Of a stretch of DNA of 64,000 nucleotides, positions 1 through 64,000 are shown one piece after another. Source of the stretch: Candidatus Methanomethylophilaceae archaeon (lineage in GTDB: Archaea > Thermoplasmatota > Thermoplasmata > Methanomassiliicoccales > Methanomethylophilaceae). Below the pieces are notes generated by a model. That model searched no databases. It had not been told where the DNA came from and saw only the letters and a list, made by a program, of their open reading frames with translations. The stretch spans positions 62,001-126,000 of the forward strand of contig CALULN010000003.1 of NCBI GenBank assembly GCA_944321505.1, written 5' to 3'. Every line of letters begins with the position of its first letter. Position 1 is the stretch's first letter. The position numbers and the translations under genes were made by a program.

Positions 1-1
1 G

Positions 2-3000
2 ATGTACTTGAAGCAGATAGAACTGGAGAATTTCAAATCCTTCGGAGGGAAGATGACCATCCCCCTCATGGAAGGGTACATGGCCGTCACCGGTCCGAAC
101 GGCTCGGGAAAGTCCAACATCGCCGACGCGATCCTATTCGTCCTCGGCCCCAAGAGCTCCAAGGCCATACGCGCCGGCAAGCTCACCGACCTCATATTCG
201 ACGGCGGGAAGACCAAGAACCCCGCCGATTTCACCAAGGTGTCCCTTGTCTTCGACAACACGGACCGCATACTCCCCTGGAACGACGATATCGTCAGGCT
301 CACCAGGCTGGTGAGGCTGGCCGCCAACAGGGAGGACTACAACTCCTACTTCTACATCAACGACCAGAAATCCACCATGTCGGAGTTCGACAGCCTGCTG
401 TCCAGGGCCAGGATAAGCGCCGACGGGTACAACCTGGTGCAGCAGGGGGACGTCACCCGCATAGTCCAGATGGGTGCGCTGGAGAGGAGGCGCATCGTGG
501 ACTCCATCTCCGGCATCGCCAGCTACGACGCCGACATCGGCCGCGCCAATGCGGAGAAGGCGGAGGCGGAGTCGAACCTGGAGCGCATCACGATCATAAT
601 GAACGAGCTGGAGACGCAGATCTCCCAGCTCAAGAAGGACATGGAGGCCGCCAAGCTCTACATGGAGGCCAAGAGCCGTCTGGAGGTCGCCAACGCCCAG
701 CTGCTCCACCGCAGGATGGAGGACGAGAAGGCCAAGATGGCCTACACCTCCGAGAGCATAGAGTCCAACCTCAGGGACCTGGAGGCCATGGGCGCCGAGA
801 GGGACTCGCTCAGGGAGCGCATGGACGCCATACAGGAGCAGATCGACTCCCTGGATGCGGAGATCGCCAGCAAGGTCGGCCCCGAGTACGCCGAGGTCAA
901 GAAGCGCATCGAGGACGCCAGGGTGGCCATCGCCAACTGGAGCGACCGCATGGAGCGCTACTCCGCGGAGAACGACGAGATGTCCGAGGAGCTGGAGGAG
1001 CTCCGGGCCGAGGCCGCAGAGGCCGACAAGGAGATCGCCGAGGCGGACGAGGGCCTCAGGTCGGTGGCGGACAGACGCGCCGCCAAGGAGAAGGCCCTGG
1101 AGGAGGCCAACGCCGAGGAGCGTCGCATCGCCCAGGAGATGAGCAGCAAGGGCGGGGAGCACAGGAAGCTGCAGGACCGCCTCTCCGAGCTGGAGCGCGG
1201 CATAGACACCGGCGCGGAGGAGGAGGCCTCCCTCAAGGCGTCCCATGCGGCGCTGGAGCTGAAGAAGGAGTCCCTGTCCCGCGAGGTGGCATCCGCCGAG
1301 GCGGAGATCGACGGTGCGGGATTCGAGATCAAGGATGCGGAATGGAGCCTCTCCGAGCTGAAGAAGGAGTCCGGGGCCACGGATGTGGCGGCGATACAGG
1401 CGAAGATAATGGACGCCAAGCGCCGCGAGTCCGAGCTGGAGAAGCAGGAGGACGAGCTCCGCCGCGCCATCGCCCGCATCAGCGGGGAATACAACCGGCT
1501 GATGGCGGAGAAGAAGGTCACCGACCGCATGCGCGGCAGCGACGCTGTTGCCAAGATACTCGAGCTGAGGGACAAAGGGGAGCTCAAAGGCATCCACGGC
1601 ACCATCGCGGAGCTCGCATCGGTGGATCCGAAGTACGAGCTGGCCCTGTCCACCGCCGCCGGCGCCAGGATGCAGGCCATTGTGGTGGACGACGACCAGG
1701 TGGCCGCCGATGCCATGGCCGTCCTGAAGAAGACCGGAGCCGGAAGGGCGACGTTCCTGCCTCTGAACAAAATGCAGGACGGCAAGCCCAGGGCGAAGGC
1801 CATCATGGTGGTGAAGAACACCCTCGGGTACGCCATCGACCTGATAGACTTCGACCCCAAGTACCGCGCCGCCTTCTGGTACGTGTTCGCGGACACCCTG
1901 GTCACCGGCAGCCTGGACGAGGCCAGGCGCATCATGGGCAGCGTCAGGATAGTCACCCTCACCGGGGAGGTCATAGAAGCCTCCGGAGCCATGGTGGGCG
2001 GCGCTCCCGTCAAGGCCGGCGGCCTCAAGTTCGGCGCCGCCTCCCAGTCGAAGCTGGACGAGGTGGGTGCCGAGTACCGTGCTGCCAACGATTCCATGGA
2101 TGCGCTGCAGACGCTGCTGAGGGAGCTCCGGGAGGAGATCCGCGGGCTGGACAACGCCATGAGGGCCGCCAGCACCGGTTCCGTGGAGGTCCAGGGCAAG
2201 ATCGGCAGGATCGAGGCCCAGCTGAAGGAGCTCAGGGACAAGAAGAAGCGCCTGGAGGACGCCCTGGCCGTGTCCAAGAAGGAGTACGCCGACAACGAAG
2301 AGCTCCTCCGGAAGTCCGCCGCGGACCTGTCCGCCCGCACGTCCTCGCTGGAGGCTCTGAGGGAGGAGAGGACCAGGGTGCGCGACCGCATAGAGGAGAT
2401 CGCCCCCGCCGAGCTGCAGGAGAGGATCCAGGCCGCGAGGGATGCGGTGTTCGCCCTGACCGGGGAGCTCAACGCCCTCAAGGACGAGGCCATGGCCCTG
2501 GAGTCGGAGCGCAGGGATGCATCCGCCGCCCGCGACTCCTGCGCCAAGGAGATCGCCGCCCGCGAGTCGAAGATGGAGGCCAACAGGGCGGAGTCCGAGA
2601 AGCTCACCGCCATGGTGTCCGAGAAGGAGGTGGAGCTCCGCGCCAACCGCACCATCGAGGCGCAGATGGAGGCGGGCATATCCGACCTGAGGGACAGGAA
2701 GGACGCCGCCGTCAAGGAGAAGTACGGCCTGGACGGGGACAGGAAAGCCATCATCGAGAAGATGTCCACCAAGGAGGGCTTCATCGACCAGCTGAGGGCC
2801 AACATCGTGATCTCGCAGGGAGTGGTGGACCAGCTGGCGGATGAGATAGCCCAGGTCACCGTGGAGGTCCCGCTACCGCCGCCGTCCGAGGACGAGCTGA
2901 AGCGCACCATACGCTCCTGCGAGAGCACCATCAACAGGATAGGCACCGTGAACCTCCGCGCCATAGACGACTACAACGAGCGCAAGCAGAGGTACGACTC

Positions 3001-3598
3001 TCTGGCCGAGGACACCGGCAAGCTCAACGCCCAGATCAAGGAGCTGAACAAGCTGACCGAGTCCCTCAGCGCCGAGAAGAAGGGCCTGTTCATGAAGACA
3101 TACGACGGCATTGACGTCAACTTCAGGGAGATATACCGCCAGCTGTCCGGAGGCGGGGAGGCATACATGAAGCTGGAGGACGAGGAGGACCCGTTCTCCG
3201 GAGGGCTGATGATCAACGCCAAGCCGAAGAACGGCAAGCTCCTGAGGCTGGAGGCACTCTCCGGAGGGGAGAAGTCACTGACGGCCCTGGCCTTCATCTT
3301 CGCCATCCAGGAGTTCCAGCCGTCGCCGTTCTACGTGCTGGACGAGGTGGACATGTTCCTGGACTCCGTCAACGCGGAGATGGTGGCCAAGAGGGTCAAG
3401 GAGAGCTCCGCAAAGGCGCAGTTCATACAGGTGTCCCTGAGGAAGGTGACCCTGGCGCTGGCGGACCATCTGCTGGGTGTGACCAGGCAGCCCAACGGCA
3501 TGAGCAAGGTGATAATGCAGCCGGATTTGGCTGAGGTGTCCAAGTACGAGGAGCAGGCCAGGAAGGCCGCGCCCGAGGAGGCCGCCGAGGGCGCATGA
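2..3598 (+). CDS. smc: Chromosome segregation ATPase SMC
   Basis: SMC protein of 1198 residues, the ATPase core of the condensin-like complex that compacts and segregates the chromosome. The Walker A motif GPNGSGKS is at residues 31-38. A first long coiled coil runs from about 170 to 500, a hinge from about 510 to 680, and a second coiled coil to about 1010. The ABC signature LSGGEKS (about 1087) and the Walker B motif YVLDEVD (about 1113) follow. The ATG lies one base inside the window but opens with the family's standard start (MYLKQIELENFKSFG), so the gene is complete. It overlaps scpA by ATGA, making smc-scpA-scpB one operon encoding the whole complex. Confidence 0.97.
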   Translation: MYLKQIELENFKSFGGKMTIPLMEGYMAVTGPNGSGKSNIADAILFVLGPKSSKAIRAGKLTDLIFDGGKTKNPADFTKVSLVFDNTDRILPWNDDIVRLTRLVRLAANREDYNSYFYINDQKSTMSEFDSLLSRARISADGYNLVQQGDVTRIVQMGALERRRIVDSISGIASYDADIGRANAEKAEAESNLERITIIMNELETQISQLKKDMEAAKLYMEAKSRLEVANAQLLHRRMEDEKAKMAYTSESIESNLRDLEAMGAERDSLRERMDAIQEQIDSLDAEIASKVGPEYAEVKKRIEDARVAIANWSDRMERYSAENDEMSEELEELRAEAAEADKEIAEADEGLRSVADRRAAKEKALEEANAEERRIAQEMSSKGGEHRKLQDRLSELERGIDTGAEEEASLKASHAALELKKESLSREVASAEAEIDGAGFEIKDAEWSLSELKKESGATDVAAIQAKIMDAKRRESELEKQEDELRRAIARISGEYNRLMAEKKVTDRMRGSDAVAKILELRDKGELKGIHGTIAELASVDPKYELALSTAAGARMQAIVVDDDQVAADAMAVLKKTGAGRATFLPLNKMQDGKPRAKAIMVVKNTLGYAIDLIDFDPKYRAAFWYVFADTLVTGSLDEARRIMGSVRIVTLTGEVIEASGAMVGGAPVKAGGLKFGAASQSKLDEVGAEYRAANDSMDALQTLLRELREEIRGLDNAMRAASTGSVEVQGKIGRIEAQLKELRDKKKRLEDALAVSKKEYADNEELLRKSAADLSARTSSLEALREERTRVRDRIEEIAPAELQERIQAARDAVFALTGELNALKDEAMALESERRDASAARDSCAKEIAARESKMEANRAESEKLTAMVSEKEVELRANRTIEAQMEAGISDLRDRKDAAVKEKYGLDGDRKAIIEKMSTKEGFIDQLRANIVISQGVVDQLADEIAQVTVEVPLPPPSEDELKRTIRSCESTINRIGTVNLRAIDDYNERKQRYDSLAEDTGKLNAQIKELNKLTESLSAEKKGLFMKTYDGIDVNFREIYRQLSGGGEAYMKLEDEEDPFSGGLMINAKPKNGKLLRLEALSGGEKSLTALAFIFAIQEFQPSPFYVLDEVDMFLDSVNAEMVAKRVKESSAKAQFIQVSLRKVTLALADHLLGVTRQPNGMSKVIMQPDLAEVSKYEEQARKAAPEEAAEGA

Positions 3599-4497
3599 CA
3601 TTCGAAGAGGGAAAGGAAGGGATGACAATGGAGACAGAACAGAACGCGGCGCTGGAGCAGCACCTCCTGTTCCACAAGGCGCTGGTGGACGACAGCGAGG
3701 CCAACGACAGGATCGACCACTACATGGAGATACTGGAGGACAGCGAGGGAGAGAGGATGACGGACCCGGTGGACGAATCCATCCGGGCGGCGTTCAGCCT
3801 CGTCCTGGAGCACGACATGGACCCCTGGGGGATCGACCTGAGGGAGTTCGTGAGGCTGTACTCCGAGAAGGTGAGGATGAACACCTTCGACATGATCGTG
3901 GCCGGGAAGCTGGTGCTGATGGCGTGGAGGATCCTGAGGCTCCAGTCCGACGCCACCGTCGCCAGCGGCGAGCGCGTCGAGGAGCAGGAGTGGGACGAGT
4001 TCCCCGAGGAGGAGATCTGGTCGGAGGAGGAGCCCCTGCACATACCCGACGTCACCCTCAGGGAGGCCCATTACAGGTTCCCGGTCCGCCCTGTGACCGT
4101 GATGGAGCTCCTTGACGCCTTCGAGGAGGCCAGGGAGGAGATGGAGATCTCCGCCGAGAGGGAGAGGGTCCGCCGGGAGCTCAAGGCGAAGCAGCCCAGG
4201 GCCTTCGACAACAAGGCCCACGACGAGGACGACGAGAGGGACGTGGAGATGGTCTGGGAGCGCATCAGGAAGCTGGGCACCGGGACGCTGCCCCTGTCCG
4301 AGCTCTACACCGGCAACATCACCGACAACATCACGGCGTTCTTCTCGGTGCTGCAGCTGGTGAGGGACGGGAAGCTGAACGTCTGGCAGGACGAGCTCCC
4401 CTACGGCGAGATATTCATGGAGATCAAGGTCGACTGGGCCTCCGGAACCGTGGAGGACATCCCCCAGGAGACGGCTGTCACCCAGGCGGTGATGTGA
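3595..4497 (+). CDS. scpA: Segregation and condensation protein ScpA (kleisin)
   Basis: Kleisin subunit that bridges the SMC heads. The protein is acidic, up to 300 residues, with helical N- and C-terminal segments separated by a charged, Glu/Asp-rich middle, as in ScpA. The assignment rests on this architecture and on its place between smc and scpB. Start choice is uncertain. The ATG used overlaps the smc stop (ATGA, translational coupling). The ATG at 3628 has a better-spaced GGAAGG at 3615-3620 and would remove 11 residues of low-information sequence. The stop TGA is one base before scpB. Confidence 0.88.
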   Translation: MTFEEGKEGMTMETEQNAALEQHLLFHKALVDDSEANDRIDHYMEILEDSEGERMTDPVDESIRAAFSLVLEHDMDPWGIDLREFVRLYSEKVRMNTFDMIVAGKLVLMAWRILRLQSDATVASGERVEEQEWDEFPEEEIWSEEEPLHIPDVTLREAHYRFPVRPVTVMELLDAFEEAREEMEISAERERVRRELKAKQPRAFDNKAHDEDDERDVEMVWERIRKLGTGTLPLSELYTGNITDNITAFFSVLQLVRDGKLNVWQDELPYGEIFMEIKVDWASGTVEDIPQETAVTQAVM

Positions 4498-4498
4498 G

Positions 4499-4996
4499 AT
4501 GGATTCCAAGGGAGCGGTGGAGGCGGCCCTGTTCTCCGCCTCCCGTCCCCTCAGGGTCCGCGACATCGCCGAGCGCACCGGCCTGTCCGACGCGTCGGTG
4601 AGGGATGCCCTGAAGAAGCTGAAGCAGGAGTACGACGAGCGCGGCTCGGCCATACGCATATCCAAGATCGGGCCGGAGATCGTCATGCGGCTCAGGGACG
4701 AGTACAGCGACTACAGCGACAGGTTCACCGATGCGGAGATCGGGAGGGGCATGATGAAGACCCTGGTGGCCATAGCCTACCACCAGCCGATCATGCAGTC
4801 CGAGCTCAGCAAGAAGATCGGGGCCAGGGTGTACGACGATGTGCCCGCATTGATCGAGAAGGGCTTCGTCAACGGCAAGAAGGTCGGCAACTCCAAGGAG
4901 CTGACCGTCACCAAGAGGTTCATGGAGTACTTCGGCGTCGAGGGAACCAGGAAGGAGGACATCCGCCGCTGGCTGGACTCCAGGCAGCTGTCTTGA
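4499..4996 (+). CDS. scpB: Segregation and condensation protein ScpB
   Basis: Winged-helix partner of the ScpA kleisin, 165 residues. The N-terminal half reads as a winged helix (VRDIAERTGLSDASVRDALK, about 20-39), and a second follows (LSKKIGARVYDDVPALIEKG, about 102-121), the tandem arrangement of ScpB. It lies one base after scpA and is the last gene of the operon. The next gene, ppk1, has its own TATA box just downstream. Confidence 0.9.
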   Translation: MDSKGAVEAALFSASRPLRVRDIAERTGLSDASVRDALKKLKQEYDERGSAIRISKIGPEIVMRLRDEYSDYSDRFTDAEIGRGMMKTLVAIAYHQPIMQSELSKKIGARVYDDVPALIEKGFVNGKKVGNSKELTVTKRFMEYFGVEGTRKEDIRRWLDSRQLS

Positions 4997-5000
4997 AAAG

Positions 5001-5008
5001 ACTATATC
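5001..5008 (+). promoter_or_regulatory. TATA box for ppk1
   Basis: ACTATATC lies 32-39 bases upstream of the ppk1 ATG and 4 bases after the scpB stop. Spacing suggests a short leader. Inferred from sequence only. Confidence 0.5.
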
Positions 5009-5039
5009 CGTAGAACCGGATTCCGGCCATGGCCGTAAG

Positions 5040-7130
5040 ATGACCGGATACCCAGACTTCTCGGACGACGACAGGCAGACAGACCTCTACGACCCATCCC
5101 TGTACATCAACAGGGAGATGTCGTGGCTCGGCTTCAACCGCAGGTGCCTCAGGCTGGCGGACGACCCTTCCGTCCCACTCCTGGAGCGCGTGAAGTTCCT
5201 GGCCATATGCTACGGGAACATCGACGAGTTCTTCACCATACGCATACCCGGCATGGTGAAGGCCGAGCGCATGCCCTACTACGGTCCGGACATGGACCGC
5301 ACCGATTCGGCGCTGGAGCACGTCCTGGACGAGGTGCAGAGCCTCGCCGACGGGTACAGCGCCTGCTGGGACAGGCTCAGGAGGGACCTGGCCGCCCAGG
5401 GCATCAGGATACACACCCTGGACAGCCTGAGCGCGGATCAGACCCAGTGGATCGAGGGGTTCTACCGCTCCGCGCTGCACCCGGTGCTGACGCCCCTGGC
5501 CATGGACGTGTCCCATCCGTTCCCGTTCATCTCCAACGACTCCCTGAACCTGGCGGTGCGCCTCATCGACGCCGTGGGCTCGGTGAGGTACGCCAGGGTG
5601 AAGGTGCCGGTCAACAACTTCCCCCGCTTCATCCAGGTGCCCTCGGAGGAGAAGGGGCTGGACTTCGTGAAGCTGGAGGACATCATGCGCCACTCCATCT
5701 ACCTCCTCTTCCCCGGCCTCACCGTCTCCGGGGTGTACTACTTCAACGTCAAGAGGAACGCGGACGTCAAGGTGACCATAGACGAGGCATGCGACATGAT
5801 GTCGGCGGTGGAGGAGAGCATCGAGGACCGCGACATGGGGTTCCCGGTGGGCATGATGGTGGACGACTCCATGCCGGCGGGCATCATGGCGATGTTCGGC
5901 AGGAACCTCAACCTCACCATGAGCCAGATCATCAAGCTCAAGGACGCCATCCGCCTGGTGGACCTGTGGCAGATCGCAGGGCTGGACCGTCCGGAGCTGA
6001 AGGAGCCCTGCTTCGAGCCCAGCGTCCCCCCGGAGTTCGCCGAGGGGGCGGACGTCTTCAGGGCCATCCGCACCAAGGACTGGATCTTCTACTATCCTTT
6101 CGAGTCCTTCTCCTCCACGGTGATGCGCTTCCTCAACGCCGCCGCCGATGACAGGCAGGTCCGCAGCATCAAGATCTGCCTGTACCGCATCGGGAAGGAC
6201 CCGTCGCTGGTCAACGCTCTGAAGAGGGCATGGGAGAACGGCAAATCGGTCTCAGTCCTCATGGAGGTCAGGGCGAAGTTCGACGAGAGCATGAACATCA
6301 AGTGGGCCCGGGAGCTGGAGAGCATGGGCGTCCACGTGGTCTTCGGCCCGGTGGACCTGAAGGTCCACTCCAAGCTGCTGCAGGTGGTGAGGGAGGAGGA
6401 CGGGAAGATGGTGAGGTACACCCACATGTCCTCCGGCAACTACAACACATCCTCGTCCAAGCAGTACTGCGACCTCTCCTACTTCACCGCCAACCAGGAG
6501 ATCGGTCAGGATGTGGGGGAGCTGTTCAACGCCCTCACCGGGTTCTTCGGACCGCGGCAGTACAAGCATCTGCTGGTGTCCCCGGTCACCCTCAAGCCCG
6601 CCCTCATCGACATGATCAGGGCGGAGGCGGAGTCCCACAGGGTCAACGGCAACGGATACATCGCATTCAAGGCCAACGGGCTGGTGGATTCGGACATCAT
6701 CGCGGAGCTGTACCGCGCCTCCATCGCCGGAGTGAGGATCGACCTCAATATACGCGGGCTGTGCTGCCTGCGCCCGGGAGTCCCAGGCATCTCCGACAAC
6801 ATCAGGGTCACCAGCATAGTGGACCGCTTCCTGGAGCACGCCAGGATATACTACTTCAACAACAACGGGGACCCGAAGATGTACATGGGCTCCTCGGACC
6901 TGATGCCCAGGAACCTGATAGCCAGGGTGGAGACCCTGTTCCCGGTGCTGGATCCCAAGATGCTGCGCACCGTGAGGGACATGATGCTGAAGGTGCACCT
7001 CTCCGACAACGTGAAGGCCATGGAGCTCAGGCCAGACGGGACCTACGAGCCCGTGAAGCGCCTCAACAACGAGGCGCCGTTCCGCTCGCAGCAGGTGCTG
7101 ATAGACAACAGGGGTGTTTGGAATAGCTGA
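5040..7130 (+). CDS. ppk1: Polyphosphate kinase 1
   Basis: Makes (and can reverse) inorganic polyphosphate from ATP, 696 residues, full length for the PPK1 family. The N-terminal domain opens with REMSWLGFNRRCLRLADD and GNIDEFFTIR. Both conserved histidines are present: H443 in VHSKLL, equivalent to the phospho-accepting His of E. coli Ppk, and H600 in DRFLEHARIYYFNN. The substrate-binding motif THMSSGNYNT is also present. The 3' end overlaps the GTG start of the Ppx/GppA gene by 17 bases, so synthesis and breakdown of polyphosphate are translated together. Confidence 0.96.
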   Translation: MTGYPDFSDDDRQTDLYDPSLYINREMSWLGFNRRCLRLADDPSVPLLERVKFLAICYGNIDEFFTIRIPGMVKAERMPYYGPDMDRTDSALEHVLDEVQSLADGYSACWDRLRRDLAAQGIRIHTLDSLSADQTQWIEGFYRSALHPVLTPLAMDVSHPFPFISNDSLNLAVRLIDAVGSVRYARVKVPVNNFPRFIQVPSEEKGLDFVKLEDIMRHSIYLLFPGLTVSGVYYFNVKRNADVKVTIDEACDMMSAVEESIEDRDMGFPVGMMVDDSMPAGIMAMFGRNLNLTMSQIIKLKDAIRLVDLWQIAGLDRPELKEPCFEPSVPPEFAEGADVFRAIRTKDWIFYYPFESFSSTVMRFLNAAADDRQVRSIKICLYRIGKDPSLVNALKRAWENGKSVSVLMEVRAKFDESMNIKWARELESMGVHVVFGPVDLKVHSKLLQVVREEDGKMVRYTHMSSGNYNTSSSKQYCDLSYFTANQEIGQDVGELFNALTGFFGPRQYKHLLVSPVTLKPALIDMIRAEAESHRVNGNGYIAFKANGLVDSDIIAELYRASIAGVRIDLNIRGLCCLRPGVPGISDNIRVTSIVDRFLEHARIYYFNNNGDPKMYMGSSDLMPRNLIARVETLFPVLDPKMLRTVRDMMLKVHLSDNVKAMELRPDGTYEPVKRLNNEAPFRSQQVLIDNRGVWNS

Positions 7131-8679
7131 AGACGGCTCCCAGGTGGTCTCGTTCATAGATCTGGGCACCAACTCCGTCCACATGCTTGCCGTCAGGCTG
7201 TACCCGGACATGCTGGCGGTGCCGGTCTACCAGGACAAGGAGTCCATCCGCCTGGGCCAGACGCTGTACCGCGACGGCAGGCTGTCGGCGGAGGTCATCG
7301 AGAGATGCAGGATCACCGTCGGCAACTTCGTCCGCCACTCCAGGGACCTGGGGGCGGAGAGCATCTACTGCTTCGCCACGTCGGCGGCCAGGGAGGCCGA
7401 GAACCGTGCGGAGCTCATCGACGCCCTCAGATCCGACGGCGTGGATGCCAGGGTGATCCCCGGCCCCGAGGAGGCACGCCTGATAAGACTGGGCATCTTC
7501 GGACCCAACGGCCCTCCCGACAGGACCCTGACCATCGACATCGGCGGGGGCAGCACCGAGGTCACGCTTGGGAAGGGGCAGGACATAGAGTACATCGACA
7601 GCCTCAGGCTCGGTGCCGTGAGGCTGTCCTTCGGATGCGGCGTGGACGTCCGCGGCACGGTGTCGGACGCGGATGCGGACCTCCTGCTGAAGAAGGTGGA
7701 GTCCGAGTCGTACCATGCCGTCCGCTTCGTGGAGGAGCACGGCTTCGACAGGGCGGTGGGGTCCTCCGGGACGCTGATCGCCCTGGCGGAGATTGCGTCG
7801 TGCCGCCGCGCCGACAGGGACCCTAGCTACCTGCTCCGCAGCGAATTGGAATCTCTGATGGAGGAGCTGTCCTCCATGCCCATGTCCAAGAGGCTCTCCG
7901 TCCCCAAGCTGGGAGCCAACCGCGCGGACATCATCATCGGAGGCGGATATGTGGCGCTGGGTCTGATGCGCCTGTTCTGCATACGCAGGATAGAGATCAG
8001 CGACAAGGGCATGCGCGAGGGGATGCTGGTGGACCACATCATGTCCCTGGGCGGCTCCCTGGAGAATGTGAGGGAGTCATCCGTCCGCAAGCTGGCGGAG
8101 CGCTGCATGTACGACCGCCCCCATGCGGACAAGGTCAGGTCCCTGGCGGAGAGCCTGTCCTCCCAGATGATGGCCATGGGCCTCTTGGACGACGACGTCT
8201 TCACGGAGGAGCTGCTCCCCTACGCGGCCACCCTCCACGATATCGGGGAGTTCATATCCTACCTCAAGCACAACATCCACACTTACACCATCATCCAGAA
8301 CTCCTACATGCTGGGGTTCGACTACAGGGAGCTGGAGTGCATCGCGCTGATAGCCAGATACCATCATAAGAAGTTCCCGAAGGCCGGTGACAAGCTGCTG
8401 TCGGATCTGACTCCGGAGACCGCGGACAAGGTCCGCAGGTGCGCCATGGTCCTGAAGATGGCGGACGTCCTGGACAGGCACAGGAGGGGGCAGGTGAAGG
8501 CGGCGGTGCTGGAGCGCACGGGGATCAACGCCGATCTGACCATCGTCGCCGATGGGGACGTCAGCATGGAGGCCTGGAGGCTGGAGGAGCTCAGGCCTGA
8601 TTTCGAGGACCTGTTCGGCGTCCGCCTCAGGATCCACACCGATCCCGCCGGCCCAGTCCCAGAGCGGAAGGTATTATAA
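7114..8679 (+). CDS. ppx: Exopolyphosphatase / GppA phosphatase with HD domain
   Basis: Predicted to hydrolyse terminal phosphates of polyphosphate (or pppGpp), 521 residues. The N-terminal actin-like ASKHA fold carries FIDLGTNSVHML (about 13-24), a phosphate-binding TIDIGGGSTEV and a GSSGT segment. The C-terminal third is an HD-type domain with ATLHDIGEFISYLKHN and ARYHHKKFP. This Ppx1-HD layout is shared with bacterial exopolyphosphatases. The GTG start at 7114 lies within ppk1; an in-frame GTG further in (near 7144) would also keep the nucleotide fold. The stop TAA sits inside the TATA box of the LSm gene. Confidence 0.9.
   Translation: MFGIAEDGSQVVSFIDLGTNSVHMLAVRLYPDMLAVPVYQDKESIRLGQTLYRDGRLSAEVIERCRITVGNFVRHSRDLGAESIYCFATSAAREAENRAELIDALRSDGVDARVIPGPEEARLIRLGIFGPNGPPDRTLTIDIGGGSTEVTLGKGQDIEYIDSLRLGAVRLSFGCGVDVRGTVSDADADLLLKKVESESYHAVRFVEEHGFDRAVGSSGTLIALAEIASCRRADRDPSYLLRSELESLMEELSSMPMSKRLSVPKLGANRADIIIGGGYVALGLMRLFCIRRIEISDKGMREGMLVDHIMSLGGSLENVRESSVRKLAERCMYDRPHADKVRSLAESLSSQMMAMGLLDDDVFTEELLPYAATLHDIGEFISYLKHNIHTYTIIQNSYMLGFDYRELECIALIARYHHKKFPKAGDKLLSDLTPETADKVRRCAMVLKMADVLDRHRRGQVKAAVLERTGINADLTIVADGDVSMEAWRLEELRPDFEDLFGVRLRIHTDPAGPVPERKVL
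8672..8679 (+). promoter_or_regulatory. TATA box for the LSm gene
   Basis: TATTATAA lies about 30 bases before the LSm ATG. Its last three bases are the TAA stop of the preceding exopolyphosphatase gene. Confidence 0.5.
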
Positions 8680-8708
8680 CGGGCCTGCGGGTTTCGGTTG
8701 CGATTGAT

Positions 8709-8927
8709 ATGGTCATGCCACTCGCATTGCTGGAAAAGACGGTGGACAAGCGCATCTCCCTCCTCCTCAAGGACAGCAGGGTCCTGGAGGGGAAGCTGAC
8801 CGGCTACGACGAATACATGAACATGGTCCTGGACGAGACGGTCGAGCGCACGGCGGCACAGGAAGAGCGCCGCCTCGGCACCGTCGTGCTCCGCGGGAAC
8901 AACGTCGTCAGCATCTCGCTGCTCTGA
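8709..8927 (+). CDS. LSm / Sm-like archaeal RNA-binding protein
   Basis: Small protein of 72 residues that should form a ring and bind U-rich RNA. The Sm1 motif is visible (ISLLLKDSRVLEGKLTGYDE, about 16-35, followed by MNMVLDE). The Sm2 motif is VVLRGNNVVSIS near the C-terminus. An internal ATG at 8715 is possible. It sits between the polyphosphate genes and an ABC transporter but has its own TATA box overlapping the upstream stop codon. Confidence 0.93.
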   Translation: MVMPLALLEKTVDKRISLLLKDSRVLEGKLTGYDEYMNMVLDETVERTAAQEERRLGTVVLRGNNVVSISLL

Positions 8928-8978
8928 CCCCCAATACCGTTATCAACGCCTCAGGCGATTGGGTAAGGGGTCGTCCCT

Positions 8979-10616
8979 TTGTCGCTAATCAAGACGGTAG
9001 ACGAGATATCCAGCAATCCGAGGAACCGCAAGGCGTGGCTGGCGCTTGCCTGCGTGATCTTCGCGGTGATCATCGTCATCCCCGCGGTCTACGTCATATT
9101 CAGCATACCTTCCAACTGGAGCGGCATCCAGGATGTCCTGTCGGACTCCGCCATGATGTCCATCATCTGGGGGGCCATATGGAACTCCTTCTCGCTGGCG
9201 TTCATCGTCACGATCATCGACATCATAGTGGGCCTGCCCATGGCGTGGATGCTGGTGCGGAAGAGCTACCGCTTCGGCAAGTACCTCGACACCTTCATCG
9301 ATATGCCCCTGGCCTTCCCGACGGTGGCCCTGGGGTTCTCAGTCATAGTGTTCTGGGGGTGCCCGGAGGGCATCACCGTCCCGGGGACCGGCCTGGTGGT
9401 GGACCCGTACCTGATGGTGATTCTCCTCCACATCATATTCACCTACCCGTACATGGTCCGCTGCCTGTCGGGGATTCTGGAGCAGATCGACACCAACTAC
9501 GAGACCGCCGCCATGACCCTGGGGGCGTCCAAGTGGACCGCCGTGAGGACCATCACCCTGCCCCTGTTCCGCGCGGGCCTGGTGACCGGGTTCATCCTCT
9601 GCTTCGCCAGGTCCCTGTCGGAGACCGGGGGGACGTACATCGTCCTGCGGATGATGGGGGCCACCACGCTCGACGTCACGGGCTTCTTCACCGGTCCTAC
9701 CCTCATCAGCACCATAAAGGACATCCCGGAGACGGACTCCATGCCGGTGCTGATCCTCATCAGCTCTCTGCTGATCGTGTTCGCCCTGCTGATGCTGTTC
9801 GTAGCCAAGGCGGTGATGACCCGTTTGAGGATCCCGTGGCGCAAGGTGTGGCCGCAGTTCGGCAGGAGGGTCAGCGGCAGGAAGGTGGCCGGCACCAAGG
9901 ACGTGCTGGCGTTCCTGTTCGCTCTTATATTCGTGCTGCTGCCGTCGTTCTACATATTCGTCTGCCTGGGCACCGAGGGCACGTACTCCGACTACGGAGG
10001 GTTCCTGGGTGCTGTCGGCGCATCGTTCCTGGTGGCCGGGGCCGCCACGGTGTTCGATGTCATCTTCGGGGTCCCGGTGGCCATGTACATAGCCAGGAAC
10101 CGCGGCACCAAGCGGGCGGAGCTGCTGGACAACCTGGTCAACGTGCCCCTCATCATCCCCACCACCGCGCTGGGGGTCTCGCTGGGCCTGTTCTGGGGGC
10201 AGCTGGGCCTGTCGTCCATGGGCATGCTGCTGGTCATCTTCGGGCACATATCGTTCACATACCCGCTCCTGGTCAGGAACCTGGTGGGCGCCATCGAGGA
10301 GGTGGATCCGTCCTACGAGGAGATCGCCCGCACTTTGGGGGCCAAACCCTTCCAGGCCTTCCGCAAGGTGCTGCTGCCCATGGTCAAATCGTCGCTGCTG
10401 GCGGGAGCCGTCCTGGCGTTCACCCGTTCGCTGGGAGAGACCGGCGCCACCCAGGCCATAGCCGACGTCAGCACGGTGCCCATCTACATCGTCGACCTCA
10501 TCAACGCCAACGACTACTTCGGAGCCGCCGTGTCCTCGGTGATGCTCATCGCCATCTGCTTCGTGTTCATGTTCGGACTGAGGATCGTCATCAGCCGCAT
10601 GGGAGGTAAGGACTGA
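8979..10616 (+). CDS. ABC transporter permease, two fused membrane domains
   Basis: Integral membrane subunit of an importer, 545 residues. Two homologous permease units are fused in one chain, each with an EAA-type loop that docks an ATPase: YETAAMTLGASKWTAVR in the first half and YEEIARTLGAKPFQAFR in the second. This fused layout is seen in the iron/thiamine/molybdate-sulfate group of permeases. The start is TTG, preceded by AAGGGG at suitable distance. The stop overlaps the next ATG (TGATG). No substrate-binding protein is encoded nearby, so the substrate cannot be read from the sequence. Confidence 0.9.
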   Translation: MSLIKTVDEISSNPRNRKAWLALACVIFAVIIVIPAVYVIFSIPSNWSGIQDVLSDSAMMSIIWGAIWNSFSLAFIVTIIDIIVGLPMAWMLVRKSYRFGKYLDTFIDMPLAFPTVALGFSVIVFWGCPEGITVPGTGLVVDPYLMVILLHIIFTYPYMVRCLSGILEQIDTNYETAAMTLGASKWTAVRTITLPLFRAGLVTGFILCFARSLSETGGTYIVLRMMGATTLDVTGFFTGPTLISTIKDIPETDSMPVLILISSLLIVFALLMLFVAKAVMTRLRIPWRKVWPQFGRRVSGRKVAGTKDVLAFLFALIFVLLPSFYIFVCLGTEGTYSDYGGFLGAVGASFLVAGAATVFDVIFGVPVAMYIARNRGTKRAELLDNLVNVPLIIPTTALGVSLGLFWGQLGLSSMGMLLVIFGHISFTYPLLVRNLVGAIEEVDPSYEEIARTLGAKPFQAFRKVLLPMVKSSLLAGAVLAFTRSLGETGATQAIADVSTVPIYIVDLINANDYFGAAVSSVMLIAICFVFMFGLRIVISRMGGKD

Positions 10617-11707
10617 TGCCCGTCATACGGATGACCGACGTCTGCAAGCGCTTCGGCGACGCCGTAGCCGCCGACCGTCTGAACCTGGAGGTGGAGGACG
10701 GCGAGTACCTGTGCATACTCGGCCCCACCGGGGCCGGCAAGACCACCGCCATGCGGATGATCTGCGGCCTGACCCTCCCCGACAGCGGAACGATATCCTT
10801 CGACGGGGAGGACGTCACGGAGCTGGAGACCGCCAAGCGCGGAGCGACCATGCTGTCCCAGCAGTACTCGCTGTTCCCCCATATGTCCGTGATGGACAAC
10901 ATCATGTTCGGGCCCATGATCAAGGAGTGGGACCCGGAGGATTCCAAGAAGATCGCCGCCAACCTCCTGCACATGGTGCATCTGGAGTCCAGGTCCAAGG
11001 AGAGGCCCACGCACTTGTCCGGAGGGCAGCAGCAGAGGGTCGCCCTGGCCAGGGCCATGGCGTCCGGATCCAGGATCCTGCTGCTGGACGAGCCCTTGAG
11101 GGCGCTGGACGCCCGTCTGAGGCTGGAGCTCAGGAAGGACCTGAAGTCCATGGTGAAGTCCATGGGGCTGACCGCCGTCCACGTCACCCACGACCAGGAC
11201 GAGGCCCTGGAGATGGCGGACCGCATCGCGGTCATCCGCAACGGCAGGATACTGCAGGTGGGCACGCCCAGGGAGGTGTTCGACACCCCGGCGACGCCTT
11301 TCGTCGCCAACTTCGTGGGGAGGTCCAACGTCATAACCGGGAAGGTGTCCTCCAGGGAGGGGGACACGATCTCGGTGGACTGCGGGCCGGTCACCGTCAC
11401 CGCCATGGATCCCGTTCACGGCATAGGGGACGACGTGGTGGTCGCCGTCAAGATAGGCAACACGCGCATATCCAAGAAGGAGGAGGGATTCTTCTCCGGC
11501 AGGATAGAGCGCATACTGTACGAGGGGGTGAGCATCACGGTGGAGATAGCGGTCGAAGGGCTGGGCCTCATATCGTCGAAGCTCCCCAACCGCAAGTTCG
11601 ACGACTACTCCGAGGGGGACGAGGTCTCCGTCAGATGGATGCCTTCCGCCGCATCGGTATTCGACATACCGGAATGCGGACTGGAGGAGGAGCTGAGGGT
11701 GGAGTGA
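10616..11707 (+). CDS. ABC transporter ATPase with C-terminal TOBE-like domain (1)
   Basis: ATP-hydrolysing subunit, 363 residues. Walker A is GPTGAGKT (about 38-45), the signature is LSGGQQQR, Walker B is ILLLDEP and the switch His follows in VHVTHDQDEA. Walker B runs into LRALDARLR, where the sister ATPase has the usual LSALDA. Residues from about 235 resemble a TOBE ligand-binding or regulatory domain. Translated with the permease through a TGATG overlap and followed one base later by a second, non-identical ATPase. The two may form a heterodimer on the two different permease halves (inference). Confidence 0.92.
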   Translation: MPVIRMTDVCKRFGDAVAADRLNLEVEDGEYLCILGPTGAGKTTAMRMICGLTLPDSGTISFDGEDVTELETAKRGATMLSQQYSLFPHMSVMDNIMFGPMIKEWDPEDSKKIAANLLHMVHLESRSKERPTHLSGGQQQRVALARAMASGSRILLLDEPLRALDARLRLELRKDLKSMVKSMGLTAVHVTHDQDEALEMADRIAVIRNGRILQVGTPREVFDTPATPFVANFVGRSNVITGKVSSREGDTISVDCGPVTVTAMDPVHGIGDDVVVAVKIGNTRISKKEEGFFSGRIERILYEGVSITVEIAVEGLGLISSKLPNRKFDDYSEGDEVSVRWMPSAASVFDIPECGLEEELRVE

Positions 11708-11708
11708 C

Positions 11709-12794
11709 ATGCCCAAGATAAAGCTGGAGCACGTGGTGATGAGGTTCGGGACGGTGACCGCCGCCAGGGACATCAACGTGACCATCAACAGCGGGGAGTA
11801 CGTCACCATCCTCGGACCGTCGGGGTGCGGCAAGACCACCCTCATCAAGATGATCTCCGGGATACTGCACCCCACCGAGGGGAGGGTGCTGATCGACGGG
11901 GCCGACGTCACAGACGTGCCCATCGAGGACAGGGACGTGGGATACGTGTTCCAGAACATCGCCCTCTTCCCGCATATGGACCTGAAGGACAACGTGGGCT
12001 ACGGCCCCAGGGTCAGGGACATGAGCAGGGAGGAGACCGACGCCGTGGCCGAGGAGTACCTGTCCCTGGTGAGGATGCTCGACCGCTCCGGATACCTGCC
12101 CTCGGAGCTCTCCGGAGGGGAGCAGCAGAAGGTCGCCATCGCCAGGGCGCTGGCCTCCGGATCCAAGGTGATAATGCTGGACGAGCCCCTGTCCGCCCTG
12201 GACGCCAGGGTGAGGGTGGAGCTCAGATACGACATACGCAGGCTGGTCAAGAAGCTGGGCATCACGGTGCTCCATGTGACCCACGACCAGGAGGAGGCGA
12301 TGTCCGTGTCGGACCGCATCATCCTGATGAGGAAGGGCACCATCCACGAGACCGGCACGCCGCTGGAGATCTACCGCGACCCGAAGAGCATATTCGCCGC
12401 TTACTTCATAGGCGAGACCAACCTCATAGAGTGCACGGTGGTCAAGCGCACCAAGAAGGGCAACACGCAGGTGGTGCTCCGCGACGGCTCCGTCACCAGG
12501 GTGGCGGGGATAAGGTTCGAGGTGGGGGACCCGGTGGTCCTCTCGGTCCGTCCGGAGCACGTCTACACCGCCAACGACGGGATCAGGGCGGTGGTGAGGG
12601 ACGTGGTGTTCATGGGCACCTATTGGAGGGTCCGCACCGAGGCGGATTCCCAGGATCTGATAGATTACAACATATCCGCGGACACGGATACACCGTCCAA
12701 AGGGGACGTGGTGTACCTGGTGTTCAACAAGAAGGCGGCACGTCTGTTCGCCAGGCCGATACAGGGATTACAGGAGGAGATCGTACTTGAATGA
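11709..12794 (+). CDS. ABC transporter ATPase with C-terminal TOBE-like domain (2)
   Basis: Second ATPase of the cluster, 361 residues. Walker A is GPSGCGKT, the signature LSGGEQQK, Walker B VIMLDEPLSALDAR, and the switch His lies in VTHDQEEAM. The C-terminal region from about 235 to 340 is of TOBE type (DPVVLSVRPEH). It resembles MalK/PotA-type carbohydrate, polyamine and metal importers, so substrate prediction from this subunit alone is unsafe. Its 3' end overlaps the start of the PhoU-like gene by 8 bases. Confidence 0.92.
   Translation: MPKIKLEHVVMRFGTVTAARDINVTINSGEYVTILGPSGCGKTTLIKMISGILHPTEGRVLIDGADVTDVPIEDRDVGYVFQNIALFPHMDLKDNVGYGPRVRDMSREETDAVAEEYLSLVRMLDRSGYLPSELSGGEQQKVAIARALASGSKVIMLDEPLSALDARVRVELRYDIRRLVKKLGITVLHVTHDQEEAMSVSDRIILMRKGTIHETGTPLEIYRDPKSIFAAYFIGETNLIECTVVKRTKKGNTQVVLRDGSVTRVAGIRFEVGDPVVLSVRPEHVYTANDGIRAVVRDVVFMGTYWRVRTEADSQDLIDYNISADTDTPSKGDVVYLVFNKKAARLFARPIQGLQEEIVLE
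12772..12778 (+). promoter_or_regulatory. Ribosome binding site deciding the TTG start of the PhoU-like gene
   Basis: AGGAGGA ends 8 bases before the TTG at 12787. It lies inside the coding region of the upstream ATPase and supports initiation at a non-ATG codon. Confidence 0.6.
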
Positions 12795-13470
12795 CGCGAA
12801 GGGGCTTCTTGACTGGTTCGTCAAGAGGAAAGGGGAGAAGATAGACACCGGCAGCAGGGCGCACGGCCTCGTGGTCCACGATGCCGTCAACGAGCTCGCC
12901 AACGCCGTTGCCGCCATGGGCAGAGGGGACGCCGACGCAGCGGCGAAGTCTGTGGACCGCATCGTCCTCTGCGAGAGGGAGGCGGACAGGGTGGAGGAGA
13001 CGCTGACGTCCGAGATGGCCAAAGGCTCCCTCACCATCCAGGAGAGGGAGGACCTCCTGCACTTCATCAAGAAGACCGACAAGATCGCCGACTGGTGCCT
13101 GGACGCGGGGACGTATGTCCAGCTGATCATCGAGACCGGCATACGCATACCGAACCCGGTCTGGGAGTCCATGTCCGCCATGACGAAGGAGCTCCAGCTG
13201 GCGGTGAAGCTCCTGGTGTCCGCCATCGACTGTCTGCAGCAGGGCGCGCCCCTGGAGGATGCCACCCGCTGCGTGGAGAGCGTCAAGGACCAGGAGAGGG
13301 TGGTTGATTCCATGTACTACACCGGCCTGAAGAAGGTGCTGGTGTCCGACATGGACTTCCGCGGCGTGATGCTGGCCCGCAGCCTGTTCGATGACATCGA
13401 GGAGGCGGCGGACGCCTGCAAGAACTGCGCGGAGACGATAATTCTGATAATAAGCACGAGAGGCGAGTGA
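12787..13470 (+). CDS. PhoU-like (DUF47 family) protein
   Basis: All-helical protein of 227 residues resembling the PhoU/DUF47 group, which usually accompanies phosphate transporters. Recognisable features are the repeated acidic helices with ExE/DxE motifs (LCEREADRVEETL, SVKDQERVVDSM) and the segment FIKKTDKIADWC. TTG start with strong AGGAGG. Translation overlaps the second ABC ATPase, so it belongs to that operon. Together with the polyphosphate genes upstream it hints at phosphate physiology, but the ABC subunits themselves are not of the PstB type. Confidence 0.8.
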   Translation: MNDAKGLLDWFVKRKGEKIDTGSRAHGLVVHDAVNELANAVAAMGRGDADAAAKSVDRIVLCEREADRVEETLTSEMAKGSLTIQEREDLLHFIKKTDKIADWCLDAGTYVQLIIETGIRIPNPVWESMSAMTKELQLAVKLLVSAIDCLQQGAPLEDATRCVESVKDQERVVDSMYYTGLKKVLVSDMDFRGVMLARSLFDDIEEAADACKNCAETIILIISTRGE

Positions 13471-13471
13471 G

Positions 13472-14836
13472 ATGGCAGCGAGACTGTTCGGGACCAACGG
13501 CGTCAGAGGCGTCGTCAACGAGGATATGACTACCGATCTGGCACTTCAGCTGGGGAAGGCGATCGGCCGGTTCTTCGGCGGAGCCGTGGCCATCGCCACG
13601 GACACCAGGGTGTCGGGCGACATGCTGAAGTCTGCGGTCTCGGCGGGCCTGATGGCCACCGGCTGCAGGGTCCTGGACCTGGGGATCGTCCCCACTCCCG
13701 CCATACAGTACTACGTCAAGACCCACGACGTGGCGGGAGGCGTGATGATAACCGCCTCCCACAACCCTCCCAAGTTCAACGGCATCAAGTGCATCGACGG
13801 AGACGGCACGGAGATGCCCAGGGAGAAGGAGGAGGTCATCGAGGGCTACTACGAGGAGGACATCCCCTGCCGCCAGTGGAACGCCATCGGCACCATGGAG
13901 GAGGTCCGCGGCGCCGGGGAGGCGTACATCGACGCCGTCCTGACCCATGTGGATGTGGCCGCCATAAAGGCCGCCGGGCTGACGGCGGTGCTGGACTGCG
14001 CCAACGGGGCCGCCTATCAGACCACGCCCCTGCTCCTGAAGAAGCTGGGCGTCAGGGCCGTCACCCTCAACGCCGATGCCCAGGGGGAGTTCCCCGGGCA
14101 CCCCAGCGAGCCCACCGAGGAGAACCTCAGGGACATGCTCAGGCTCACCAAGGATGTGGGCGCGGACCTGGGGATCGCCCACGACGGCGACGCGGACCGC
14201 GCGGTCTTCGCCACCGAGGAGGGCAACTTCGTCAGCGGCGACAAGAGCCTCACCCTCATAGCCAGGACGGTCGTGGCATCGAAGGGCGGATGCTCCGTCG
14301 TCACGCCGGTGAGCTCCTCTTCCATGGTGGAGGAGGTCGTGAAGGCCAATGGCGGCAACCTGATCTACACCGCCGTGGGATCCCCCATCGTCGCCAGGCG
14401 CATGATGGCCGAGGGCGCCCCCTTCGGCGGAGAGGAGAACGGAGGCCTCATCTTCGCGGATCATCAGTACTGCAGAGACGGCGCCATGACCATCGCCCGC
14501 ATGCTGGAGTGCATCGTCAGATTCGGCCCACTCCAGGCACAGATCGACTCGCTCCCCAGGTACTACGTGGACAAGAGGAAGATCGAGTGCCCCAACAACC
14601 GCAAGAACGACCTCATCACCCACATGAAGGAGGAGTACGGGTCCCTCGGCAAGGCGGACACCACCGACGGTCTGAAGGTCACCTTCGACGACGGCGGATG
14701 GGTGCTGATGCGCCCATCAGGCACCGAGCCCATATTCAGGATCTACTCCGAGTCCAAGGATGAGGGCCTGGCTGCGGAGCGCGGAGCCGAGGCGGAGGCC
14801 GTGGCCCTCAGGATAATGAGCGGCATCGGCGTCTGA
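13472..14836 (+). CDS. glmM: Phosphoglucosamine / phosphomannomutase
   Basis: Alpha-D-phosphohexomutase of 454 residues, interconverting hexose-6-phosphates and hexose-1-phosphates for sugar-nucleotide synthesis. The catalytic phosphoserine loop TASHNP has Ser96. The metal loop is DGDADR, and the phosphate-binding C-terminal motif is RPSGTEP. The N-terminus FGTNGVRG is typical of GlmM-type enzymes, but archaeal members can have mixed specificity. One base after the PhoU-like gene. Its stop TGA abuts the stop of the convergent agmatinase gene with no base between. Confidence 0.92.
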   Translation: MAARLFGTNGVRGVVNEDMTTDLALQLGKAIGRFFGGAVAIATDTRVSGDMLKSAVSAGLMATGCRVLDLGIVPTPAIQYYVKTHDVAGGVMITASHNPPKFNGIKCIDGDGTEMPREKEEVIEGYYEEDIPCRQWNAIGTMEEVRGAGEAYIDAVLTHVDVAAIKAAGLTAVLDCANGAAYQTTPLLLKKLGVRAVTLNADAQGEFPGHPSEPTEENLRDMLRLTKDVGADLGIAHDGDADRAVFATEEGNFVSGDKSLTLIARTVVASKGGCSVVTPVSSSSMVEEVVKANGGNLIYTAVGSPIVARRMMAEGAPFGGEENGGLIFADHQYCRDGAMTIARMLECIVRFGPLQAQIDSLPRYYVDKRKIECPNNRKNDLITHMKEEYGSLGKADTTDGLKVTFDDGGWVLMRPSGTEPIFRIYSESKDEGLAAERGAEAEAVALRIMSGIGV

Positions 14837-15691
14837 TCACAGGCGCCTGGCGTAGACGGACATGGCCTCCTTGGCCAGTCTGGCCGCCAGCACGGCGGTG
14901 CATCCCGTGGGGTCCGCCGGAGGGCACACCTCGCACACGTCGAAGCCCACCAGGCGATCCCCGATGGCGTTGATGGCCTTCTTCACGTCGTAGGGGTGGA
15001 GGCCGAAGGGCTCGGGGGTGCCGGTGCCGGGGGCGAAGGCGGGATCGATCCCGTCTATGTCCACGGTGAGGTACACCTTCTCCGCCTTCACGGAGTCAAG
15101 TGCCAGCGACACCGCTTTCTCGATGCCGTTGTCCAGGATGTCGTATGCGCTGACGAAGGGGACGGCGTCGTCGCGGTCCAGCTCCTCGTCGGCCACCGAC
15201 CTCACCCCGAGGACGTACACGTTGTCGAGACCCAGATGCTCTGCGGCACGGCGCATGATGCAGGCGTGGCTGTTGGCCGCGCCCATGTACTCGTCCCTGG
15301 AGTCCAGGTGGGCGTCTATGGATATCAGGGCGATGCTCCTCTCTTGGAAGCATCTGATTATCGGTATGTTGACCGAGTGCTCGCCTCCGAAGGCGACGGT
15401 GAACTTGCCGTCCCTGATCGGGTTGCCCATGGCGAACATGACCTCGTCGATCATGTCCTCCGGATAGAAGAAGTCGTCACAGTCCCCGTAGTCGAACACG
15501 GAGAGCTCGGGGAGCCTTCCGTGCTCGAAATGGGACCTCTCGAAATTGTATGAGGCGCGCCTTATGGCCATGGGCCCTTCGCGGGCCCCGGCCCTGAAGC
15601 AGGCTGTGTGGTCGTACGGGATCCCGTAGATGCAGACATCCGCGTCGTTGTATGCGGACTCGGCATCGGCGAACGAGATCCCGTTGGGCAT
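14837..15691 (-). CDS. speB: Agmatinase (ureohydrolase)
   Basis: Mn-dependent hydrolase of 284 residues, converting agmatine to putrescine and urea. Metal ligands are visible in GGEHSV, SIDAHLDSRDEY and TVDIDGIDP. GTGTPEP, a conserved segment of the family, follows. It lies directly downstream of aIF5A on the same strand. In haloarchaea an agmatinase-like enzyme has been proposed to complete deoxyhypusine formation after agmatine is attached to aIF5A. The adjacency fits either that role or simple putrescine synthesis. Confidence 0.93.
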   Translation of the reverse strand: MPNGISFADAESAYNDADVCIYGIPYDHTACFRAGAREGPMAIRRASYNFERSHFEHGRLPELSVFDYGDCDDFFYPEDMIDEVMFAMGNPIRDGKFTVAFGGEHSVNIPIIRCFQERSIALISIDAHLDSRDEYMGAANSHACIMRRAAEHLGLDNVYVLGVRSVADEELDRDDAVPFVSAYDILDNGIEKAVSLALDSVKAEKVYLTVDIDGIDPAFAPGTGTPEPFGLHPYDVKKAINAIGDRLVGFDVCEVCPPADPTGCTAVLAARLAKEAMSVYARRL

Positions 15692-15701
15692 CCGCTCACC
15701 C

Positions 15702-16085
15702 TCACATCAGCTTGTATCTGTCCATCGCGATGATGTACATCACTTCGGCGCCGTCCTCGATGACGCACTCGTGGTCGGGGTTTATGGTCATGGTGAAGTT
15801 CTCGTAGGTCTCCAGGTCCATGATCTGCACCTCGTCCCCCTGGACGGAGATGATCTGTCCCTTCCTCTTGTCGATGAGAGGGACCTGGACCTTGGTGCTG
15901 ACGGGTCCGACCAGGGACTTCTTGGCCCCGGTGAAGATGCTTGCCGCATCGATGTTGGCCTTCGCAGAGCCGTGCTTTCCGGGCTTGGAGGTGGATATGG
16001 AAATGATCTTGCAGGGTTCGTCGTCGATGTTGACGTACCTGCCCACCTTCAGCTCCCTGATCTCCTTCATCTCCCAATCTGCCAT
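15702..16085 (-). CDS. eif5A: Translation factor aIF5A
   Basis: Archaeal IF5A of 127 residues, which helps ribosomes past stalling sequences. The hypusine loop STSKPGKHGSAKAN carries the conserved Lys in GKHG. The C-terminal half is the OB-fold. The ATG at 16085 was chosen because GGAG lies about 9 bases upstream. A GTG at 16094 would add three residues but overlaps that ribosome binding site. Promoter and a leader of roughly 80 bases lie upstream, including a perfect inverted repeat. Agmatinase follows on the same strand. Confidence 0.95.
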   Translation of the reverse strand: MADWEMKEIRELKVGRYVNIDDEPCKIISISTSKPGKHGSAKANIDAASIFTGAKKSLVGPVSTKVQVPLIDKRKGQIISVQGDEVQIMDLETYENFTMTINPDHECVIEDGAEVMYIIAMDRYKLM

Positions 16086-16127
16086 TTCTAACACTCCTCA
16101 TGTAATCCGCTTGCCGTAGCGCATCGG

Positions 16128-16145
16128 CTGTACGTCACGGTACAG
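16128..16145 (-). repeat. Inverted repeat in the aIF5A leader
   Basis: CTGTAC-6 bases-GTACAG, a perfect 6-bp stem with a 6-base loop, lies between the aIF5A TATA box and its ribosome binding site. It could be a leader hairpin or a dyad operator. Confidence 0.4.
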
Positions 16146-16190
16146 GCACGCAGACTTAGCGCGGTTCATACCTCGGTATTAACGGCGCTC

Positions 16191-16200
16191 CATTTATAAT
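16191..16200 (-). promoter_or_regulatory. TATA box for aIF5A-agmatinase
   Basis: ATTATAAATG on the minus strand, about 105 bases before the aIF5A ATG, implies a leader of about 80 bases. That is long for this window, where most first genes look leaderless. Confidence 0.5.
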
Positions 16201-16224
16201 TATTACCTGTAGGGAAGAGGGAGG

Positions 16225-17292
16225 TCAGCGCCTGCCCTGCTTCCGCCTCTTCCCCCTGGATGGCTTCCGCTCCCGCTTGGGCGGGTCGGGGCGCCTGCGC
16301 TTTATGTCCTCCACCCTGGCGGCGAACTCCGCCTTCAGGCGCTCTCCGGCGTCCTCCCCTCCGAAGGCGTCTATCTTGGCCGCGATGGAGATCTTCCCGG
16401 CAAGGGCCCTTGCGATGCTTCCGCGCTGCCAATAGGGCGCACGGTGGACGTCGGGGTGCTGGTAGATCACTCCGTGCTTCGGAGGCTTCTTCCCGGACCT
16501 GAGGTGCCTGAACATGGCCTTCTCCGCCCCCAGCATCTGAACCGTGGACGACGGCAGGGACGCCAGCCTCTGGAGCCCTCCTGCCAACGATATCAGCCTG
16601 GCGGCCAGAGGACCGCCGGTAAGTGCGCACAGGCTCGGGGACGCCCTGCCGACTATGTCGGAGATGTACTCCTCGGTGCGCTCCCTGCTCTCGTAGACCA
16701 TGCAGAGCTGGTCCGCAAGATCCTGCAATGCCCGCATGTCCTCCGGGTCGAAGTCGGCGCCCATGGACTCGATGTCCAGCCCCAGCTCCTCGATGATGCC
16801 GTCCCTCTCGCCGTGCCTGGCGATGAGCTCGGCGTACCGCCTGTCGCGGGCGTAGTCCGCAAGCTCGGGGAAGTGCATGCCGTACCATTCGTGCAGCCTC
16901 TCGTTCATGAGGTTGCAGGTCTCGATGAGATCGTCGAGGGACCTCACCGCCTGCACAGCCGATCTGTCGCTGCCGATGGGCTCCGAAGTGCGCAGCCTCC
17001 CCAGCCCGATCATGGCTTCGTGCATCAGCTCCGGCGTGAAGCCGTAGTCCTCCGCTCTGATGAATGACGAATCGTACAGGGCGGGCTTGCCCAGGGCGGA
17101 CTGCCTGCGCTCGGAGACGCTCAGCCTCTCCTTCCCCTCCGCCAGCTCCGACTCCTCGGGGAGTATGCCGCCCCTCTGCACGAGGGCCAGCTTCTCGGCG
17201 ACGGCGTCCGCGTCCTTGGGCATCAGGCGCTTGTCCACCACCCTGGTGCCGTCGCACAGGAAGACGCCGAACCATTTGGTGACGAGTATCAT
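16225..17292 (-). CDS. nop5: Nop5 (Nop56/58) C/D box RNP core protein
   Basis: Core protein of the box C/D RNP that directs 2'-O-methylation of rRNA and tRNA, 355 residues. The Nop domain is clear in GVIYQHPDVHRAPYWQRGSI followed by ARALAGKISIAAKID. A coiled-coil region lies before it, and the C-terminus is a basic tail (RRRPDPPKRERKPSRGKRRK). Fibrillarin, its usual operon partner, is not adjacent. The gene instead starts immediately after the stop of the class II aldolase gene (TGAATG), so it shares a transcript with mtnA and the aldolase. Confidence 0.95.
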   Translation of the reverse strand: MILVTKWFGVFLCDGTRVVDKRLMPKDADAVAEKLALVQRGGILPEESELAEGKERLSVSERRQSALGKPALYDSSFIRAEDYGFTPELMHEAMIGLGRLRTSEPIGSDRSAVQAVRSLDDLIETCNLMNERLHEWYGMHFPELADYARDRRYAELIARHGERDGIIEELGLDIESMGADFDPEDMRALQDLADQLCMVYESRERTEEYISDIVGRASPSLCALTGGPLAARLISLAGGLQRLASLPSSTVQMLGAEKAMFRHLRSGKKPPKHGVIYQHPDVHRAPYWQRGSIARALAGKISIAAKIDAFGGEDAGERLKAEFAARVEDIKRRRPDPPKRERKPSRGKRRKQGRR

Positions 17293-17895
17293 TCACATCC
17301 CCCGCAGTTTCTCCACCTCGGCCTTCGGGAGGCCCCTGCACCTGCCCACCAGCATCTGCAGCCTCGCCTGGAACTCCAGCTCCTCCATCCTGTCGAAGGC
17401 CTGCTGGAGGTCGCGTCCGACGGTCACCGCGCCGTGCCTCGTCAGGAGGATCGCCTTGGATGCGGCGTGTGCCGCCACGGCGTCCGCCAGCTCCTTGGTG
17501 CCCGGCGTCATGTATCCGACGGTGGGCACGTCCCCCAGGAGCAGGACGCCCTCGGGGGTCAGGTCGGTGCGGACCCTGCCCTTCATGGTGAGGGCGATGC
17601 AGTTCAGAGGGTGGCAGTGGACCACGGCCCCGGCATCGGGGTTGTTCCCGTAGATCCCGAGGTGCATGCCCGTTTCTATGGACGGCTTCGCGTCCCCCAG
17701 GGCCTCTCCGTCCATGGACACCACGATCATGTCCTCCGGGGCCAGCGCGCCCTTGTTCCTTCCGCTGGGGGTGATGAGGATGTACTCGTCGTCCAGCCTC
17801 ACGCTCATGTTGCCTCCGGCGGAGACGGTGAGGTTCCTGTCGTACAGCATGCGGCAGGTGTCGGCCAGGACCATGCGGGCGTAGGCCTCGTTCAT
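17293..17895 (-). CDS. Class II aldolase (fuculose-1-phosphate aldolase family)
   Basis: Zinc aldolase of 200 residues. Zinc ligands H93 and H95 are in VVHCHPLN and H154 in TRHGAVTVG. The likely catalytic acid E74 is in SIETGMH, and the phosphate-binding region is GGNMSV and TPSGRNKG. It overlaps mtnA by ATGA, so it most likely cleaves the ketose-1-phosphate that MtnA produces into DHAP and an aldehyde. Such a route disposes of 5'-deoxyadenosine or methylthioadenosine by-products. The exact substrate is inferred from context. Confidence 0.88.
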   Translation of the reverse strand: MNEAYARMVLADTCRMLYDRNLTVSAGGNMSVRLDDEYILITPSGRNKGALAPEDMIVVSMDGEALGDAKPSIETGMHLGIYGNNPDAGAVVHCHPLNCIALTMKGRVRTDLTPEGVLLLGDVPTVGYMTPGTKELADAVAAHAASKAILLTRHGAVTVGRDLQQAFDRMEELEFQARLQMLVGRCRGLPKAEVEKLRGM

Positions 17896-18890
17896 CCCCT
17901 CACCTTCTCGATCTCCGAGGGCCTCAGTATCCCCTTCTCGGTGATGAAGCCGGTGACGTACCTCGCGGGGGTCATGTCGAAGGCGGGGTTGAGCGCGGGC
18001 GACCCGACGGGAGCGATCCTGTTCCCGGCCACCACGGTGACCTCCTCCTCGGAGCGGTTCTCGATCACGATGTCCTCTCCGGTGGCGGTGTCGAAGTCGA
18101 AGGTGGAGATGGGCGCGGCGACGTAGAACGGCACGCCGAACTCCTTCGCCAGGACCGCCTTCTCGAAGGTGCCGATCTTGTTGGCGAAGTCACCGTTGGC
18201 GGCTATGCGGTCCGCACCCACGATTATCATGTCCACGCCCTGCCTTATGAAGTGCCCGGAGGCGCCGTCGGGGATTATGGCGTGGTCGATGCCCTCCTGG
18301 TTGAGCTCCCAGGCGGTGAGCTGCATGCCCTGCAGCCTGGGGCGGGTCTCGGATGCGTAGACGAAGAACCTCCTGCCGTCGGCCCATGCCTTGCGTATGG
18401 GCGCCAGGGCGGTGCCCACGTCCACCGTGGCCAGGGCCCCGGCGTTGCAGTGGGTCATGACCCTGAATCCGTCCTTGATGAGGGGCGCGCCGTACTCGCC
18501 TATGGCGATGCATCTGTCCACCATGGACTGGGCGTAGGCGTCCGCGGCCTCCACCGGGTCCGCTCCCTCCGCCAGGCTCTCCGCCATGCGGTCAACCGCG
18601 TAGAACAGGTCGTTGGCGGTGGGACGTGCGGCCTTGATGTCCCGGGCGGCGGTCTCCAGGTCCTCTCCCTTCAGCGCCGCCAGGCACATGGCGTAGGCGG
18701 CCGTGGCGCCGATGGAGGGGGCTCCGCGGGTGGTCATGTTGCGGATGGCCTCCGCCACGTCCCTGTAGTCGTCGAAGGACACGAACACCAGCTCGTGGGG
18801 CAGCCTCCTCTGGTCGATCATCACGACGCGGCCGTCCTCGAACCAGACCGCGCGGATGTCCCTGTCGCCGTTCTCCGTCCTGACTCTCAT
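17892..18890 (-). CDS. mtnA: Methylthioribose-1-phosphate isomerase family (MtnA)
   Basis: Aldose-ketose isomerase of 332 residues related to eIF2B. Family motifs are TTRGAPSIG (53-61), THCNAGALATVD with catalytic C148, PDGASGHFIR, and VGADRIAANGDFANKIGT with catalytic D227. It differs from the ribose-1,5-bisphosphate isomerase at 34764, a paralogue in this window. First gene of the mtnA-aldolase-nop5 transcript, with GGTGA before the ATG. Substrate is methylthioribose-1-phosphate or 5-deoxyribose-1-phosphate. A V4R-type regulator is divergently encoded 93 bases away. Confidence 0.92.
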   Translation of the reverse strand: MRVRTENGDRDIRAVWFEDGRVVMIDQRRLPHELVFVSFDDYRDVAEAIRNMTTRGAPSIGATAAYAMCLAALKGEDLETAARDIKAARPTANDLFYAVDRMAESLAEGADPVEAADAYAQSMVDRCIAIGEYGAPLIKDGFRVMTHCNAGALATVDVGTALAPIRKAWADGRRFFVYASETRPRLQGMQLTAWELNQEGIDHAIIPDGASGHFIRQGVDMIIVGADRIAANGDFANKIGTFEKAVLAKEFGVPFYVAAPISTFDFDTATGEDIVIENRSEEEVTVVAGNRIAPVGSPALNPAFDMTPARYVTGFITEKGILRPSEIEKVRG

Positions 18891-18983
18891 GTATTCACCT
18901 AGCCCCGGGCTATCCTATGGGACCGTAAAACCTTGTTGTCCCCTCTGCGAAGCGGTTAACCCGTGTGACGCGTTCCATGATGC

Positions 18984-19730
18984 ATGTACGACAGCGGGGA
19001 CTTCGAGCTGTACATGATGGGGGACGGCTTCGTCAAGGTCTCCAGCGGCATACAGCGCCGCATACTGAAGGCCCTCCAGGACGGGGACATGACGGCGACG
19101 GACATATCCGTTATAGTGGGGAGGGCCAGGTCGACGCTGACCGTCCACCTGGACAACCTGGTGAGGGACGGCCTGGTGGGGTACCGCGACAACCCCGAGG
19201 ACGGCAGGAGCAAGATCTACTACCTGATCTCGGACCCGCTCATCAAGTCTAAGCGCCCCGACCGTTCGGCCCTGGCACTGTCCAGGGACATCCTCCGGGT
19301 GTCCAAGGTCATGCCCGAGCTGTCCAGCAACCTGATCCTCAGGTCCATGATCCTGATGTCCGACGGAGTGGGCCTGGACATGGCGCCGGTAATGTTCACC
19401 ATCGGCTGCAACATGGCGGAGCACTTCACCGACGAGATAACCTCCAGGAGCGTGGGGAGGCTGCTGGATTCCATCAAGGAGCATTTCGACAGCTTCCAAC
19501 TGGGGGAGCTGGCCGTCTATTCGAAGGACCCCATAACCATACTGTTCCGGGACACCATCGATCTCACCTACACCACGGCGGAGGTCATGGCCTCCTTCGT
19601 CTCCGGGTTCCTGGTGACGCTGCTGGAGCAGAATCTCGGCAAGGAGTACAGGATCACCGACCAGGAGGTCTTCGGGGACCGCAACAACTACATCCGCATG
19701 AAGTTCGAGCCGATTCAGGCCGGTCTGTAG
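18984..19730 (+). CDS. Winged-helix regulator with V4R-like domain (MsvR-like)
   Basis: Transcription factor of 248 residues. The N-terminal winged helix (about 20-90; ATDISVIVGRARSTLTVHLD) is of ArsR type, and a beta-wing follows in RDNPEDGRSKIYYLI. The C-terminal half (about 130-235) resembles a V4R small-molecule-binding domain, the architecture of the methanogen regulator MsvR. Unlike MsvR it is not obviously cysteine rich (one Cys in FTIGCNMAEH). Divergent from mtnA and so a candidate regulator of that operon. The stop is TAG, rare in this window, and the 3' end overlaps convergent arfC by 16 bases. Confidence 0.7.
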   Translation: MYDSGDFELYMMGDGFVKVSSGIQRRILKALQDGDMTATDISVIVGRARSTLTVHLDNLVRDGLVGYRDNPEDGRSKIYYLISDPLIKSKRPDRSALALSRDILRVSKVMPELSSNLILRSMILMSDGVGLDMAPVMFTIGCNMAEHFTDEITSRSVGRLLDSIKEHFDSFQLGELAVYSKDPITILFRDTIDLTYTTAEVMASFVSGFLVTLLEQNLGKEYRITDQEVFGDRNNYIRMKFEPIQAGL

Positions 19731-20335
19731 GACAGGAGGACGCCGTCTCCCAGGGTCTCTGCGCCGCAGAGCCTGAGTCTGAATCCGCCCTCCCTGACCC
19801 ATCCCGGGCCGTCTGCGGGAGTCGGCGAGCCGCTGCCGCCGATGACGAAGCTGCCCACGAAGACGGTGAACTCGTCCACGGCGCCGGCCGCGAAGAAGGA
19901 TGCTATGGTGGTGCCGCCGCCTTCGACGAGAACGCTGCGGATGCCCATATCCCAGAGGGCGCCGAGGATCCCGGGGATGTCCACGGCATCCATCCTGACC
20001 GTCTCCGCGCCCGGCCATTCCCTGTCGCAGGAGGATGATGTGAAGATGATCGTCCTGGCTCTGTCGTCGACCACCAGCGCGTCCGCGGGCGTCCTGCCGT
20101 GAGGATCGATGACGACCCTGAGCTGATTCTCCTCCCTGCCGCGGCCTTTGACAGTGAGATGGGGGTCGTCCGCCAAGATCGTGCCCACACCCACCAGGAT
20201 GGCGTCGTACCTCATCCTCAGCCCCTTGACCCTGGCCTTGTCCTCGTCGGAGGATATCCTCACCTGCCTGCGCTCCGGGCCGGCGATCTTGCCGTCGGCG
20301 CTCATGGCGCAGTTGATGTGGACGTACGGCCTCAA
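19715..20335 (-). CDS. arfC: 2,5-diamino-6-ribosylamino-pyrimidinone 5'-phosphate reductase
   Basis: NADPH reductase of 206 residues in archaeal riboflavin/F420-precursor synthesis, RibD-C family. Motifs are HINCAMSADGKIAG at the N-terminus, DAILVGVGTILADDPHLTV, and RSVLVEGGGTTIASFF. The start is TTG at 20335, which overlaps the rtcA stop (TTGA). No ATG lies close enough to keep the conserved N-terminal strand. Tightly coupled to rtcA. The 3' end overlaps the convergent regulator gene. Confidence 0.9.
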   Translation of the reverse strand: MRPYVHINCAMSADGKIAGPERRQVRISSDEDKARVKGLRMRYDAILVGVGTILADDPHLTVKGRGREENQLRVVIDPHGRTPADALVVDDRARTIIFTSSSCDREWPGAETVRMDAVDIPGILGALWDMGIRSVLVEGGGTTIASFFAAGAVDEFTVFVGSFVIGGSGSPTPADGPGWVREGGFRLRLCGAETLGDGVLLSYRPA

Positions 20336-21363
20336 GCCTCCGCCTCCGGTGTGACGGACAGGTGGTACAGCCCGCCTCTGCGGACGACGCCGAAGCGGAC
20401 GTCCAGGAAGGTCTCCAGGGTGTCCATCTGGCTCAGCAGATGCCTGCTGATCTTGGAGACGGTGAACGAGCTGTCCCCGTCGGCCATGGCCAGGTACGGG
20501 AGAATCTGGTCGGCGGTGTGGACGTCCATGGTGGCCCCGGACGCCATGTTCTTCACGAGGTCGTTGGCCACATCGATCCCCGCCTGCCTCGCGGGGTGGC
20601 TGCGGGACGTCAGGACGTTGCTGCCCAGCACCCCGTTGTCGTACTCGGCCACCAGCGACATCCCGGCTCCCTTCGAGGTGCCGTCCTCGGTGCGCTCCAT
20701 GGCGATGTCGACGTCGTAGCCTCCGAGGACGCTCATGCAGCCCTCCATCAGCTGGTCCCCCAGCCATCCGGGCAGGTTCTGGACGAAGCAGGTGCCTTTG
20801 ATGGACCTGAGCTCCCCCAGTTCGTGCATGGTCAGGGGGGATATGCGCCTCATGGGCTCCAGGGTGACCACCACCCTCCCGCCTCCCTCGGGGTAGAACC
20901 CCCTCTGGATGATGTCGAGGTCGGCCTTCAGCCCCGTCCTCGCCATGAGCGGGAACAGGAGCTGCCTATAGTAGTCGATGGGTGGGGCCCACATGACGTT
21001 GGTGCCGCCGGTGATGTCCATGCGGACCGGTTTGTCGTGGTTCCTGGAGGCGAGTATCATGGCCTGGAGGACCAGCGTGATGCTCCCTGCGGATCCGACG
21101 TCCCTGACGATGTCGTACTCCTTCTCGGTGCCGGGGATGACGGTCAGCTCCTGGGAGCCGAAGGTGTTCCCGATGACGGTGGACCCGGTCATGGCCGCCA
21201 CAGCCTCGACGGCGGTGCAGTGCTGCTTCGACAGCCCGTTGGTGGGGCGGTTCTCGCGGATCCTGGTGAGATGGGTGGCCTTGCCGGTGATCGCAGCCAT
21301 GGCTACGGATGTGCGGACGGCCTGTCCTCCTCCCTCTCCCCTCGAGCAGTCGATCTCCAGCAT
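20332..21363 (-). CDS. rtcA: RNA 3'-terminal phosphate cyclase
   Basis: ATP-dependent enzyme converting RNA 3'-phosphate ends to 2',3'-cyclic phosphates, 343 residues from the chosen ATG. Family motifs are EIDCSRGEGGGQAVRT at the N-terminus, RENRPTNGLSKQH, and PEGGGRVVVTLEP. The active His is expected in the C-terminal region (LLSQMDTLETFL), which I did not assign. A GTG at 21372 would add three residues. Upstream is a TATA-like element. arfC follows with a TTGA overlap. Confidence 0.92.
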   Translation of the reverse strand: MLEIDCSRGEGGGQAVRTSVAMAAITGKATHLTRIRENRPTNGLSKQHCTAVEAVAAMTGSTVIGNTFGSQELTVIPGTEKEYDIVRDVGSAGSITLVLQAMILASRNHDKPVRMDITGGTNVMWAPPIDYYRQLLFPLMARTGLKADLDIIQRGFYPEGGGRVVVTLEPMRRISPLTMHELGELRSIKGTCFVQNLPGWLGDQLMEGCMSVLGGYDVDIAMERTEDGTSKGAGMSLVAEYDNGVLGSNVLTSRSHPARQAGIDVANDLVKNMASGATMDVHTADQILPYLAMADGDSSFTVSKISRHLLSQMDTLETFLDVRFGVVRRGGLYHLSVTPEAEA

Positions 21364-21394
21364 AACATGCACCGGACGCTGAGAGATGCGGTCC

Positions 21395-21406
21395 TATCTT
21401 TAATAC
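21395..21406 (-). promoter_or_regulatory. TATA box for rtcA-arfC
   Basis: GTATTAAAGATA on the minus strand lies about 32-43 bases before the rtcA ATG. Confidence 0.4.
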
Positions 21407-21433
21407 ATTGCATGGAGGCCCCCCGGTGGCAAT

Positions 21434-21443
21434 GTTTTATAAC
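21434..21443 (+). promoter_or_regulatory. TATA box for tRNA-Val
   Basis: GTTTTATAAC ends 24 bases before the first base of the mature tRNA, the spacing expected for an archaeal promoter. Confidence 0.6.
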
Positions 21444-21467
21444 CCGTCGGCCAATCGGGAACCGACC

Positions 21468-21540
21468 GGGCCCGTGGTCTAGTGGTTATGACGACGCCCT
21501 TACAAGGCGTAGGCCGCCGGTTCGATCCCGGCCGGGCCCA
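21468..21540 (+). tRNA. trnV: tRNA-Val (anticodon UAC)
   Basis: 73-base cloverleaf. The acceptor stem is GGGCCCG paired with CGGGCCC, with discriminator A. The anticodon stem is ACGCC/GGCGT around the loop CTTACAA, giving anticodon TAC (Val). The T arm is CCGG-TTCGATC-CCGG, with the GTTCGA consensus. The CCA end is not encoded (CTC follows), so it is added after transcription. No intron is seen. The gene stands alone between rtcA and the antiporter. Confidence 0.97.
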
Positions 21541-21564
21541 CTCACACGCATTCTGCACACCCAA

Positions 21565-21573
21565 TCTTAATAC
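21565..21573 (+). promoter_or_regulatory. TATA box for the antiporter gene
   Basis: TCTTAATAC lies 22-30 bases before the antiporter ATG, which implies a leaderless or nearly leaderless mRNA. Confidence 0.4.
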
Positions 21574-21594
21574 GTCGTCCGCACTGCGTACCTC

Positions 21595-23340
21595 ATGGAG
21601 GAGCTGGAGTTCCTTGTCATCATGGGCACGCTGACCCTTCTCGCCGGGGTCTGCTCGGTGGTCTTCAGCAAGCTCAGGCTCCCTCCGATCATAGGGTACC
21701 TGTTCGCGGGCATCCTCATAGCCAACGTCGTCTCCATCCCCGCATCCAGCGGCGACATCATCTCCGTGCTGTCGGACATCGGCCTGGTCATGCTGATGTT
21801 CAGCATCGGCATGGAGCTGGACATCAGCAAGCTGAAGGCCAACGGCAGATTCGCGATGGTGGTGGCCATAGTTCAGCTGCCGCTGATGGTGCTCTGCGGC
21901 TACGTGGCGGGGACGCTGATGGGCCTGAACCCGGTCCAGGCCATCACCCTTGGCGCGGTGATCTCCGGATCGAGCACCGCGGTGGTCACCGCCGTCCTCA
22001 AGATGTACGACCGCATCACCAAGGAGGAGGCGGAGACCATGATCCTGGTCACCGTCATGGAGGATGTGGGACAGGTCATCATACTGTCCATGGTGGCCCC
22101 TATGTTCGCCGGCGGCTCCATGGACCCCGCATCCCTCGTGATAATGATCGCCATGATCGTGGTGTTCATGCTGGGGAGCATATTCCTCGGCATACGCTTC
22201 GTCCCCCGTCTGCTGGACTGGGTGGGCAGGCAGACCTCCTCGGAGGTGCTGATGGTCCTGGCCGTGGGGCTGTGCTTCGGCATGGCGCTGCTGTCCGTGA
22301 GGATCGGCATGTCCATGGCCATCGGGTCGTTCCTTATGGGCGTCATAGTGTCCCAGTGCTGCTTCTCCAAGAGCATCGAGGAGAAGGTCATGCCCATGCG
22401 CGAGCTGTTCATGGCCATTTTCTTCATCTCCATCGGGATGGAGGTTGTGATGTCGGAGTTCATCGGCAGCCTCGGCATGGCGCTGCTGATCTTCCTGACA
22501 TTCGCCGTCTCCAAGTTCGCCACCGTGTTCCTGGGTTACTTCATCGGCAACCGCAGCGTGAAGGACGGCTTCATAGCGTCGGTGTCGCTGATGGCCATGG
22601 GTGAGTTCGCCTTCATCATAGCCAAAGAGGCCTTCGACGCAGGGGTGGTGGATTCCGCGTTCTACACAGCCGTCATCGGCGCGGCCCTGATCTCGATGGT
22701 GGTGCTGCCGCTGACATCCAGGCACATGTTCGGTGTGATCGACTGGTACGATGAGAAGCATCCCCGCCTGCTCACGCGCTTCCTCAACTGGGCCGTGGCC
22801 GCCAGGGAGGATCTGTACACCAGGATGGAGGCCTCGGCGGAGGTGTCCCGGCGCGTCCGCACCAGCGCCAACAGGGCATATTCGTCCATCTTCCTCATCG
22901 TCGTGATCGAGGTCGTGTTCATCCTGCTGTCCGAGACCTTCACCCACGAGCTGTCGTCATACTTAGGCACCAGCACGTACCAGTCGCATCTGGTGGTCAT
23001 GGCGGTGAACTTCTTCCTGCTGGTGACGCCCACGACGGTCCTGGTCCGCAACATCAAGTTCATCGACAAGATCATGCTGGGGATCAACAGCCTGGACAAG
23101 CCGGAGGGCTACAGCGAGAGGGCGGAGATGTACCGTTCCCTGCTCTACTACAGCACCGCTCTGCTGGTGGCCACCATCGACCTGCTGATCCTCCTGCTGC
23201 TCCCGGGGCCGTTCGGCACCACGGGGTCGTTCGTGATCGTCCCGGTGGTGGTGGTCATGCTGCTCATCGGCGTCTATCTGGCCAAGAGGAAGAAGTCCGT
23301 CGAGGTCAGAGGAGATGAAGGGAGTAATGGACAGCTCTGA
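21595..23340 (+). CDS. Cation:proton antiporter, CPA2 (KefB/NapA) family
   Basis: Membrane exchanger of Na+ or K+ against protons, 581 residues. Family features are KLRLPPIIGYLFAGI near the N-terminus, LMLMFSIGMELDISKLK, the discontinuous-helix region SGSSTAVVTAVL, and MAMGEFAFIIAKEAF. About a dozen hydrophobic segments fill residues 1-385. The remaining 195 residues add a charged linker and further hydrophobic segments. I see no RCK/TrkA-N nucleotide-binding domain. The last 35 bases overlap the convergent nadC gene. Confidence 0.88.
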   Translation: MEELEFLVIMGTLTLLAGVCSVVFSKLRLPPIIGYLFAGILIANVVSIPASSGDIISVLSDIGLVMLMFSIGMELDISKLKANGRFAMVVAIVQLPLMVLCGYVAGTLMGLNPVQAITLGAVISGSSTAVVTAVLKMYDRITKEEAETMILVTVMEDVGQVIILSMVAPMFAGGSMDPASLVIMIAMIVVFMLGSIFLGIRFVPRLLDWVGRQTSSEVLMVLAVGLCFGMALLSVRIGMSMAIGSFLMGVIVSQCCFSKSIEEKVMPMRELFMAIFFISIGMEVVMSEFIGSLGMALLIFLTFAVSKFATVFLGYFIGNRSVKDGFIASVSLMAMGEFAFIIAKEAFDAGVVDSAFYTAVIGAALISMVVLPLTSRHMFGVIDWYDEKHPRLLTRFLNWAVAAREDLYTRMEASAEVSRRVRTSANRAYSSIFLIVVIEVVFILLSETFTHELSSYLGTSTYQSHLVVMAVNFFLLVTPTTVLVRNIKFIDKIMLGINSLDKPEGYSERAEMYRSLLYYSTALLVATIDLLILLLLPGPFGTTGSFVIVPVVVVMLLIGVYLAKRKKSVEVRGDEGSNGQL

Positions 23341-24118
23341 CCGAGTGGGTCAGGCAGCCCATGGAGATCCTGTCCGCGCATCCGGCGTATGACGCGATGT
23401 TGCTCATATCCACCCTCCCGGACACCTCCACCGCTATCTCTGGGTTAATGGACTTTATGAGGGCGTAGAGCTCCGCCGCCTCCTCGGGGCTGCGGTTGTC
23501 CAGCATAATCATGTCGGGGGAGCAGGACGCGGCCTCCGCCGCCTGCTCCGCATCCTCCACCTCCACCTCGACGGGAGTCCCCTCCGGCAGGCCCTTCAGG
23601 AGAGCCAGCGCGTTGCGGATCCCACCCGCGGCGGCGATGTGGTTGTCCTTCACCAGCGCCATGTCGTACAGCCCCATGCGGTGGGGTTCCCCGCCCCCCA
23701 GGGCTATCGCCTTCTTCTCGAACCTGCGGAACCCGGGAGTGGTCTTCCTGGTGCCCGACACGACGGCGTGCCCGCCCGCCGCCCTTATGACGGCGTTGGC
23801 CTCGGCGGTCATGGTGGCTATGCCACTCATGCGCATCATGAGGTTGAGGGCGGTGCGCTCCGCGGTCACGATCCCCCTGACAGGTCCGGACAGGCGCATG
23901 ACGCACCTCCCCTTCCTCACCTGGTCTCCATCCATCACCAGCGGCACGGCCTCCACGCCGAACCTGGAGAACACCTCGGCAGCCTCCTCCAGGCCGGCAG
24001 CTATCGCGGTGTCCTCGCACCTGATCTCCGCTTCGGAGACGGTGTCCGGCAGCAGGGCGGCTGTGATGTCGCCGCCGCCCACGTCCTCGGCGATGAACCT
24101 GTCTATGTCCTCAGACAT
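23306..24118 (-). CDS. nadC: Nicotinate-nucleotide pyrophosphorylase (quinolinate PRTase)
   Basis: Forms nicotinate mononucleotide from quinolinate and PRPP in de novo NAD synthesis, 270 residues. Motifs are AEDVGGGDITA at the N-terminus, SGTRKTTPGFR, HRMGLYDMALVKDNHI and SMGCLTHSVRA at the C-terminus. The ATG at 24118 overlaps the end of the aCPSF2-type gene by 8 bases, so the two are translated together. A longer reading frame upstream lacks family similarity and was not used. Confidence 0.93.
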   Translation of the reverse strand: MSEDIDRFIAEDVGGGDITAALLPDTVSEAEIRCEDTAIAAGLEEAAEVFSRFGVEAVPLVMDGDQVRKGRCVMRLSGPVRGIVTAERTALNLMMRMSGIATMTAEANAVIRAAGGHAVVSGTRKTTPGFRRFEKKAIALGGGEPHRMGLYDMALVKDNHIAAAGGIRNALALLKGLPEGTPVEVEVEDAEQAAEAASCSPDMIMLDNRSPEEAAELYALIKSINPEIAVEVSGRVDMSNIASYAGCADRISMGCLTHSVRAVHYSLHLL

Positions 24119-25346
24119 CGAGCTGGAACGCCTCTCCGGGCTTGGGGAGTATGACATTGTAGTCCGCAAGGTCCTCCAGGAACAGCTCCCTGGTCTCGGA
24201 ATGCATCAGGATGACGTTCGTCGGGTCGCAGGCGCGGACGAAGTCCACGATCTGCCTGTGGTCGGCGTGGGCGGAGAAGTCGTACTTCTGCACCTCGCAC
24301 TCGATCTTGTGGGTCTCCCCGTCCACGGTGATGGCGCCGGACTCCATGAGCATCCTGCCGTTGGTGTCCTCCGCCTGCTATCCCACCAGCAGCACCGCGC
24401 TCTTGGGATCGTCCTTCAGGCCCTTGAGGTAGTTGAGCACCGGTCCGCCGTCCAGCATGCCGCCGGTGGTGACGATGACGTCGGCGCGGCGGGCCTCCTT
24501 CCTCATGTTGGCGGTCCTGACCTCGCTGAACCTCTTCCTGGCGGCCTTCAGCGCCTTGGGGTTCGCCAGGTACTCGGGGTAGTCCCCGTACAGCCTGGTG
24601 ACCGACCTGCCCATTCCGTCGACCCACATGTCGTAGCCGCAGTCCTTCAGCAGGATCATGATCTCCTGGGTCCTGCCGATGGCGAAGCTGGGGATGATGA
24701 CGGTGCCTCCCCTGTCCACGACCTCGTCGATCTTCTCCAGGAACTCCCTCTCGGTGGCCTTCCTGTCGGGATGGAGGCGGCCTCCGTAAGTGCCTTCTAT
24801 GAACAGGTTCTCGCAGTCCACGGGCTGCGCCGCCTCGGTGAGCCCGGTGGGGATGGTGTGCAGGTCCCCGGTGTACAGGGTGCTGGTGTCGCCCTTGAAC
24901 TCGAACATCGCCGCCCCGGGGACGTGCCCGGCGTTGTGGAGCCTGACATCGAAGTGGTCGAGCTCGATCTCGTCCTCGAACTCCAGGGGGACCACGCTCT
25001 TCATGGTCCTCTCGATGTCCCCGGCGCTGTAGGGCTGGGGGTAGTTCTCGGCCTTGGCGATCTTCAGGCTGTCGTGCATCATTATCTCCCCGACCTCGGC
25101 GGTCAGGGGGGTGGTGAACAGCTCGCACCTGTCCCTCCCGCACACCGCCGGCATCATGCCGCAGTGGTCGAGGTGGGAGTGGGTGAGGAAAGCATGCTTC
25201 ACCCTCGGGGCCTGGAGCGGGTACTCCGGCGGTTTGGAGGGGCTCATGCCGTACTCCACCAGCATGGTCTCTCCCTTGCATTCCATGGTCATGCCCATGC
25301 GGCCGACCATGTCGGCGCCGCCCAGGAATCTGAATTCGGTCTTCAT
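24111..25346 (-). CDS. Beta-CASP ribonuclease, aCPSF2-type, with in-frame amber codon
   Basis: Metallo-beta-lactamase/beta-CASP ribonuclease of 411 codons without KH domain, like archaeal aCPSF2. Metal motifs are THSHLDH (H56, H58, D60, H61), H141 in HNAGHVPGA and D161 in YTGD. Codon 323 (24380-24378) is TAG, between VLLVG and QAEDTNGR, where homologues carry Tyr in GYQ-EGT-GR. The same frame then supplies motif B (FSAHADH, H360) and motif C (ILMHSE, H382). Termination at TAG would give a 322-residue protein without these metal ligands. The organism probably decodes TAG, presumably as pyrrolysine. Otherwise it is a pseudogene or a sequencing error. Strong ribosome binding site GGAGGT. Confidence 0.85.
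24378..24380 (-). other. In-frame TAG, candidate pyrrolysine codon
   Basis: The minus-strand TAG interrupts the aCPSF2-type gene at codon 323. Conserved family sequence continues in the same frame on both sides with no insertion or deletion, and TAC or TAT to TAG is a single base change. Pyrrolysine is a possible decoding in Methanomassiliicoccales; no pyl genes lie in this window. Confidence 0.6.
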
Positions 25347-25363
25347 CTCATACCTCCTTTCTG

Positions 25364-25381
25364 CCTCGCATTCTGGCGAGG
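25364..25381 (-). repeat. Hairpin in the leader of the aCPSF2-type gene
   Basis: Perfect inverted repeat CCTCGC-6 bases-GCGAGG ending a few bases upstream of the GGAGGT ribosome binding site. Confidence 0.4.
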
Positions 25382-25394
25382 ACTTCGTGATAAC

Positions 25395-25408
25395 GGGGCC
25401 TCGGCCCC
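25395..25408. repeat. GGGGCC-TC-GGCCCC palindrome near the transcription start
   Basis: Perfect 6-bp inverted repeat with a 2-base centre, placed between the TATA-like element at 25416-25425 and the leader hairpin. Candidate operator or structured 5' end. Confidence 0.35.
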
Positions 25409-25415
25409 TTTTCCG

Positions 25416-25425
25416 TGATATATGG
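25416..25425 (-). promoter_or_regulatory. TATA box for the aCPSF2-nadC operon
   Basis: CCATATATCA on the minus strand, 70-79 bases before the ATG. It implies a leader of about 45 bases containing the 25364-25381 hairpin. Confidence 0.45.
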
Positions 25426-25484
25426 ATGCGGTAACGTCCGCTTTGCGCATGCGCGCACGTGTAGGTTGGCCTATTCGGCAACGC

Positions 25485-25492
25485 TTATATAT
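25485..25492 (+). promoter_or_regulatory. TATA box for the membrane protein gene
   Basis: TTATATAT about 50 bases before the ATG. A 20-base alternating purine-pyrimidine tract (25444-25463) lies just upstream. Confidence 0.5.
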
Positions 25493-25540
25493 CGTTTATG
25501 GATTGATAGCCTGTCGGACCGACGTCTGACGGTGGGATGC

Positions 25541-26515
25541 ATGAATTACAGGAGGAAGGGCCGCAGCCTGAACCTCGGCAAGTCCGCCGCGAAAGCGATG
25601 GACACAGCCATAGGCAACGGGTCCAACAGCTTCTACGATCCGAAGTCCGGACTGTTCCTGCTCTTCGTGCTGGCACTGGTGCTCTGGTGGATCATACCGC
25701 TGGGGCAGATGGTTGCTGGGTACGTGGGAGGCAGGAGGGCCGGCAGCATGTCCAGAGGACTCGCCGTGGCCACAGCCGGCAGCGCGATCCTCATCGGCCT
25801 GTCGCTGGTCGTCACCGCAGGCGCCGAATGGCTGCTGTCGCTGCAGAACGTGCAGGACTTCATAGCCTCCACGGTGCCGTCCGCATCCGATTGGATCACG
25901 TCCCTCGGCGAATACATGTCCGGGTTCGCAGGCATATCCTCTGGCTCTGTGACCATCGCCGCCGGGGACTTCGTCATGATGGGCGTCTTCGCTATCGTCG
26001 GAGGCGCCATGGCGAACCAGTCCCGCAAGGAGATGTCCATCATCGTCGGCCACGCTCTGAGGGAGGGCGCCCCGAAGCCCCCGAGGTCCGCCAGGGCGGC
26101 CATGGAGGGCAGGCAGCTGGGGTTCGGGACCTACGCCGACTACACGGCGCTGACGGTCAACTCCACCGCCGGCACCGAGGCCCGGTCGCAGGAGAAGCCC
26201 GCTCCCGTGCAGCCGAAGCCCAAACGCGCGGAGGTCACCGCCACCACGGCCGCCGCCGTGACCGCTTCTGTGACGCCCACATCATCCCTAGCGGCCGCCA
26301 CCGCGACGGTCTCCGTCCCGGTGCCCGGACCCGCCAAACCCGAGGCGGAGAAGGCGGCTCCGAAGAAGGCTCCCGAACCGGCGCCGGCCAAGGCGGAGGA
26401 GCCCGCCCCCGAGGAGGCTCCCAAAGAGCCCGAGGCCGCGGACGACAGGATCCCCCCGCAGGAGACCCAGACGCAGCAGCCCCATGCGGCGGCGGACGAT
26501 TTCGAGTACCTCTGA
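25541..26515 (+). CDS. Membrane protein with Pro/Ala/Glu-rich tail, unknown function
   Basis: Not recognised. Chosen start ATG at 25541 gives 324 residues. A basic N-terminus precedes hydrophobic segments at about 37-61, 73-95 and 143-158. The Gly-rich stretch MVAGYVGGRRAG follows the first. From about residue 175 the chain becomes a low-complexity tail rich in Ala, Pro, Glu and Lys, ending in DDFEYL. The layout suggests a small membrane anchor with a long disordered cytoplasmic extension. An in-frame extension upstream of the TATA box was excluded. Confidence 0.6.
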   Translation: MNYRRKGRSLNLGKSAAKAMDTAIGNGSNSFYDPKSGLFLLFVLALVLWWIIPLGQMVAGYVGGRRAGSMSRGLAVATAGSAILIGLSLVVTAGAEWLLSLQNVQDFIASTVPSASDWITSLGEYMSGFAGISSGSVTIAAGDFVMMGVFAIVGGAMANQSRKEMSIIVGHALREGAPKPPRSARAAMEGRQLGFGTYADYTALTVNSTAGTEARSQEKPAPVQPKPKRAEVTATTAAAVTASVTPTSSLAAATATVSVPVPGPAKPEAEKAAPKKAPEPAPAKAEEPAPEEAPKEPEAADDRIPPQETQTQQPHAAADDFEYL

Positions 26516-26571
26516 ACGTCAGGTCCGCTCATGCGCTACAGCCCATGCGCGTGCGCGTGTCCTACAACGCT

Positions 26572-26579
26572 ATTTTATA
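26572..26579 (+). promoter_or_regulatory. TATA box for the TFS-PCNA operon
   Basis: ATTTTATA lies 36-43 bases before the TTG start of TFS. A 17-base alternating purine-pyrimidine tract (26544-26560) lies immediately upstream. Confidence 0.5.
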
Positions 26580-26601
26580 GTACCAATCCATCGCCGCAGA
26601 C

Positions 26602-26610
26602 AGAGGATGA
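26602..26610 (+). promoter_or_regulatory. Ribosome binding site deciding the TTG start of TFS
   Basis: AGAGGATGA ends 4 bases before the TTG at 26615. It supports a short leader and a non-ATG start that gives the expected N-terminal zinc ribbon. Confidence 0.5.
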
Positions 26611-26614
26611 TAGA

Positions 26615-26911
26615 TTGTTTTGCGAATGCGGTTCAATGATGTTCCCCAAGGGCGGGAAGTACGTCTGCAACCAGTGCGGGAAGGAGAAGGAGATCGGCTC
26701 CGGAGGGGAGCGCTTCACCACCAACGCCAAGACCAAGGAGACGGCAGTCATCTCCGACAACGTGGCGACCCTGCCCAAGACGCGCATCATCTGCCCCGAG
26801 TGCGGCAACACGGAGGCCTACTTCGTCATCAGGCAGACCAGGTCTGCGGATGAGCCGGAGACCCGCATATACCGCTGCTGCAAGTGCAACCACTCCTGGA
26901 GAGAGTACTGA
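26615..26911 (+). CDS. tfs: Transcription factor S (TFIIS-like cleavage factor)
   Basis: Stimulates RNA cleavage by stalled archaeal RNA polymerase, 98 residues. The N-terminal zinc ribbon uses FCECGSMM and YVCNQCGK. The C-terminal TFIIS-type ribbon uses CPECGNTEAYF and YRCCKCNHSWREY. The catalytic acidic pair is in RSADEPETR. Start TTG at 26615 was chosen because it begins exactly at the first Cys pair and has AGAGGATGA upstream; longer readings add unrelated residues. PCNA follows 12 bases later. Confidence 0.93.
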   Translation: MFCECGSMMFPKGGKYVCNQCGKEKEIGSGGERFTTNAKTKETAVISDNVATLPKTRIICPECGNTEAYFVIRQTRSADEPETRIYRCCKCNHSWREY

Positions 26912-26923
26912 GGAGGTCCCGAG

Positions 26924-27661
26924 ATGCTTAAGGCAGAGCTCAGAGCCGATACCCTGAAGGGTCTGGTAAACATAATCTCCACCCTGGTGGACGAGGTCAA
27001 GTTCACGGTCACCCCCGAGGGCATGTCCCTCAAGGCGGTGGACCCCGCTCACGTGGCGATGATCGAGCTCAACGTGGGCAAGGACGCCTTCGCCTCATAC
27101 GAGGCGGACGAGACCGAGCTGGGCGTGGACCTCGACAAGGTGAAGGACGTTCTCAAGCTCGCATCCTCCGGGGACACCATCGCCATGGAGCAGGACCCCG
27201 AGCGCGGAAGGCTCGTCTTCAAGGTGGGCAACATCACCCGCCGCATGAATCTCCTGGACACGGCCACCATGTCGGTGCCCAAGGTCCCCCAACTGCAGCT
27301 GGCGGCGGCCGTCGAGCTGCCCGCATCCGAGCTCCAGCGCGGGATAAAGGCTTCCGAGTCCATATCCGACCACATCACGCTGGTCGCCGATGCCGACCTC
27401 TTCGAGCTGAAGTGCGAAGGGGACACCGACTCCGCGGACCTGGCCATGTCGCCTTCCGACACCGTCAGCATCGAGGCGCCCTCCAGGGTCGCCAGCACAT
27501 TCCCCCTCGACTACTTCTCCAACCTCATGAAGGCCATCCCCGCGGAGACCACCGTGAGGCTGGAGCTGGACGTGGACTACCCCGTCAAGGTCGTGTTCGG
27601 CATCGCCGACGGCAGGGGCACCGTGAGGTACCTCCTGGCGCCGAGGATCGAGAACGACTGA
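26924..27661 (+). CDS. pcn: DNA polymerase sliding clamp PCNA
   Basis: Ring-forming processivity factor, 245 residues, the normal archaeal length. Family features are ADTLKGLVNIISTLVDEVKF, GMSLKAVDPAHVAMIEL and the interdomain loop region. YLLAPRIEND closes the C-terminus. TFS-PCNA adjacency is common in archaea. The stop TGA merges with the GAGGTG ribosome binding site of the transketolase gene. Confidence 0.96.
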   Translation: MLKAELRADTLKGLVNIISTLVDEVKFTVTPEGMSLKAVDPAHVAMIELNVGKDAFASYEADETELGVDLDKVKDVLKLASSGDTIAMEQDPERGRLVFKVGNITRRMNLLDTATMSVPKVPQLQLAAAVELPASELQRGIKASESISDHITLVADADLFELKCEGDTDSADLAMSPSDTVSIEAPSRVASTFPLDYFSNLMKAIPAETTVRLELDVDYPVKVVFGIADGRGTVRYLLAPRIEND

Positions 27662-27668
27662 GGTGCCC

Positions 27669-28493
27669 ATGCCCCTCTCGCCAGCAGAGCTCAAGCGCAA
27701 GGCCGACCTCCTGAGGCTGCACGTCATCGAGATGACCACCGCGGCGGGGTCCGGCCATCCCGGCGGCTCACTGTCCGCCGCCGACCTCATGGCCGTGCTC
27801 TACTTCAGGGTGATGAGGCACGATCCCGGGAACCCGGCCTGGGAGGACCGCGACCGCTTCGTGCTGTCCAAGGGCCACGTGGCGCCGGTGCTGTACGCCG
27901 CATTGGCGGAATCCGGCTACTTCCCGACGGAGGAGCTCCTGACCCTGCGCAAACTGGGCTCCAGGCTCCAGGGCCACCCCGTCCGCGGGAAGCTCCCCGG
28001 AGTGGAGATGTCCACCGGGTCGCTGGGGCAGGGACTCAGCATGTCCTGCGGGATCGCCCTCGCTGGCAAGATGGACGGCAGGGACTACAACGTGTACTGC
28101 CTGCTGGGGGACGGCGAGCTCCAGAGCGGCCAGAACTACGAGGCCATGATGTTCGCATCCGCCAAGGGGCTGGACAATCTGATCGCCTTCGTCGACAGGA
28201 ACCGTCTCCAGATCGAGGGCGACACCGAGAAGGTCATGCCCCTGGATCCGCTTCCCGACAAGTGGCTGGCATTCGGCTGGGACGTGTTCGAGGTGGACGG
28301 CCACAACATAGAGCAGATAATCGGCGCCATCGAGGAGGCCAAGCGCTCGGAGTCTCCCAGCGTCATAATCATGAACACGGTGAAGGGCAAAGGCGTGTCC
28401 TTCATGGAGAACCAGGCCGGATTCCACGGAAGGGCCTGCAAGCCCGAGGAGTACGAGCAGGCCGTCAGAGAGCTGAAGGAGGCGCTGGAATGA
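27669..28493 (+). CDS. tktN: Transketolase, N-terminal subunit
   Basis: Thiamine-diphosphate-binding half of a split transketolase, 274 residues. Conserved parts are GSGHPGGSLSAADLMAVLYF, LSKGHVAPVLYAAL, SLGQGLSMSCGIAL and GDGELQSGQNYEA (the ThDP/Mg motif GDG). The ATG at 27669 follows GAGGTG by four bases. A GTG at 27663 would place the start inside that ribosome binding site. It overlaps the C-terminal subunit gene by ATGA. Splitting into two genes is normal in archaea. Confidence 0.94.
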   Translation: MPLSPAELKRKADLLRLHVIEMTTAAGSGHPGGSLSAADLMAVLYFRVMRHDPGNPAWEDRDRFVLSKGHVAPVLYAALAESGYFPTEELLTLRKLGSRLQGHPVRGKLPGVEMSTGSLGQGLSMSCGIALAGKMDGRDYNVYCLLGDGELQSGQNYEAMMFASAKGLDNLIAFVDRNRLQIEGDTEKVMPLDPLPDKWLAFGWDVFEVDGHNIEQIIGAIEEAKRSESPSVIIMNTVKGKGVSFMENQAGFHGRACKPEEYEQAVRELKEALE

Positions 28494-29428
28494 AGAAGCT
28501 CGCCCAGAGGAACTACTACGGCAAGGCGCTGGCGAAGCTGGCGGAGACCAGAGAGGACGTGGTCGTCATCGACGCGGACCTGGCGGGATCCACCAAGACC
28601 AGCGAGTTCAGGAAGGTTGCCCCGGAGAGGTTCGTGGAGGCAGGCATCGCGGAGCAGGACATGATCGGCGTCGCTGCCGGTCTGGCTGCCTCCGGGAAGA
28701 CCGTGTTCGCATCCACTTTCGCAGTGTTCGCCACGGGGAGGTGCTGGGAGCAGATCAGGCTCGGATGCGCCTACCCCAAGCTGAACGTCAAGATCGTGTC
28801 CACCCACTGCGGCATCAGCGTGGGCGCTGACGGGGCGTCCCACCAGGCCCTGGAGGACATATCCATAATGAGGTCGCTGCCCAACATGACCGTCATCTCG
28901 CCCGCGGATGCCTATGAAGCCTACGCGGCGACGCTGGCATTGGCGGACTGCAAAGGCCCCTGCTACATGAGGCTGGGCCGCGCCGACGTCCCCGTCCTGT
29001 TCGACGAGGACGTGGGGTTCGAGATAGGCAGGGCGCGCAGGATGCGTTCCGGCAGCGATGTGTCGCTGATCGGCACCGGCCAGATGGTCAGCCTCTGCCT
29101 GGATGCCGCCGATATGCTGGAATCCGAGGGCATATCCGCGGATGTCATCAACATGAGCACCATCAAGCCCCTGGACGGCGCCGCGGTGATGGAGTCCGTG
29201 TCCAAGACCGGGTGCGCGGTGACGGCGGAGGAGCACAGCGTCATCGGAGGGCTGGGGTCGGCGGTGGCCGAGCTGCTGTCCGAGAACATGCCCGCCCCCG
29301 TGGTGCGCATAGGGACCAGGGACACATTCGGCGAGTCCGGGGATCCGGACCAACTGTTCAGGAAATACGGGCTGACGGCGGAGGACATAGCCGCCGCGGC
29401 CAGGAAATCAATCAGCATGAGGGAGTGA
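28490..29428 (+). CDS. tktC: Transketolase, C-terminal subunit
   Basis: Pyrimidine-binding and C-terminal domains of the split transketolase, 312 residues. [34 protein letters not shown] (the Glu that activates ThDP) and [20 protein letters not shown] are diagnostic. Start ATG overlaps the stop of tktN (ATGA). Transaldolase follows 4 bases later, so these genes supply the non-oxidative pentose phosphate pathway for ribose and erythrose phosphates. Confidence 0.95.
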
Positions 29429-29432
29429 GCGG

Positions 29433-30080
29433 ATGAAGATATTCATTGACACAGCCAACATAGACAGGATCAGGGAGATCAACGACTGGGGCATCCTCGA
29501 CGGTGTCACCACCAACCCCAGCCTCATCGCCAAGGAGGGCAAGGACCTCAGGACCATCGTCACCGAGATCTCCAAGATCGTCGACGGCCCCATATCGGCG
29601 GAGGTCATGTCCATGGACGCCGAGGGCATGGTGAAGGAGGGGCTGGAGCTCTCTAAGATCCACCCTAACATCAACATCAAGCTGCCCATGTGCATCGAGT
29701 CCCTGAAGGCCACCAAGATCCTGTCGTCGAAGGGCATCAAGGTCAACATGACACTCATCTTCTCCGCACAGCAGGCTCTGCTGGCGGCCAAGGCGGGTGC
29801 GGCCTTCGTCTCCCCCTTCGTGGGCAGGCTGGACGACATCGGCATGGACGGGACGGCCCTCCTCACGGAGATCTCCACCATATTCAACAACTACGGGATA
29901 ACCACCGAGATCATCGCCGCGTCCATCAGGAACCCCATCCACGTCTCCATGGCGGCGCTGGCGGGATGCGACATCGCCACCATCCCCTACGACGTCCTCA
30001 AGCAGATGATCTCGCACCCGAAGACCACCGAGGGCATCGAGAAGTTCATCGCCGATTACAACAGGTCCAAGGGCAACTGA
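29433..30080 (+). CDS. tal: Transaldolase (short TalC/MipB type)
   Basis: Schiff-base aldolase family, 215 residues, the short form related to fructose-6-phosphate aldolase. N-terminus [16 protein letters not shown], then [14 protein letters not shown]. The Schiff-base Lys lies in [28 protein letters not shown] and [11 protein letters not shown] follow. Whether it acts as transaldolase or fructose-6-phosphate aldolase cannot be decided by eye. Its operon position after transketolase favours transaldolase. Confidence 0.92.
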
Positions 30081-30087
30081 GGTCGGC

Positions 30088-31236
30088 ATGCCCTCGGCAC
30101 TGGTGGTTGGGGGCGGGCCGGCCGGCAGCATGTCCGCGGCGGCGCTGGCCAGGTTCTCCGACGTCACCGTGCTGGAGGACCATCCCGAGCCCGGGGTCCC
30201 GATGGAGTGCACGGGGCTGGTGTCCCCGGAGGCCCTCCGCCTCCTGGACGCCCGTCCGGACATCTACAACAGCTTCAGCATCCTCAACGTGGTCTTCCCC
30301 TCCGGTCGCAGGGTGACGTTCGACTGCGGGGAGGTGAAGGCCCATCTGATCGACAGGGCAGGCCTCGACAGGATGCTGGCGGAGAGGGCGGAGGATGCAG
30401 GTGCCAGATTCATATACGGCGCCAGAGCAGAGTCGCTGTCGGCGGGGGACGGCGTCAGGGTCCGCACAGCTTCCGGCGGGGAGTTCTCCGCCGATCTCCT
30501 GGTCGGTGCGGACGGTCAGTCGTCGAAGGTCCGCCGTCTGACCGGTGCATCCCCCAGGCGCTACGTCCGCGGCATTCAGCACGACATACGCCACAGGATG
30601 GATTCGCAGGACTCCATCGATGTGTTCCTCGGTTCGGATGTCGCACCCGGGTTCTTCGCATGGATGATCCCCTTCGGGGACAGGACCCGCATCGGCCTCT
30701 GCGCATCCATGGATGCGCCCCTCCCCTCCGAGCTGCTGAGGAATCTGAAGTCCCGTACCGGCACCTCCGATTCGGAGGTGGTTTCCAAATCATCCGGGAA
30801 GATCCCTCTGGGTCTCCGCGGACGCACCTTCGCCGACAGGGTGATGCTGATCGGCGACGCCGCCTCCCAGGTGAAGCCCGTGTCCGGCGGCGGCCTGTAT
30901 CCGATAGCCAGAGCCGTACCGCATCTGGCACAGACAGCCGAGGCCGCATTCGCAGCCGGGGACCTGTCCGCGCGCTCCCTCTCGCCCTACGAGAGGGCAT
31001 GGAGGAGGGACCTGCGCGGGGAGCTGAGGACGGGCATGATGCTCCGCATGATGTACGGCAACCTGACAGACGGCGACCTGGACCGCGTGGCCGGCGAGGT
31101 GGACGACGACAGGGTCCGCGAGATGGTGAGGTCGGTGTCCATAGACAGCACCGCGGACCTGTTCCGCATGGCGATGAGGAGTCCCAGGCTGGCTATGCGT
31201 GCGCTGCCGTTCATAGCCCGGGGGCTGGTCCCCTGA
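30088..31236 (+). CDS. Geranylgeranyl reductase family flavoprotein
   Basis: FAD-dependent oxidoreductase of 382 residues. The dinucleotide-binding motif VVGGGPAGSMSA is at the N-terminus. LVGADGQSSKVRRL and MLIGDAASQVKPVSGGGLY are the second and third FAD motifs. It belongs to the family that saturates isoprenoid chains, but a closer match to the archaeol pathway is the gene at 56806, which sits beside a prenyl synthase. This one may act on another isoprenoid such as a quinone or dolichol. GAGGT four bases before the ATG. Confidence 0.8.
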   Translation: MPSALVVGGGPAGSMSAAALARFSDVTVLEDHPEPGVPMECTGLVSPEALRLLDARPDIYNSFSILNVVFPSGRRVTFDCGEVKAHLIDRAGLDRMLAERAEDAGARFIYGARAESLSAGDGVRVRTASGGEFSADLLVGADGQSSKVRRLTGASPRRYVRGIQHDIRHRMDSQDSIDVFLGSDVAPGFFAWMIPFGDRTRIGLCASMDAPLPSELLRNLKSRTGTSDSEVVSKSSGKIPLGLRGRTFADRVMLIGDAASQVKPVSGGGLYPIARAVPHLAQTAEAAFAAGDLSARSLSPYERAWRRDLRGELRTGMMLRMMYGNLTDGDLDRVAGEVDDDRVREMVRSVSIDSTADLFRMAMRSPRLAMRALPFIARGLVP

Positions 31237-32246
31237 GGCTCGCAAGGGTCCCCTCCTCGGAGGCGGCCGAACGTATACCGGAGATGATGCGCTCCGGGAT
31301 GGTGGACAGGCACGCCAAGATCTCCAAGGACGGGAGTTACCGTCTGGTGCCGCTCCTGGAGGGCAGGGACGCCGATGCGGAGTCCATGGGCTTCGAGGTG
31401 GTGGACGGCACCGCCCATTCCCGCTATAGGGTGCCTCCCCAGCAGCGCATCGCCGAGGCGCTGAGCGATCTCCCGGAGGATGTGAGGTCGAGGCTCCCGA
31501 TGAAGTGGGAGCATGTGGGGTCCATCCTGATCATACGTCTGGACCGTTCCGCGGACCCGTATCTCGAACGCATCGGGAAGGTCTACGCCTCCGAGGTGGG
31601 TGCCTCCACCGTCTGCGTGGACCGCGGAGGGGTCTCCGGGGAGTACCGCCGGCCGGAGATGGAGGTCATATTCGGGACGGAGACCGAATCCACCCGTCTG
31701 GAGAACGGGATACTGTACAGGTTCGATGTGACCAAGGTGATGTTCGCCTCCGGGAATGTTGACGAGCGGGAGCGGATGAAGTCCATGGACTGCACCGGGG
31801 AGACGGTGGTGGACATGTTCGCGGGGATAGGCTACTTCACTCTGCCTCTGGCCAAGTTCTCCGGGGCGGAGAAGGTGATCGCCTGCGAGAAGAACCCGGA
31901 TTCGTACGCTTTCCTGGCAGGGAACATAGAGCTCAACGGACTGGAGGGGCGGGTGGAGCCCGTGCTCGGGGACAATCGGAACCTTCCGGAGGGCAACTAC
32001 GCCGACAGGGTGCTGATGGGGTACGTGCAGACCACATCTTCCTTCCTCCCCAAGGCGCTGAGGATCGTGAGGAGCGGAGGGATCATACACTATCATGACA
32101 CGTTCCCGGTGGACTGCTATATGGAGCGCATCCGTCAGATCTTCGACGAGGCCTGCCCGGGAGGATACGAGATCATAGGTGTGCGGGAGGTGAAATCCTT
32201 CGCACCAGCCATCTCCCATTACGTCGCCGACGTGAGGATCAGCTGA
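31233..32246 (+). CDS. taw2: tRNA-Phe wyosine aminocarboxypropyltransferase (TYW2/Taw2)
   Basis: SAM-dependent enzyme that adds an aminocarboxypropyl group in wyosine synthesis at tRNA-Phe G37, 337 residues from the start used. The Rossmann fold has VVDMFAGIGYFTLPLAKF. The segment GDNRNLPEG and MGYVQTT with IIHYHDTFP separate it from the paralogue Trm5. Family alignment by memory requires RLARVPSSEAAERIPEMM at the N-terminus, and the only codon just before it is CTG at 31233, overlapping the upstream stop (CTGA). A conventional ATG at 31284 would remove 17 conserved residues. The 3' end overlaps the convergent gene by 8 bases. Confidence 0.8.
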   Translation: MRLARVPSSEAAERIPEMMRSGMVDRHAKISKDGSYRLVPLLEGRDADAESMGFEVVDGTAHSRYRVPPQQRIAEALSDLPEDVRSRLPMKWEHVGSILIIRLDRSADPYLERIGKVYASEVGASTVCVDRGGVSGEYRRPEMEVIFGTETESTRLENGILYRFDVTKVMFASGNVDERERMKSMDCTGETVVDMFAGIGYFTLPLAKFSGAEKVIACEKNPDSYAFLAGNIELNGLEGRVEPVLGDNRNLPEGNYADRVLMGYVQTTSSFLPKALRIVRSGGIIHYHDTFPVDCYMERIRQIFDEACPGGYEIIGVREVKSFAPAISHYVADVRIS

Positions 32247-33741
32247 CCGATTCGCCGCATCCGGTGGCGGTCAGGAGCGTGTTCATCCTGTCCGCGTAGT
32301 TCCCTGCGTCCGATTCCATGACGTTCCTGACGAAGGGGACCAGGAACTCCGCCAGGTCCGCCTCCTCCGCCGTGGTCTTCACGGTGTCCGGCGAGTCGCC
32401 GACGGCGATGGCGAAGGCCTTGGCCATGGCCCTTGCCCGGTACTCGCGGGGAGGGTTCTTCTCCAGTTCGCTCCTGAGCAGCGGGAACCCGCCGGCCTTG
32501 GCCGCCTTGACGTACCCGTCCGCCAGCTTCCCGACCGGGCCCATATGCCTGAAGGCGGGCAGGGACTTCACCACATCCTTGGAGATCTCCATCCTCTCGG
32601 CGTCCTTCAGCACCGACAGGGGGTTCTTCTTGGAGACGTCCCCCAGCGCCTCGGCGGTCTCCTCCGAGGTGAACGCCGACAGTATGCCGCCGTAGGACGA
32701 CTCCCAGATGGAGGACAGCGCCTCCGAGGCCCGGGGGGTCTGGATGACGATGGACTCGCAGGCGTCCGGCAGGTATGCGGACAGCGCCCTCATTTCTATG
32801 TCCTCTCCTCTGAGGTCGCCGAGGAACCTCTCCAGGTCGGAGCCGTAGTTCTCCGCTCCGATGATGTATGCGGATGTGCCGCTGCTCCTCAGGTCCCCAA
32901 GTTTGGATCTGAGGACCTCGGACAGCAGCCCGGCGTCGCCGATCTTCCCAAAGGCGTACTCCTTGACCTTCTCGGGAGGGACCTCCTCCGTCTCCAGCTC
33001 CTTTCCGGAGCCGTAGTTGTGCTCGATGCGGACATCGAAGTCCCCGAGGGGGTCCACGGACACCAGTCTGGACACCAGGTGCTGCAGGGTGGACACATCT
33101 TTGCGTGCGCACTTCCTGCATATGCGGATCTCCTCGTTCGCCGACCTGACCCTTATGACCAGGGCGGACTCGGCGCCGTGGCCGCAGTCCAGGCCGTCCT
33201 CGGGGAACTGATAGGGGGTCTCCCAGAACGTGTCGTAGATGTAGTCCTCCGGCATGTTGGGGCGGTTGGAGCACACGAGGTCGTCTCCGAAGGAGTACAG
33301 GCAGAGCCCCTTCTTCTTGGCGAAGGCGTTGTAGAGGAACAGGCGCAGCTTCGGGTCGTTGTAGTGCTGGCAGCCGATCAGCTTGTCGTTGCCGACGGCG
33401 CCTCTGGGGACGTAGAGCACATCCTCGCCGGCGATTTTCGCGGTGGCGGTGTAGGGCACGCTGCCGTTGGCGTAGAGGGACGCCGTCCCGGCGTAGGCCT
33501 TGAAGATGTCGTCGGACCCTCTGGAGGCCATCTTCTCCAGGACCTCTGCGCTGCCTTTGTACTTCTCCAGCTTGGCGATGCGCTTGAAGGTCTTGTCGAA
33601 GTGGCACTTCCTGCAGTCGCCGGCGCATTTGGGCCTGAGTATCTCGGGGTCCGCCCACAGGTTCTTCGATCTCTCGAGGATGTCACCTTCCAGCCTCTTG
33701 CTGGTGCGGACGACGCCTCTGAATCTGACTCTCCGTCCCAT
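32239..33741 (-). CDS. Uncharacterised Cys-containing archaeal protein
   Basis: Function not recognised; possibly of the DUF530 type, which I cannot confirm. 500 residues, soluble. Cys motifs suggest metal sites: CAGDCRKCHFDK near the N-terminus, LDCGHG, and ICRKCARKD near residue 210. The rest is mixed alpha/beta with a mostly helical C-terminal half. ATG at 33741 preferred; a TTG at 33750 would add three residues. TATA box about 20 bases upstream. It is transcribed alone toward taw2 and overlaps its end. Confidence 0.65.
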   Translation of the reverse strand: MGRRVRFRGVVRTSKRLEGDILERSKNLWADPEILRPKCAGDCRKCHFDKTFKRIAKLEKYKGSAEVLEKMASRGSDDIFKAYAGTASLYANGSVPYTATAKIAGEDVLYVPRGAVGNDKLIGCQHYNDPKLRLFLYNAFAKKKGLCLYSFGDDLVCSNRPNMPEDYIYDTFWETPYQFPEDGLDCGHGAESALVIRVRSANEEIRICRKCARKDVSTLQHLVSRLVSVDPLGDFDVRIEHNYGSGKELETEEVPPEKVKEYAFGKIGDAGLLSEVLRSKLGDLRSSGTSAYIIGAENYGSDLERFLGDLRGEDIEMRALSAYLPDACESIVIQTPRASEALSSIWESSYGGILSAFTSEETAEALGDVSKKNPLSVLKDAERMEISKDVVKSLPAFRHMGPVGKLADGYVKAAKAGGFPLLRSELEKNPPREYRARAMAKAFAIAVGDSPDTVKTTAEEADLAEFLVPFVRNVMESDAGNYADRMNTLLTATGCGESVS

Positions 33742-33760
33742 GTGCGACAATCTGTGCGCG

Positions 33761-33770
33761 CATATTAAGG
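33761..33770 (-). promoter_or_regulatory. TATA box for the Cys-containing protein gene
   Basis: CCTTAATATG on the minus strand, about 20-29 bases before the ATG, consistent with a leaderless mRNA. Confidence 0.45.
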
Positions 33771-33824
33771 GGTATCGCGGACGGGCTTCGGAAGCGATTT
33801 ATCGCCGGCCCGGGATGGCGGTGC

Positions 33825-34742
33825 ATGGAGAGCTCGGAGGACAGGCGGCTGAGGGGGTTCCTGGCGGAGCCTCCGCTGGGGATCCGCGGTCTGACCGCCG
33901 CGGAGCTTGAGGTGTTCGCCGCAGCGGTCACCCATCCCAGCCTGTCGGCCGAGGAGGCTGACCGGGGGAGGCACGTGCCGGACTACCAGCGCCTGGAGTT
34001 CCTGGGGGATTCGGTGATCAAGCATGCGGTCTGCGATTCTCTGTGCAGGTCGTACGACGATTCTGAGGACATCAACCGCCGCAAGGAGGACCTCATCGAG
34101 AACGCGAACCTGGCCCGGGTCCTGGAGCGGATAGGGGGCCATTCGGTCATCCGCATCAGCAGGAAGAACCTGGCCAACATGAATCCCGTCGGGGTGTCGC
34201 ACATACATGCGGACGTCCTCGAAGCCCTATGCGGTGCGGTGTTCGCCGTCCGCGGGCAGGAGGTGGCGCAGACACTGGCATGTAAGCTGCTGGGTCTGGA
34301 GGTCGGACACGATTTCGGTGCGGATGTCCCGTCTGCGCCCGCGGTGCACGTGTCGGAGCGTTTCACCGCCGGCCCGGTGTCTGACCGGTGCTCCGCGCTC
34401 GTAGCGGCAGCGGCTGCCGGCCCGGATTCGGACCACAGGCTCTGTAGAGCCAGATTGGCCATGATCGGGGATTCCGTCCTGGAGCTGACGGTGTCGTCCG
34501 CGGTCTTCGGGCACGGAGGCTTGGACGAGGGGGGCATGACATCGTTCCGCCAGACGGTCATGGAGTCGGATCGGCTGGGGGACTGGGTCTCCGAGGCGGA
34601 GCCCGCGCTGTTCCCCGACGGGACCTCACCCCGCGTCGCGGCTGAGACCTACAAGGCGGTGCTTGGCGCACTGGCCGTCTGCCACGGCTTCGGGAGGGCG
34701 TCGGATGCGGCATCGGAAGCCGTCCCTCTCCCAATTATATAG
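33825..34742 (+). CDS. Tandem RNase III-domain protein without dsRBD
   Basis: Two RNase III folds in one 305-residue chain. Domain 1 (about 25-155) has the signature YQRLEFLGDSVIK and HADVLEALCGAVF, with all four expected metal-site acids (E58, D62, D130, E133). Domain 2 (about 180-290) has RLAMIGDSVLELTV and VAAETYKAVLGALAV, in which the acids are A212, D216, E274 and K277, so its site is probably dead. No dsRNA-binding domain follows. The chain could fold as an intramolecular pseudo-dimer with one active site. RNase III is uncommon in archaea. The stop TAG is part of the TATA box of the next operon. Confidence 0.82.
   Translation: MESSEDRRLRGFLAEPPLGIRGLTAAELEVFAAAVTHPSLSAEEADRGRHVPDYQRLEFLGDSVIKHAVCDSLCRSYDDSEDINRRKEDLIENANLARVLERIGGHSVIRISRKNLANMNPVGVSHIHADVLEALCGAVFAVRGQEVAQTLACKLLGLEVGHDFGADVPSAPAVHVSERFTAGPVSDRCSALVAAAAAGPDSDHRLCRARLAMIGDSVLELTVSSAVFGHGGLDEGGMTSFRQTVMESDRLGDWVSEAEPALFPDGTSPRVAAETYKAVLGALAVCHGFGRASDAASEAVPLPII
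34733..34742 (+). promoter_or_regulatory. TATA box for the e2b2-rbcL-deoA operon
   Basis: AATTATATAG lies 22-31 bases before the e2b2 ATG, which predicts a leaderless mRNA. The final TAG of the element is the stop codon of the upstream tandem RNase III gene. Confidence 0.55.
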
Positions 34743-34763
34743 TCGCGACTCCGATTCCGGGTC

Positions 34764-35690
34764 ATGGACGTCTCATCCACGGCCGATGCGATAAGGAGCA
34801 TGGAGATTAGGGGTGCAGGGCGGATCGCCAGAGCCGGCGCCTCAGCGCTGAGGGAGCTGGCGATGTCCTACTCCGGCGATGCCGAGGGATTCGCGGCGGA
34901 GCTGGATGCGGCGAAGAGGACGCTCCTCGACTCCCGTCCCACGGCAGTATCTCTGTGGAACGGCGTGCATGCCGTTCTCAGAGGAGTCCGCGGATGCGGG
35001 GACGCGGATGCCATGAGGGAGAGGGTGATCGCCAACGCCGATGCCTTCATAGCACGTTCGGAGGCGGCGGTCAGGGAGATCTCCCGCATAGGCGCCAAGC
35101 GCATACAGGGCGGCGACGTCATAGTCACCCACTGCAACAGCAGCGCCGCAGTCGGGGTGCTGAAAGAGGCGCACGCCCAGGGGAAGAGGTTCAAGGTGTA
35201 CGCCACCGAGTCCCGCCCGTGGCGCCAGGGTCTGATCACGGCCAACGAGCTGGCGGACGCCGGCATAGACGTGACGCTGATCATAGACAGCGCCGTCAGA
35301 TCCGTCATGAAGCGTGCCGACAAGGTCTTCGTGGGGGCCGACACGGTCACGTCCCACGGGGCGCTGGTGAACAAGGTGGGGACATCCCAGGTGGCGCTGG
35401 CCGCCAGGGAGGCGAGGGTGCAGTTCTACGTCTGCGCCGAGACCTACAAGTTCTCGCCCATGACCCTCTTCGGCGACATGGTCACCATCGAGGAGCGCTC
35501 CAGGGAAGAGGTGGTGAAGGACGGGGAGGTGCGTCCGGAGGTCAAGATATTCAATCCGGTGTTTGACAGCACGCCGGCGGCGTACATAGACGCCATAATC
35601 ACGGAGGCGGGGATGATATCCCCCGGCTCCGTCTATCAGGTGATGGTAGAGAGCCTCGGAGAGGAGGCATTCAGGGTAGAGGGAGATTGA
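34764..35690 (+). CDS. e2b2: Ribose-1,5-bisphosphate isomerase
   Basis: Converts ribose-1,5-bisphosphate to ribulose-1,5-bisphosphate, 308 residues, eIF2B-related. Catalytic C124 lies in THCNSSAAVG, D193 in FVGADTVTSHGALVNKVGT, and ATESRPWRQG binds phosphate. It is the middle step of the archaeal AMP pathway and is followed, one base apart, by form III RubisCO and then AMP phosphorylase. It is in the same reading frame as the upstream RNase III gene, separated by TAG and seven codons. Confidence 0.93.
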   Translation: MDVSSTADAIRSMEIRGAGRIARAGASALRELAMSYSGDAEGFAAELDAAKRTLLDSRPTAVSLWNGVHAVLRGVRGCGDADAMRERVIANADAFIARSEAAVREISRIGAKRIQGGDVIVTHCNSSAAVGVLKEAHAQGKRFKVYATESRPWRQGLITANELADAGIDVTLIIDSAVRSVMKRADKVFVGADTVTSHGALVNKVGTSQVALAAREARVQFYVCAETYKFSPMTLFGDMVTIEERSREEVVKDGEVRPEVKIFNPVFDSTPAAYIDAIITEAGMISPGSVYQVMVESLGEEAFRVEGD

Positions 35691-35691
35691 G

Positions 35692-36924
35692 ATGGCTACA
35701 TACATGCATCTAGGAGAGCAGGTGGACCCCGACGAGTACGTCGTGTGCGAGTACAGGGTCACCACCGACATCCCGATGGAGAAGGCAGCGGCCTCCATAG
35801 CCGCGGAGCAGTCCACCGGGACATGGACGGACCTGACCACGACCACCGAGAGGATCGTCGGCGACTACGGGGCGAAGGTCCTGTCTATCGAGGGGGACAG
35901 GACCGTCATAGCCTATCCGGTGGAGGATTTCAGCATCGACGTGGGCGGTGTGCCGCAGATACTGTCGGTCATAGCCGGGAACCTGTTCGGACTGGAGTCC
36001 ATCGGGAAGCTCAGGCTGGAGGACGTGACCTTCCCCAAGTGCATCACGGATATGTTCCCGGGCCCGAGGTTCGGCGCATCGGGGCTCAGGCGCATACTGG
36101 ACCGTCCGGAGAAGCCTCTGGTGGGAACCATCGTCAAGCCGAAGATCGGACTGCCGCCGAAGGAGACAGCCGATTACGTCTACGAGGCCGGTGCGGGAGG
36201 GCTGACCAACAGCAAGGACGACGAGACCCTGACGGACCAGAGGTTCTGCCCCATCGAGGACAGGACGGTGGCGGTGGCGGAGGCCCTGGACCGTCTGGAG
36301 TCCGAGGGGCACAGGATGGTTCACGCCGTCAACGTGAGCACCAACGGCGACAGGATAGTCGAGCTGGCGGAGAAGGTCCAGTCCTGGGGTGCCAGGGAGA
36401 TCATGGTGGATGTCATAACCTGCGGGTTCGCCGCCGTCCAGGCCCTGGCGGAGGACCCGTCCATAAAGGTGCCGATACACGTCCACAGGACCATGCACGG
36501 GGCGCTGACAAGGGATCCGCTTCATGGGATCTCCATGCTGCCCATCGCCAAGCTGGTGAGGATGTGCGGAGGGGATGCTCTGCACATAGGCACGCTGGGA
36601 GTGGGCAAGATGTCCGGGAACCCGGCAGGCGACCTGGCCAACCTGCATGCCTGCCTGGATCCCATGGGAGGGTACAGGGAGATCATGCCCGTGTGCTCCG
36701 GAGGGGTGTTCCCCGGCATGGTGGGCACCATGGTGAAGCGCTCGGGATTCAACGTGCAGATACAGGCAGGCGGAGGCGTCGCAGGGCACCCCGGAGGTGT
36801 CCGTGCGGGTGCCAGGGCCATGTGCCAGGCCGTGGATGCGGCCTTCGCCGGCATACCCGTGGCGGAGTATGCGGAAACCCATCCGGAACTGAAGACCGCT
36901 CTCGACAGGTGGGGTACGAGATGA
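35692..36924 (+). CDS. rbcL: Form III RubisCO large subunit
   Basis: Carboxylates ribulose-1,5-bisphosphate to two 3-phosphoglycerates, 410 residues. Catalytic residues appear intact: K149 and K151 in GTIVKPKIG, carbamylated K175 with D177 and E178 in NSKDDE, H265 in HVHRTMHG, loop-6 K306 in GTLGVGKMSG, S336 in CSGGVFPG and the GGGVAGHPGG phosphate loop. The segment before the carbamyl Lys reads GGLTNS rather than the more usual GGLDFT. Operon context (R15P isomerase, AMP phosphorylase) points to form III-b and nucleotide salvage, not a Calvin cycle. Overlaps deoA by ATGA. Confidence 0.96.
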   Translation: MATYMHLGEQVDPDEYVVCEYRVTTDIPMEKAAASIAAEQSTGTWTDLTTTTERIVGDYGAKVLSIEGDRTVIAYPVEDFSIDVGGVPQILSVIAGNLFGLESIGKLRLEDVTFPKCITDMFPGPRFGASGLRRILDRPEKPLVGTIVKPKIGLPPKETADYVYEAGAGGLTNSKDDETLTDQRFCPIEDRTVAVAEALDRLESEGHRMVHAVNVSTNGDRIVELAEKVQSWGAREIMVDVITCGFAAVQALAEDPSIKVPIHVHRTMHGALTRDPLHGISMLPIAKLVRMCGGDALHIGTLGVGKMSGNPAGDLANLHACLDPMGGYREIMPVCSGGVFPGMVGTMVKRSGFNVQIQAGGGVAGHPGGVRAGARAMCQAVDAAFAGIPVAEYAETHPELKTALDRWGTR

Positions 36925-38417
36925 AGCTCAAGGCAAGATCCTATGACGTGGACCTCTCCGAGCCCTCCGTCATCCTCCACGACGCAGACTGCGTGCAGAT
37001 CGGGGTGAGGGAGAACGACCGCGTCCGCATCGAGGGGAAGGACTCCTGGATCGCGCTGGTGGACAAGTCCGACTCCATCCTGAAGAAGGGGGAGGTGCTC
37101 ATCGCGGAGATCCAGATGGAGAAGTACGGCATCAAGGACGGAGAGGTCCTGGAGGTGGTGTACTCCCCGAAGCCGGATTCCGTGAACTACATCCGCAGGA
37201 AGATGGACGGCGAGAAGCTGTCCAAGGACGAGATCCGCGCGGTGGTGGACGACATCCTGGAGTCCCGCCTGTCGAAGATAGAGGTGTCAGCCTGGCTCAC
37301 CTCGCTGTACATCAACGGGATGGACCTGGAGGAGATCGCCCACTTCACCAACGCCATGGTGGATACCGGGGACCGCATCCAGTTCCAGAGGCAGCCCGTC
37401 TTCGACTTCCACAGCGTCGGCGGCGTGCCCGGGAACAAGATAACCCCTATCGTGGTGTCCATCGTCGCGGCGGCCGGACTCATGCTCCCGAAGACGTCGT
37501 CCCGCGCCATCAGCAGCGCCTGCGGCACGTCCGACTTCGTGGAGACCTTCTGCAACGTGGAGCTCTCCGCGCAGCAGGTCAGGGACATATCCGAAGAGGT
37601 CGGAGGTGTGTTCGCCTGGGGCGGGTCCATGAACCTGGCCCCGGTGGACGATATCGTGATCAAGATCGAGCATCCCCTGGGCATCAACCCCAGAGCGCAG
37701 ATGCTGGCGTCCATCATGAGCAAGAAGCTGGCCATTGGCGCCACCCATCTGGTGGTGGACATCCCCACCGGCAGGGGGACCAAGGTGCCCACTCTGGAGA
37801 AGGCCAGGGAGTACGTGTCCGATTTCACCACCCTCGGCCGCATGCTCGGAATGAGGGTGGAGTGCGCGGTGACCTACGGCGACCAGCCCGTCGGCCAGGC
37901 CGTCGGCCCGAATCTGGAGGCCAGGGAGTGCATCCGCATCCTCGAGGGGGAGAAGCATCCCTCCAGCGTCATAGAGAAGGCCTGCGAGTGCGCCGGCATG
38001 ATACTGGAGATGGGCGGCATACCCAACGGCGTCGACCGTGCCAGGGAGATACTGGAGTCCGGGGCCGCCCACGAGAAGTTCATGGAGATCGTCGTCGCCC
38101 AGGGCGGCAGACCAGATCTGAAGTCGTCGGACCTGAAGCCCGGGGAGTTCAGCTACGACATCGTCTCCACCAAATCCGGGTACGTCCACGGCATCGACAA
38201 CAAGGCCATCGTCAGCATAGCCAAGGCCTGCGGCGCTCCCACCGACAAGGGGGCCGGTCTGCTCATCATGAAGAAGCGCGGGCAGCGGGTGGAGAAGGGA
38301 GACGTCCTCCTGACCGTCCACGCCGACACCGAGGCCAAGGCGCAGCGTGCGAAGGAGACCGCCCTCCGTCTGGGGCCGGTGCATATAGAGGGGATGCTCA
38401 TCGAGAAGGGAGTCTGA
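36921..38417 (+). CDS. deoA: AMP phosphorylase
   Basis: Phosphorolyses AMP (also CMP/UMP) to base and ribose-1,5-bisphosphate, 498 residues. It has an extra N-terminal domain of about 85 residues characteristic of archaeal AMP phosphorylase, then the nucleoside phosphorylase II fold. FHSVGGVPGNKITPI, SSRAISSACGTSDFVET and GRGTKVPTLEKA are the phosphate and nucleoside sites. First enzyme of the pathway although last of the three genes. It overlaps the deacetylase-like gene by TGATG. Confidence 0.95.
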   Translation: MKLKARSYDVDLSEPSVILHDADCVQIGVRENDRVRIEGKDSWIALVDKSDSILKKGEVLIAEIQMEKYGIKDGEVLEVVYSPKPDSVNYIRRKMDGEKLSKDEIRAVVDDILESRLSKIEVSAWLTSLYINGMDLEEIAHFTNAMVDTGDRIQFQRQPVFDFHSVGGVPGNKITPIVVSIVAAAGLMLPKTSSRAISSACGTSDFVETFCNVELSAQQVRDISEEVGGVFAWGGSMNLAPVDDIVIKIEHPLGINPRAQMLASIMSKKLAIGATHLVVDIPTGRGTKVPTLEKAREYVSDFTTLGRMLGMRVECAVTYGDQPVGQAVGPNLEARECIRILEGEKHPSSVIEKACECAGMILEMGGIPNGVDRAREILESGAAHEKFMEIVVAQGGRPDLKSSDLKPGEFSYDIVSTKSGYVHGIDNKAIVSIAKACGAPTDKGAGLLIMKKRGQRVEKGDVLLTVHADTEAKAQRAKETALRLGPVHIEGMLIEKGV

Positions 38418-39241
38418 TGCGCAGGCTCTGCTTCACGGTGGATCTGGACCGCGACGTCAACGACGCTGTGGCGGGGTCGTCCGCCGCCGTGTCTCTGGAC
38501 CGCGGGGACGGCAATGCGCCCAGGTTCTCGTCCTGCGCCGAAGGCACGGAGGTCCTGATCGATCTCCTGGACGAGATGGGCATCAGGGCCACCTTCTTCT
38601 GCGAGGCCACGGCCCTGAGGCGCTCCGGCATGGGCCGGGTCATCTCCGGCCATGAGATCGGGTTCCACGGTCTGGATCATGAGGACTTCACCGGCGCCCG
38701 CACCGGCATCCGCATGGATCAGGGCGCCATGAGGGAGGCGGTGGAGCGCGGGATCTGCATGATACGGGACGATGCCGGGGCGTCTCCGAGAGGATTCAGA
38801 TCGCCGTACATGGATCCGGACGAGGGCATGCTGGACTTCCTGCCTGAGTACGGGTTCACCTACGACTCGTCGCGCTATGCGTACGTATCGCCTGACACAG
38901 ACGCCTACCTCCTGGGGAACGGCCTGGCGGAGGTCCCCGCCGTCAAGGGCAGGGACGCCGGCGGGAAGACTGTCACGTCCTATCTCTGGCCGATGCACGA
39001 GGGGCTCCGCCGCCCGGAGGACTTCGTCGGCCTGGGCGAGGCGGTGGAGGACGGCACATTCGTGCTGGCAACCCACACCTGGCACATGGTGGAGTCCCGG
39101 TCCGGCGGGCGCATGTCCCAGGAGCGTGCGGAATCCAACCTGGCGGACGTCCGCGAAGTGCTCGCAGGGCTGCTGGATGCGGGATTCCGGCCGATGACCG
39201 TCTCGGAGGCCCTGGAAGGGAGGGTTTTGAGGTCCCGCTAA
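38417..39241 (+). CDS. Polysaccharide deacetylase-like (NodB fold) protein
   Basis: Metal-dependent deacetylase-type fold, 274 residues. The expected acidic motif is TVDLDRD at the N-terminus. GHEIGFHGLDHEDF contributes the two metal His, and FRSPYMDPDEGMLDF and TFVLATHTWHM are later family motifs. No signal peptide is visible, so it is probably cytoplasmic. The real substrate is unknown. The TGATG overlap with AMP phosphorylase puts it in the nucleotide salvage operon. The TAA stop is part of the folD TATA region. Confidence 0.75.
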   Translation: MRRLCFTVDLDRDVNDAVAGSSAAVSLDRGDGNAPRFSSCAEGTEVLIDLLDEMGIRATFFCEATALRRSGMGRVISGHEIGFHGLDHEDFTGARTGIRMDQGAMREAVERGICMIRDDAGASPRGFRSPYMDPDEGMLDFLPEYGFTYDSSRYAYVSPDTDAYLLGNGLAEVPAVKGRDAGGKTVTSYLWPMHEGLRRPEDFVGLGEAVEDGTFVLATHTWHMVESRSGGRMSQERAESNLADVREVLAGLLDAGFRPMTVSEALEGRVLRSR

Positions 39242-39249
39242 TATTATAA
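39240..39249 (+). promoter_or_regulatory. TATA box for folD
   Basis: AATATTATAA lies 25-34 bases before the folD ATG. It begins within the TAA stop of the deacetylase-like gene. Confidence 0.5.
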
Positions 39250-39273
39250 GAAGGGGAGGGGGTTTGGGAGCGT

Positions 39274-40149
39274 ATGGCATCCATGCTCATCTCCGGAACC
39301 GAGATATCGGAGCAGATATACGGCGAGCTCCGCGCGAGGATCGCGGCACTGAAGGAGCACGGTATCACCCCCGGGCTGGCGGTGGTGCTGGTCGGAGAGG
39401 ATCCCGCTTCCCAGACCTATGTCAGGATGAAGGGCAGGAAGTGTGAGGAGCTGGGGATGCACTCGGTGACGATAACGCTGCCCGCGGACACGCCCGAGGA
39501 CGTCCTTCTGGGGAGGATTGCGGAGCTGAACGCGGACCCTGCCATCAACGGGTTCCTGGTTCAGCTGCCGCTGCCGGGCCACATCGACGAGGACAAGGTC
39601 ATCGAGGCCATCGACCCCGCCAAGGACGTGGACGGCTTCCACCCGGTGAACGTGGGGAGGATGCTGATCGGCAAGCCCGGGTTCCTGCCCGCCACCCCCG
39701 CCGGCGTCATGGAGATGCTGCGCCGCTCCGGCGTGGAGACGGCCGGGAAGCATGTGGTCATCGTGGGCAGGAGCAACATCGTGGGCAAGCCCATGGCCGC
39801 GCTCCTGGTGCAGAAGGGGGCCGATGCCACGGTGACGGTGGCCCATTCGTGCACGTCGGACCTGGCTGAGGTCACCCGCACCGCGGACATACTGATCGCC
39901 GCAGTGGGGAAGCCCCGCTTCATCACCGCCGACATGGTGAAGGAGGGGGCGGTGGTGATCGATGAGGGCACCAACCGCATCGACGACCCGACGCACCCCA
40001 AGGGCTCCAGGCTGGTGGGCGATGTGGACTTCGAGGCCGTGAAGGACAGGGCCTCCGCCATAACCCCGGTGCCCAAGGGCGTGGGCCCTATGACCATATG
40101 CATGCTCATGGCCAATGCCGTGAAGGCGGCCGAGGAGCAGTCACGCTAA
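39274..40149 (+). CDS. folD: Methylene-THF dehydrogenase / cyclohydrolase
   Basis: Bifunctional one-carbon enzyme interconverting methylene-, methenyl- and formyl-tetrahydrofolate, 291 residues. Motifs: catalytic Lys in QTYVRMKGRKCEELG, QLPLPGHIDEDKV, DPAKDVDGFHPVNVG, and the NAD(P)-binding VIVGRSNIVGKPMA. Its presence suggests that folate, besides methanopterin, carries one-carbon units here; the pterin specificity is not readable by eye. ATG at 39274 has GGGAG close upstream; an ATG at 39283 is an alternative. Confidence 0.94.
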   Translation: MASMLISGTEISEQIYGELRARIAALKEHGITPGLAVVLVGEDPASQTYVRMKGRKCEELGMHSVTITLPADTPEDVLLGRIAELNADPAINGFLVQLPLPGHIDEDKVIEAIDPAKDVDGFHPVNVGRMLIGKPGFLPATPAGVMEMLRRSGVETAGKHVVIVGRSNIVGKPMAALLVQKGADATVTVAHSCTSDLAEVTRTADILIAAVGKPRFITADMVKEGAVVIDEGTNRIDDPTHPKGSRLVGDVDFEAVKDRASAITPVPKGVGPMTICMLMANAVKAAEEQSR

Positions 40150-40162
40150 CGGAGAGAATCCA

Positions 40163-40807
40163 ATGATGAGAGAATGCGAGGACCACGGATACTTCCGCGA
40201 CGAGGTCTGTCCCGTCTGCGGCGAGGAAGGAAGGTTCCTGATGAACGACTTCGAGATGGAGAGGCTCGGCAGGCAGATGGCGGGCATCCTGCGCCACGGG
40301 AAGTACGACCTCCCCATGGACGACAGGGGCTTCGTCCGCACAAGGGACCTGATCTCCGCCATCAAGGAGCACAACCCCAGGATGCACTGGCTCAGGCCCC
40401 ATCACGTCATCGCTCTGGTGGAGACGGACCCCAAGGGCAGGTACCAGATCTCCGGGGACACCATCCGCGCCACCTACGGGCATACCATCGACCTCGACCT
40501 GAGGCTCCCCACAGACAACATCCCCGACGAGCTCTACTATCCCGCTTCCGAGGATGAGGCAGAGATCATACTCGAGGTGGGGCTGAAGCCCTCCGACAGG
40601 GCGAAGGTGCATCTCTCGCTCACCTATCAGGATGCTTACAACGCCGGCTCCGTCCGTCTGGACCAGCCGGTCATACTCGCCATCGACGTGGACCGCTGCT
40701 TCGACGAGGGATACGACATCGGCAGGGCCGGGAAGACCGTGTTCCTCTGCGACCAGGTGCCCGCGGACTGCATACGCATAATCCACGAAGAGGAGCTCAA
40801 CGACTGA
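40163..40807 (+). CDS. kptA: RNA 2'-phosphotransferase KptA/Tpt1
   Basis: NAD-dependent removal of an internal 2'-phosphate from RNA, 214 residues. An N-terminal Cys motif (CEDHGYFRDEVCPVCG) probably binds zinc, as in archaeal KptA. The catalytic region has LRHGKYDLPMDDRGFV, GRYQISGDTIRATYGH and EVGLKPSDRAKVHLS. GGAGAG lies six bases before the first of two adjacent ATGs. Marker 11 follows after the overlapping GAGGTG ribosome binding site. Together with RtcA in this window it suggests active RNA end repair. Confidence 0.9.
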   Translation: MMRECEDHGYFRDEVCPVCGEEGRFLMNDFEMERLGRQMAGILRHGKYDLPMDDRGFVRTRDLISAIKEHNPRMHWLRPHHVIALVETDPKGRYQISGDTIRATYGHTIDLDLRLPTDNIPDELYYPASEDEAEIILEVGLKPSDRAKVHLSLTYQDAYNAGSVRLDQPVILAIDVDRCFDEGYDIGRAGKTVFLCDQVPADCIRIIHEEELND

Positions 40808-40816
40808 GGTGCCCCG

Positions 40817-41767
40817 ATGTCGCAGATACTCAGGCCGGACCAGGTTCGCCAGCGCTACGGGGAGATGTTCTGCCAGGGTTTCTTCACCATGGTGGACGAG
40901 AAGGCGGGACGCGCCAGGATAGTGGAGGTCTGCCAGGCCAAGGGCCCCAAGGAGTGGGACATAGTCAACCGCCGCCGCACAGGCGGCATCATCAGCGGGA
41001 TACGCGAGGAGGGGTCCATGCTGATCATGGACACCGTCATCGGCGACGCCGACCTCAGGTTCGGAGCCGCATCCTCCGAGCTGGGTGCGCAGGGCGTGTA
41101 CTCCCTGAAGGTGGAGGGTGACCGCGTCCGCACCAAGTGGAGGGGCATGGCCGGAGCCTCCGTGGGCGTGGGGGCCTGCATCCCCCAGTGCCCGGACGTC
41201 ATCGAGACCGTCTACGACGACGATGTGAGGATCGGCGGCGGCAACACCGTGGACGTGGAAATCGTCTCCCCGAAGCTCATCCGCGCCGTCATCGGCATCG
41301 ACGATACCGACACCTGCGAGAAGGGCGCCACCTGGGTCACCGGTCTGAAGATGGCCCAGTCCTGTCCCTACGGCAGGTTCCTGGAGCACAAGATCATTCA
41401 GCTGAACCCCAAGGCGCCCAACAAGACCACCAACTGCTGCTCCACCTCCGTCAGCTTCGCCGTGTCCGAGGAGGACCTGCCGAAGCTGGTGGACTACGCG
41501 GTGGACTACGTCCGCAAGGCAACTGTCGCCCACGACACCGTGGTCACGGTGTTCACCGGCCTGGAGATCCCCGAGCCGCTGAGGGAGTGGTCCTGGAGCG
41601 CCAAGTCCGTCCTCTACACGGTGGACGACGCCCGCAGGGTGGCTGAGGAGAACGGCGTCCGCATAATCGAGGTCACCGGGCCCAAGGGCTCGGTGGGAGC
41701 CGTGGCGGCCATAGGCTGCACCGACATGGGCCTCCGCGCCGCGGGGGTCCCGGAGGATTTCGAATGA
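40817..41767 (+). CDS. Methanogenesis marker protein 11
   Basis: Methanogen-specific protein of 316 residues, which I recognise as marker 11. Key features are AVIGIDDTDTCEKGATWV, resembling the IDDTD motif of TiaS-type tRNA agmatinylcytidine synthetases, and a Cys-rich TTNCCSTSVSF. The biochemical role is unknown; the TiaS-like segment hints at ATP-dependent chemistry on RNA or a small molecule. ATG at 40817 follows GAGGTG. ATGA overlap with uppS. It supports a methanogenic host. Confidence 0.82.
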   Translation: MSQILRPDQVRQRYGEMFCQGFFTMVDEKAGRARIVEVCQAKGPKEWDIVNRRRTGGIISGIREEGSMLIMDTVIGDADLRFGAASSELGAQGVYSLKVEGDRVRTKWRGMAGASVGVGACIPQCPDVIETVYDDDVRIGGGNTVDVEIVSPKLIRAVIGIDDTDTCEKGATWVTGLKMAQSCPYGRFLEHKIIQLNPKAPNKTTNCCSTSVSFAVSEEDLPKLVDYAVDYVRKATVAHDTVVTVFTGLEIPEPLREWSWSAKSVLYTVDDARRVAEENGVRIIEVTGPKGSVGAVAAIGCTDMGLRAAGVPEDFE

Positions 41768-42540
41768 GCTCGGGCGGATTCCTGACGGACAAGGCGTACT
41801 CCGTGTACGAGGGCAGGCTGGAGAAGGAGGTGTCCAAAGGGCCTCTCCCCAAGCACATAGCCATCATCATGGATGGCAACCGCCGCTACGCCGCCGCGTC
41901 CGGCATGGACATCCGCGAGGGCCACATAGCCGGGAAGGACAAGATCAAGGACGTCCTGGACTGGTGCATGAAGCTGGGGGTGAGGAGCCTCACCGTCTAC
42001 GCCTTCTCCACCGAGAACTTCAAGCGCGAGGAGTCGGAGGTCAGCTTCCTGCTGGAGCTCATAGAGCAGTCCCTCACCGAGATGGCCGACGACCCCCGCA
42101 TCCACGAGAATAGGGTGCGCCTCAGGGTGATCGGCGACAGGGACCTGATCCCGGAGAGCATGATAAAGGCCATAGAACGGGCCGAGGACCTGACCAGGGA
42201 TTACGACGGCTACTTCTTCAACATGGCCATCGCCTACGGAGGCAGGCAGGAGATCGTCAGCGCGGTGAAGGAGATCGCCGCCAGGGTCCGCGACGGGGAC
42301 CTGGACGTGGAGGACATCGACGAGACCATGGTCTCCGGCCACCTCTACACATCCGACCAGCCGGACCCCGACCTCATACTGAGGACATCCGGGGAGCTCA
42401 GGCTGTCCAACTTCCTGCTCTGGCAGCTGGCCTATTCCGAGCTGTACTTCGCCGATGTGTACTGGCCCAGTTTCAGATACATTGATTTACTGCGGGCCAT
42501 TCGCTCCTTCCAGCAGCGCGCCAGGCGCTACGGGAAGTGA
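41764..42540 (+). CDS. uppS: Cis-prenyltransferase (UPP/dolichyl-type synthase)
   Basis: Extends allylic diphosphates with cis double bonds to make the lipid carrier for glycosylation, 258 residues. Motifs: IAIIMDGNRRYAAASGM (catalytic Asp), GHIAGKDKIKDVL, TVYAFSTENFKRE, and RTSGELRLSNFLLWQLAYSE near the C-terminus. Overlaps marker 11 by ATGA. Its last bases form the ribosome binding site GGGAAGTGAT of the radical SAM gene. Confidence 0.94.
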   Translation: MSSGGFLTDKAYSVYEGRLEKEVSKGPLPKHIAIIMDGNRRYAAASGMDIREGHIAGKDKIKDVLDWCMKLGVRSLTVYAFSTENFKREESEVSFLLELIEQSLTEMADDPRIHENRVRLRVIGDRDLIPESMIKAIERAEDLTRDYDGYFFNMAIAYGGRQEIVSAVKEIAARVRDGDLDVEDIDETMVSGHLYTSDQPDPDLILRTSGELRLSNFLLWQLAYSELYFADVYWPSFRYIDLLRAIRSFQQRARRYGK

Positions 42541-42541
42541 T
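42532..42541 (+). promoter_or_regulatory. Ribosome binding site before a probable CTG start
   Basis: GGGAAGTGAT, 8 of 10 matching the archaeal anti-SD complement AGGAGGTGAT, overlaps the uppS stop and is followed after three bases by CTG at 42545. Confidence 0.4.
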
Positions 42542-42544
42542 CCC

Positions 42545-44302
42545 CTGTTCGGCACAGACATCGTATTCATACATGCGCCGACCGTCTACGACTTCCGCAA
42601 GAAGCCGATGTTCTACGGTCCCGTCAGCGACGTGGTCCCCTCGTCGCCGGTGTTCGAGATGTACCCCATCGGGTTCATGACCATGTCGTCCCATCTGGAG
42701 GCGGCGGGGTTCAGGACCAGGATAGTGAACCTGGCCGTGCAGATGCTCGACAACCGCAATCTGGACGTCGAGCGCCTGATAGAGAAGCTGGAGGCTAAGG
42801 TATACGCCATCGACCTCCACTGGATGCCCCATTGCCACGGCGCCATCGAGATCGCCAAGATTGTCAAGAAGCACCACCCCGACGCCATCGTCGAGTTCGG
42901 CGGCTTCTCTTCTTCATACTTCTACAAGGATCTCATCGCCAGGCCCTACATCGACATGGTCATGAGGGGGGACTCCACCGAGCTGCCCCACGTGAAGCTC
43001 ATGCAGGTCCTGCAGGACGGAGGGGACCTCTCCGACGTCCCCAACCTGGTCTGGAAGGACCGGGACGGGAGGGTCCGCGAGAATCCCCTGACCAACATCC
43101 CGGACGACCTGGACTGGTGCATGTTCGACTACGGCACCATGATCAAGTGCACCCTCCGCAACATGGACATCAAGGGGGCCCTCCCCTGGCAGGGATGGGA
43201 CAAGCTGCCGCTGACATCGGTGTTCACCGTCCGCGGCTGCTCCTACAACTGCGCGGAGTGCGGAGGCTCCCACGACGCCAACAAGAGGCTGCTCTGCAGG
43301 AACAAACCTGCCTTCCGCAGCCCCGAGAAGCTGGTGGAGGATATGACGATCATCCAGAGCTACCTGGACACCCCGATATTCGTTATCGGCGACCCGCGCC
43401 AGGGCGGATCGGACTACGTGGACCGTCTGACCGCCGCCGCCAGGAGGGAGGGCGTGAAGAACCATGTGGCCTTCGAGATCTTCCAGCCCGGCAACGCCGA
43501 CTTCTTCTCCAAGCTGCAGCACGGGTTCGGGGAGTACTCCATGGAGATCTCCCCCGACTCACACGACGAGATCGTCAGGTTCGCCATGGGAAAGGGCTAT
43601 GACAACGCCTCGATCGACCGCACCCTGACATCGGCCTTCGACAACGGATGCGTCAGGTTCGACGTCTTCTACATGACCGGTCTCCCGGAGCAGACGCCCG
43701 AGTCCGCCATGGACAGCGCCAGGGCCTCCGCGCACCTGTGGAGCCTGGTGGGCAGGGACAAGGGGCTGTTCATCTACAACGCCCCCTTCGCACCCTTCGT
43801 GGATCCCGGGAGCAGGGCCTTCGAGAACCCCGACAAGTGGGGGTACAGGTTCTTCGCCCGCACCCTCGACGAGCACAGGGCCCTGCTGGAGAACCCCTCC
43901 TGGAAGCACGTCCTGTCCTACGAGACCAAGTGGATGACCAGGGACCAGATAGCCGAGGTCTCCTACGACGCGGCCCTGGAGCTGGCGAGGTGCGAGTTCG
44001 AGGCCGGGCGCATAGACAGGGACGCCTATGACACCAGGGTGGAGCGCACCGGCATAGCCAGGGGCCTGCTCCACAGGCTGGACGACATCCTGGCCGTCAG
44101 GGACGAGGCGGAGCGCACCCGCAGGCTTTGGGACATAAAGGAGGAGGGGGAGCGCATGATGGCCTCCACCGTCTGCAACAAGAAGGACCTCGACTGGGAT
44201 GCCGGGTCCATATGGTCCAATGCGCCCAGGGTGGTCACCGGGCTGCTGAAGTCCTCCTGGCCCTTCAACCGCGGGAAGCGCAGGGCCCAGCAGTCCCTCT
44301 GA
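42545..44302 (+). CDS. B12-binding-type radical SAM protein
   Basis: Radical SAM enzyme of about 585 residues with an N-terminal cobalamin-binding-type domain. The cluster motif is RGCSYNCAECGG (CxxxCxxC), about residue 230. The N-terminus DIVFIHAPTVYDFRKKPMFY resembles the Ta0216-like group. Its reaction is unknown. No ATG or GTG in frame lies upstream of the conserved N-terminus after the uppS stop, so CTG at 42545 is the best start, supported by GGGAAGTGAT three bases before it. An ATG near 42608 would remove about 21 conserved residues. Ends one base before the convergent proC stop. Confidence 0.78.
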   Translation: MFGTDIVFIHAPTVYDFRKKPMFYGPVSDVVPSSPVFEMYPIGFMTMSSHLEAAGFRTRIVNLAVQMLDNRNLDVERLIEKLEAKVYAIDLHWMPHCHGAIEIAKIVKKHHPDAIVEFGGFSSSYFYKDLIARPYIDMVMRGDSTELPHVKLMQVLQDGGDLSDVPNLVWKDRDGRVRENPLTNIPDDLDWCMFDYGTMIKCTLRNMDIKGALPWQGWDKLPLTSVFTVRGCSYNCAECGGSHDANKRLLCRNKPAFRSPEKLVEDMTIIQSYLDTPIFVIGDPRQGGSDYVDRLTAAARREGVKNHVAFEIFQPGNADFFSKLQHGFGEYSMEISPDSHDEIVRFAMGKGYDNASIDRTLTSAFDNGCVRFDVFYMTGLPEQTPESAMDSARASAHLWSLVGRDKGLFIYNAPFAPFVDPGSRAFENPDKWGYRFFARTLDEHRALLENPSWKHVLSYETKWMTRDQIAEVSYDAALELARCEFEAGRIDRDAYDTRVERTGIARGLLHRLDDILAVRDEAERTRRLWDIKEEGERMMASTVCNKKDLDWDAGSIWSNAPRVVTGLLKSSWPFNRGKRRAQQSL

Positions 44303-44303
44303 T

Positions 44304-45107
44304 TCAGCTGCCCAGTTCCCTGTTCCTCTCGGTGCAGGCTTTGACAGCCTCCGCCAGCGCGGACCTGAAGGAGTATGCCTCCAGGACCTCGACGCCCTCT
44401 ATGGTGCTGCCGCCGGGGGAGCATACCCCGTCCTTCAGGACGGCGGGGTGCTGCCCGGATTCGAGGACCGTCTTCGCCGAACCCAGCATCGCCTGGGCCG
44501 CCAGCATTATGGACTTGTCCCTGGGGAGCCCCATGCGGACGCCGCCGTCCGCGATGGCGTCGATCGCCATGAACATGAAAGCGGGGGCGCAACCGACGAT
44601 GGAGGAGACGGCATCCATGTCCTTCTCCCTGAATTCGAAGCAGAGCCCCACGGCGTCGAGGACCACACGGGCCTTCGCCACGTCCTCGTCGGTCATGCCC
44701 TCGGACCTGCAGAAACCGGTGGCACTGGCCGAGACGGTGCTGCATATGTTGGGCATCACCCTGAGTATCTTTGCGTCTGGCACATAGGATCTGAGGCTGT
44801 CGGTGGTGACGCCTGCCGCTATGCTGACCAGGATCTTGGAGGGTCCAAGCCCCAGGTCGCCGCCGGAGAACACCTCGGGGATCTGCCCGGGCTTGACGGC
44901 GAGGAACACCACATCCGCCTCGGAGGCCACCTCGCGGGGGTCCTCGACGACCCTGATTCCCAGCTCCCTGGCCGCCCGCTCCCTTGAGTCAGCGTGCACG
45001 TTGCTGGCGATTATGTCCTCGGGGGCGAGGGCGCCGCTCGATATAGCACCGCGGATCATGGCGGATGCCATCCTGCCGGTGCCGATGAACCCTGCTTTGG
45101 CGGTCAT
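44304..45107 (-). CDS. proC: Pyrroline-5-carboxylate reductase
   Basis: Last step of proline synthesis, 267 residues. The NAD(P)-binding motif AGFIGTGRMASAM opens the protein. VFLAVKPGQ, SIAAGVTTDSLRSY, RVMPNICSTVSASATGF and the C-terminal CSPGGSTIEGVEVLE are family motifs. proA and proB lie near the other end of the window (62345 onward), so the pathway is split into two loci. TATA-like element about 26 bases upstream. Its 3' end almost touches the radical SAM gene. Confidence 0.95.
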   Translation of the reverse strand: MTAKAGFIGTGRMASAMIRGAISSGALAPEDIIASNVHADSRERAARELGIRVVEDPREVASEADVVFLAVKPGQIPEVFSGGDLGLGPSKILVSIAAGVTTDSLRSYVPDAKILRVMPNICSTVSASATGFCRSEGMTDEDVAKARVVLDAVGLCFEFREKDMDAVSSIVGCAPAFMFMAIDAIADGGVRMGLPRDKSIMLAAQAMLGSAKTVLESGQHPAVLKDGVCSPGGSTIEGVEVLEAYSFRSALAEAVKACTERNRELGS

Positions 45108-45132
45108 GTGATCGCCCCGCCATCGAGTACGG

Positions 45133-45144
45133 AGTTAAAAGGGT
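45133..45144 (-). promoter_or_regulatory. TATA-like element for proC
   Basis: AACCCTTTTAAC on the minus strand, about 26-37 bases before the proC ATG. It suggests a short or absent leader. Confidence 0.35.
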
Positions 45145-45190
45145 TGCCTAAATCGCGTTCCGGTGTCTGGCTCTTCTCGGGCGCCTTCCC

Positions 45191-45226
45191 TATTTTATAA
45201 CTAATGCGCCCACAACCCTTTAATAC
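45191..45226 (+). promoter_or_regulatory. Two TATA-like elements before the fpo operon
   Basis: TATTTTATAA at 45191-45200 and TTTAATAC at 45219-45226 precede fpoA. The first predicts a leader of about 25 bases, the second a leaderless start. Both could be used. Confidence 0.5.
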
Positions 45227-45248
45227 GCACAACCCATCCACGCGCCCA

Positions 45249-45611
45249 ATGTCACTAGTTGTGAGTTACATACCTCTGGTGGTGCTGGGAGTGTTGGCTC
45301 TCGGCTTCGCACCCGCGGCATGGCTTGTATCTAGGCTCCTCAGGCCGAGTAAGCCTTCCCAGTGGCAGGACATGACCTACGAGTGCGGTTCGGAGCCGAT
45401 AGGTGTGGCTCGCGTCCAGTTCAGATTCCAGTACTACGCGTTCGGAATCATCTTCGTCGTTTTCGATCTGGTCGCTACATTCCTGATGCTCTGGGCCGTC
45501 GCTTATTCCGATCTCAGCACGACGGCGACGCTGTTCGTGCTCGGATTCCTGGCCATGCTCCTGCTCGGAGTGGCTTACGCACTGAAGAAGGAGGAATCCA
45601 TATGGATATGA
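45249..45611 (+). CDS. fpoA: Fpo complex subunit A
   Basis: Membrane subunit homologous to NuoA, 120 residues. Three hydrophobic segments (about 9-29, 60-83 and 90-112) flank the cytoplasmic loop. The NuoA hallmark YECGSEPIGVARVQFRFQYY is present. ATG at 45249 chosen; an upstream in-frame ATG would translate through the promoter. First of twelve closely spaced fpo genes. Overlaps fpoB by 10 bases. Confidence 0.95.
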   Translation: MSLVVSYIPLVVLGVLALGFAPAAWLVSRLLRPSKPSQWQDMTYECGSEPIGVARVQFRFQYYAFGIIFVVFDLVATFLMLWAVAYSDLSTTATLFVLGFLAMLLLGVAYALKKEESIWI

Positions 45612-46165
45612 GCCTGTACCCGCACGCCGTAGCAATGAGCGCCGACGAGTTCATGTCCTGGTCGTCCGCCATGATCAACGAGATGTTGTCTGCGGGGACC
45701 AAGAGGACCGTCGACAAGCTGACCGGACCCGTCTGGGCCTGGGCCATGAGGAACTCCATGCACCCTCTGCACTTCGGACTGGCATGCTGCGCCATCGAGA
45801 TGGCGGCCGCTTCCGACACCAGGTACGATGCGGAGCGTGTGGGGATGATCTACCGTTCCTCCCCCAGGCAGACCGACATCCTGCTGATCAACGGATGGAT
45901 CTCCAAGAAGCTCCGCCCGGACATCAGGCGTCTCTACGAGCAGATCCCCGCTCCCAAGTGGGTGGTCGCCATGGGAGAGTGCGCCATCTCCGGCGGACCC
46001 TGGTACGACTCCTACAACATCGTGCAGGGCCTGGACCAGATCGTCCCGGTGGACGTCTACATACCCGGATGCCCGATCAAGCCCGATGCGATGATCGACG
46101 GGTTCATGCTGCTGCAGAAGAAGATCGACGCCTACTTCAGAAGAGGCGTATTCATGACGGATTGA
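45602..46165 (+). CDS. fpoB: Fpo complex subunit B (N2 cluster)
   Basis: Peripheral subunit homologous to NuoB, 187 residues, carrying the terminal [4Fe-4S] cluster that passes electrons to the membrane carrier. Ligand motifs: LACCAIEM, GECAISGG and PGCPIKPDA. ATG at 45602 has AGGAGG seven bases upstream. An ATG at 45608 (ATGA overlap with fpoA) is an alternative. Confidence 0.96.
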   Translation: MDMSLYPHAVAMSADEFMSWSSAMINEMLSAGTKRTVDKLTGPVWAWAMRNSMHPLHFGLACCAIEMAAASDTRYDAERVGMIYRSSPRQTDILLINGWISKKLRPDIRRLYEQIPAPKWVVAMGECAISGGPWYDSYNIVQGLDQIVPVDVYIPGCPIKPDAMIDGFMLLQKKIDAYFRRGVFMTD

Positions 46166-46169
46166 TATC

Positions 46170-46673
46170 ATGAGCGAAGACGCGAACATCATAGAGAAGC
46201 CGTCCCGCGACGATATCGTCTCCCTCGTCAAGGCCGAGTTCGGCGGCAAGGTGGAGTTCATCGAGTCGACCAAGAAGAACATCAAGGCCATCAACGAGGG
46301 CAGGAGGCTGTTCATGAAGGCGGACAGGGAGGTCCTCCACGACCTCGCCAAGTACCTTCACGACAAGCTCAACTTCGAGCAGGCCTCGTCCGTCGCCGGG
46401 GTGGACTGGGTCGACCACATGCAGGTCGTCTACCACCTGACCAACTACTGCACGTCCATGGTGGTCGAGATCACCGTGGACATTCCCAACGACGACCTCC
46501 ATATCGCCTCCGTCTCCGACATCTGGGAGGGGGCGAACTGGCACGAGAGGGAGACCTACGAGCTCTTCGGAATCGTCTTCGACGGCCACCCCAAGCTGGA
46601 GAGGCTGCTGACGCCCAAGAGCTACGAGTTCTTCCCCTTCAGGAAGTCATACAAACTCAGGGGGCAGGAGTGA
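46170..46673 (+). CDS. fpoC: Fpo complex subunit C
   Basis: Homologue of NuoC (30 kDa subunit), 167 residues. The conserved C-terminal segment reads ANWHERETYELFGIVFDGHP and RKSYKLRG. The N-terminal 60 residues are variable, as in the family. The stop overlaps the fpoD ATG (TGATG). Confidence 0.94.
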   Translation: MSEDANIIEKPSRDDIVSLVKAEFGGKVEFIESTKKNIKAINEGRRLFMKADREVLHDLAKYLHDKLNFEQASSVAGVDWVDHMQVVYHLTNYCTSMVVEITVDIPNDDLHIASVSDIWEGANWHERETYELFGIVFDGHPKLERLLTPKSYEFFPFRKSYKLRGQE

Positions 46674-47788
46674 TGGCTGAAGAGAAGATGAATTCTGACA
46701 AGATGTGGGTCACCATGGGTCCCCAGCACCCCTTCTCCCACGGCCTCTGGACCCTGAGGGTCGAGGTCGACGGTGAGATCATCACGGATGCCGAGCCCGA
46801 GGTCGGATACCTTCACCGCGGATGGGAGAAGGAATGCGAGAACAGGACCTACAACAAGATCATCCCCATGGCGGACCGTCTCTGCTACTCCGCATCCATG
46901 ACATGGTCCCACCTGTTCTGCAAGGTGGCGGAGGAGGCCCTGGACATCGAGGTCCCCGAGAGGGCCCAGTACCTGCGTGTCGTGGCCGACGAGATCTGCC
47001 GCATACAGTCCCACCTGATGTGGCTGGCCGCGGTCGGTACCGACGTGGGCAACCTGACTATCTTCCTGTGGGCGCTGAGGGAGAGGGAGTTCATGCTCGA
47101 CCTCAACGTCAGGCTGTGCGGGCAGAGACTCACAACTAACTATCCCCGCATAGGCGGTGTCAGGAACGACATGCCCTACTACTTCGAGAGGGACTGCATG
47201 AGGGCCATCGAGAGGTTCGAGAAGTCCCTCTGGGACATCATCAGGCTCACTGACGATTCGTCCATCTTCGTGGGAAGGATGAAGGGCATCGGGTACATCA
47301 CCCGCAAGGATGTCGCCAACTACGGCATCACCGGCCCCGCCATGAGGGGCTGCGGAGTGGACTATGATATCCGCCGCGACGACCCCTACGACGCCTACGG
47401 AGAGATGGAGTTCGAGGTGCCCGTCCTCAAGGAGGGAGACGCCTACTCCAGGTACATGGTGAGGATCGAGGAGATGTTCCAATCCTGCGAGATCATCAGG
47501 CAGGCTATGAAGAAGCTGGAGTCCATCCCCAAGAACGCCCCCTACAGGCTGAAGGTCCCCAAGTGCATCCCCGAGGGCACGCACATGGCCAGGATCGAGG
47601 ACCCCCGCGGTGAGGGACTCATGTACCTGGTCTCCGACGGCACCGAGAGCCCCTACAGGCTCAAGGTCCGCAGCCCCGTGTTCGTGAACGTTTCCGCATC
47701 CAAGCACATGGTCCAGGGTGTCAGGATCGCCGATATCCCGGCGATCATGGCCATGATCGACATGTGCCTCGGAGAGACCGACAGGTGA
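46673..47788 (+). CDS. fpoD: Fpo complex subunit D
   Basis: NuoD (49 kDa) homologue, 371 residues, forming with FpoB the pocket for the membrane electron carrier, methanophenazine in better-known Fpo complexes. Motifs: MGPQHPFSHGLW, VGYLHRGWEKECENRTYNK, GVRNDMPYYF and the C-terminal SPVFVNVSA through DMCLGETDR. ATG at 46673 overlaps the fpoC stop; a GTG three bases earlier is less likely. Confidence 0.96.
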   Translation: MAEEKMNSDKMWVTMGPQHPFSHGLWTLRVEVDGEIITDAEPEVGYLHRGWEKECENRTYNKIIPMADRLCYSASMTWSHLFCKVAEEALDIEVPERAQYLRVVADEICRIQSHLMWLAAVGTDVGNLTIFLWALREREFMLDLNVRLCGQRLTTNYPRIGGVRNDMPYYFERDCMRAIERFEKSLWDIIRLTDDSSIFVGRMKGIGYITRKDVANYGITGPAMRGCGVDYDIRRDDPYDAYGEMEFEVPVLKEGDAYSRYMVRIEEMFQSCEIIRQAMKKLESIPKNAPYRLKVPKCIPEGTHMARIEDPRGEGLMYLVSDGTESPYRLKVRSPVFVNVSASKHMVQGVRIADIPAIMAMIDMCLGETDR

Positions 47789-47794
47789 TGAGAG

Positions 47795-48976
47795 ATGGCT
47801 TACGAGAGTATTACCAACTTCATCGTGAACAGGGGATACGAGGATCTCATCGCCATGTCCCCCTACGAGGTCTACAACCTCCCCTACGACATCGCCGTGA
47901 AGATCTGGGAGTCCCTGGGCGGGCTCATCGCCTGGCTCATCAACCTCATATTCCCGAACAACGGCGTATCGCAGTGGCTGATCTCCGACCCCGTCACCAA
48001 CGGCTTCGCCATCATCCTGATGGTGATCGTCATCTTCGCCGTGAGCTTCGTGTTCTGTCTGCTCATGCTGTGGGAGGAGCGTAAGGTCCTCGGCAGGATG
48101 ATGGACAGGCGCGGTACCATGGTGGGTCTGAAGGGTTTCCTGCAGTGCCTCGGTGACGGTCTGAAGACCTTCATGAAGGAGAACGTGGTCCCCAAGGCCA
48201 TCGACAAGAAGATCTACTGGTGGGGCCTGTCCCTGGTCATCGGCACCTCCGTGCTGCTGGCCTGCATGGTGCCCCTCTCCAACAGGTGGTTCATCGTCGA
48301 CTACCAGGCCGGACTGCTCATCATATTCGCCCTGTTCGCGCTGGCACCCTTCCTCATCCTGTGTGCCGGCTGGGCTCAGAACAACAAATACTCCCTGATA
48401 GGAGGACTCCGTGCCGCGGAGCTGATGATATCCTACGAGATACCCATGCTCATCCTGCTGGCCGGAACCGTCCTGATGGCCGGGAGCTTCAACATCAACG
48501 ACATCGTGGCTTACCAGGAGGAGCACATCTGGTTCGTCATCCCGCAGATCATCGGTTTCTTCACCTGCATCGTCTGCGCGGTGGCCGAATCCGAGCGTGT
48601 CCCCTTCGACCTGTCCGAGGCAGAGGCCGAGCTGGTCGAGGGATGGCAGACCGAGTACGCCGGAATGAAGTGGGGTCTCATCATGCTGGGAGACTACTTC
48701 AGAGGCTACGTCGCCTGCGCTCTCGTGGTCTTCATGTACCTGGGCGGCTGGTCCCTGCCGGTCATCGGCGGAGAGGACTGGTACCTCCAGTACTTCCCCG
48801 AGATCGTGTTCCTGCTGAAGGTCGCGCTGGTGTTCTTCATCTTCGTCCTCGCCAGGGCAGCCCTGCCCCGTGTCAGGACGGACCAGATCCTCAATGTGGG
48901 ATGGAAGGCGCTCATGCCGCTGTCTGTGATCAACCTGGCTATCGTGATCCTCCTGAAGGTCACGGGGGTGATGTGA
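47795..48976 (+). CDS. fpoH: Fpo complex subunit H
   Basis: NuoH homologue, 393 residues, anchoring the peripheral arm and lining the carrier channel. Eight or more hydrophobic segments. Conserved loops EERKVLGRMMDRRG, YSLIGGLRAAELMISYEIPM, AESERVPFDLSEAEAELVEG and ARAALPRVRTDQILNVGWK are clear. The N-terminus has an extra amphipathic stretch of about 35 residues before the first membrane segment. Confidence 0.96.
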   Translation: MAYESITNFIVNRGYEDLIAMSPYEVYNLPYDIAVKIWESLGGLIAWLINLIFPNNGVSQWLISDPVTNGFAIILMVIVIFAVSFVFCLLMLWEERKVLGRMMDRRGTMVGLKGFLQCLGDGLKTFMKENVVPKAIDKKIYWWGLSLVIGTSVLLACMVPLSNRWFIVDYQAGLLIIFALFALAPFLILCAGWAQNNKYSLIGGLRAAELMISYEIPMLILLAGTVLMAGSFNINDIVAYQEEHIWFVIPQIIGFFTCIVCAVAESERVPFDLSEAEAELVEGWQTEYAGMKWGLIMLGDYFRGYVACALVVFMYLGGWSLPVIGGEDWYLQYFPEIVFLLKVALVFFIFVLARAALPRVRTDQILNVGWKALMPLSVINLAIVILLKVTGVM

Positions 48977-48977
48977 A

Positions 48978-49718
48978 ATGCCTATGAAATACCTGGACAA
49001 ATACCCCAAGAAATTCAAGGGGACCGGCGTCATCGCGCCGCTGGGAAAGGTCCTGAGGCACTTCTTCACCAAGACAGTCCCCCACAGGCCGGTCACCATC
49101 CTCTACCCCTACGAGAAGGAGTGGGTGCCGGACAACTACCGCGGACGCCCCGGACTCCGCTTCGACAGGTGCCTCGGTTGCGGCATCTGCGAGAGGGTCT
49201 GCCCCACCACCTGCATCGAGCTGGTGGATGTGGCCGACGACGAGGGCAAGATGGTGAAGAGGCCCCAGGTGAACCTCGGAAGGTGCATGATGTGCGGATA
49301 CTGCGCAGAGTACTGCCCCGTGGACGCCATGACCACCACCACCGACTACGAGCTGGCGGAGTTCACCAGGCAGGACCTGATCTACGACCCCCGCAGGCTG
49401 AACTTCGAGTACACCACCGACATGATGGAGGTGCACATCGAGGAGCACCTGATGTCGAACATCGCGAAGGGCATCACCGACCAGCCCACGGCGTTCTACA
49501 AGACGGACCGCCCGGTCCTGGAGGACAGCAAGTGCATAAGCTGCTCCAAGTGCGCCAAGGTCTGCCCCGTGAACGCCATCGAGATGATCGTGGTGGGTCA
49601 GAACGACAAAGGCAAGGATATCAAGCGTCCGAAGATCGACGACAAGGTGTGCATCTCCTGCGCCAACTGCGTCATCGATTGCCCCAAGGACGCTCTGAAG
49701 ATGAACGAGGTGCTTTGA
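48978..49718 (+). CDS. fpoI: Fpo complex subunit I with four [4Fe-4S] motifs
   Basis: NuoI homologue of 246 residues. The usual two clusters are C65/C68/C71/C75 (CLGCGICERVCP) and C103/C106/C109/C113 (CMMCGYCAEYCP). A C-terminal extension adds C186/C189/C192/C196 (CISCSKCAKVCP) and C225/C228/C231/C235 (CISCANCVIDCP). FpoI/NuoI normally carries only two clusters. With fpoF absent, the extra ferredoxin-like domain could be the electron entry point for reduced ferredoxin or another donor (inference). Positioned exactly between fpoH and fpoJ. Confidence 0.95.
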   Translation: MPMKYLDKYPKKFKGTGVIAPLGKVLRHFFTKTVPHRPVTILYPYEKEWVPDNYRGRPGLRFDRCLGCGICERVCPTTCIELVDVADDEGKMVKRPQVNLGRCMMCGYCAEYCPVDAMTTTTDYELAEFTRQDLIYDPRRLNFEYTTDMMEVHIEEHLMSNIAKGITDQPTAFYKTDRPVLEDSKCISCSKCAKVCPVNAIEMIVVGQNDKGKDIKRPKIDDKVCISCANCVIDCPKDALKMNEVL

Positions 49719-49719
49719 T

Positions 49720-50052
49720 ATGGTAGACATAGGAGCTGCTGTCAACTCGGCCATCTCCTGGCTCGGAGATGCGGTGGACGCCGTCCTGAATAACATGGAC
49801 GCGGTCGCATTCGTCATCCTGGCCGTCATAGCCATACTGGCGGCGCTGAAGGTCGTGACCTCCAAGGAGATCATGCACAGCGCGTTCTACCTCGCGCTGG
49901 TCTTCACCTGCGTCGCCGTCACCTACTACTTCCTCAACGCGGAGCTGGTGGGTGTCGTGCAGATGATGGTCTACGTCGGAGCGATCACCATCCTCTTCGC
50001 GTTCAGCATCATGCTGACCAGGAGGACCATCGTCGGAGAGGAGGATGACTGA
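49720..50052 (+). CDS. fpoJ: Fpo complex subunit J, N-terminal part
   Basis: Membrane subunit of 110 residues matching the N-terminal half of NuoJ. Three hydrophobic segments (about 27-45, 52-72 and 80-100). HSAFYLALVFTCVAVTYYFL and VVQMMVYVGAITILFAFSIM are the conserved NuoJ segments. The second half is encoded by the next gene, the split-J layout known in Fpo operons. Confidence 0.92.
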   Translation: MVDIGAAVNSAISWLGDAVDAVLNNMDAVAFVILAVIAILAALKVVTSKEIMHSAFYLALVFTCVAVTYYFLNAELVGVVQMMVYVGAITILFAFSIMLTRRTIVGEEDD

Positions 50053-50341
50053 GATGAACAGAAAGATTGGAGCAGTGCTCGGAATCGCGGTCGTCCTCGT
50101 GTTCGGCGCGATAATAGTGAGCACTGACTGGAACGGATTCGGCCCCGACTACGCCGACACCGTGCCCGACGACGGCATCGCATTCCACCCCGAGGAGGGA
50201 GGCGAGCTCTCCGACAACAGCCTGAACTTCCAGCTGTTCGAGGAGTACTACGGGGTCTTCCTCATACTGGGCGTGCTGATGTTCGGTGCCATGATCGCCG
50301 GTGTGTGCATCTCGAGAGAAGAGGAGGATGATGAGGAATGA
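50045..50341 (+). CDS. fpoJ2: Fpo complex subunit J, C-terminal part
   Basis: Membrane protein of 98 residues with two hydrophobic segments (about 8-26 and 70-90) around a charged loop, corresponding to the C-terminal portion of NuoJ. The identification leans on gene order and layout. Starts at ATG 50045 (overlapping fpoJ) or 50054 (MNRKIG), both with GGAG nearby. Ends in an acidic tail and overlaps fpoK by ATGA. Confidence 0.8.
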   Translation: MTEMNRKIGAVLGIAVVLVFGAIIVSTDWNGFGPDYADTVPDDGIAFHPEEGGELSDNSLNFQLFEEYYGVFLILGVLMFGAMIAGVCISREEEDDEE

Positions 50342-50640
50342 TCGGAATGGAGTTCTTCCTCGTCTTCGCAGCCATACTCTTCGCCATCGGGCTGTACGGG
50401 ATCCTGTCCTCCAAGAGGGGACTGGTCACCCTGATGAGCATCGAGCTGATGCTCAACGCCGCGAACATCAACTTCATCACCTTCGCGTCCTACAGCGGCA
50501 ACGCCGCCGGTCAGGTCTTCGTGATCATGACCATCGCAGTCGCCGCCGCAGAGGTCGCCGTCGGTATCGCACTGATGCTCAACGCGTACAAGATCAACAA
50601 GACGACCGAAGTCGACGAGCTGTCGACCATGAGGTGGTAA
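50338..50640 (+). CDS. fpoK: Fpo complex subunit K
   Basis: NuoK homologue, 100 residues, with three membrane segments. The conserved segments are LYGILSSKRGLVTLMSIELM (the Glu in MSIELM) and AVAAAEVAVGIALML, both carrying membrane-embedded acids used in proton translocation. ATGA overlap with the preceding gene; stop TAA. Confidence 0.95.
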   Translation: MIGMEFFLVFAAILFAIGLYGILSSKRGLVTLMSIELMLNAANINFITFASYSGNAAGQVFVIMTIAVAAAEVAVGIALMLNAYKINKTTEVDELSTMRW

Positions 50641-50641
50641 G

Positions 50642-52714
50642 ATGATTGGATTCGTTGATTACGCCTGGCTGGTGCCGCTGGTCCCCGCTCTGTGCTTCGT
50701 CATAGTCGGTCTGATCGGCCACAAGACACCCGAGAAGGGCGGATACATAGCGATCTTCGGAGCGCTGTTCGCCTTCGTGATGTCCGCGCTGGTGGCGTAC
50801 GATTACTACACCTCCGAAGCCTACAAGCTCGGAGAAGCCGTCATCATCGGCCCCATCGAGTGGCTGAACATCGGCGGCTACACTGTGAACTTCGGCGTCT
50901 ACATCGACTCCCTCGCGTGCATAATGATGCTGTTCGCATCGTTCATCTCGACCATGATCTTCGTGTACTCCATCGGGTACATGGGCGACCAGGGCGAGAA
51001 GAAGAGGAGGTACTACGCCGAGGTCTCCCTGTTCCTGACCGGGATGCTCGGGCTGGCCGTGTCCAGCAACTTCCTGGAGATGTTCGTGTTCTGGGAGGTC
51101 ATGGGACTGTGCTCCTACCTGCTGATCGGGTTCTGGAGCTACACCCACCATGAGGGCGATGCCGCCTCCATCAACGCGGCCTCCGCCGCCAAGAAGGCCT
51201 TCCTGGTCACCCGCGCCGGAGACGTCTGCCTGATGGCCGGACTGTTCGTCCTGCTGTACGCATTCGGCTCCATGGACTACGCGACCGTGTTCGCCAACGC
51301 CCAGCAGGTTTACGCACAGGACCCTACCCTGGTCAACATCGGCATCCTGCTGATGTTCGGAGGCGTCATCGGCAAGTCCGCGCAGTTCCCGCTGCACGAC
51401 TGGCTGCCGGATGCGATGGCCGGCCCCACCACCGTCTCCGCATTGATCCATGCGGCCACGATGGTCAAGGCAGGTGTCTACCTGGTCGCCAGGTCCTACC
51501 CGCTGTTCGTCACCAGCTCCGATGCGATGCTGTTCGTGGCCGCCATCGGCGGAATCACCGCGATCTACACCGCGAGCATGGCCCTCAACAACATGAACAT
51601 CAAGAGGGTCCTGGCCTACTCCACCCTCTCCCAGCTGGGATACATGATCCTCGCCCTGGGTGCGGGCGCCTATCTCATCTCCATGGGAATGGACATGGGC
51701 GGCGAGACCGGCCAGACGCTGATCACCCTCGGTACCATGGGATACGCAGCGGGAATCCTGCACATGATCAACCACGCCTTCTTCAAGGCCCTGCTCTTCC
51801 TGTGCTCCGGTTCCGTCATCCACGCCACCGGCACGGAGGACATGCGCAAGATGGGAGGCCTCAGGAAGACCATGCCCATAACCGCCTACACGATGCTCGT
51901 GGGCTCGCTGTCCATCGCGGGCATACCCATCCTCTCCGGATTCTGGTCCAAGGACCTGGTCCTCGAGGCTGCGTTCGCCCCCTTCGACAACGGGCTCGGC
52001 GCGGGTTCCGCGTTCTGCATCCTGTTCATCCTGGGAATGATCACCGCGTTCATGACCGCGTTCTACATGTTCCGCATGTGGTTCCTCACCTTCACGGGCG
52101 AGCCTCGCGGCCACTGCCACGGCGAGTCCCCGAAGACCATGACCGTGCCCCTGATGATCCTGGGAGTGTTCGCGGCCTTCATCGGCCTCATAGTCCTGGC
52201 GGACTTCTCCTACTTCATCATCCAGTCCCTGGCCCCCGGCCTGGCGGACGCCCTCGCGGCCAACGGCCTGTACCTGGGCTTCCACGACTCGATGCACATA
52301 CTCGAGGAGATCTTCACCAACGTCTGGACCTACGTGGCCATCGTCCTGGCTGTCGTGGGCATATTCATCGCGTACCGCATGTACGTGAAGAGGCCCTACG
52401 TCGCCGAGGACTTCGACCAGACCAAGAAAGGGTTCCTGTACAGGCTCGTCGCCAACAGGTACTACTTCCCCCAGCTCTACAACCAGATCTCCTGGAAGCT
52501 GGGATACGGAGTTGCCAAGGGCGTCGACATCTTCGACAGGAACGTCATCGACGGAACGGTCAACGGCCTCTCCAACGCCGTCGTCGGCAGCGGAGAGGGA
52601 CTGGGCCAGGCCCAGACCGGTTACGTGCGCGACTACGCCGCATACGTGGTTGTGGGAGTGCTCGTGATAATCGCCGTCGTCCTGCTGATGGTCAGCTACG
52701 GAGGAGGGTTCTGA
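50642..52714 (+). CDS. fpoL: Fpo complex subunit L
   Basis: Antiporter-like proton-pumping subunit homologous to NuoL, 690 residues with about 16 hydrophobic segments. Motifs: YAEVSLFLTGMLGLAVSSNF, FWEVMGLCSYLLIGFW, KSAQFPLHDWLPDAMAGPT and ALIHAATMVKAGVYLVAR (key Lys). The long lateral helix and terminal membrane segment of NuoL are expected in the last 120 residues (hydrophobic end VVGVLVIIAVVLLMV). Confidence 0.96.
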   Translation: MIGFVDYAWLVPLVPALCFVIVGLIGHKTPEKGGYIAIFGALFAFVMSALVAYDYYTSEAYKLGEAVIIGPIEWLNIGGYTVNFGVYIDSLACIMMLFASFISTMIFVYSIGYMGDQGEKKRRYYAEVSLFLTGMLGLAVSSNFLEMFVFWEVMGLCSYLLIGFWSYTHHEGDAASINAASAAKKAFLVTRAGDVCLMAGLFVLLYAFGSMDYATVFANAQQVYAQDPTLVNIGILLMFGGVIGKSAQFPLHDWLPDAMAGPTTVSALIHAATMVKAGVYLVARSYPLFVTSSDAMLFVAAIGGITAIYTASMALNNMNIKRVLAYSTLSQLGYMILALGAGAYLISMGMDMGGETGQTLITLGTMGYAAGILHMINHAFFKALLFLCSGSVIHATGTEDMRKMGGLRKTMPITAYTMLVGSLSIAGIPILSGFWSKDLVLEAAFAPFDNGLGAGSAFCILFILGMITAFMTAFYMFRMWFLTFTGEPRGHCHGESPKTMTVPLMILGVFAAFIGLIVLADFSYFIIQSLAPGLADALAANGLYLGFHDSMHILEEIFTNVWTYVAIVLAVVGIFIAYRMYVKRPYVAEDFDQTKKGFLYRLVANRYYFPQLYNQISWKLGYGVAKGVDIFDRNVIDGTVNGLSNAVVGSGEGLGQAQTGYVRDYAAYVVVGVLVIIAVVLLMVSYGGGF

Positions 52715-52715
52715 A

Positions 52716-54215
52716 ATGGATGTTCCTATCCTTAGCCTGCTGGTGCTGCTCCCCCTGATCGGAGCGGTCCTGACCCTCTTCATGGGCGGCGCCAGAACGA
52801 AATACGCCAAGGTCGTGGCGGCGGTCTTCACAGCGGCAGCCCTCGTGCTGTCCCTCTATGTGATGTTCATGCCCTCCGGCGACCTCGCAAACCTCACTGA
52901 GAACTACACATGGATCGAGTCCGCCGGCATCAAGATGAGCATCATCTTCGGCATCGACGGGCTGAGCATCCTCATGGTGTTCCTCACCGCGCTGCTGATG
53001 TTCCTCGTGGTCGTCTTCAGCTGGAACGAGGAGGACAGGCCCAACTACTTCCACGCCCTTCTGCTGGCGATGGAGGTCGGACTCATGGGCGTGTACATGG
53101 CGCAGGACTACTTCCTGTTCTACATCATGTGGGAGGTCACGCTGATTCCCATGTTCTTCCTGATTTCGTGGTACGGAGGACCCCGCAGGCACTACTCTGC
53201 GATCAAGTTCTTCATCTACACCCACGTGGCCTCGTTGATCATGCTGATCGGCATATTCGGCCTGGTGTTCGGCACCTCCGGCGGCGACTTCGCCTTCGCG
53301 GCTGTCGCCAACGCCGGCGGTCTGAGCGAGGCCATGCAGATCTTCCTGTTCGGCCTGCTGTTCTTCGGCTTCGCCGTCAAGATGCCCGTCCCGCCCTTCC
53401 ACACCTGGCTGCCGGATGCCCACGTCGAGGCGCCCACCGCAGGATCCGTCCTGCTGGCGGGTGTCATGCTGAAGATGGGTTCCTACGGTATCATCAGGGT
53501 GTGCCTGGACGCAGACATCTTCGCTCTGGCGATGCCGGTCTGGCAGCCCGTCATGATCGGCCTCGGTATCTTCGCCATGGTCTACGGCGTCTACGCGTGC
53601 ATCGCGCAGAACGACCTGAAGAAGATGGTCGCCTACTCCTCCATCAGCCACATGGGAATGGTGCTGGTGGGAATGGGCTGCATGTCCGAGATCGGAATCG
53701 AGTTCGCCATCTTCCAGATGTTCGCCCACGGACTGATCTCCGCCGCCCTGTTCATGGTCTGCGGTCTCGCCGGACACAACTTCGGCACCAGGGACATGCG
53801 CCTGCTGGGCGGAATGGCCGGCAAGGCCCCCAGGTTCGCGCTGTTCATGATGATCGCCTTCATGGCGTCCCTCGGACTGCCCGGACTGATGGGATTCATA
53901 GCCGAGTTCGGTCTGCTGTACGGACTGTGGGAGTACCTGGCATCCGTCGACCTGATGCCCATCATCCTGCTCGGTCTGCTGTACATGCTGCTGACCGCCG
54001 GATACTACATCTGGGCCATGCAGAAGACCCTGTTCGGCAAGCTGACCGACAAGATCGACCTGGAGCATGCCCACGACATCGGCAACATCGAGTGCGTCGT
54101 GCTGGCGGTGCTGGCGGTGCTCATCGCGCTGTTCGGTATCCTGCCCGGCCTTGCGACGGACTACATCATGCCCTTCGTGAGCTCGATCGTGAACGCTGGA
54201 GGTCTCCTGATCTGA
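52716..54215 (+). CDS. fpoM: Fpo complex subunit M
   Basis: NuoM homologue, 499 residues, proton-pumping antiporter-like subunit. Motifs: FFLISWYGGPRRHYSAIKFF, KMPVPPFHTWLPDAHVEAPT, SVLLAGVMLKMGSYGIIR and KKMVAYSSISHMGMVLVGM. Membrane Lys and Glu residues typical for the family are present. One base after fpoL, with GGAGG in the fpoL tail. Confidence 0.96.
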   Translation: MDVPILSLLVLLPLIGAVLTLFMGGARTKYAKVVAAVFTAAALVLSLYVMFMPSGDLANLTENYTWIESAGIKMSIIFGIDGLSILMVFLTALLMFLVVVFSWNEEDRPNYFHALLLAMEVGLMGVYMAQDYFLFYIMWEVTLIPMFFLISWYGGPRRHYSAIKFFIYTHVASLIMLIGIFGLVFGTSGGDFAFAAVANAGGLSEAMQIFLFGLLFFGFAVKMPVPPFHTWLPDAHVEAPTAGSVLLAGVMLKMGSYGIIRVCLDADIFALAMPVWQPVMIGLGIFAMVYGVYACIAQNDLKKMVAYSSISHMGMVLVGMGCMSEIGIEFAIFQMFAHGLISAALFMVCGLAGHNFGTRDMRLLGGMAGKAPRFALFMMIAFMASLGLPGLMGFIAEFGLLYGLWEYLASVDLMPIILLGLLYMLLTAGYYIWAMQKTLFGKLTDKIDLEHAHDIGNIECVVLAVLAVLIALFGILPGLATDYIMPFVSSIVNAGGLLI

Positions 54216-54225
54216 GGTGAATGAA

Positions 54226-55743
54226 ATGGCAGATATCTTCAACAGTATGATCGATGCCCTTTCCGACCTCCTCGGACAGGGAATCTATGTGCTCCCCGAG
54301 ATCATCCTCATGGTGGCAGCCGTGCTGTCGCCCCTCCTCTACTTCATCACGAAGAAGGGGACGGCGTCGGCCGTGCTGACCTTCGTGCTGATGGCGGTCT
54401 CCGCCGTAGTCACCTGCATCATGATGCACACGGTGACCTACGGAACCGCCTTCGGTCTCTTCGAGTTCGATGCGTTCTCCAGCCTGATGATGCTGCTGTT
54501 CCTGGCAGTGGGCGGTCTGACCGTCTTCATCTCCCAGGGCCACGTCGAGACCACCAAGCACAAGGGAGAGTACTACGCTCTGATCGCAGGCGCCGTCGCG
54601 GCCATGATGTTCGTGGCCAGCGCCACCAACCTGGTGGCCATCTTCGTCGGCGTCGAGGTCGTGAGCATATTCTCCTACGCCCTGGTGGCGCTGAAGAAGA
54701 ACGACCCGCGCTCGTCCGAAGCGGCGGTGAAGTACCTGATCATCGGTGCGCTGTCCTCGGCTCTGACCCTGTACGGCATGTCCATGATCTACGGTGTCAC
54801 CGGCAGCCTGGACCTCTACGGACCCGACGGCATCGTCGCCCAGGTGTCCGTGATGGCCGGCAACTGGCCGTTCATCATCGGATGCGTCGGCATGATCGCC
54901 GGTTACGGCTTCAAGATCTCCGCGGTGCCCTTCCACTCCTGGTCCCCCGATGTCTACGAGGGAGCCTCGACCCCTGTGTCCGGGTTCCTCGCCACCGGCT
55001 CCAAGAAGATGGGCTTCGCTGTCATCCTGAAGATCTTCCTGGTCATGTTCGTGGCCATGGAGACCGGCGTGCTGTCCGAGGACTTCCAGATGGTCTTCGC
55101 CATCCTCGCCGCGATCACCATGACCGTGGGCAACGTGGTGGCGATCAGCCAGACCAACATCAAGAGGATGCTGGCCTACTCCAGCATCGCTCAGGCAGGA
55201 TACATCCTCATCGTCCTGGCGGTAATGAGCCAGTACGCCGTCGTCGGCGGTCTCTTCCACATGTTCACCCACGTGGTCATGAAGGGAGGGGCCTTCGTCG
55301 TGGTGGCCGCTCTGATCACCGCCGGCCTCGGAGAGAGGATCAGCGACTACAACGGCCTCGCCAAGAGGGCGCCCTTCGCGGCCGCGGCCATGATGCTGTT
55401 CCTGTTCTCCCTGGCAGGTATCCCGCCTCTGGCCGGATTCACGTCCAAGTTCATCCTGTTCTCCGGAGCCCTCGCGACTCCCGCAGGAGGGGTGGACCTG
55501 ACCTGGCTGTGGCTGGTCCTGGTGGCCGTGCTGAACTCCGCCATCTCGCTGTACTATTACGCACGCGTGGTCAAGGCCATGTACGTGGAGAAGCCCCAGA
55601 CCGAGGAGCGCCTGCCCATCGGAAGGGCCTTCACCGTGGCCATCGCTCTGTGCGTCATCGGAGTCATCGTCCTGGGTGTCTACCCCAACGTGCTCCTGGA
55701 CCTGTGCAGCACCGCCGCGGATGCGCTGTTCGCCCTCGTGTGA
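54226..55743 (+). CDS. fpoN: Fpo complex subunit N
   Basis: NuoN homologue, 505 residues, third antiporter-like subunit. Motifs: SAVPFHSWSPDVYEGASTPV, RMLAYSSIAQAGYILIVLA, FSLAGIPPLAGFTSKFILF. ATG at 54226 chosen because GAGGTGA (54214-54220) precedes it; a GTG at 54217 would lie inside that site. Last gene of the operon; no fpoF or fpoO follows. Confidence 0.96.
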   Translation: MADIFNSMIDALSDLLGQGIYVLPEIILMVAAVLSPLLYFITKKGTASAVLTFVLMAVSAVVTCIMMHTVTYGTAFGLFEFDAFSSLMMLLFLAVGGLTVFISQGHVETTKHKGEYYALIAGAVAAMMFVASATNLVAIFVGVEVVSIFSYALVALKKNDPRSSEAAVKYLIIGALSSALTLYGMSMIYGVTGSLDLYGPDGIVAQVSVMAGNWPFIIGCVGMIAGYGFKISAVPFHSWSPDVYEGASTPVSGFLATGSKKMGFAVILKIFLVMFVAMETGVLSEDFQMVFAILAAITMTVGNVVAISQTNIKRMLAYSSIAQAGYILIVLAVMSQYAVVGGLFHMFTHVVMKGGAFVVVAALITAGLGERISDYNGLAKRAPFAAAAMMLFLFSLAGIPPLAGFTSKFILFSGALATPAGGVDLTWLWLVLVAVLNSAISLYYYARVVKAMYVEKPQTEERLPIGRAFTVAIALCVIGVIVLGVYPNVLLDLCSTAADALFALV

Positions 55744-55814
55744 GCCGCGCCTGCAAACCCATTAAACCCATTCCCCCTCTTTTATATCCAGACTCATTAG
55801 CCAGTCTGCAAATT

Positions 55815-55822
55815 CTTTAATA
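55815..55822 (+). promoter_or_regulatory. TATA box for the prenyl synthase gene
   Basis: CTTTAATA lies 22-29 bases before the ATG, predicting a leaderless mRNA. A second candidate TTTATATC at 55781-55788 follows a pyrimidine-rich stretch that could also terminate fpo transcripts. Confidence 0.45.
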
Positions 55823-55843
55823 TGAAACAGGCATCCCCAGTCC

Positions 55844-56809
55844 ATGGCCGAGAGGTGGGCGGAGCCCATAGCCAAGGAGCTTGAGGATGTGGAGGGGTTC
55901 CTCCAAGGTCTGCTCCGCTCCGGCAATGCCGAGCTGGACGAGATGTGCCGCTATGTGCTGGAGTCCGGCGGCAAGAGGGTCCGTCCCATCATCTGCATCC
56001 TCTCGTATCTGGCCTGCGGCGGCACGGATCCCGCCCGTGCCGTTTCCGTGGGGTCCGCCTTCGAGGTCGTCCATTCCGCTTCCCTCATCCACGACGACAT
56101 CAACGACAACGGCGAGATGAGGAGGGGCAGGAGAGCGCTCCATAAGGAGTACACCCTGACGAAGGCCGTCGTTGCCGGCGATTTCATGCTGGTCAAGGGC
56201 TACCGCGCCCTCGGTCTGATGCCCCATGAGATTATGGACATCATCTCCGACACAGCGTCCCGCATGTGCGCCAGCGAGTTCCTCCAGAAGGACTTCGAGC
56301 GCAAGGCGGAGGTCACCGAGGAGGACTATTACGAGATCATCGACGGGAAGACCGCCATGCTCATAAGAGCCAGCGCTCTGAGCGGTGCCTATCTGGCCAC
56401 ACAGGACATGGAGCTCATCGAGGCCGTCGGCAGGTACGCCGAGGCCGTCGGCATGGCGTTCCAGATCGTGGACGATGTCCTGGACGTCACCGGCTGCACC
56501 GGGGTCACCGGCAAGAAGGTGGGCATAGACATCATGGAGGGGAAGCCCACCCTGCCCGTCATCTACGCCATGCGCAACCCCGAGGTGGGGAAGGAGGTGG
56601 AGGCGATCTTCACCGGAGAGGGCGTCTCCCAGGAGGATATCTCCAGGGCCCTGGACCTCATCAAGGGCACCGACGCCCTCGACCGCTGCATGGACGAGGC
56701 CAGAGCCCGGGCTGACGAGGCCATAGATGCGCTGTCCGCATTGCCGCCTTCCGAGTACAGGGACTCCCTGGAGGGGCTGGCCCGCTACGTGGTCAGCAGG
56801 GAGGGGTGA
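55844..56809 (+). CDS. idsA: Trans-isoprenyl diphosphate synthase (GGPP/FPP type)
   Basis: Makes the C15/C20 prenyl chains of archaeal lipids, 321 residues. First Asp-rich motif DDIND in SLIHDDINDNGEMRRG, second in FQIVDDVLDVTG, with GGKRVRPI and GKTAMLIRAS. The residues upstream of the first motif (EVVHSASL) control chain length but are not diagnostic by eye. Overlaps the geranylgeranyl reductase gene by GTGA, making a two-gene lipid operon beside fpo. Confidence 0.93.
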   Translation: MAERWAEPIAKELEDVEGFLQGLLRSGNAELDEMCRYVLESGGKRVRPIICILSYLACGGTDPARAVSVGSAFEVVHSASLIHDDINDNGEMRRGRRALHKEYTLTKAVVAGDFMLVKGYRALGLMPHEIMDIISDTASRMCASEFLQKDFERKAEVTEEDYYEIIDGKTAMLIRASALSGAYLATQDMELIEAVGRYAEAVGMAFQIVDDVLDVTGCTGVTGKKVGIDIMEGKPTLPVIYAMRNPEVGKEVEAIFTGEGVSQEDISRALDLIKGTDALDRCMDEARARADEAIDALSALPPSEYRDSLEGLARYVVSREG

Positions 56810-57900
56810 TCCCTCTGCGCACCGACATACTCATCGTCGGATCCGGTCCCGCAGGCACAACCGCCGCCGAGTACGCAGCAGAGAAAGGGGTCTCCGTCAC
56901 CGTCATCGAGAGACGCTCCAAGGTGGGCGTGCCCGTCAGATGCGGGGAGTTCATGCCGGCCAACGACGAGATACGCGACATGTTCCCCACCGTGGGGGAT
57001 CTGGATCCCCTGTTCGACCGCATCCCCCCGGAGCTGAGGCTCAGGGAGCTGGAGGGGATCAAGCTGGTGAACCCCAAGGGCAAGGAGACCCTTCTGGATT
57101 TCTCGGGATACACCACCGACCGCGCCCTGTTCGACCAGTATCTGGCCCATCGTGCCGAGAAGGCAGGGGCGGAGGTCATCACAGAGTGCTCATTCGACCG
57201 CATCGCCGACGGGAAGGCGCTCACCTCCAAAGGCGAGATCGAGTACAAGGTCATCATCGGCGCCGACGGCCCCGGTTCGAGGGTGGGCCGCTCTCTGGGC
57301 CTGAAGGGCAACGCCAACCCCTACCCTGCGGTCACCGCCCAGGCGAAGGGGGACTTCGAGCCATACGTCACCATGTTCTTCGGCGGCATCGCCCCCGGGG
57401 CGTACAGCTGGTTCATCCCCAAGCACGGACAGGCCAACGTGGGCGTGGGCTTCTCTCCCAAGTTCGCCGACGGCAGCGTCCGCGACTACTTCGACAAGTT
57501 CGTCTCCAAGCACGGCCTGGACATCATCACCAGGGTCGAGGGCAAGTACGTGCCCAGCGAGGGCCCGGTTCCCGAGACGGTCTCCGGCAACGGGATGATC
57601 GTCGGCGATGCCGCAGGGCACGTCATCTCCGTCAACGGAGGCGGAGTGCCTCTGGCCCTCATAGCCGGCCGCATATGCGGCAGGGTGGCGGCGGACAACG
57701 TCCTTTCGGGCAGGCCGCTGACGGACTACCAGGACGAGTGGCGCAGGCACATGCTCAAGCCCCTGAAGACCGCGGCCTTCAACAAGAAGCTGGCGGACAC
57801 CTTCGCGTTCCACACCGAGTTCACGACGTCCATGTGCATGGCGATCCTCGGGAAGCGCAGGATGGACAACCTCATCCGCTGCAAGCGGATCTTCCCCTGA
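56806..57900 (+). CDS. Geranylgeranyl reductase (archaeal lipid saturation)
   Basis: FAD enzyme of 364 residues that saturates geranylgeranyl chains of archaeal phospholipids. Dinucleotide motif ILIVGSGPAGTTAAEYA, substrate-loop Cys in VPVRCGEFMP, IGADGPGSRVGRSLG, and IVGDAAGHVISVNGGGVPL. The GTG start overlaps the prenyl synthase stop (GTGA). A second family member is at 30088. Its TGA stop abuts the convergent nob1 stop (TGATCA). Confidence 0.92.
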   Translation: MIPLRTDILIVGSGPAGTTAAEYAAEKGVSVTVIERRSKVGVPVRCGEFMPANDEIRDMFPTVGDLDPLFDRIPPELRLRELEGIKLVNPKGKETLLDFSGYTTDRALFDQYLAHRAEKAGAEVITECSFDRIADGKALTSKGEIEYKVIIGADGPGSRVGRSLGLKGNANPYPAVTAQAKGDFEPYVTMFFGGIAPGAYSWFIPKHGQANVGVGFSPKFADGSVRDYFDKFVSKHGLDIITRVEGKYVPSEGPVPETVSGNGMIVGDAAGHVISVNGGGVPLALIAGRICGRVAADNVLSGRPLTDYQDEWRRHMLKPLKTAAFNKKLADTFAFHTEFTTSMCMAILGKRRMDNLIRCKRIFP

Positions 57901-58359
57901 TCATCTCTTCCTATGGGACCTCAGCGGCGAGCCGCATATCGGGCATTCCCTCATGGATTCCTTGAACCATTTTCCGCATCCGGTGCAGCGGTAGTTCCAT
58001 TTCTCCTTCCGCGTGATGCCGTTCATGCCCACGGGGCGGTAGGGTATCCCCATGGCCCTGCACACGTTCTGGATGGAGTAGTCGTCTGAGAGCACTGTCC
58101 CGCCGGTGTCCTTGGCCAGGGCGATCACGGTCACATCGACCGGCGAGAGCCTGCCGATGTCGCCGGTGCGCTCCGCAGCGGCCCTGACCTCCGATTCCGC
58201 GGAAGCGGTGCACTCGGACACCATGAGGAGGTCCCCCCAGAGGTCCGGGCGGCGGTCGTTGTACTTCCTGAGCTCCCGCAGCACTCCGGGCGGGCATACG
58301 CACTCCTCGTCCGGGAGGTTCTCCATGGAGAACAGGGCGGAACTGTCCAGGACAAGCAT
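57901..58359 (-). CDS. nob1: Nob1 rRNA endonuclease (PIN domain and zinc ribbon)
   Basis: Ribosome maturation nuclease cleaving the 3' end of 16S rRNA precursor, 152 residues. PIN domain with acids in LVLDSSALFS (D4), SPVDVTVIALAKD and LSDDYSIQNV. A zinc ribbon follows with YRCTGCGKWF and RECPICGSPL. Basic C-terminus RSHRKR. The TATA-like element 24-32 bases upstream implies a leaderless mRNA. Convergent with geranylgeranyl reductase with no spacer. Confidence 0.93.
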   Translation of the reverse strand: MLVLDSSALFSMENLPDEECVCPPGVLRELRKYNDRRPDLWGDLLMVSECTASAESEVRAAAERTGDIGRLSPVDVTVIALAKDTGGTVLSDDYSIQNVCRAMGIPYRPVGMNGITRKEKWNYRCTGCGKWFKESMRECPICGSPLRSHRKR

Positions 58360-58381
58360 GATGGCACATGCATCATCGTCG

Positions 58382-58391
58382 CCTTAAAACG
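58382..58391 (-). promoter_or_regulatory. TATA-like element for nob1
   Basis: CGTTTTAAGG on the minus strand, about 24-32 bases before the nob1 ATG. It shares a 75-base divergent region with the next gene's promoter. Confidence 0.4.
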
Positions 58392-58404
58392 TCGCACGGA
58401 AACG

Positions 58405-58412
58405 GTTATATC
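58405..58412 (+). promoter_or_regulatory. TATA box for the small unknown gene
   Basis: GTTATATC lies 23-30 bases before the ATG at 58435, consistent with a leaderless mRNA. Confidence 0.45.
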
Positions 58413-58434
58413 GGTCCACCCTTTGGGACGGGCT

Positions 58435-58725
58435 ATGACCTCGATAGCCGTTGACGAGGATGTGAAGGAGATGATCCTCAGGGAGAAGAGGGACTACCGT
58501 GTGTGCACCGCCTGCAGGGGTCCCGCCCTCGTGCCCGTAACGGTCAAGGGGCCGAAGCCCACGGATATCCGCATACCCGTCGGGGATTACACGCTCTACG
58601 TCTCGGAGGTCCAGGCGGACTACATCGACAGGGTGTCCATGGATATGCTGTATGACCGGGAGGACATAGACTGCTGTCCTGCCTTCATGGTCCGCCGCTC
58701 CAGCTGGCACAACAGGTTCTACTGA
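58435..58725 (+). CDS. Small protein of unknown function
   Basis: Not recognised, 96 residues. The N-terminus MTSIAVDEDVKEMILREK resembles the short strand-helix start seen in some DNA-binding antitoxin-like proteins, but that is weak. Cys residues occur as VCTAC and DCC, suggesting a possible metal site. Basic, aromatic C-terminus (RRSSWHNRFY). It has its own TATA box and is probably leaderless. A TTG at 58423 would add four residues. Its end overlaps the convergent ThiI-like gene by 7 bases. Confidence 0.6.
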   Translation: MTSIAVDEDVKEMILREKRDYRVCTACRGPALVPVTVKGPKPTDIRIPVGDYTLYVSEVQADYIDRVSMDMLYDREDIDCCPAFMVRRSSWHNRFY

Positions 58726-59339
58726 CGGATGCTGTCCGCCGAGGCTCTTGCGGCGGCCTCCAGGCCTATGCGCTCCGCCTGCTCGGCGGCCTTCTCCGGA
58801 GTCGCCTCGGTGACGGGCTTCTGAGGGACGGCGAGGCATCCCTTCGTCTGGATTATCGAGATGCCGTAGGTGCCGATGCGCTTGGCGATGTCTATGATCT
58901 CGTTCTTGTCCAGGCCGATGAGGGGTCTGAGGACGGGGAAGCACAGTCCCGCCTGCTCGGCGTTGATGTTGCGCAGGGTCTGCGATGCGACCTGTCCCAG
59001 GGAGTCACCCAGGACGATGGCGTCGCAGCCGTGCTCAATGGAGAAGAGCTTCGCCGTCAGCTGCATCGCCTTCTTGCACATGACGCAGCGGTAGGCGGGA
59101 ACGCATCCCTCGCCGATCAGCTTCTGGCTGGATCCGTGGTCGGCGAAAAACAGCGGCATCCCCTGTCCGGTGACCTCGCGGAGCCTCTCCGCCAGGAGCC
59201 TCACCTTCTCCAGCTCCTTGGGGTCGCCGTAGGGTCCGTTGTCCATGTGGAGCAGCATGACGTCCGCGCCTGCGGATGCCATGACGTACGCGGCCACCGG
59301 CGAGTCGATGCCGCCGGAGAGGAGGACTGCGGCCCGCAT
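58719..59339 (-). CDS. ThiI-like PP-loop sulfurtransferase without THUMP domain
   Basis: PP-loop ATP pyrophosphatase of 206 residues matching the C-terminal half of ThiI (tRNA 4-thiouridine synthase). SGGIDSPVAAY is the ATP loop. YRCVMCKKAMQL, LGDSLGQVASQTLRNI and PVLRPLIGLDKNEIID are ThiI motifs. The N-terminal ferredoxin-like and THUMP tRNA-binding domains are absent, so a partner would be needed or the substrate differs. The stop is TAG, one of only three terminal TAGs in the window. Follows csl4 by two bases. Confidence 0.85.
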   Translation of the reverse strand: MRAAVLLSGGIDSPVAAYVMASAGADVMLLHMDNGPYGDPKELEKVRLLAERLREVTGQGMPLFFADHGSSQKLIGEGCVPAYRCVMCKKAMQLTAKLFSIEHGCDAIVLGDSLGQVASQTLRNINAEQAGLCFPVLRPLIGLDKNEIIDIAKRIGTYGISIIQTKGCLAVPQKPVTEATPEKAAEQAERIGLEAAARASADSIRQ

Positions 59340-59341
59340 CT

Positions 59342-59902
59342 TCAGAGGACCACGTCGCCGTAGTCCTCGGCGAGCTTGCGGGGGCTGGTCTTGTCGCACT
59401 TCTCGCAGTAGAGCCCGCCCTTCTTCTTAACAAGCTCTGTCTTGCAGGTGCCGCACAGGGACCTGATGACCCCGTTGCGCGGACCCTTGGTGGATAGCTG
59501 CAGCGACGGCTTGACGCCGATCACGGAAGCGCGGATGTAGTCCCCCTTCCTGAGCTCCTTGGACACCTCGTCGGTGTATCCGTCGGAGATCTTGGAGACA
59601 TGGATCGTGGCGTATGTCTCGCCGCCTATGCCCCTCTCGGTGCCCTCCTTCGCCACCACGTCGGCGGTGGCCATGGTCTTCCTGATGTCCTGGACGATCG
59701 CGTACACAGTGTCGCCGGGCTTCAGGATGTTGGGCGGGTTGGGCGAGATGACCCTGGCTATGCACTCGTCGTCATCCAGCTCCAGCGTGCCCATCTGCGA
59801 AGCGTAGATCTTTCCGTCCTTGGCGAAGGTGCCGTCGGAGGCCAGGTACTCCTCCTCCACGGCGACCTCGTCGCCGGGGAAAACCTCTCTAGTGTCAGTC
59901 AT
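59342..59902 (-). CDS. csl4: Exosome subunit Csl4
   Basis: RNA-binding cap protein of the archaeal exosome, 186 residues. N-terminal domain with PGDEVAVEEEYLASDGTF and KDGKIYASQMG, an S1-type domain about 60-145 (ATIHVSKISDGYTDEVSKEL, then KGDYIRASVIGV), and a C-terminal zinc ribbon (SLCGTCKTEL and LYCEKCDKT). ATG at 59902 has GGTGA five bases upstream; a GTG at 59911 would overlap the METTL5-like stop. The neighbours are RNA-modification genes. Confidence 0.92.
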   Translation of the reverse strand: MTDTREVFPGDEVAVEEEYLASDGTFAKDGKIYASQMGTLELDDDECIARVISPNPPNILKPGDTVYAIVQDIRKTMATADVVAKEGTERGIGGETYATIHVSKISDGYTDEVSKELRKGDYIRASVIGVKPSLQLSTKGPRNGVIRSLCGTCKTELVKKKGGLYCEKCDKTSPRKLAEDYGDVVL

Positions 59903-59907
59903 ATGAT

Positions 59908-60501
59908 TCACCTTATGTTGACCGCAACTATGTCAACACTCTGTCTCACTCTGCTGTGGAACGAGAATGTATGCGGGATTTCGTACTTATATGTTCTATA
60001 ATGGGCCACGGCGCGCCCCTTCGACTCCGCGTATCCCTTGATGAAAGGCAGGGTGGTCTCCATGTGTATGGAGTACACAGAGCCAGCGATCTCCATCGCC
60101 TTGTCCAGGAAGGGCCGGTCGGCATGCTTCCTCTGGGATCCGAAGGGCGGGTTCATGAACGCAGTGTCGCATCTCCACTCCACGTCCCTTATGCCGCAGA
60201 CCTCGAAGGACACATCGCATCCCAGCGCCTCAGCGTTCCTCACCGCGGCCTCCGCCGCCGAGGGGGAGATGTCGTACCCGCGGACCTCCCTCGCCCCCAG
60301 TAGGCATGCCCCTATGGCGAATATGCCTGTGCCGCACCCCAGGTCCGCCACCGTCCTGTCCGCCACGTCTCCCTCCGCATAAGCGGAGAAGAGTATGTCG
60401 CTGGCTATGGCCGAATGGGTGGGGTACTGCTCCAGGGACGGATCCGGGTCCGTGAAGCCCTCCAGCCCCTGGAGCCTTATCTCGAGCTCCTTCTTCCTCA
60501 T
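59908..60501 (-). CDS. METTL5-like RNA adenine methyltransferase
   Basis: SAM-dependent methyltransferase of 197 residues. SAM motif VADLGCGTGIFAIGA, then the catalytic N6-adenine motif NPPFGSQRKHADRPFLDKA. The N-terminus MRKKELEIRLQGLEGF and LEQYPTHSAIASDIL are typical of METTL5-type enzymes, which in eukaryotes methylate small-subunit rRNA. Overlaps the CobW-type gene by ATGA and is followed by csl4, consistent with an RNA role. Confidence 0.88.
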   Translation of the reverse strand: MRKKELEIRLQGLEGFTDPDPSLEQYPTHSAIASDILFSAYAEGDVADRTVADLGCGTGIFAIGACLLGAREVRGYDISPSAAEAAVRNAEALGCDVSFEVCGIRDVEWRCDTAFMNPPFGSQRKHADRPFLDKAMEIAGSVYSIHMETTLPFIKGYAESKGRAVAHYRTYKYEIPHTFSFHSRVRQSVDIVAVNIR

Positions 60502-61589
60502 TCGAACAGGAAGTGGGACGGCGATTCCGGCTTCGGCATGAAGCACTTCTCGCCGGTCCTCCCGGCTCTGAAGCCGTATCTCTCCACAGCCGCATCCATT
60601 ATGCCGCGCATGACGCCCTCCAGCCTCTTGGGAGGGGATATGACCCTGGCGTTGAGGACGAGCCTGCCGGGGGACCTCATGTACCTGGACCCGAAGATGC
60701 CGTCCACCTGCATGTTCTCCTGGACCAGGGACATCTTGCAGGCGGCCTCCGGGGATTCGATGACCACCTTGACGTGGACGATGGACCTGGGCCCGTACTC
60801 CGCAGCCACGCCCTTCATCAGATCGGTGGCCAGTCCGTACATGTCCAGGTCGCCCTCGGGGACCACGTCGTAGGTGCCGGAATACCATCCCAGCTTCGCC
60901 TTCTCGAAGGCGAACCCGCGGTTGTCCTCTGCGATGGGCGCCTTGGCGCTGACCTCGTCAGAGAGCACGATGGCGATGATGTCGGATATGTTGCGGAGGT
61001 CCGTCGAAGAGGTCTCGATGATCCTGATGCCGGGGATCATGGCGTCTATGCGGCCCCTGATCTCGGCGACGGTGTCCCCGCTGACCAGGTCGGTCTTGGT
61101 GAGCACGACGACCTCGGCGTCGCGGATCTGGTGGGCGGGGATTATGTCCACGGTGTCCACGTCCCTGTCCTTCTTCTCCGACAGGATATCCAGCGCCCTC
61201 ACGCAGTCCACTGTCACGAAGAAGGGCGCCACGCTGAATTCGTCCGGGTACATGGACCTCATGGGCGCCACAACGGACCCCATTATGTTGGTGGAGGAGC
61301 CGATGGGCTCGGCGATGATCACGTCCGGCTTCCCGGTGGACACCAGGTCCCTGGCGTTGGCGACGAAGTTGTCGAAGTTGGTGCAGAAGCATCCGCCCAT
61401 GATCTCCCGGGTGTTGAACCCAGAATCGCGGGCGTACTCGGTGTCGACCAGGACGTCCCCCTGGTCGTTGGTGATGATGGCGGTGTTCTTCCCGTCGTCC
61501 GCCTTCATGGTCTTCGCCAGGTTAACGGCGAGGGTGGTCTTCCCCGCGCCGAGGTAGCCTCCGAGGACCATCAGTCTGGTCTTGGCCAT
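60498..61589 (-). CDS. CobW/HypB-type G3E GTPase
   Basis: P-loop GTPase of 363 residues probably acting as a metallochaperone or cofactor-insertion factor. Walker A GGYLGAGKTTLA near the N-terminus, the metal-site motif GGCFCTNF, and a TKTD guanine-specificity motif. The C-terminal 120 residues are unlike typical CobW. The metal or target is unknown; a corrinoid or nickel role would suit a methanogen (inference). First gene of the four-gene minus-strand operon with METTL5-like, csl4 and ThiI-like genes. Confidence 0.85.
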   Translation of the reverse strand: MAKTRLMVLGGYLGAGKTTLAVNLAKTMKADDGKNTAIITNDQGDVLVDTEYARDSGFNTREIMGGCFCTNFDNFVANARDLVSTGKPDVIIAEPIGSSTNIMGSVVAPMRSMYPDEFSVAPFFVTVDCVRALDILSEKKDRDVDTVDIIPAHQIRDAEVVVLTKTDLVSGDTVAEIRGRIDAMIPGIRIIETSSTDLRNISDIIAIVLSDEVSAKAPIAEDNRGFAFEKAKLGWYSGTYDVVPEGDLDMYGLATDLMKGVAAEYGPRSIVHVKVVIESPEAACKMSLVQENMQVDGIFGSRYMRSPGRLVLNARVISPPKRLEGVMRGIMDAAVERYGFRAGRTGEKCFMPKPESPSHFLFE

Positions 61590-61609
61590 GGACCCCCGAA
61601 GCCGTCCGT

Positions 61610-61619
61610 ATGTAATATT
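61610..61619 (-). promoter_or_regulatory. TATA-like element for the CobW-METTL5-csl4-thiI operon
   Basis: CAATATTACA-type element on the minus strand, about 21-30 bases before the GTPase ATG. Confidence 0.4.
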
Positions 61620-61632
61620 GGTTGCGAGGGGG

Positions 61633-62253
61633 TCACTCGATGGTGATGAGGTTCCGCTTCTGGAGATAGGTGCAGCGCTCGCAGGGGATGGTCAGAACGC
61701 AGCTGTTGCCCGCAGCAAGGCCCTTGAGGGATTCGATGAACCCCCTGTCCAGGGGACGGAGCCCGCTGCGCTTGTTCTTGCTGAGGGTCTCCCTCTCGGA
61801 TGTGGTCAGCTCCGCCGGGATGATGCCCTTGTCGATGAGGGAGCGGACGCAGTGCTCCGCCTCGTCCACCGAGCAGGAGTCGCATCTGGCACCCACGACG
61901 TCCAGCGGGCCGTACAGTCCGGCCATGGGGTCCACCAGGAATATGCGGCGGTCCTTGCCCACGGATATGTAGACGGCGTTGGGGTTCGCCGGGGCGATGT
62001 ACTCCATCCTGGTCCCCCGGACCTTCTCCTCGCGTACGACGGTCCAGAAGTCCTGCAGATGGCTGGATAGCTGATACACCAGCTGCTGGTACTTTATGTC
62101 GAGGGAGTCCGCCAGCTGCTGCTTGGTGACCGGTTCGCCGTTGTATGTGGACCTGAAGAGCCTCGTGAGTATCGCCTGCCTCAGCTCGTGGGTGGCGATG
62201 GCGGTGTACGTCTCGGGGTCCATGTGGACCAGCTCCATGCGGCAGCTTCCCAT
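61633..62253 (-). CDS. Winged-helix regulator with C-terminal Cys cluster
   Basis: Predicted transcription regulator of 206 residues. A helix-turn-helix lies at about 42-65 (VTKQQLADSLDIKYQQLVYQ) and a wing near 70-86. The C-terminal half has C124 and C127 (CDSC), C135, C185, and C191 and C194 (CERC), which could bind zinc or an Fe-S cluster and sense redox or metal. Target unknown. TATA box just upstream implies a leaderless mRNA. Divergent from proA; a 91-base shared region could let it regulate the proline genes. Confidence 0.65.
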   Translation of the reverse strand: MGSCRMELVHMDPETYTAIATHELRQAILTRLFRSTYNGEPVTKQQLADSLDIKYQQLVYQLSSHLQDFWTVVREEKVRGTRMEYIAPANPNAVYISVGKDRRIFLVDPMAGLYGPLDVVGARCDSCSVDEAEHCVRSLIDKGIIPAELTTSERETLSKNKRSGLRPLDRGFIESLKGLAAGNSCVLTIPCERCTYLQKRNLITIE

Positions 62254-62275
62254 GCTCCGTGCATGCCCGTGCGCG

Positions 62276-62285
62276 TATTTATAGC
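62276..62285 (-). promoter_or_regulatory. TATA box for the Cys-cluster regulator
   Basis: CTATAAATAC on the minus strand, 23-32 bases before the ATG, followed by a GC-rich tract with alternating purines and pyrimidines. Confidence 0.5.
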
Positions 62286-62311
62286 GACTGGAATATTTGA
62301 GTCGCCTTGCA

Positions 62312-62320
62312 TAGCTTTAA
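62312..62320 (+). promoter_or_regulatory. TATA-like element for proA-proB
   Basis: TAGCTTTAA lies 25-33 bases before the proA ATG. Confidence 0.35.
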
Positions 62321-62344
62321 CACGGCGGCGGAGATACGCATCCG

Positions 62345-63646
62345 ATGAGTGACATCCGCACCGCCGTGAGGGACGCGAAGCGCGCCTCTCTTGAGCTCGC
62401 AGCCGCCGGAACCGCAGAGAAGGACATGGCCCTGGCCGCCATGGCCGAGGCGCTGGACGCCGGAAGGGAGGCCATCCTGGCCGCCAACGCGGATGATATG
62501 GCCGCGGCGGAGGCCGAGGGGCTGGAGGGCCCCATGCTCAAGCGGCTGTCGGTGACCGACGAGAAGATCGACGGCATGATCGCCGGGATAAGGGACGTGG
62601 CCGCTCTGAAGGACCCGGTCGGGCAGACCATGTCCGCGAAGGAGCTGGACGAGGGTCTGGTGCTCTACCAGATCAGCTGCCCCATCGGCATGATCGGGGT
62701 CATCTTCGAGTCAAGGCCGGACGTGGTGCCGCAGATAATGTCTCTCTGCCTGAAATCCGGCAACGGCGTGGTGTTCAAGGGCGGACGCGAAGCCGTCCGC
62801 ACCAACCGCGCCCTCTTCGGGATCCTCAGGGACGCTGCCATGGGCCACGTCCCCGCCGATGCCTTCGTCATGGCGGAGACCCGGGACGACGTGGATGCGC
62901 TACTGGATCTGGACGACTGCATCGACCTGCTGATCCCCAGGGGCTCCAACGCATTCGTCAGGCACATCAAGGAGAGCACCCGCATCCCTGTTCTGGGTCA
63001 TGCCGCCGGCATCTGCCACGTCTACGTGGACGGCCATGCGGACCCTGCCAAGGCGGAGAGGGTGGTCTTCGATTCCAAGGTGCAGTACCCGGCCGTATGC
63101 AACGCCATGGAGACGCTGCTGGTGCACAGGGATGCCGCCGGGAGCTTCCTGCCGGTCATCGCAGCCAGGTTCGCCGAGGCTGGGGTGGAGATGAGGTGCG
63201 ATCCGGAGTCCATGCCCCTGATGCCCGGATCGGTGCCGGCTTCGGAGGAGGACTGGGACACCGAGTACGGGGATCTGACGGTGTCTGTGCACGTCGTCGG
63301 CTCCGTGGGGGAGGCGGCGGCCTTCATCAACGAGCACGGCTCCCATCACACGGACGCCATCGTGACCGAGGACCGCTCCGCGGCGGCATCGTTCGTATCC
63401 TCCGTCGATTCCGCGGACGTGTTCGTCAACGCATCCACCAGGTTCGCCGACGGATACAGGTTCGGCAAGGGCGCCGAGGTGGGCATAAGCACCAACAAGA
63501 TACACTCCCGCGGCCCGGTGGGGATGGAGGGCCTGATGATCTACAAGTACGTCCTCATCGGCGAAGGGAACATCGTGGCCGACTACGCCGGGAAGGGTGC
63601 CAGGCGGTTCACGCACCGCGACCTGGACCGGGAGCTGGATCTATGA
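62345..63646 (+). CDS. proA: Glutamate-5-semialdehyde dehydrogenase
   Basis: Reduces glutamyl-5-phosphate to the semialdehyde in proline synthesis, 433 residues. Family motifs: CPIGMIGVIFESRPDVVPQI, SGNGVVFKGGREA, the catalytic Cys in QYPAVCNAMETLLVH, and ASTRFADGYRFGKGAEVGIS. Overlaps proB by ATGA. The order proA-proB is reversed relative to the common proBA arrangement. Confidence 0.95.
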   Translation: MSDIRTAVRDAKRASLELAAAGTAEKDMALAAMAEALDAGREAILAANADDMAAAEAEGLEGPMLKRLSVTDEKIDGMIAGIRDVAALKDPVGQTMSAKELDEGLVLYQISCPIGMIGVIFESRPDVVPQIMSLCLKSGNGVVFKGGREAVRTNRALFGILRDAAMGHVPADAFVMAETRDDVDALLDLDDCIDLLIPRGSNAFVRHIKESTRIPVLGHAAGICHVYVDGHADPAKAERVVFDSKVQYPAVCNAMETLLVHRDAAGSFLPVIAARFAEAGVEMRCDPESMPLMPGSVPASEEDWDTEYGDLTVSVHVVGSVGEAAAFINEHGSHHTDAIVTEDRSAAASFVSSVDSADVFVNASTRFADGYRFGKGAEVGISTNKIHSRGPVGMEGLMIYKYVLIGEGNIVADYAGKGARRFTHRDLDRELDL

Positions 63647-64000
63647 CATCGCGCTCCGGCCTCATGGGCCAGGTCGGCACCGTGGTGGTGAAGGTGGGCA
63701 CGTCCTCCATAACCCGCGGCGGACGGACGGTCAGCACGGAGTTCATGGACTCCGTGGCGGAGCAGGTGAGGAAGGTCAGGGAGTCCGGCAGGAAGGTTCT
63801 CCTGGTGACCTCCGGAGCCATCGGCGTCGGTCTGGCCGCCATGGACGCCCATCCGAAGCCCAGGGAGATACCCATACGCCAGGCCGCGGCAGCCGTGGGG
63901 CAGAGCATACTGATGCAGAGGTGGAGCGAGAGCTTCCAGAAGCAGGGCATCGTCATCGCCCAGATACTGCTGACACTCGATTTCTACTCGGACAGGGAGA
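63643..64000 (+). CDS. proB: Glutamate 5-kinase (partial, cut by window end)
   Basis: First enzyme of proline synthesis. The first 119 residues are present and the gene continues beyond the window. VVVKVGTSSITRG is the amino-acid-kinase phosphate loop, and LLVTSGAIGVGLAAM and RQAAAAVGQSILMQ follow as in ProB. Start ATG overlaps the proA stop. Confidence 0.93.
   Translation, partial: MTSRSGLMGQVGTVVVKVGTSSITRGGRTVSTEFMDSVAEQVRKVRESGRKVLLVTSGAIGVGLAAMDAHPKPREIPIRQAAAAVGQSILMQRWSESFQKQGIVIAQILLTLDFYSDRE

Follow-up and report, generated by a model that had tools for sequence, protein, structure and literature searches.

An archaeal protein with two fused RNase III domains, the second predicted to be catalytically dead

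A gene of a Candidatus Methanomethylophilaceae archaeon encodes two RNase III domains in a single chain of 305 amino acids, and the second of these domains is predicted to have lost its cutting centre while keeping its fold. The reading we favour, with a probability somewhat above one half (about 0.57), is that the protein is a self-contained intramolecular RNase III pseudo-dimer with one cutting centre, in which the dead half acts as the partner and the product is a nick. More tentatively, and at a little less than even odds, we propose that it may be an archaeal one-chain RNA nickase of 305 aa, whose two-domain chain evolved independently, had one half turned off and cuts structured RNA on one defined strand. 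A fused protein 52% identical to this one, with the same four letters at the dead site, is encoded by a second genome of the same genus, referred to here as G117. A review from 2015 described the RNase III domain pair in one chain as unique to eukaryotes and noted that RNase III was acquired by some mesophilic Euryarchaeota (PMC4571572), and no description of tandem RNase III in archaea was found in the open-licence papers covered by our literature search.

Domain layout and predicted structure

In the window, by which we mean the whole 64,000-nt stretch of DNA that was analysed, the open reading frame runs for 305 codons from an ATG at 33825 to a TAG stop codon at 34740–34742 (Table 1). The initial annotation had placed two RNase III domains in this chain, which is borne out by the reading frame together with Pfam searches of both the whole protein and its C half. 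The full 305-aa protein matches PF14622 (2.2e-25) over two stretches, and PF14622 and PF00636 each match twice, once per half; the isolated C half is itself matched by PF14622 (9.4e-8) and PF00636 (1.1e-6), and is 33% identical to the single-domain relative L066 over 115 residues (2e-13, in that one comparison). Given the significant Pfam matches of the C half alone and the match to L066, the resemblance of this half to RNase III is not a matter of chance. The RNase III superfamily endonuclease domain is thus present in both halves according to PF14622, PF00636 and the fold search.

Table 1 Features of the tandem RNase III locus in the window.
Feature	Position	Strand	Basis or remark
Divergent conserved gene, function unassigned, 503 aa	32239..33750	-	No Pfam or NCBIfam match; throughout the family, conserved beside the RNase III gene
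Candidate TATA-like box GCGATTTATCG, some 25 nt ahead of the ATG	33794..33804	+	Near-identical in G117; putative promoter element
Tandem-domain RNase III gene, 305 aa, without dsRBD	33825..34742	+	ORF and Pfam
First (N-terminal) RNase III domain, about residues 7-151; predicted to be catalytic	33843..34277	+	Profile search of relatives, Pfam, pLDDT about 95
N-domain acids E58 and D62, in RLEFLGD	33996..34010	+	104-domain alignment
N-domain acids D130 and E133, in ADVLEA	34212..34223	+	104-domain alignment
Interdomain linker, residues 161-203, poorly conserved	34305..34433	+	35% identity to G117; low pLDDT at 170-182
Second (C-terminal) RNase III domain, about residues 204-294; conserved, predicted to be catalytically dead	34434..34706	+	Pfam, profile search, model, identity to G117
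C-domain A212 (in place of E) and D216 (retained), within RLAMIGD	34458..34472	+	104-domain alignment; G117 letters identical
C-domain E274 (in place of D) and K277 (in place of E, corresponding to E. coli E117K)	34644..34655	+	104-domain alignment; G117 letters identical
AATTATATAG, gene end, possible TATA-like box of the downstream isomerase	34733..34742	+	TTATATAA at the same place in G117; putative promoter element
Ribose-1,5-bisphosphate isomerase (TIGR00511), 22-nt gap after the RNase III gene	34764..35690	+	

No domain other than RNase III was found by Pfam in the 305 aa, whether helicase, PAZ, platform or dsRBD. The lack of a dsRBD, noted initially from the sequence, was confirmed with the dsRBD model PF00035, which has no match in this protein although it does match the RNase III of another family in the same order. 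The score against the NCBIfam RNaseIII equivalog was 93.8 bits, below the cut-off of 166.25.

Structure prediction agreed with the earlier suggestion that the C-terminal region folds as RNase III. The C half alone, modelled with AlphaFold2 from an alignment with 49 RNase III domains whose loci are nearly all bacterial, adopted an RNase III fold with a mean pLDDT of 85.5, and its best PDB matches were RNase III structures (3o2r, Z 14.2, 117 residues, 2.6 Å); as an alignment of RNase III sequences leans towards that fold, this model is support rather than proof. The alignment used for the full-length model contained no homologues for the C half, and pLDDT in this model was about 95 in the N domain, 55–77 over most of the C half and low at residues 170–182. 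Residues 1–296 of the full-length model align with Drosha (5b16, Z 16.9, 262 residues, 4.8 Å). Over this same span the model also aligns with Arabidopsis DCL3 (Z 16.5, 251 residues) and, among mammalian Dicer structures, with 7zpi (Z 15.9, 246 residues). Foldseek TMq values were 0.48–0.59 for most Drosha and Dicer chains, compared with 0.37–0.43 for one-domain RNase III chains, and were lower for Giardia Dicer (0.39–0.45). Mitoribosomal RNase III-like proteins were also among the fold matches. The alignment with Drosha and Dicer lends support to the proposal that the two domains pack as an RNase III dimer, and the packing is predicted to be that of an RNase III (pseudo-)dimer, with an N:C interface that is uncertain because of the pLDDT of the C half.

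Catalytic sites and mechanism

Site positions were taken from an alignment of 104 RNase III domains of the order. Of the four superfamily acids (E41, D45, D114 and E117 in E. coli numbering), all are present in the N domain, as had first been noticed from the sequence, and the C domain reads A/D/E/K, which likewise agrees with the two lost acids (E to A, E to K) and the single D-to-E change reported at the outset. The equivalent of E. coli E38 is gone from both halves (Q55 and A209) and the N domain is without the G of the EG motif. The C domain is shortened: the H-x-S-x-x-x-E segment is missing, and so is most of the stretch that loops between the two acid-bearing helices. A complementary loss, with the EG motif missing from the N domain and the acids from the C domain, was ruled out since the E65-equivalent is retained in both halves (E81 and E235).

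Loss of E41 and a change at D114 are not sufficient proof of a dead site, because single-domain relatives of family f5, in the same order, read A/D/E/E at the four positions and Mini-III is similar. Mini-III (class 4) is an RNase III without dsRBD, a single-domain homodimer which reads A/D/T/E and keeps the E117-equivalent. Judging from the sequence, the decisive change for a dead C site is the exchange of glutamate for lysine at K277. In E. coli rnc70 the equivalent change (E117K) abolishes cleavage and leaves dsRNA binding intact (PMC8708148), and the Aquifex E110K protein, solved with dsRNA, was among the fold-search matches (1rc7, 1yyo). E117K and E110K, equivalent to K277 as glutamate-to-lysine changes, are variants of a homodimer that come from the laboratory or from crystallography, whereas K277 is natural and affects one half only. 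The C domain is predicted to be catalytically dead. The activity of the N domain itself is not certain, given its long branch (about 1.5) and the loss of the E38-equivalent and of the G of the EG motif.

In the mechanism that we favour, the N and C domains would pack together in the manner of RIIIDa and RIIIDb of Drosha and Dicer, with the dead half providing both the dimer partner and a surface that grips dsRNA. The two centres of RNase III each cut one strand, so that with one centre dead a nick is expected: the live half would hydrolyse one strand and leave a nick, where two live centres would make a double cut staggered by two nucleotides. Single-strand nicking, dsRNA as the substrate and the choice of substrate are what we infer from this arrangement. 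Artificial heterodimers of the E. coli enzyme were reportedly the subject of work by Conrad et al. in 2002, as its title indicates.

The strongest competitor, which we nonetheless consider unlikely, is that two chains join through their N domains into an ordinary homodimer, whose two live centres make double-stranded cuts, the C domain being an accessory dsRNA-binding or regulatory module in place of a dsRBD. The N domain has all that this needs, among it E81, the E65-equivalent, and the ball phenylalanine of LEFLGD (F59), and the single-domain relatives without dsRBD presumably act as N:N dimers. The C domain, however, keeps the RNase III fold and is conserved around its former site, on the face that serves for dimerisation and RNA in the family; the full-length model places it as the predicted partner, and a tethered partner would be present at high local concentration.

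A clearly smaller chance is given to the possibility that the protein is a pseudoenzyme throughout, which binds RNA or serves as a scaffold without cleaving, like mL44 and mL57 of the mitoribosome. Such a role would fit the dead C domain, the missing E38-equivalent of the N domain, the branch of this domain, which in the tree is longer than in most single genes, and the mitoribosomal proteins among the fold matches. It fits poorly with the N domains of both fused homologues, in which the four essential acids are kept and RLEFLGD and E133 are invariant.

Comparison with G117 also bears on whether the C-terminal half could be a decaying duplicate without function, as its two lost acids, its partly missing loops and its long branch (2.2) might suggest. 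Identity between the two proteins is 56% in the N domain, 54% in the C domain and 35% in the linker. Among codons with an unchanged residue, fourfold-degenerate third positions differ at 24/44 sites in the N domain and 21/30 in the C domain, and the 54% identity of the C domain, despite differences at most such sites, argues that the dead half is under selection. The four former site positions of this domain are identical in the two genomes, and its most conserved stretches, RLAxxGDSVLELT and E[TS][YF]KA[VL]LGAL, lie around the former site. No frameshift has occurred, and the spacing to the next gene is the same 22 nt. A decaying duplicate is accordingly disfavoured and has very little probability in our view; the comparison indicates that selection maintains the dead domain about as strongly as the live one. 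That the fused frame is an artefact of assembly or frameshift is refuted in practice: both genomes are multi-contig, with only a partial 23S in each and no 16S match in that of the window, but two independent assemblies with proteins 52% identical show the same in-frame fusion, stop position and neighbours.

Distribution, origin and genomic neighbourhood

A PF14622 match was found in 93/147 genomes of the order, and in 79/389 genomes of a sample drawn evenly across the phylum. Only the window's genome and G117, both of one genus, have two matches in one frame among these 147 and 389 genomes; in each of the four remaining genomes of the genus there is a single gene, with one domain. The homologue search called for initially, on how widely the fusion occurs in Thermoplasmatota, thus recovered the fusion but not a wide spread of it, and the sole fused homologue carries the same dead RNase III domain and not an unrelated C-terminal domain. 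The window protein as a lone query had no match in genome contigs. A profile search of genome contigs for RNase III loci gave no case of two domains in one frame among the 80 matches listed, which are nearly all bacterial by record title, and the fused form was absent from viral contigs. The single-domain genes of the family encode about 160 aa without dsRBD, and several complete genomes of the family have no RNase III.

Departures from the four acids were also observed elsewhere in the order. Two genomes each have two separate, strongly diverged RNase III-like genes (L084/L085 in G043, L086/L087 in G041); in each pair one gene has E41 changed to V/I and D45 to R/K with D114 and E117 kept, and the other has E41 changed to A and D114 to P/V. 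Each pair may be a heterodimer split over two genes, both of its RNase III chains being damaged. Most of the f5 single-domain RNase III-like proteins (L090-L097, L113, L114, L116, L117) are A/D/E/E-like, with E41 lost, and several genomes have two or more copies. The D114-equivalent alone is lost (G or S), with three acids kept, in L066-L070 (G104-G108), L103 (G118), L074 (G056) and L106 (G060).

In the tree, both halves form one clade of 38 rows (100/97 support) with every single-domain gene of the family except separate diverged paralogues. The N domains of the two fused proteins group as sisters, as do their C domains (100/100 each), which places the fusion before the split of the two species. 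When the N and C domains were constrained as one clade, the log-likelihood was 0.36 above that of the free tree and the constraint was not rejected (p-AU 0.517), and local tandem duplication is therefore compatible with the data, though unproven; the exact placement of the C pair is unsure because of its long branch. An origin of the C domain from a separate paralogue of the relatives was rejected, as the C domain grouped with no second gene of the order.

Most single-domain genes of the family lie at the same genomic place, with the divergent conserved gene on one side and the isomerase and type III RuBisCO genes on the other, and the fused gene of G117 has the same neighbours, the same stop position (TAA in place of TAG) and the same spacing. 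This shared place, together with the single clade that holds both halves, points to local duplication of a single-domain gene as the most likely origin of the fusion. A single-domain, dsRBD-less RNase III gene, presumably encoding a homodimer, would have been duplicated in tandem and then fused; the N copy would have retained the four metal-binding acids, and the C copy would have kept its fold but, with the changes E to A, D to E and E to K, no longer its catalysis.

Between 34733 and 34764 the RNase III and isomerase genes of the window share a frame, separated by a single stop codon (TAG; TAA in G117). Pyrrolysine read-through of the TAG into the isomerase was ruled out, since G117 has TAA and no PylS reached the cut-off in the window's genome. 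The end of the RNase III gene (TTATATAG here, TTATATAA in G117) may double as the TATA box of the isomerase gene. With this candidate box so close ahead of it, the isomerase gene may have a promoter of its own, and an operon of the two genes is not taken as a clue to function.

An essential role in pre-rRNA processing was rejected from a comparison of pre-23S flanks (L214-L229) in other genomes of the family, complete or near-complete, since that of the window has no 16S match and a partial 23S. Reading of the printed structures revealed the same long stem with a bulge-helix-bulge-like element in four genomes with RNase III and four without, so that RNase III status has no effect on the predicted 23S processing stem. 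These like stems, and the complete genomes of the family that lack RNase III, make an essential role in the first 23S cut unlikely.

Comparison with known systems and significance

The closest comparison is with the family's own single-domain RNase III proteins (e.g. L004, L009 and L050), which belong to the same clade, usually lie in the same neighbourhood and share the layout of the N-terminal domain and the lack of a dsRBD, but consist of one domain of about 160 aa, and most of them keep all four acids. Bacterial class 1 RNase III, a homodimer, has a C-terminal dsRBD and the window protein has none, a feature it shares with Mini-III; unlike Mini-III it has two domains, and its dead domain has lost the glutamate that Mini-III keeps. 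Drosha and Dicer (RNase III classes 2 and 3) also have two RNase III domains per chain, and the full-length model aligns with them over both domains in the same order, with moderate confidence in the C half. In Drosha and Dicer, however, both domains are catalytic, whereas here the C domain reads A/D/E/K, and those enzymes carry helicase, PAZ, dsRBD or platform domains that are missing here. According to the tree, the fusion arose separately from Drosha and Dicer, within the archaeal family.

In its presumed way of working, the window protein resembles the RNase III heterodimers of the trypanosome editing complexes, for which single-strand cleavage was proposed because they have one live subunit (PMC12936278). 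The pairs KREN1/KREPB8, KREN2/KREPB7 and KREN3/KREPB6 each join a catalytic with a dead RNase III, a likeness of operation for which no kinship is claimed. They are, however, separate polypeptides with zinc finger and RAM motifs, while the pair described here is one chain, in which a Pfam scan found no domain corresponding to the kinetoplastid zinc finger or RAM motifs.

What appears new is an RNase III chain with the paired-domain layout of Dicer and Drosha, which arose separately, is reduced to two domains and has one of them predicted to be off. It would be a small, separate replicate of a homodimeric nuclease becoming intramolecular and asymmetric, in a family where the single-domain precursor is still found in relatives, usually at the same genomic place. 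If nicking is true, the protein would serve as a minimal strand-specific tool to cut structured RNA, and it would test, in a natural setting, what a second RNase III site is needed for.
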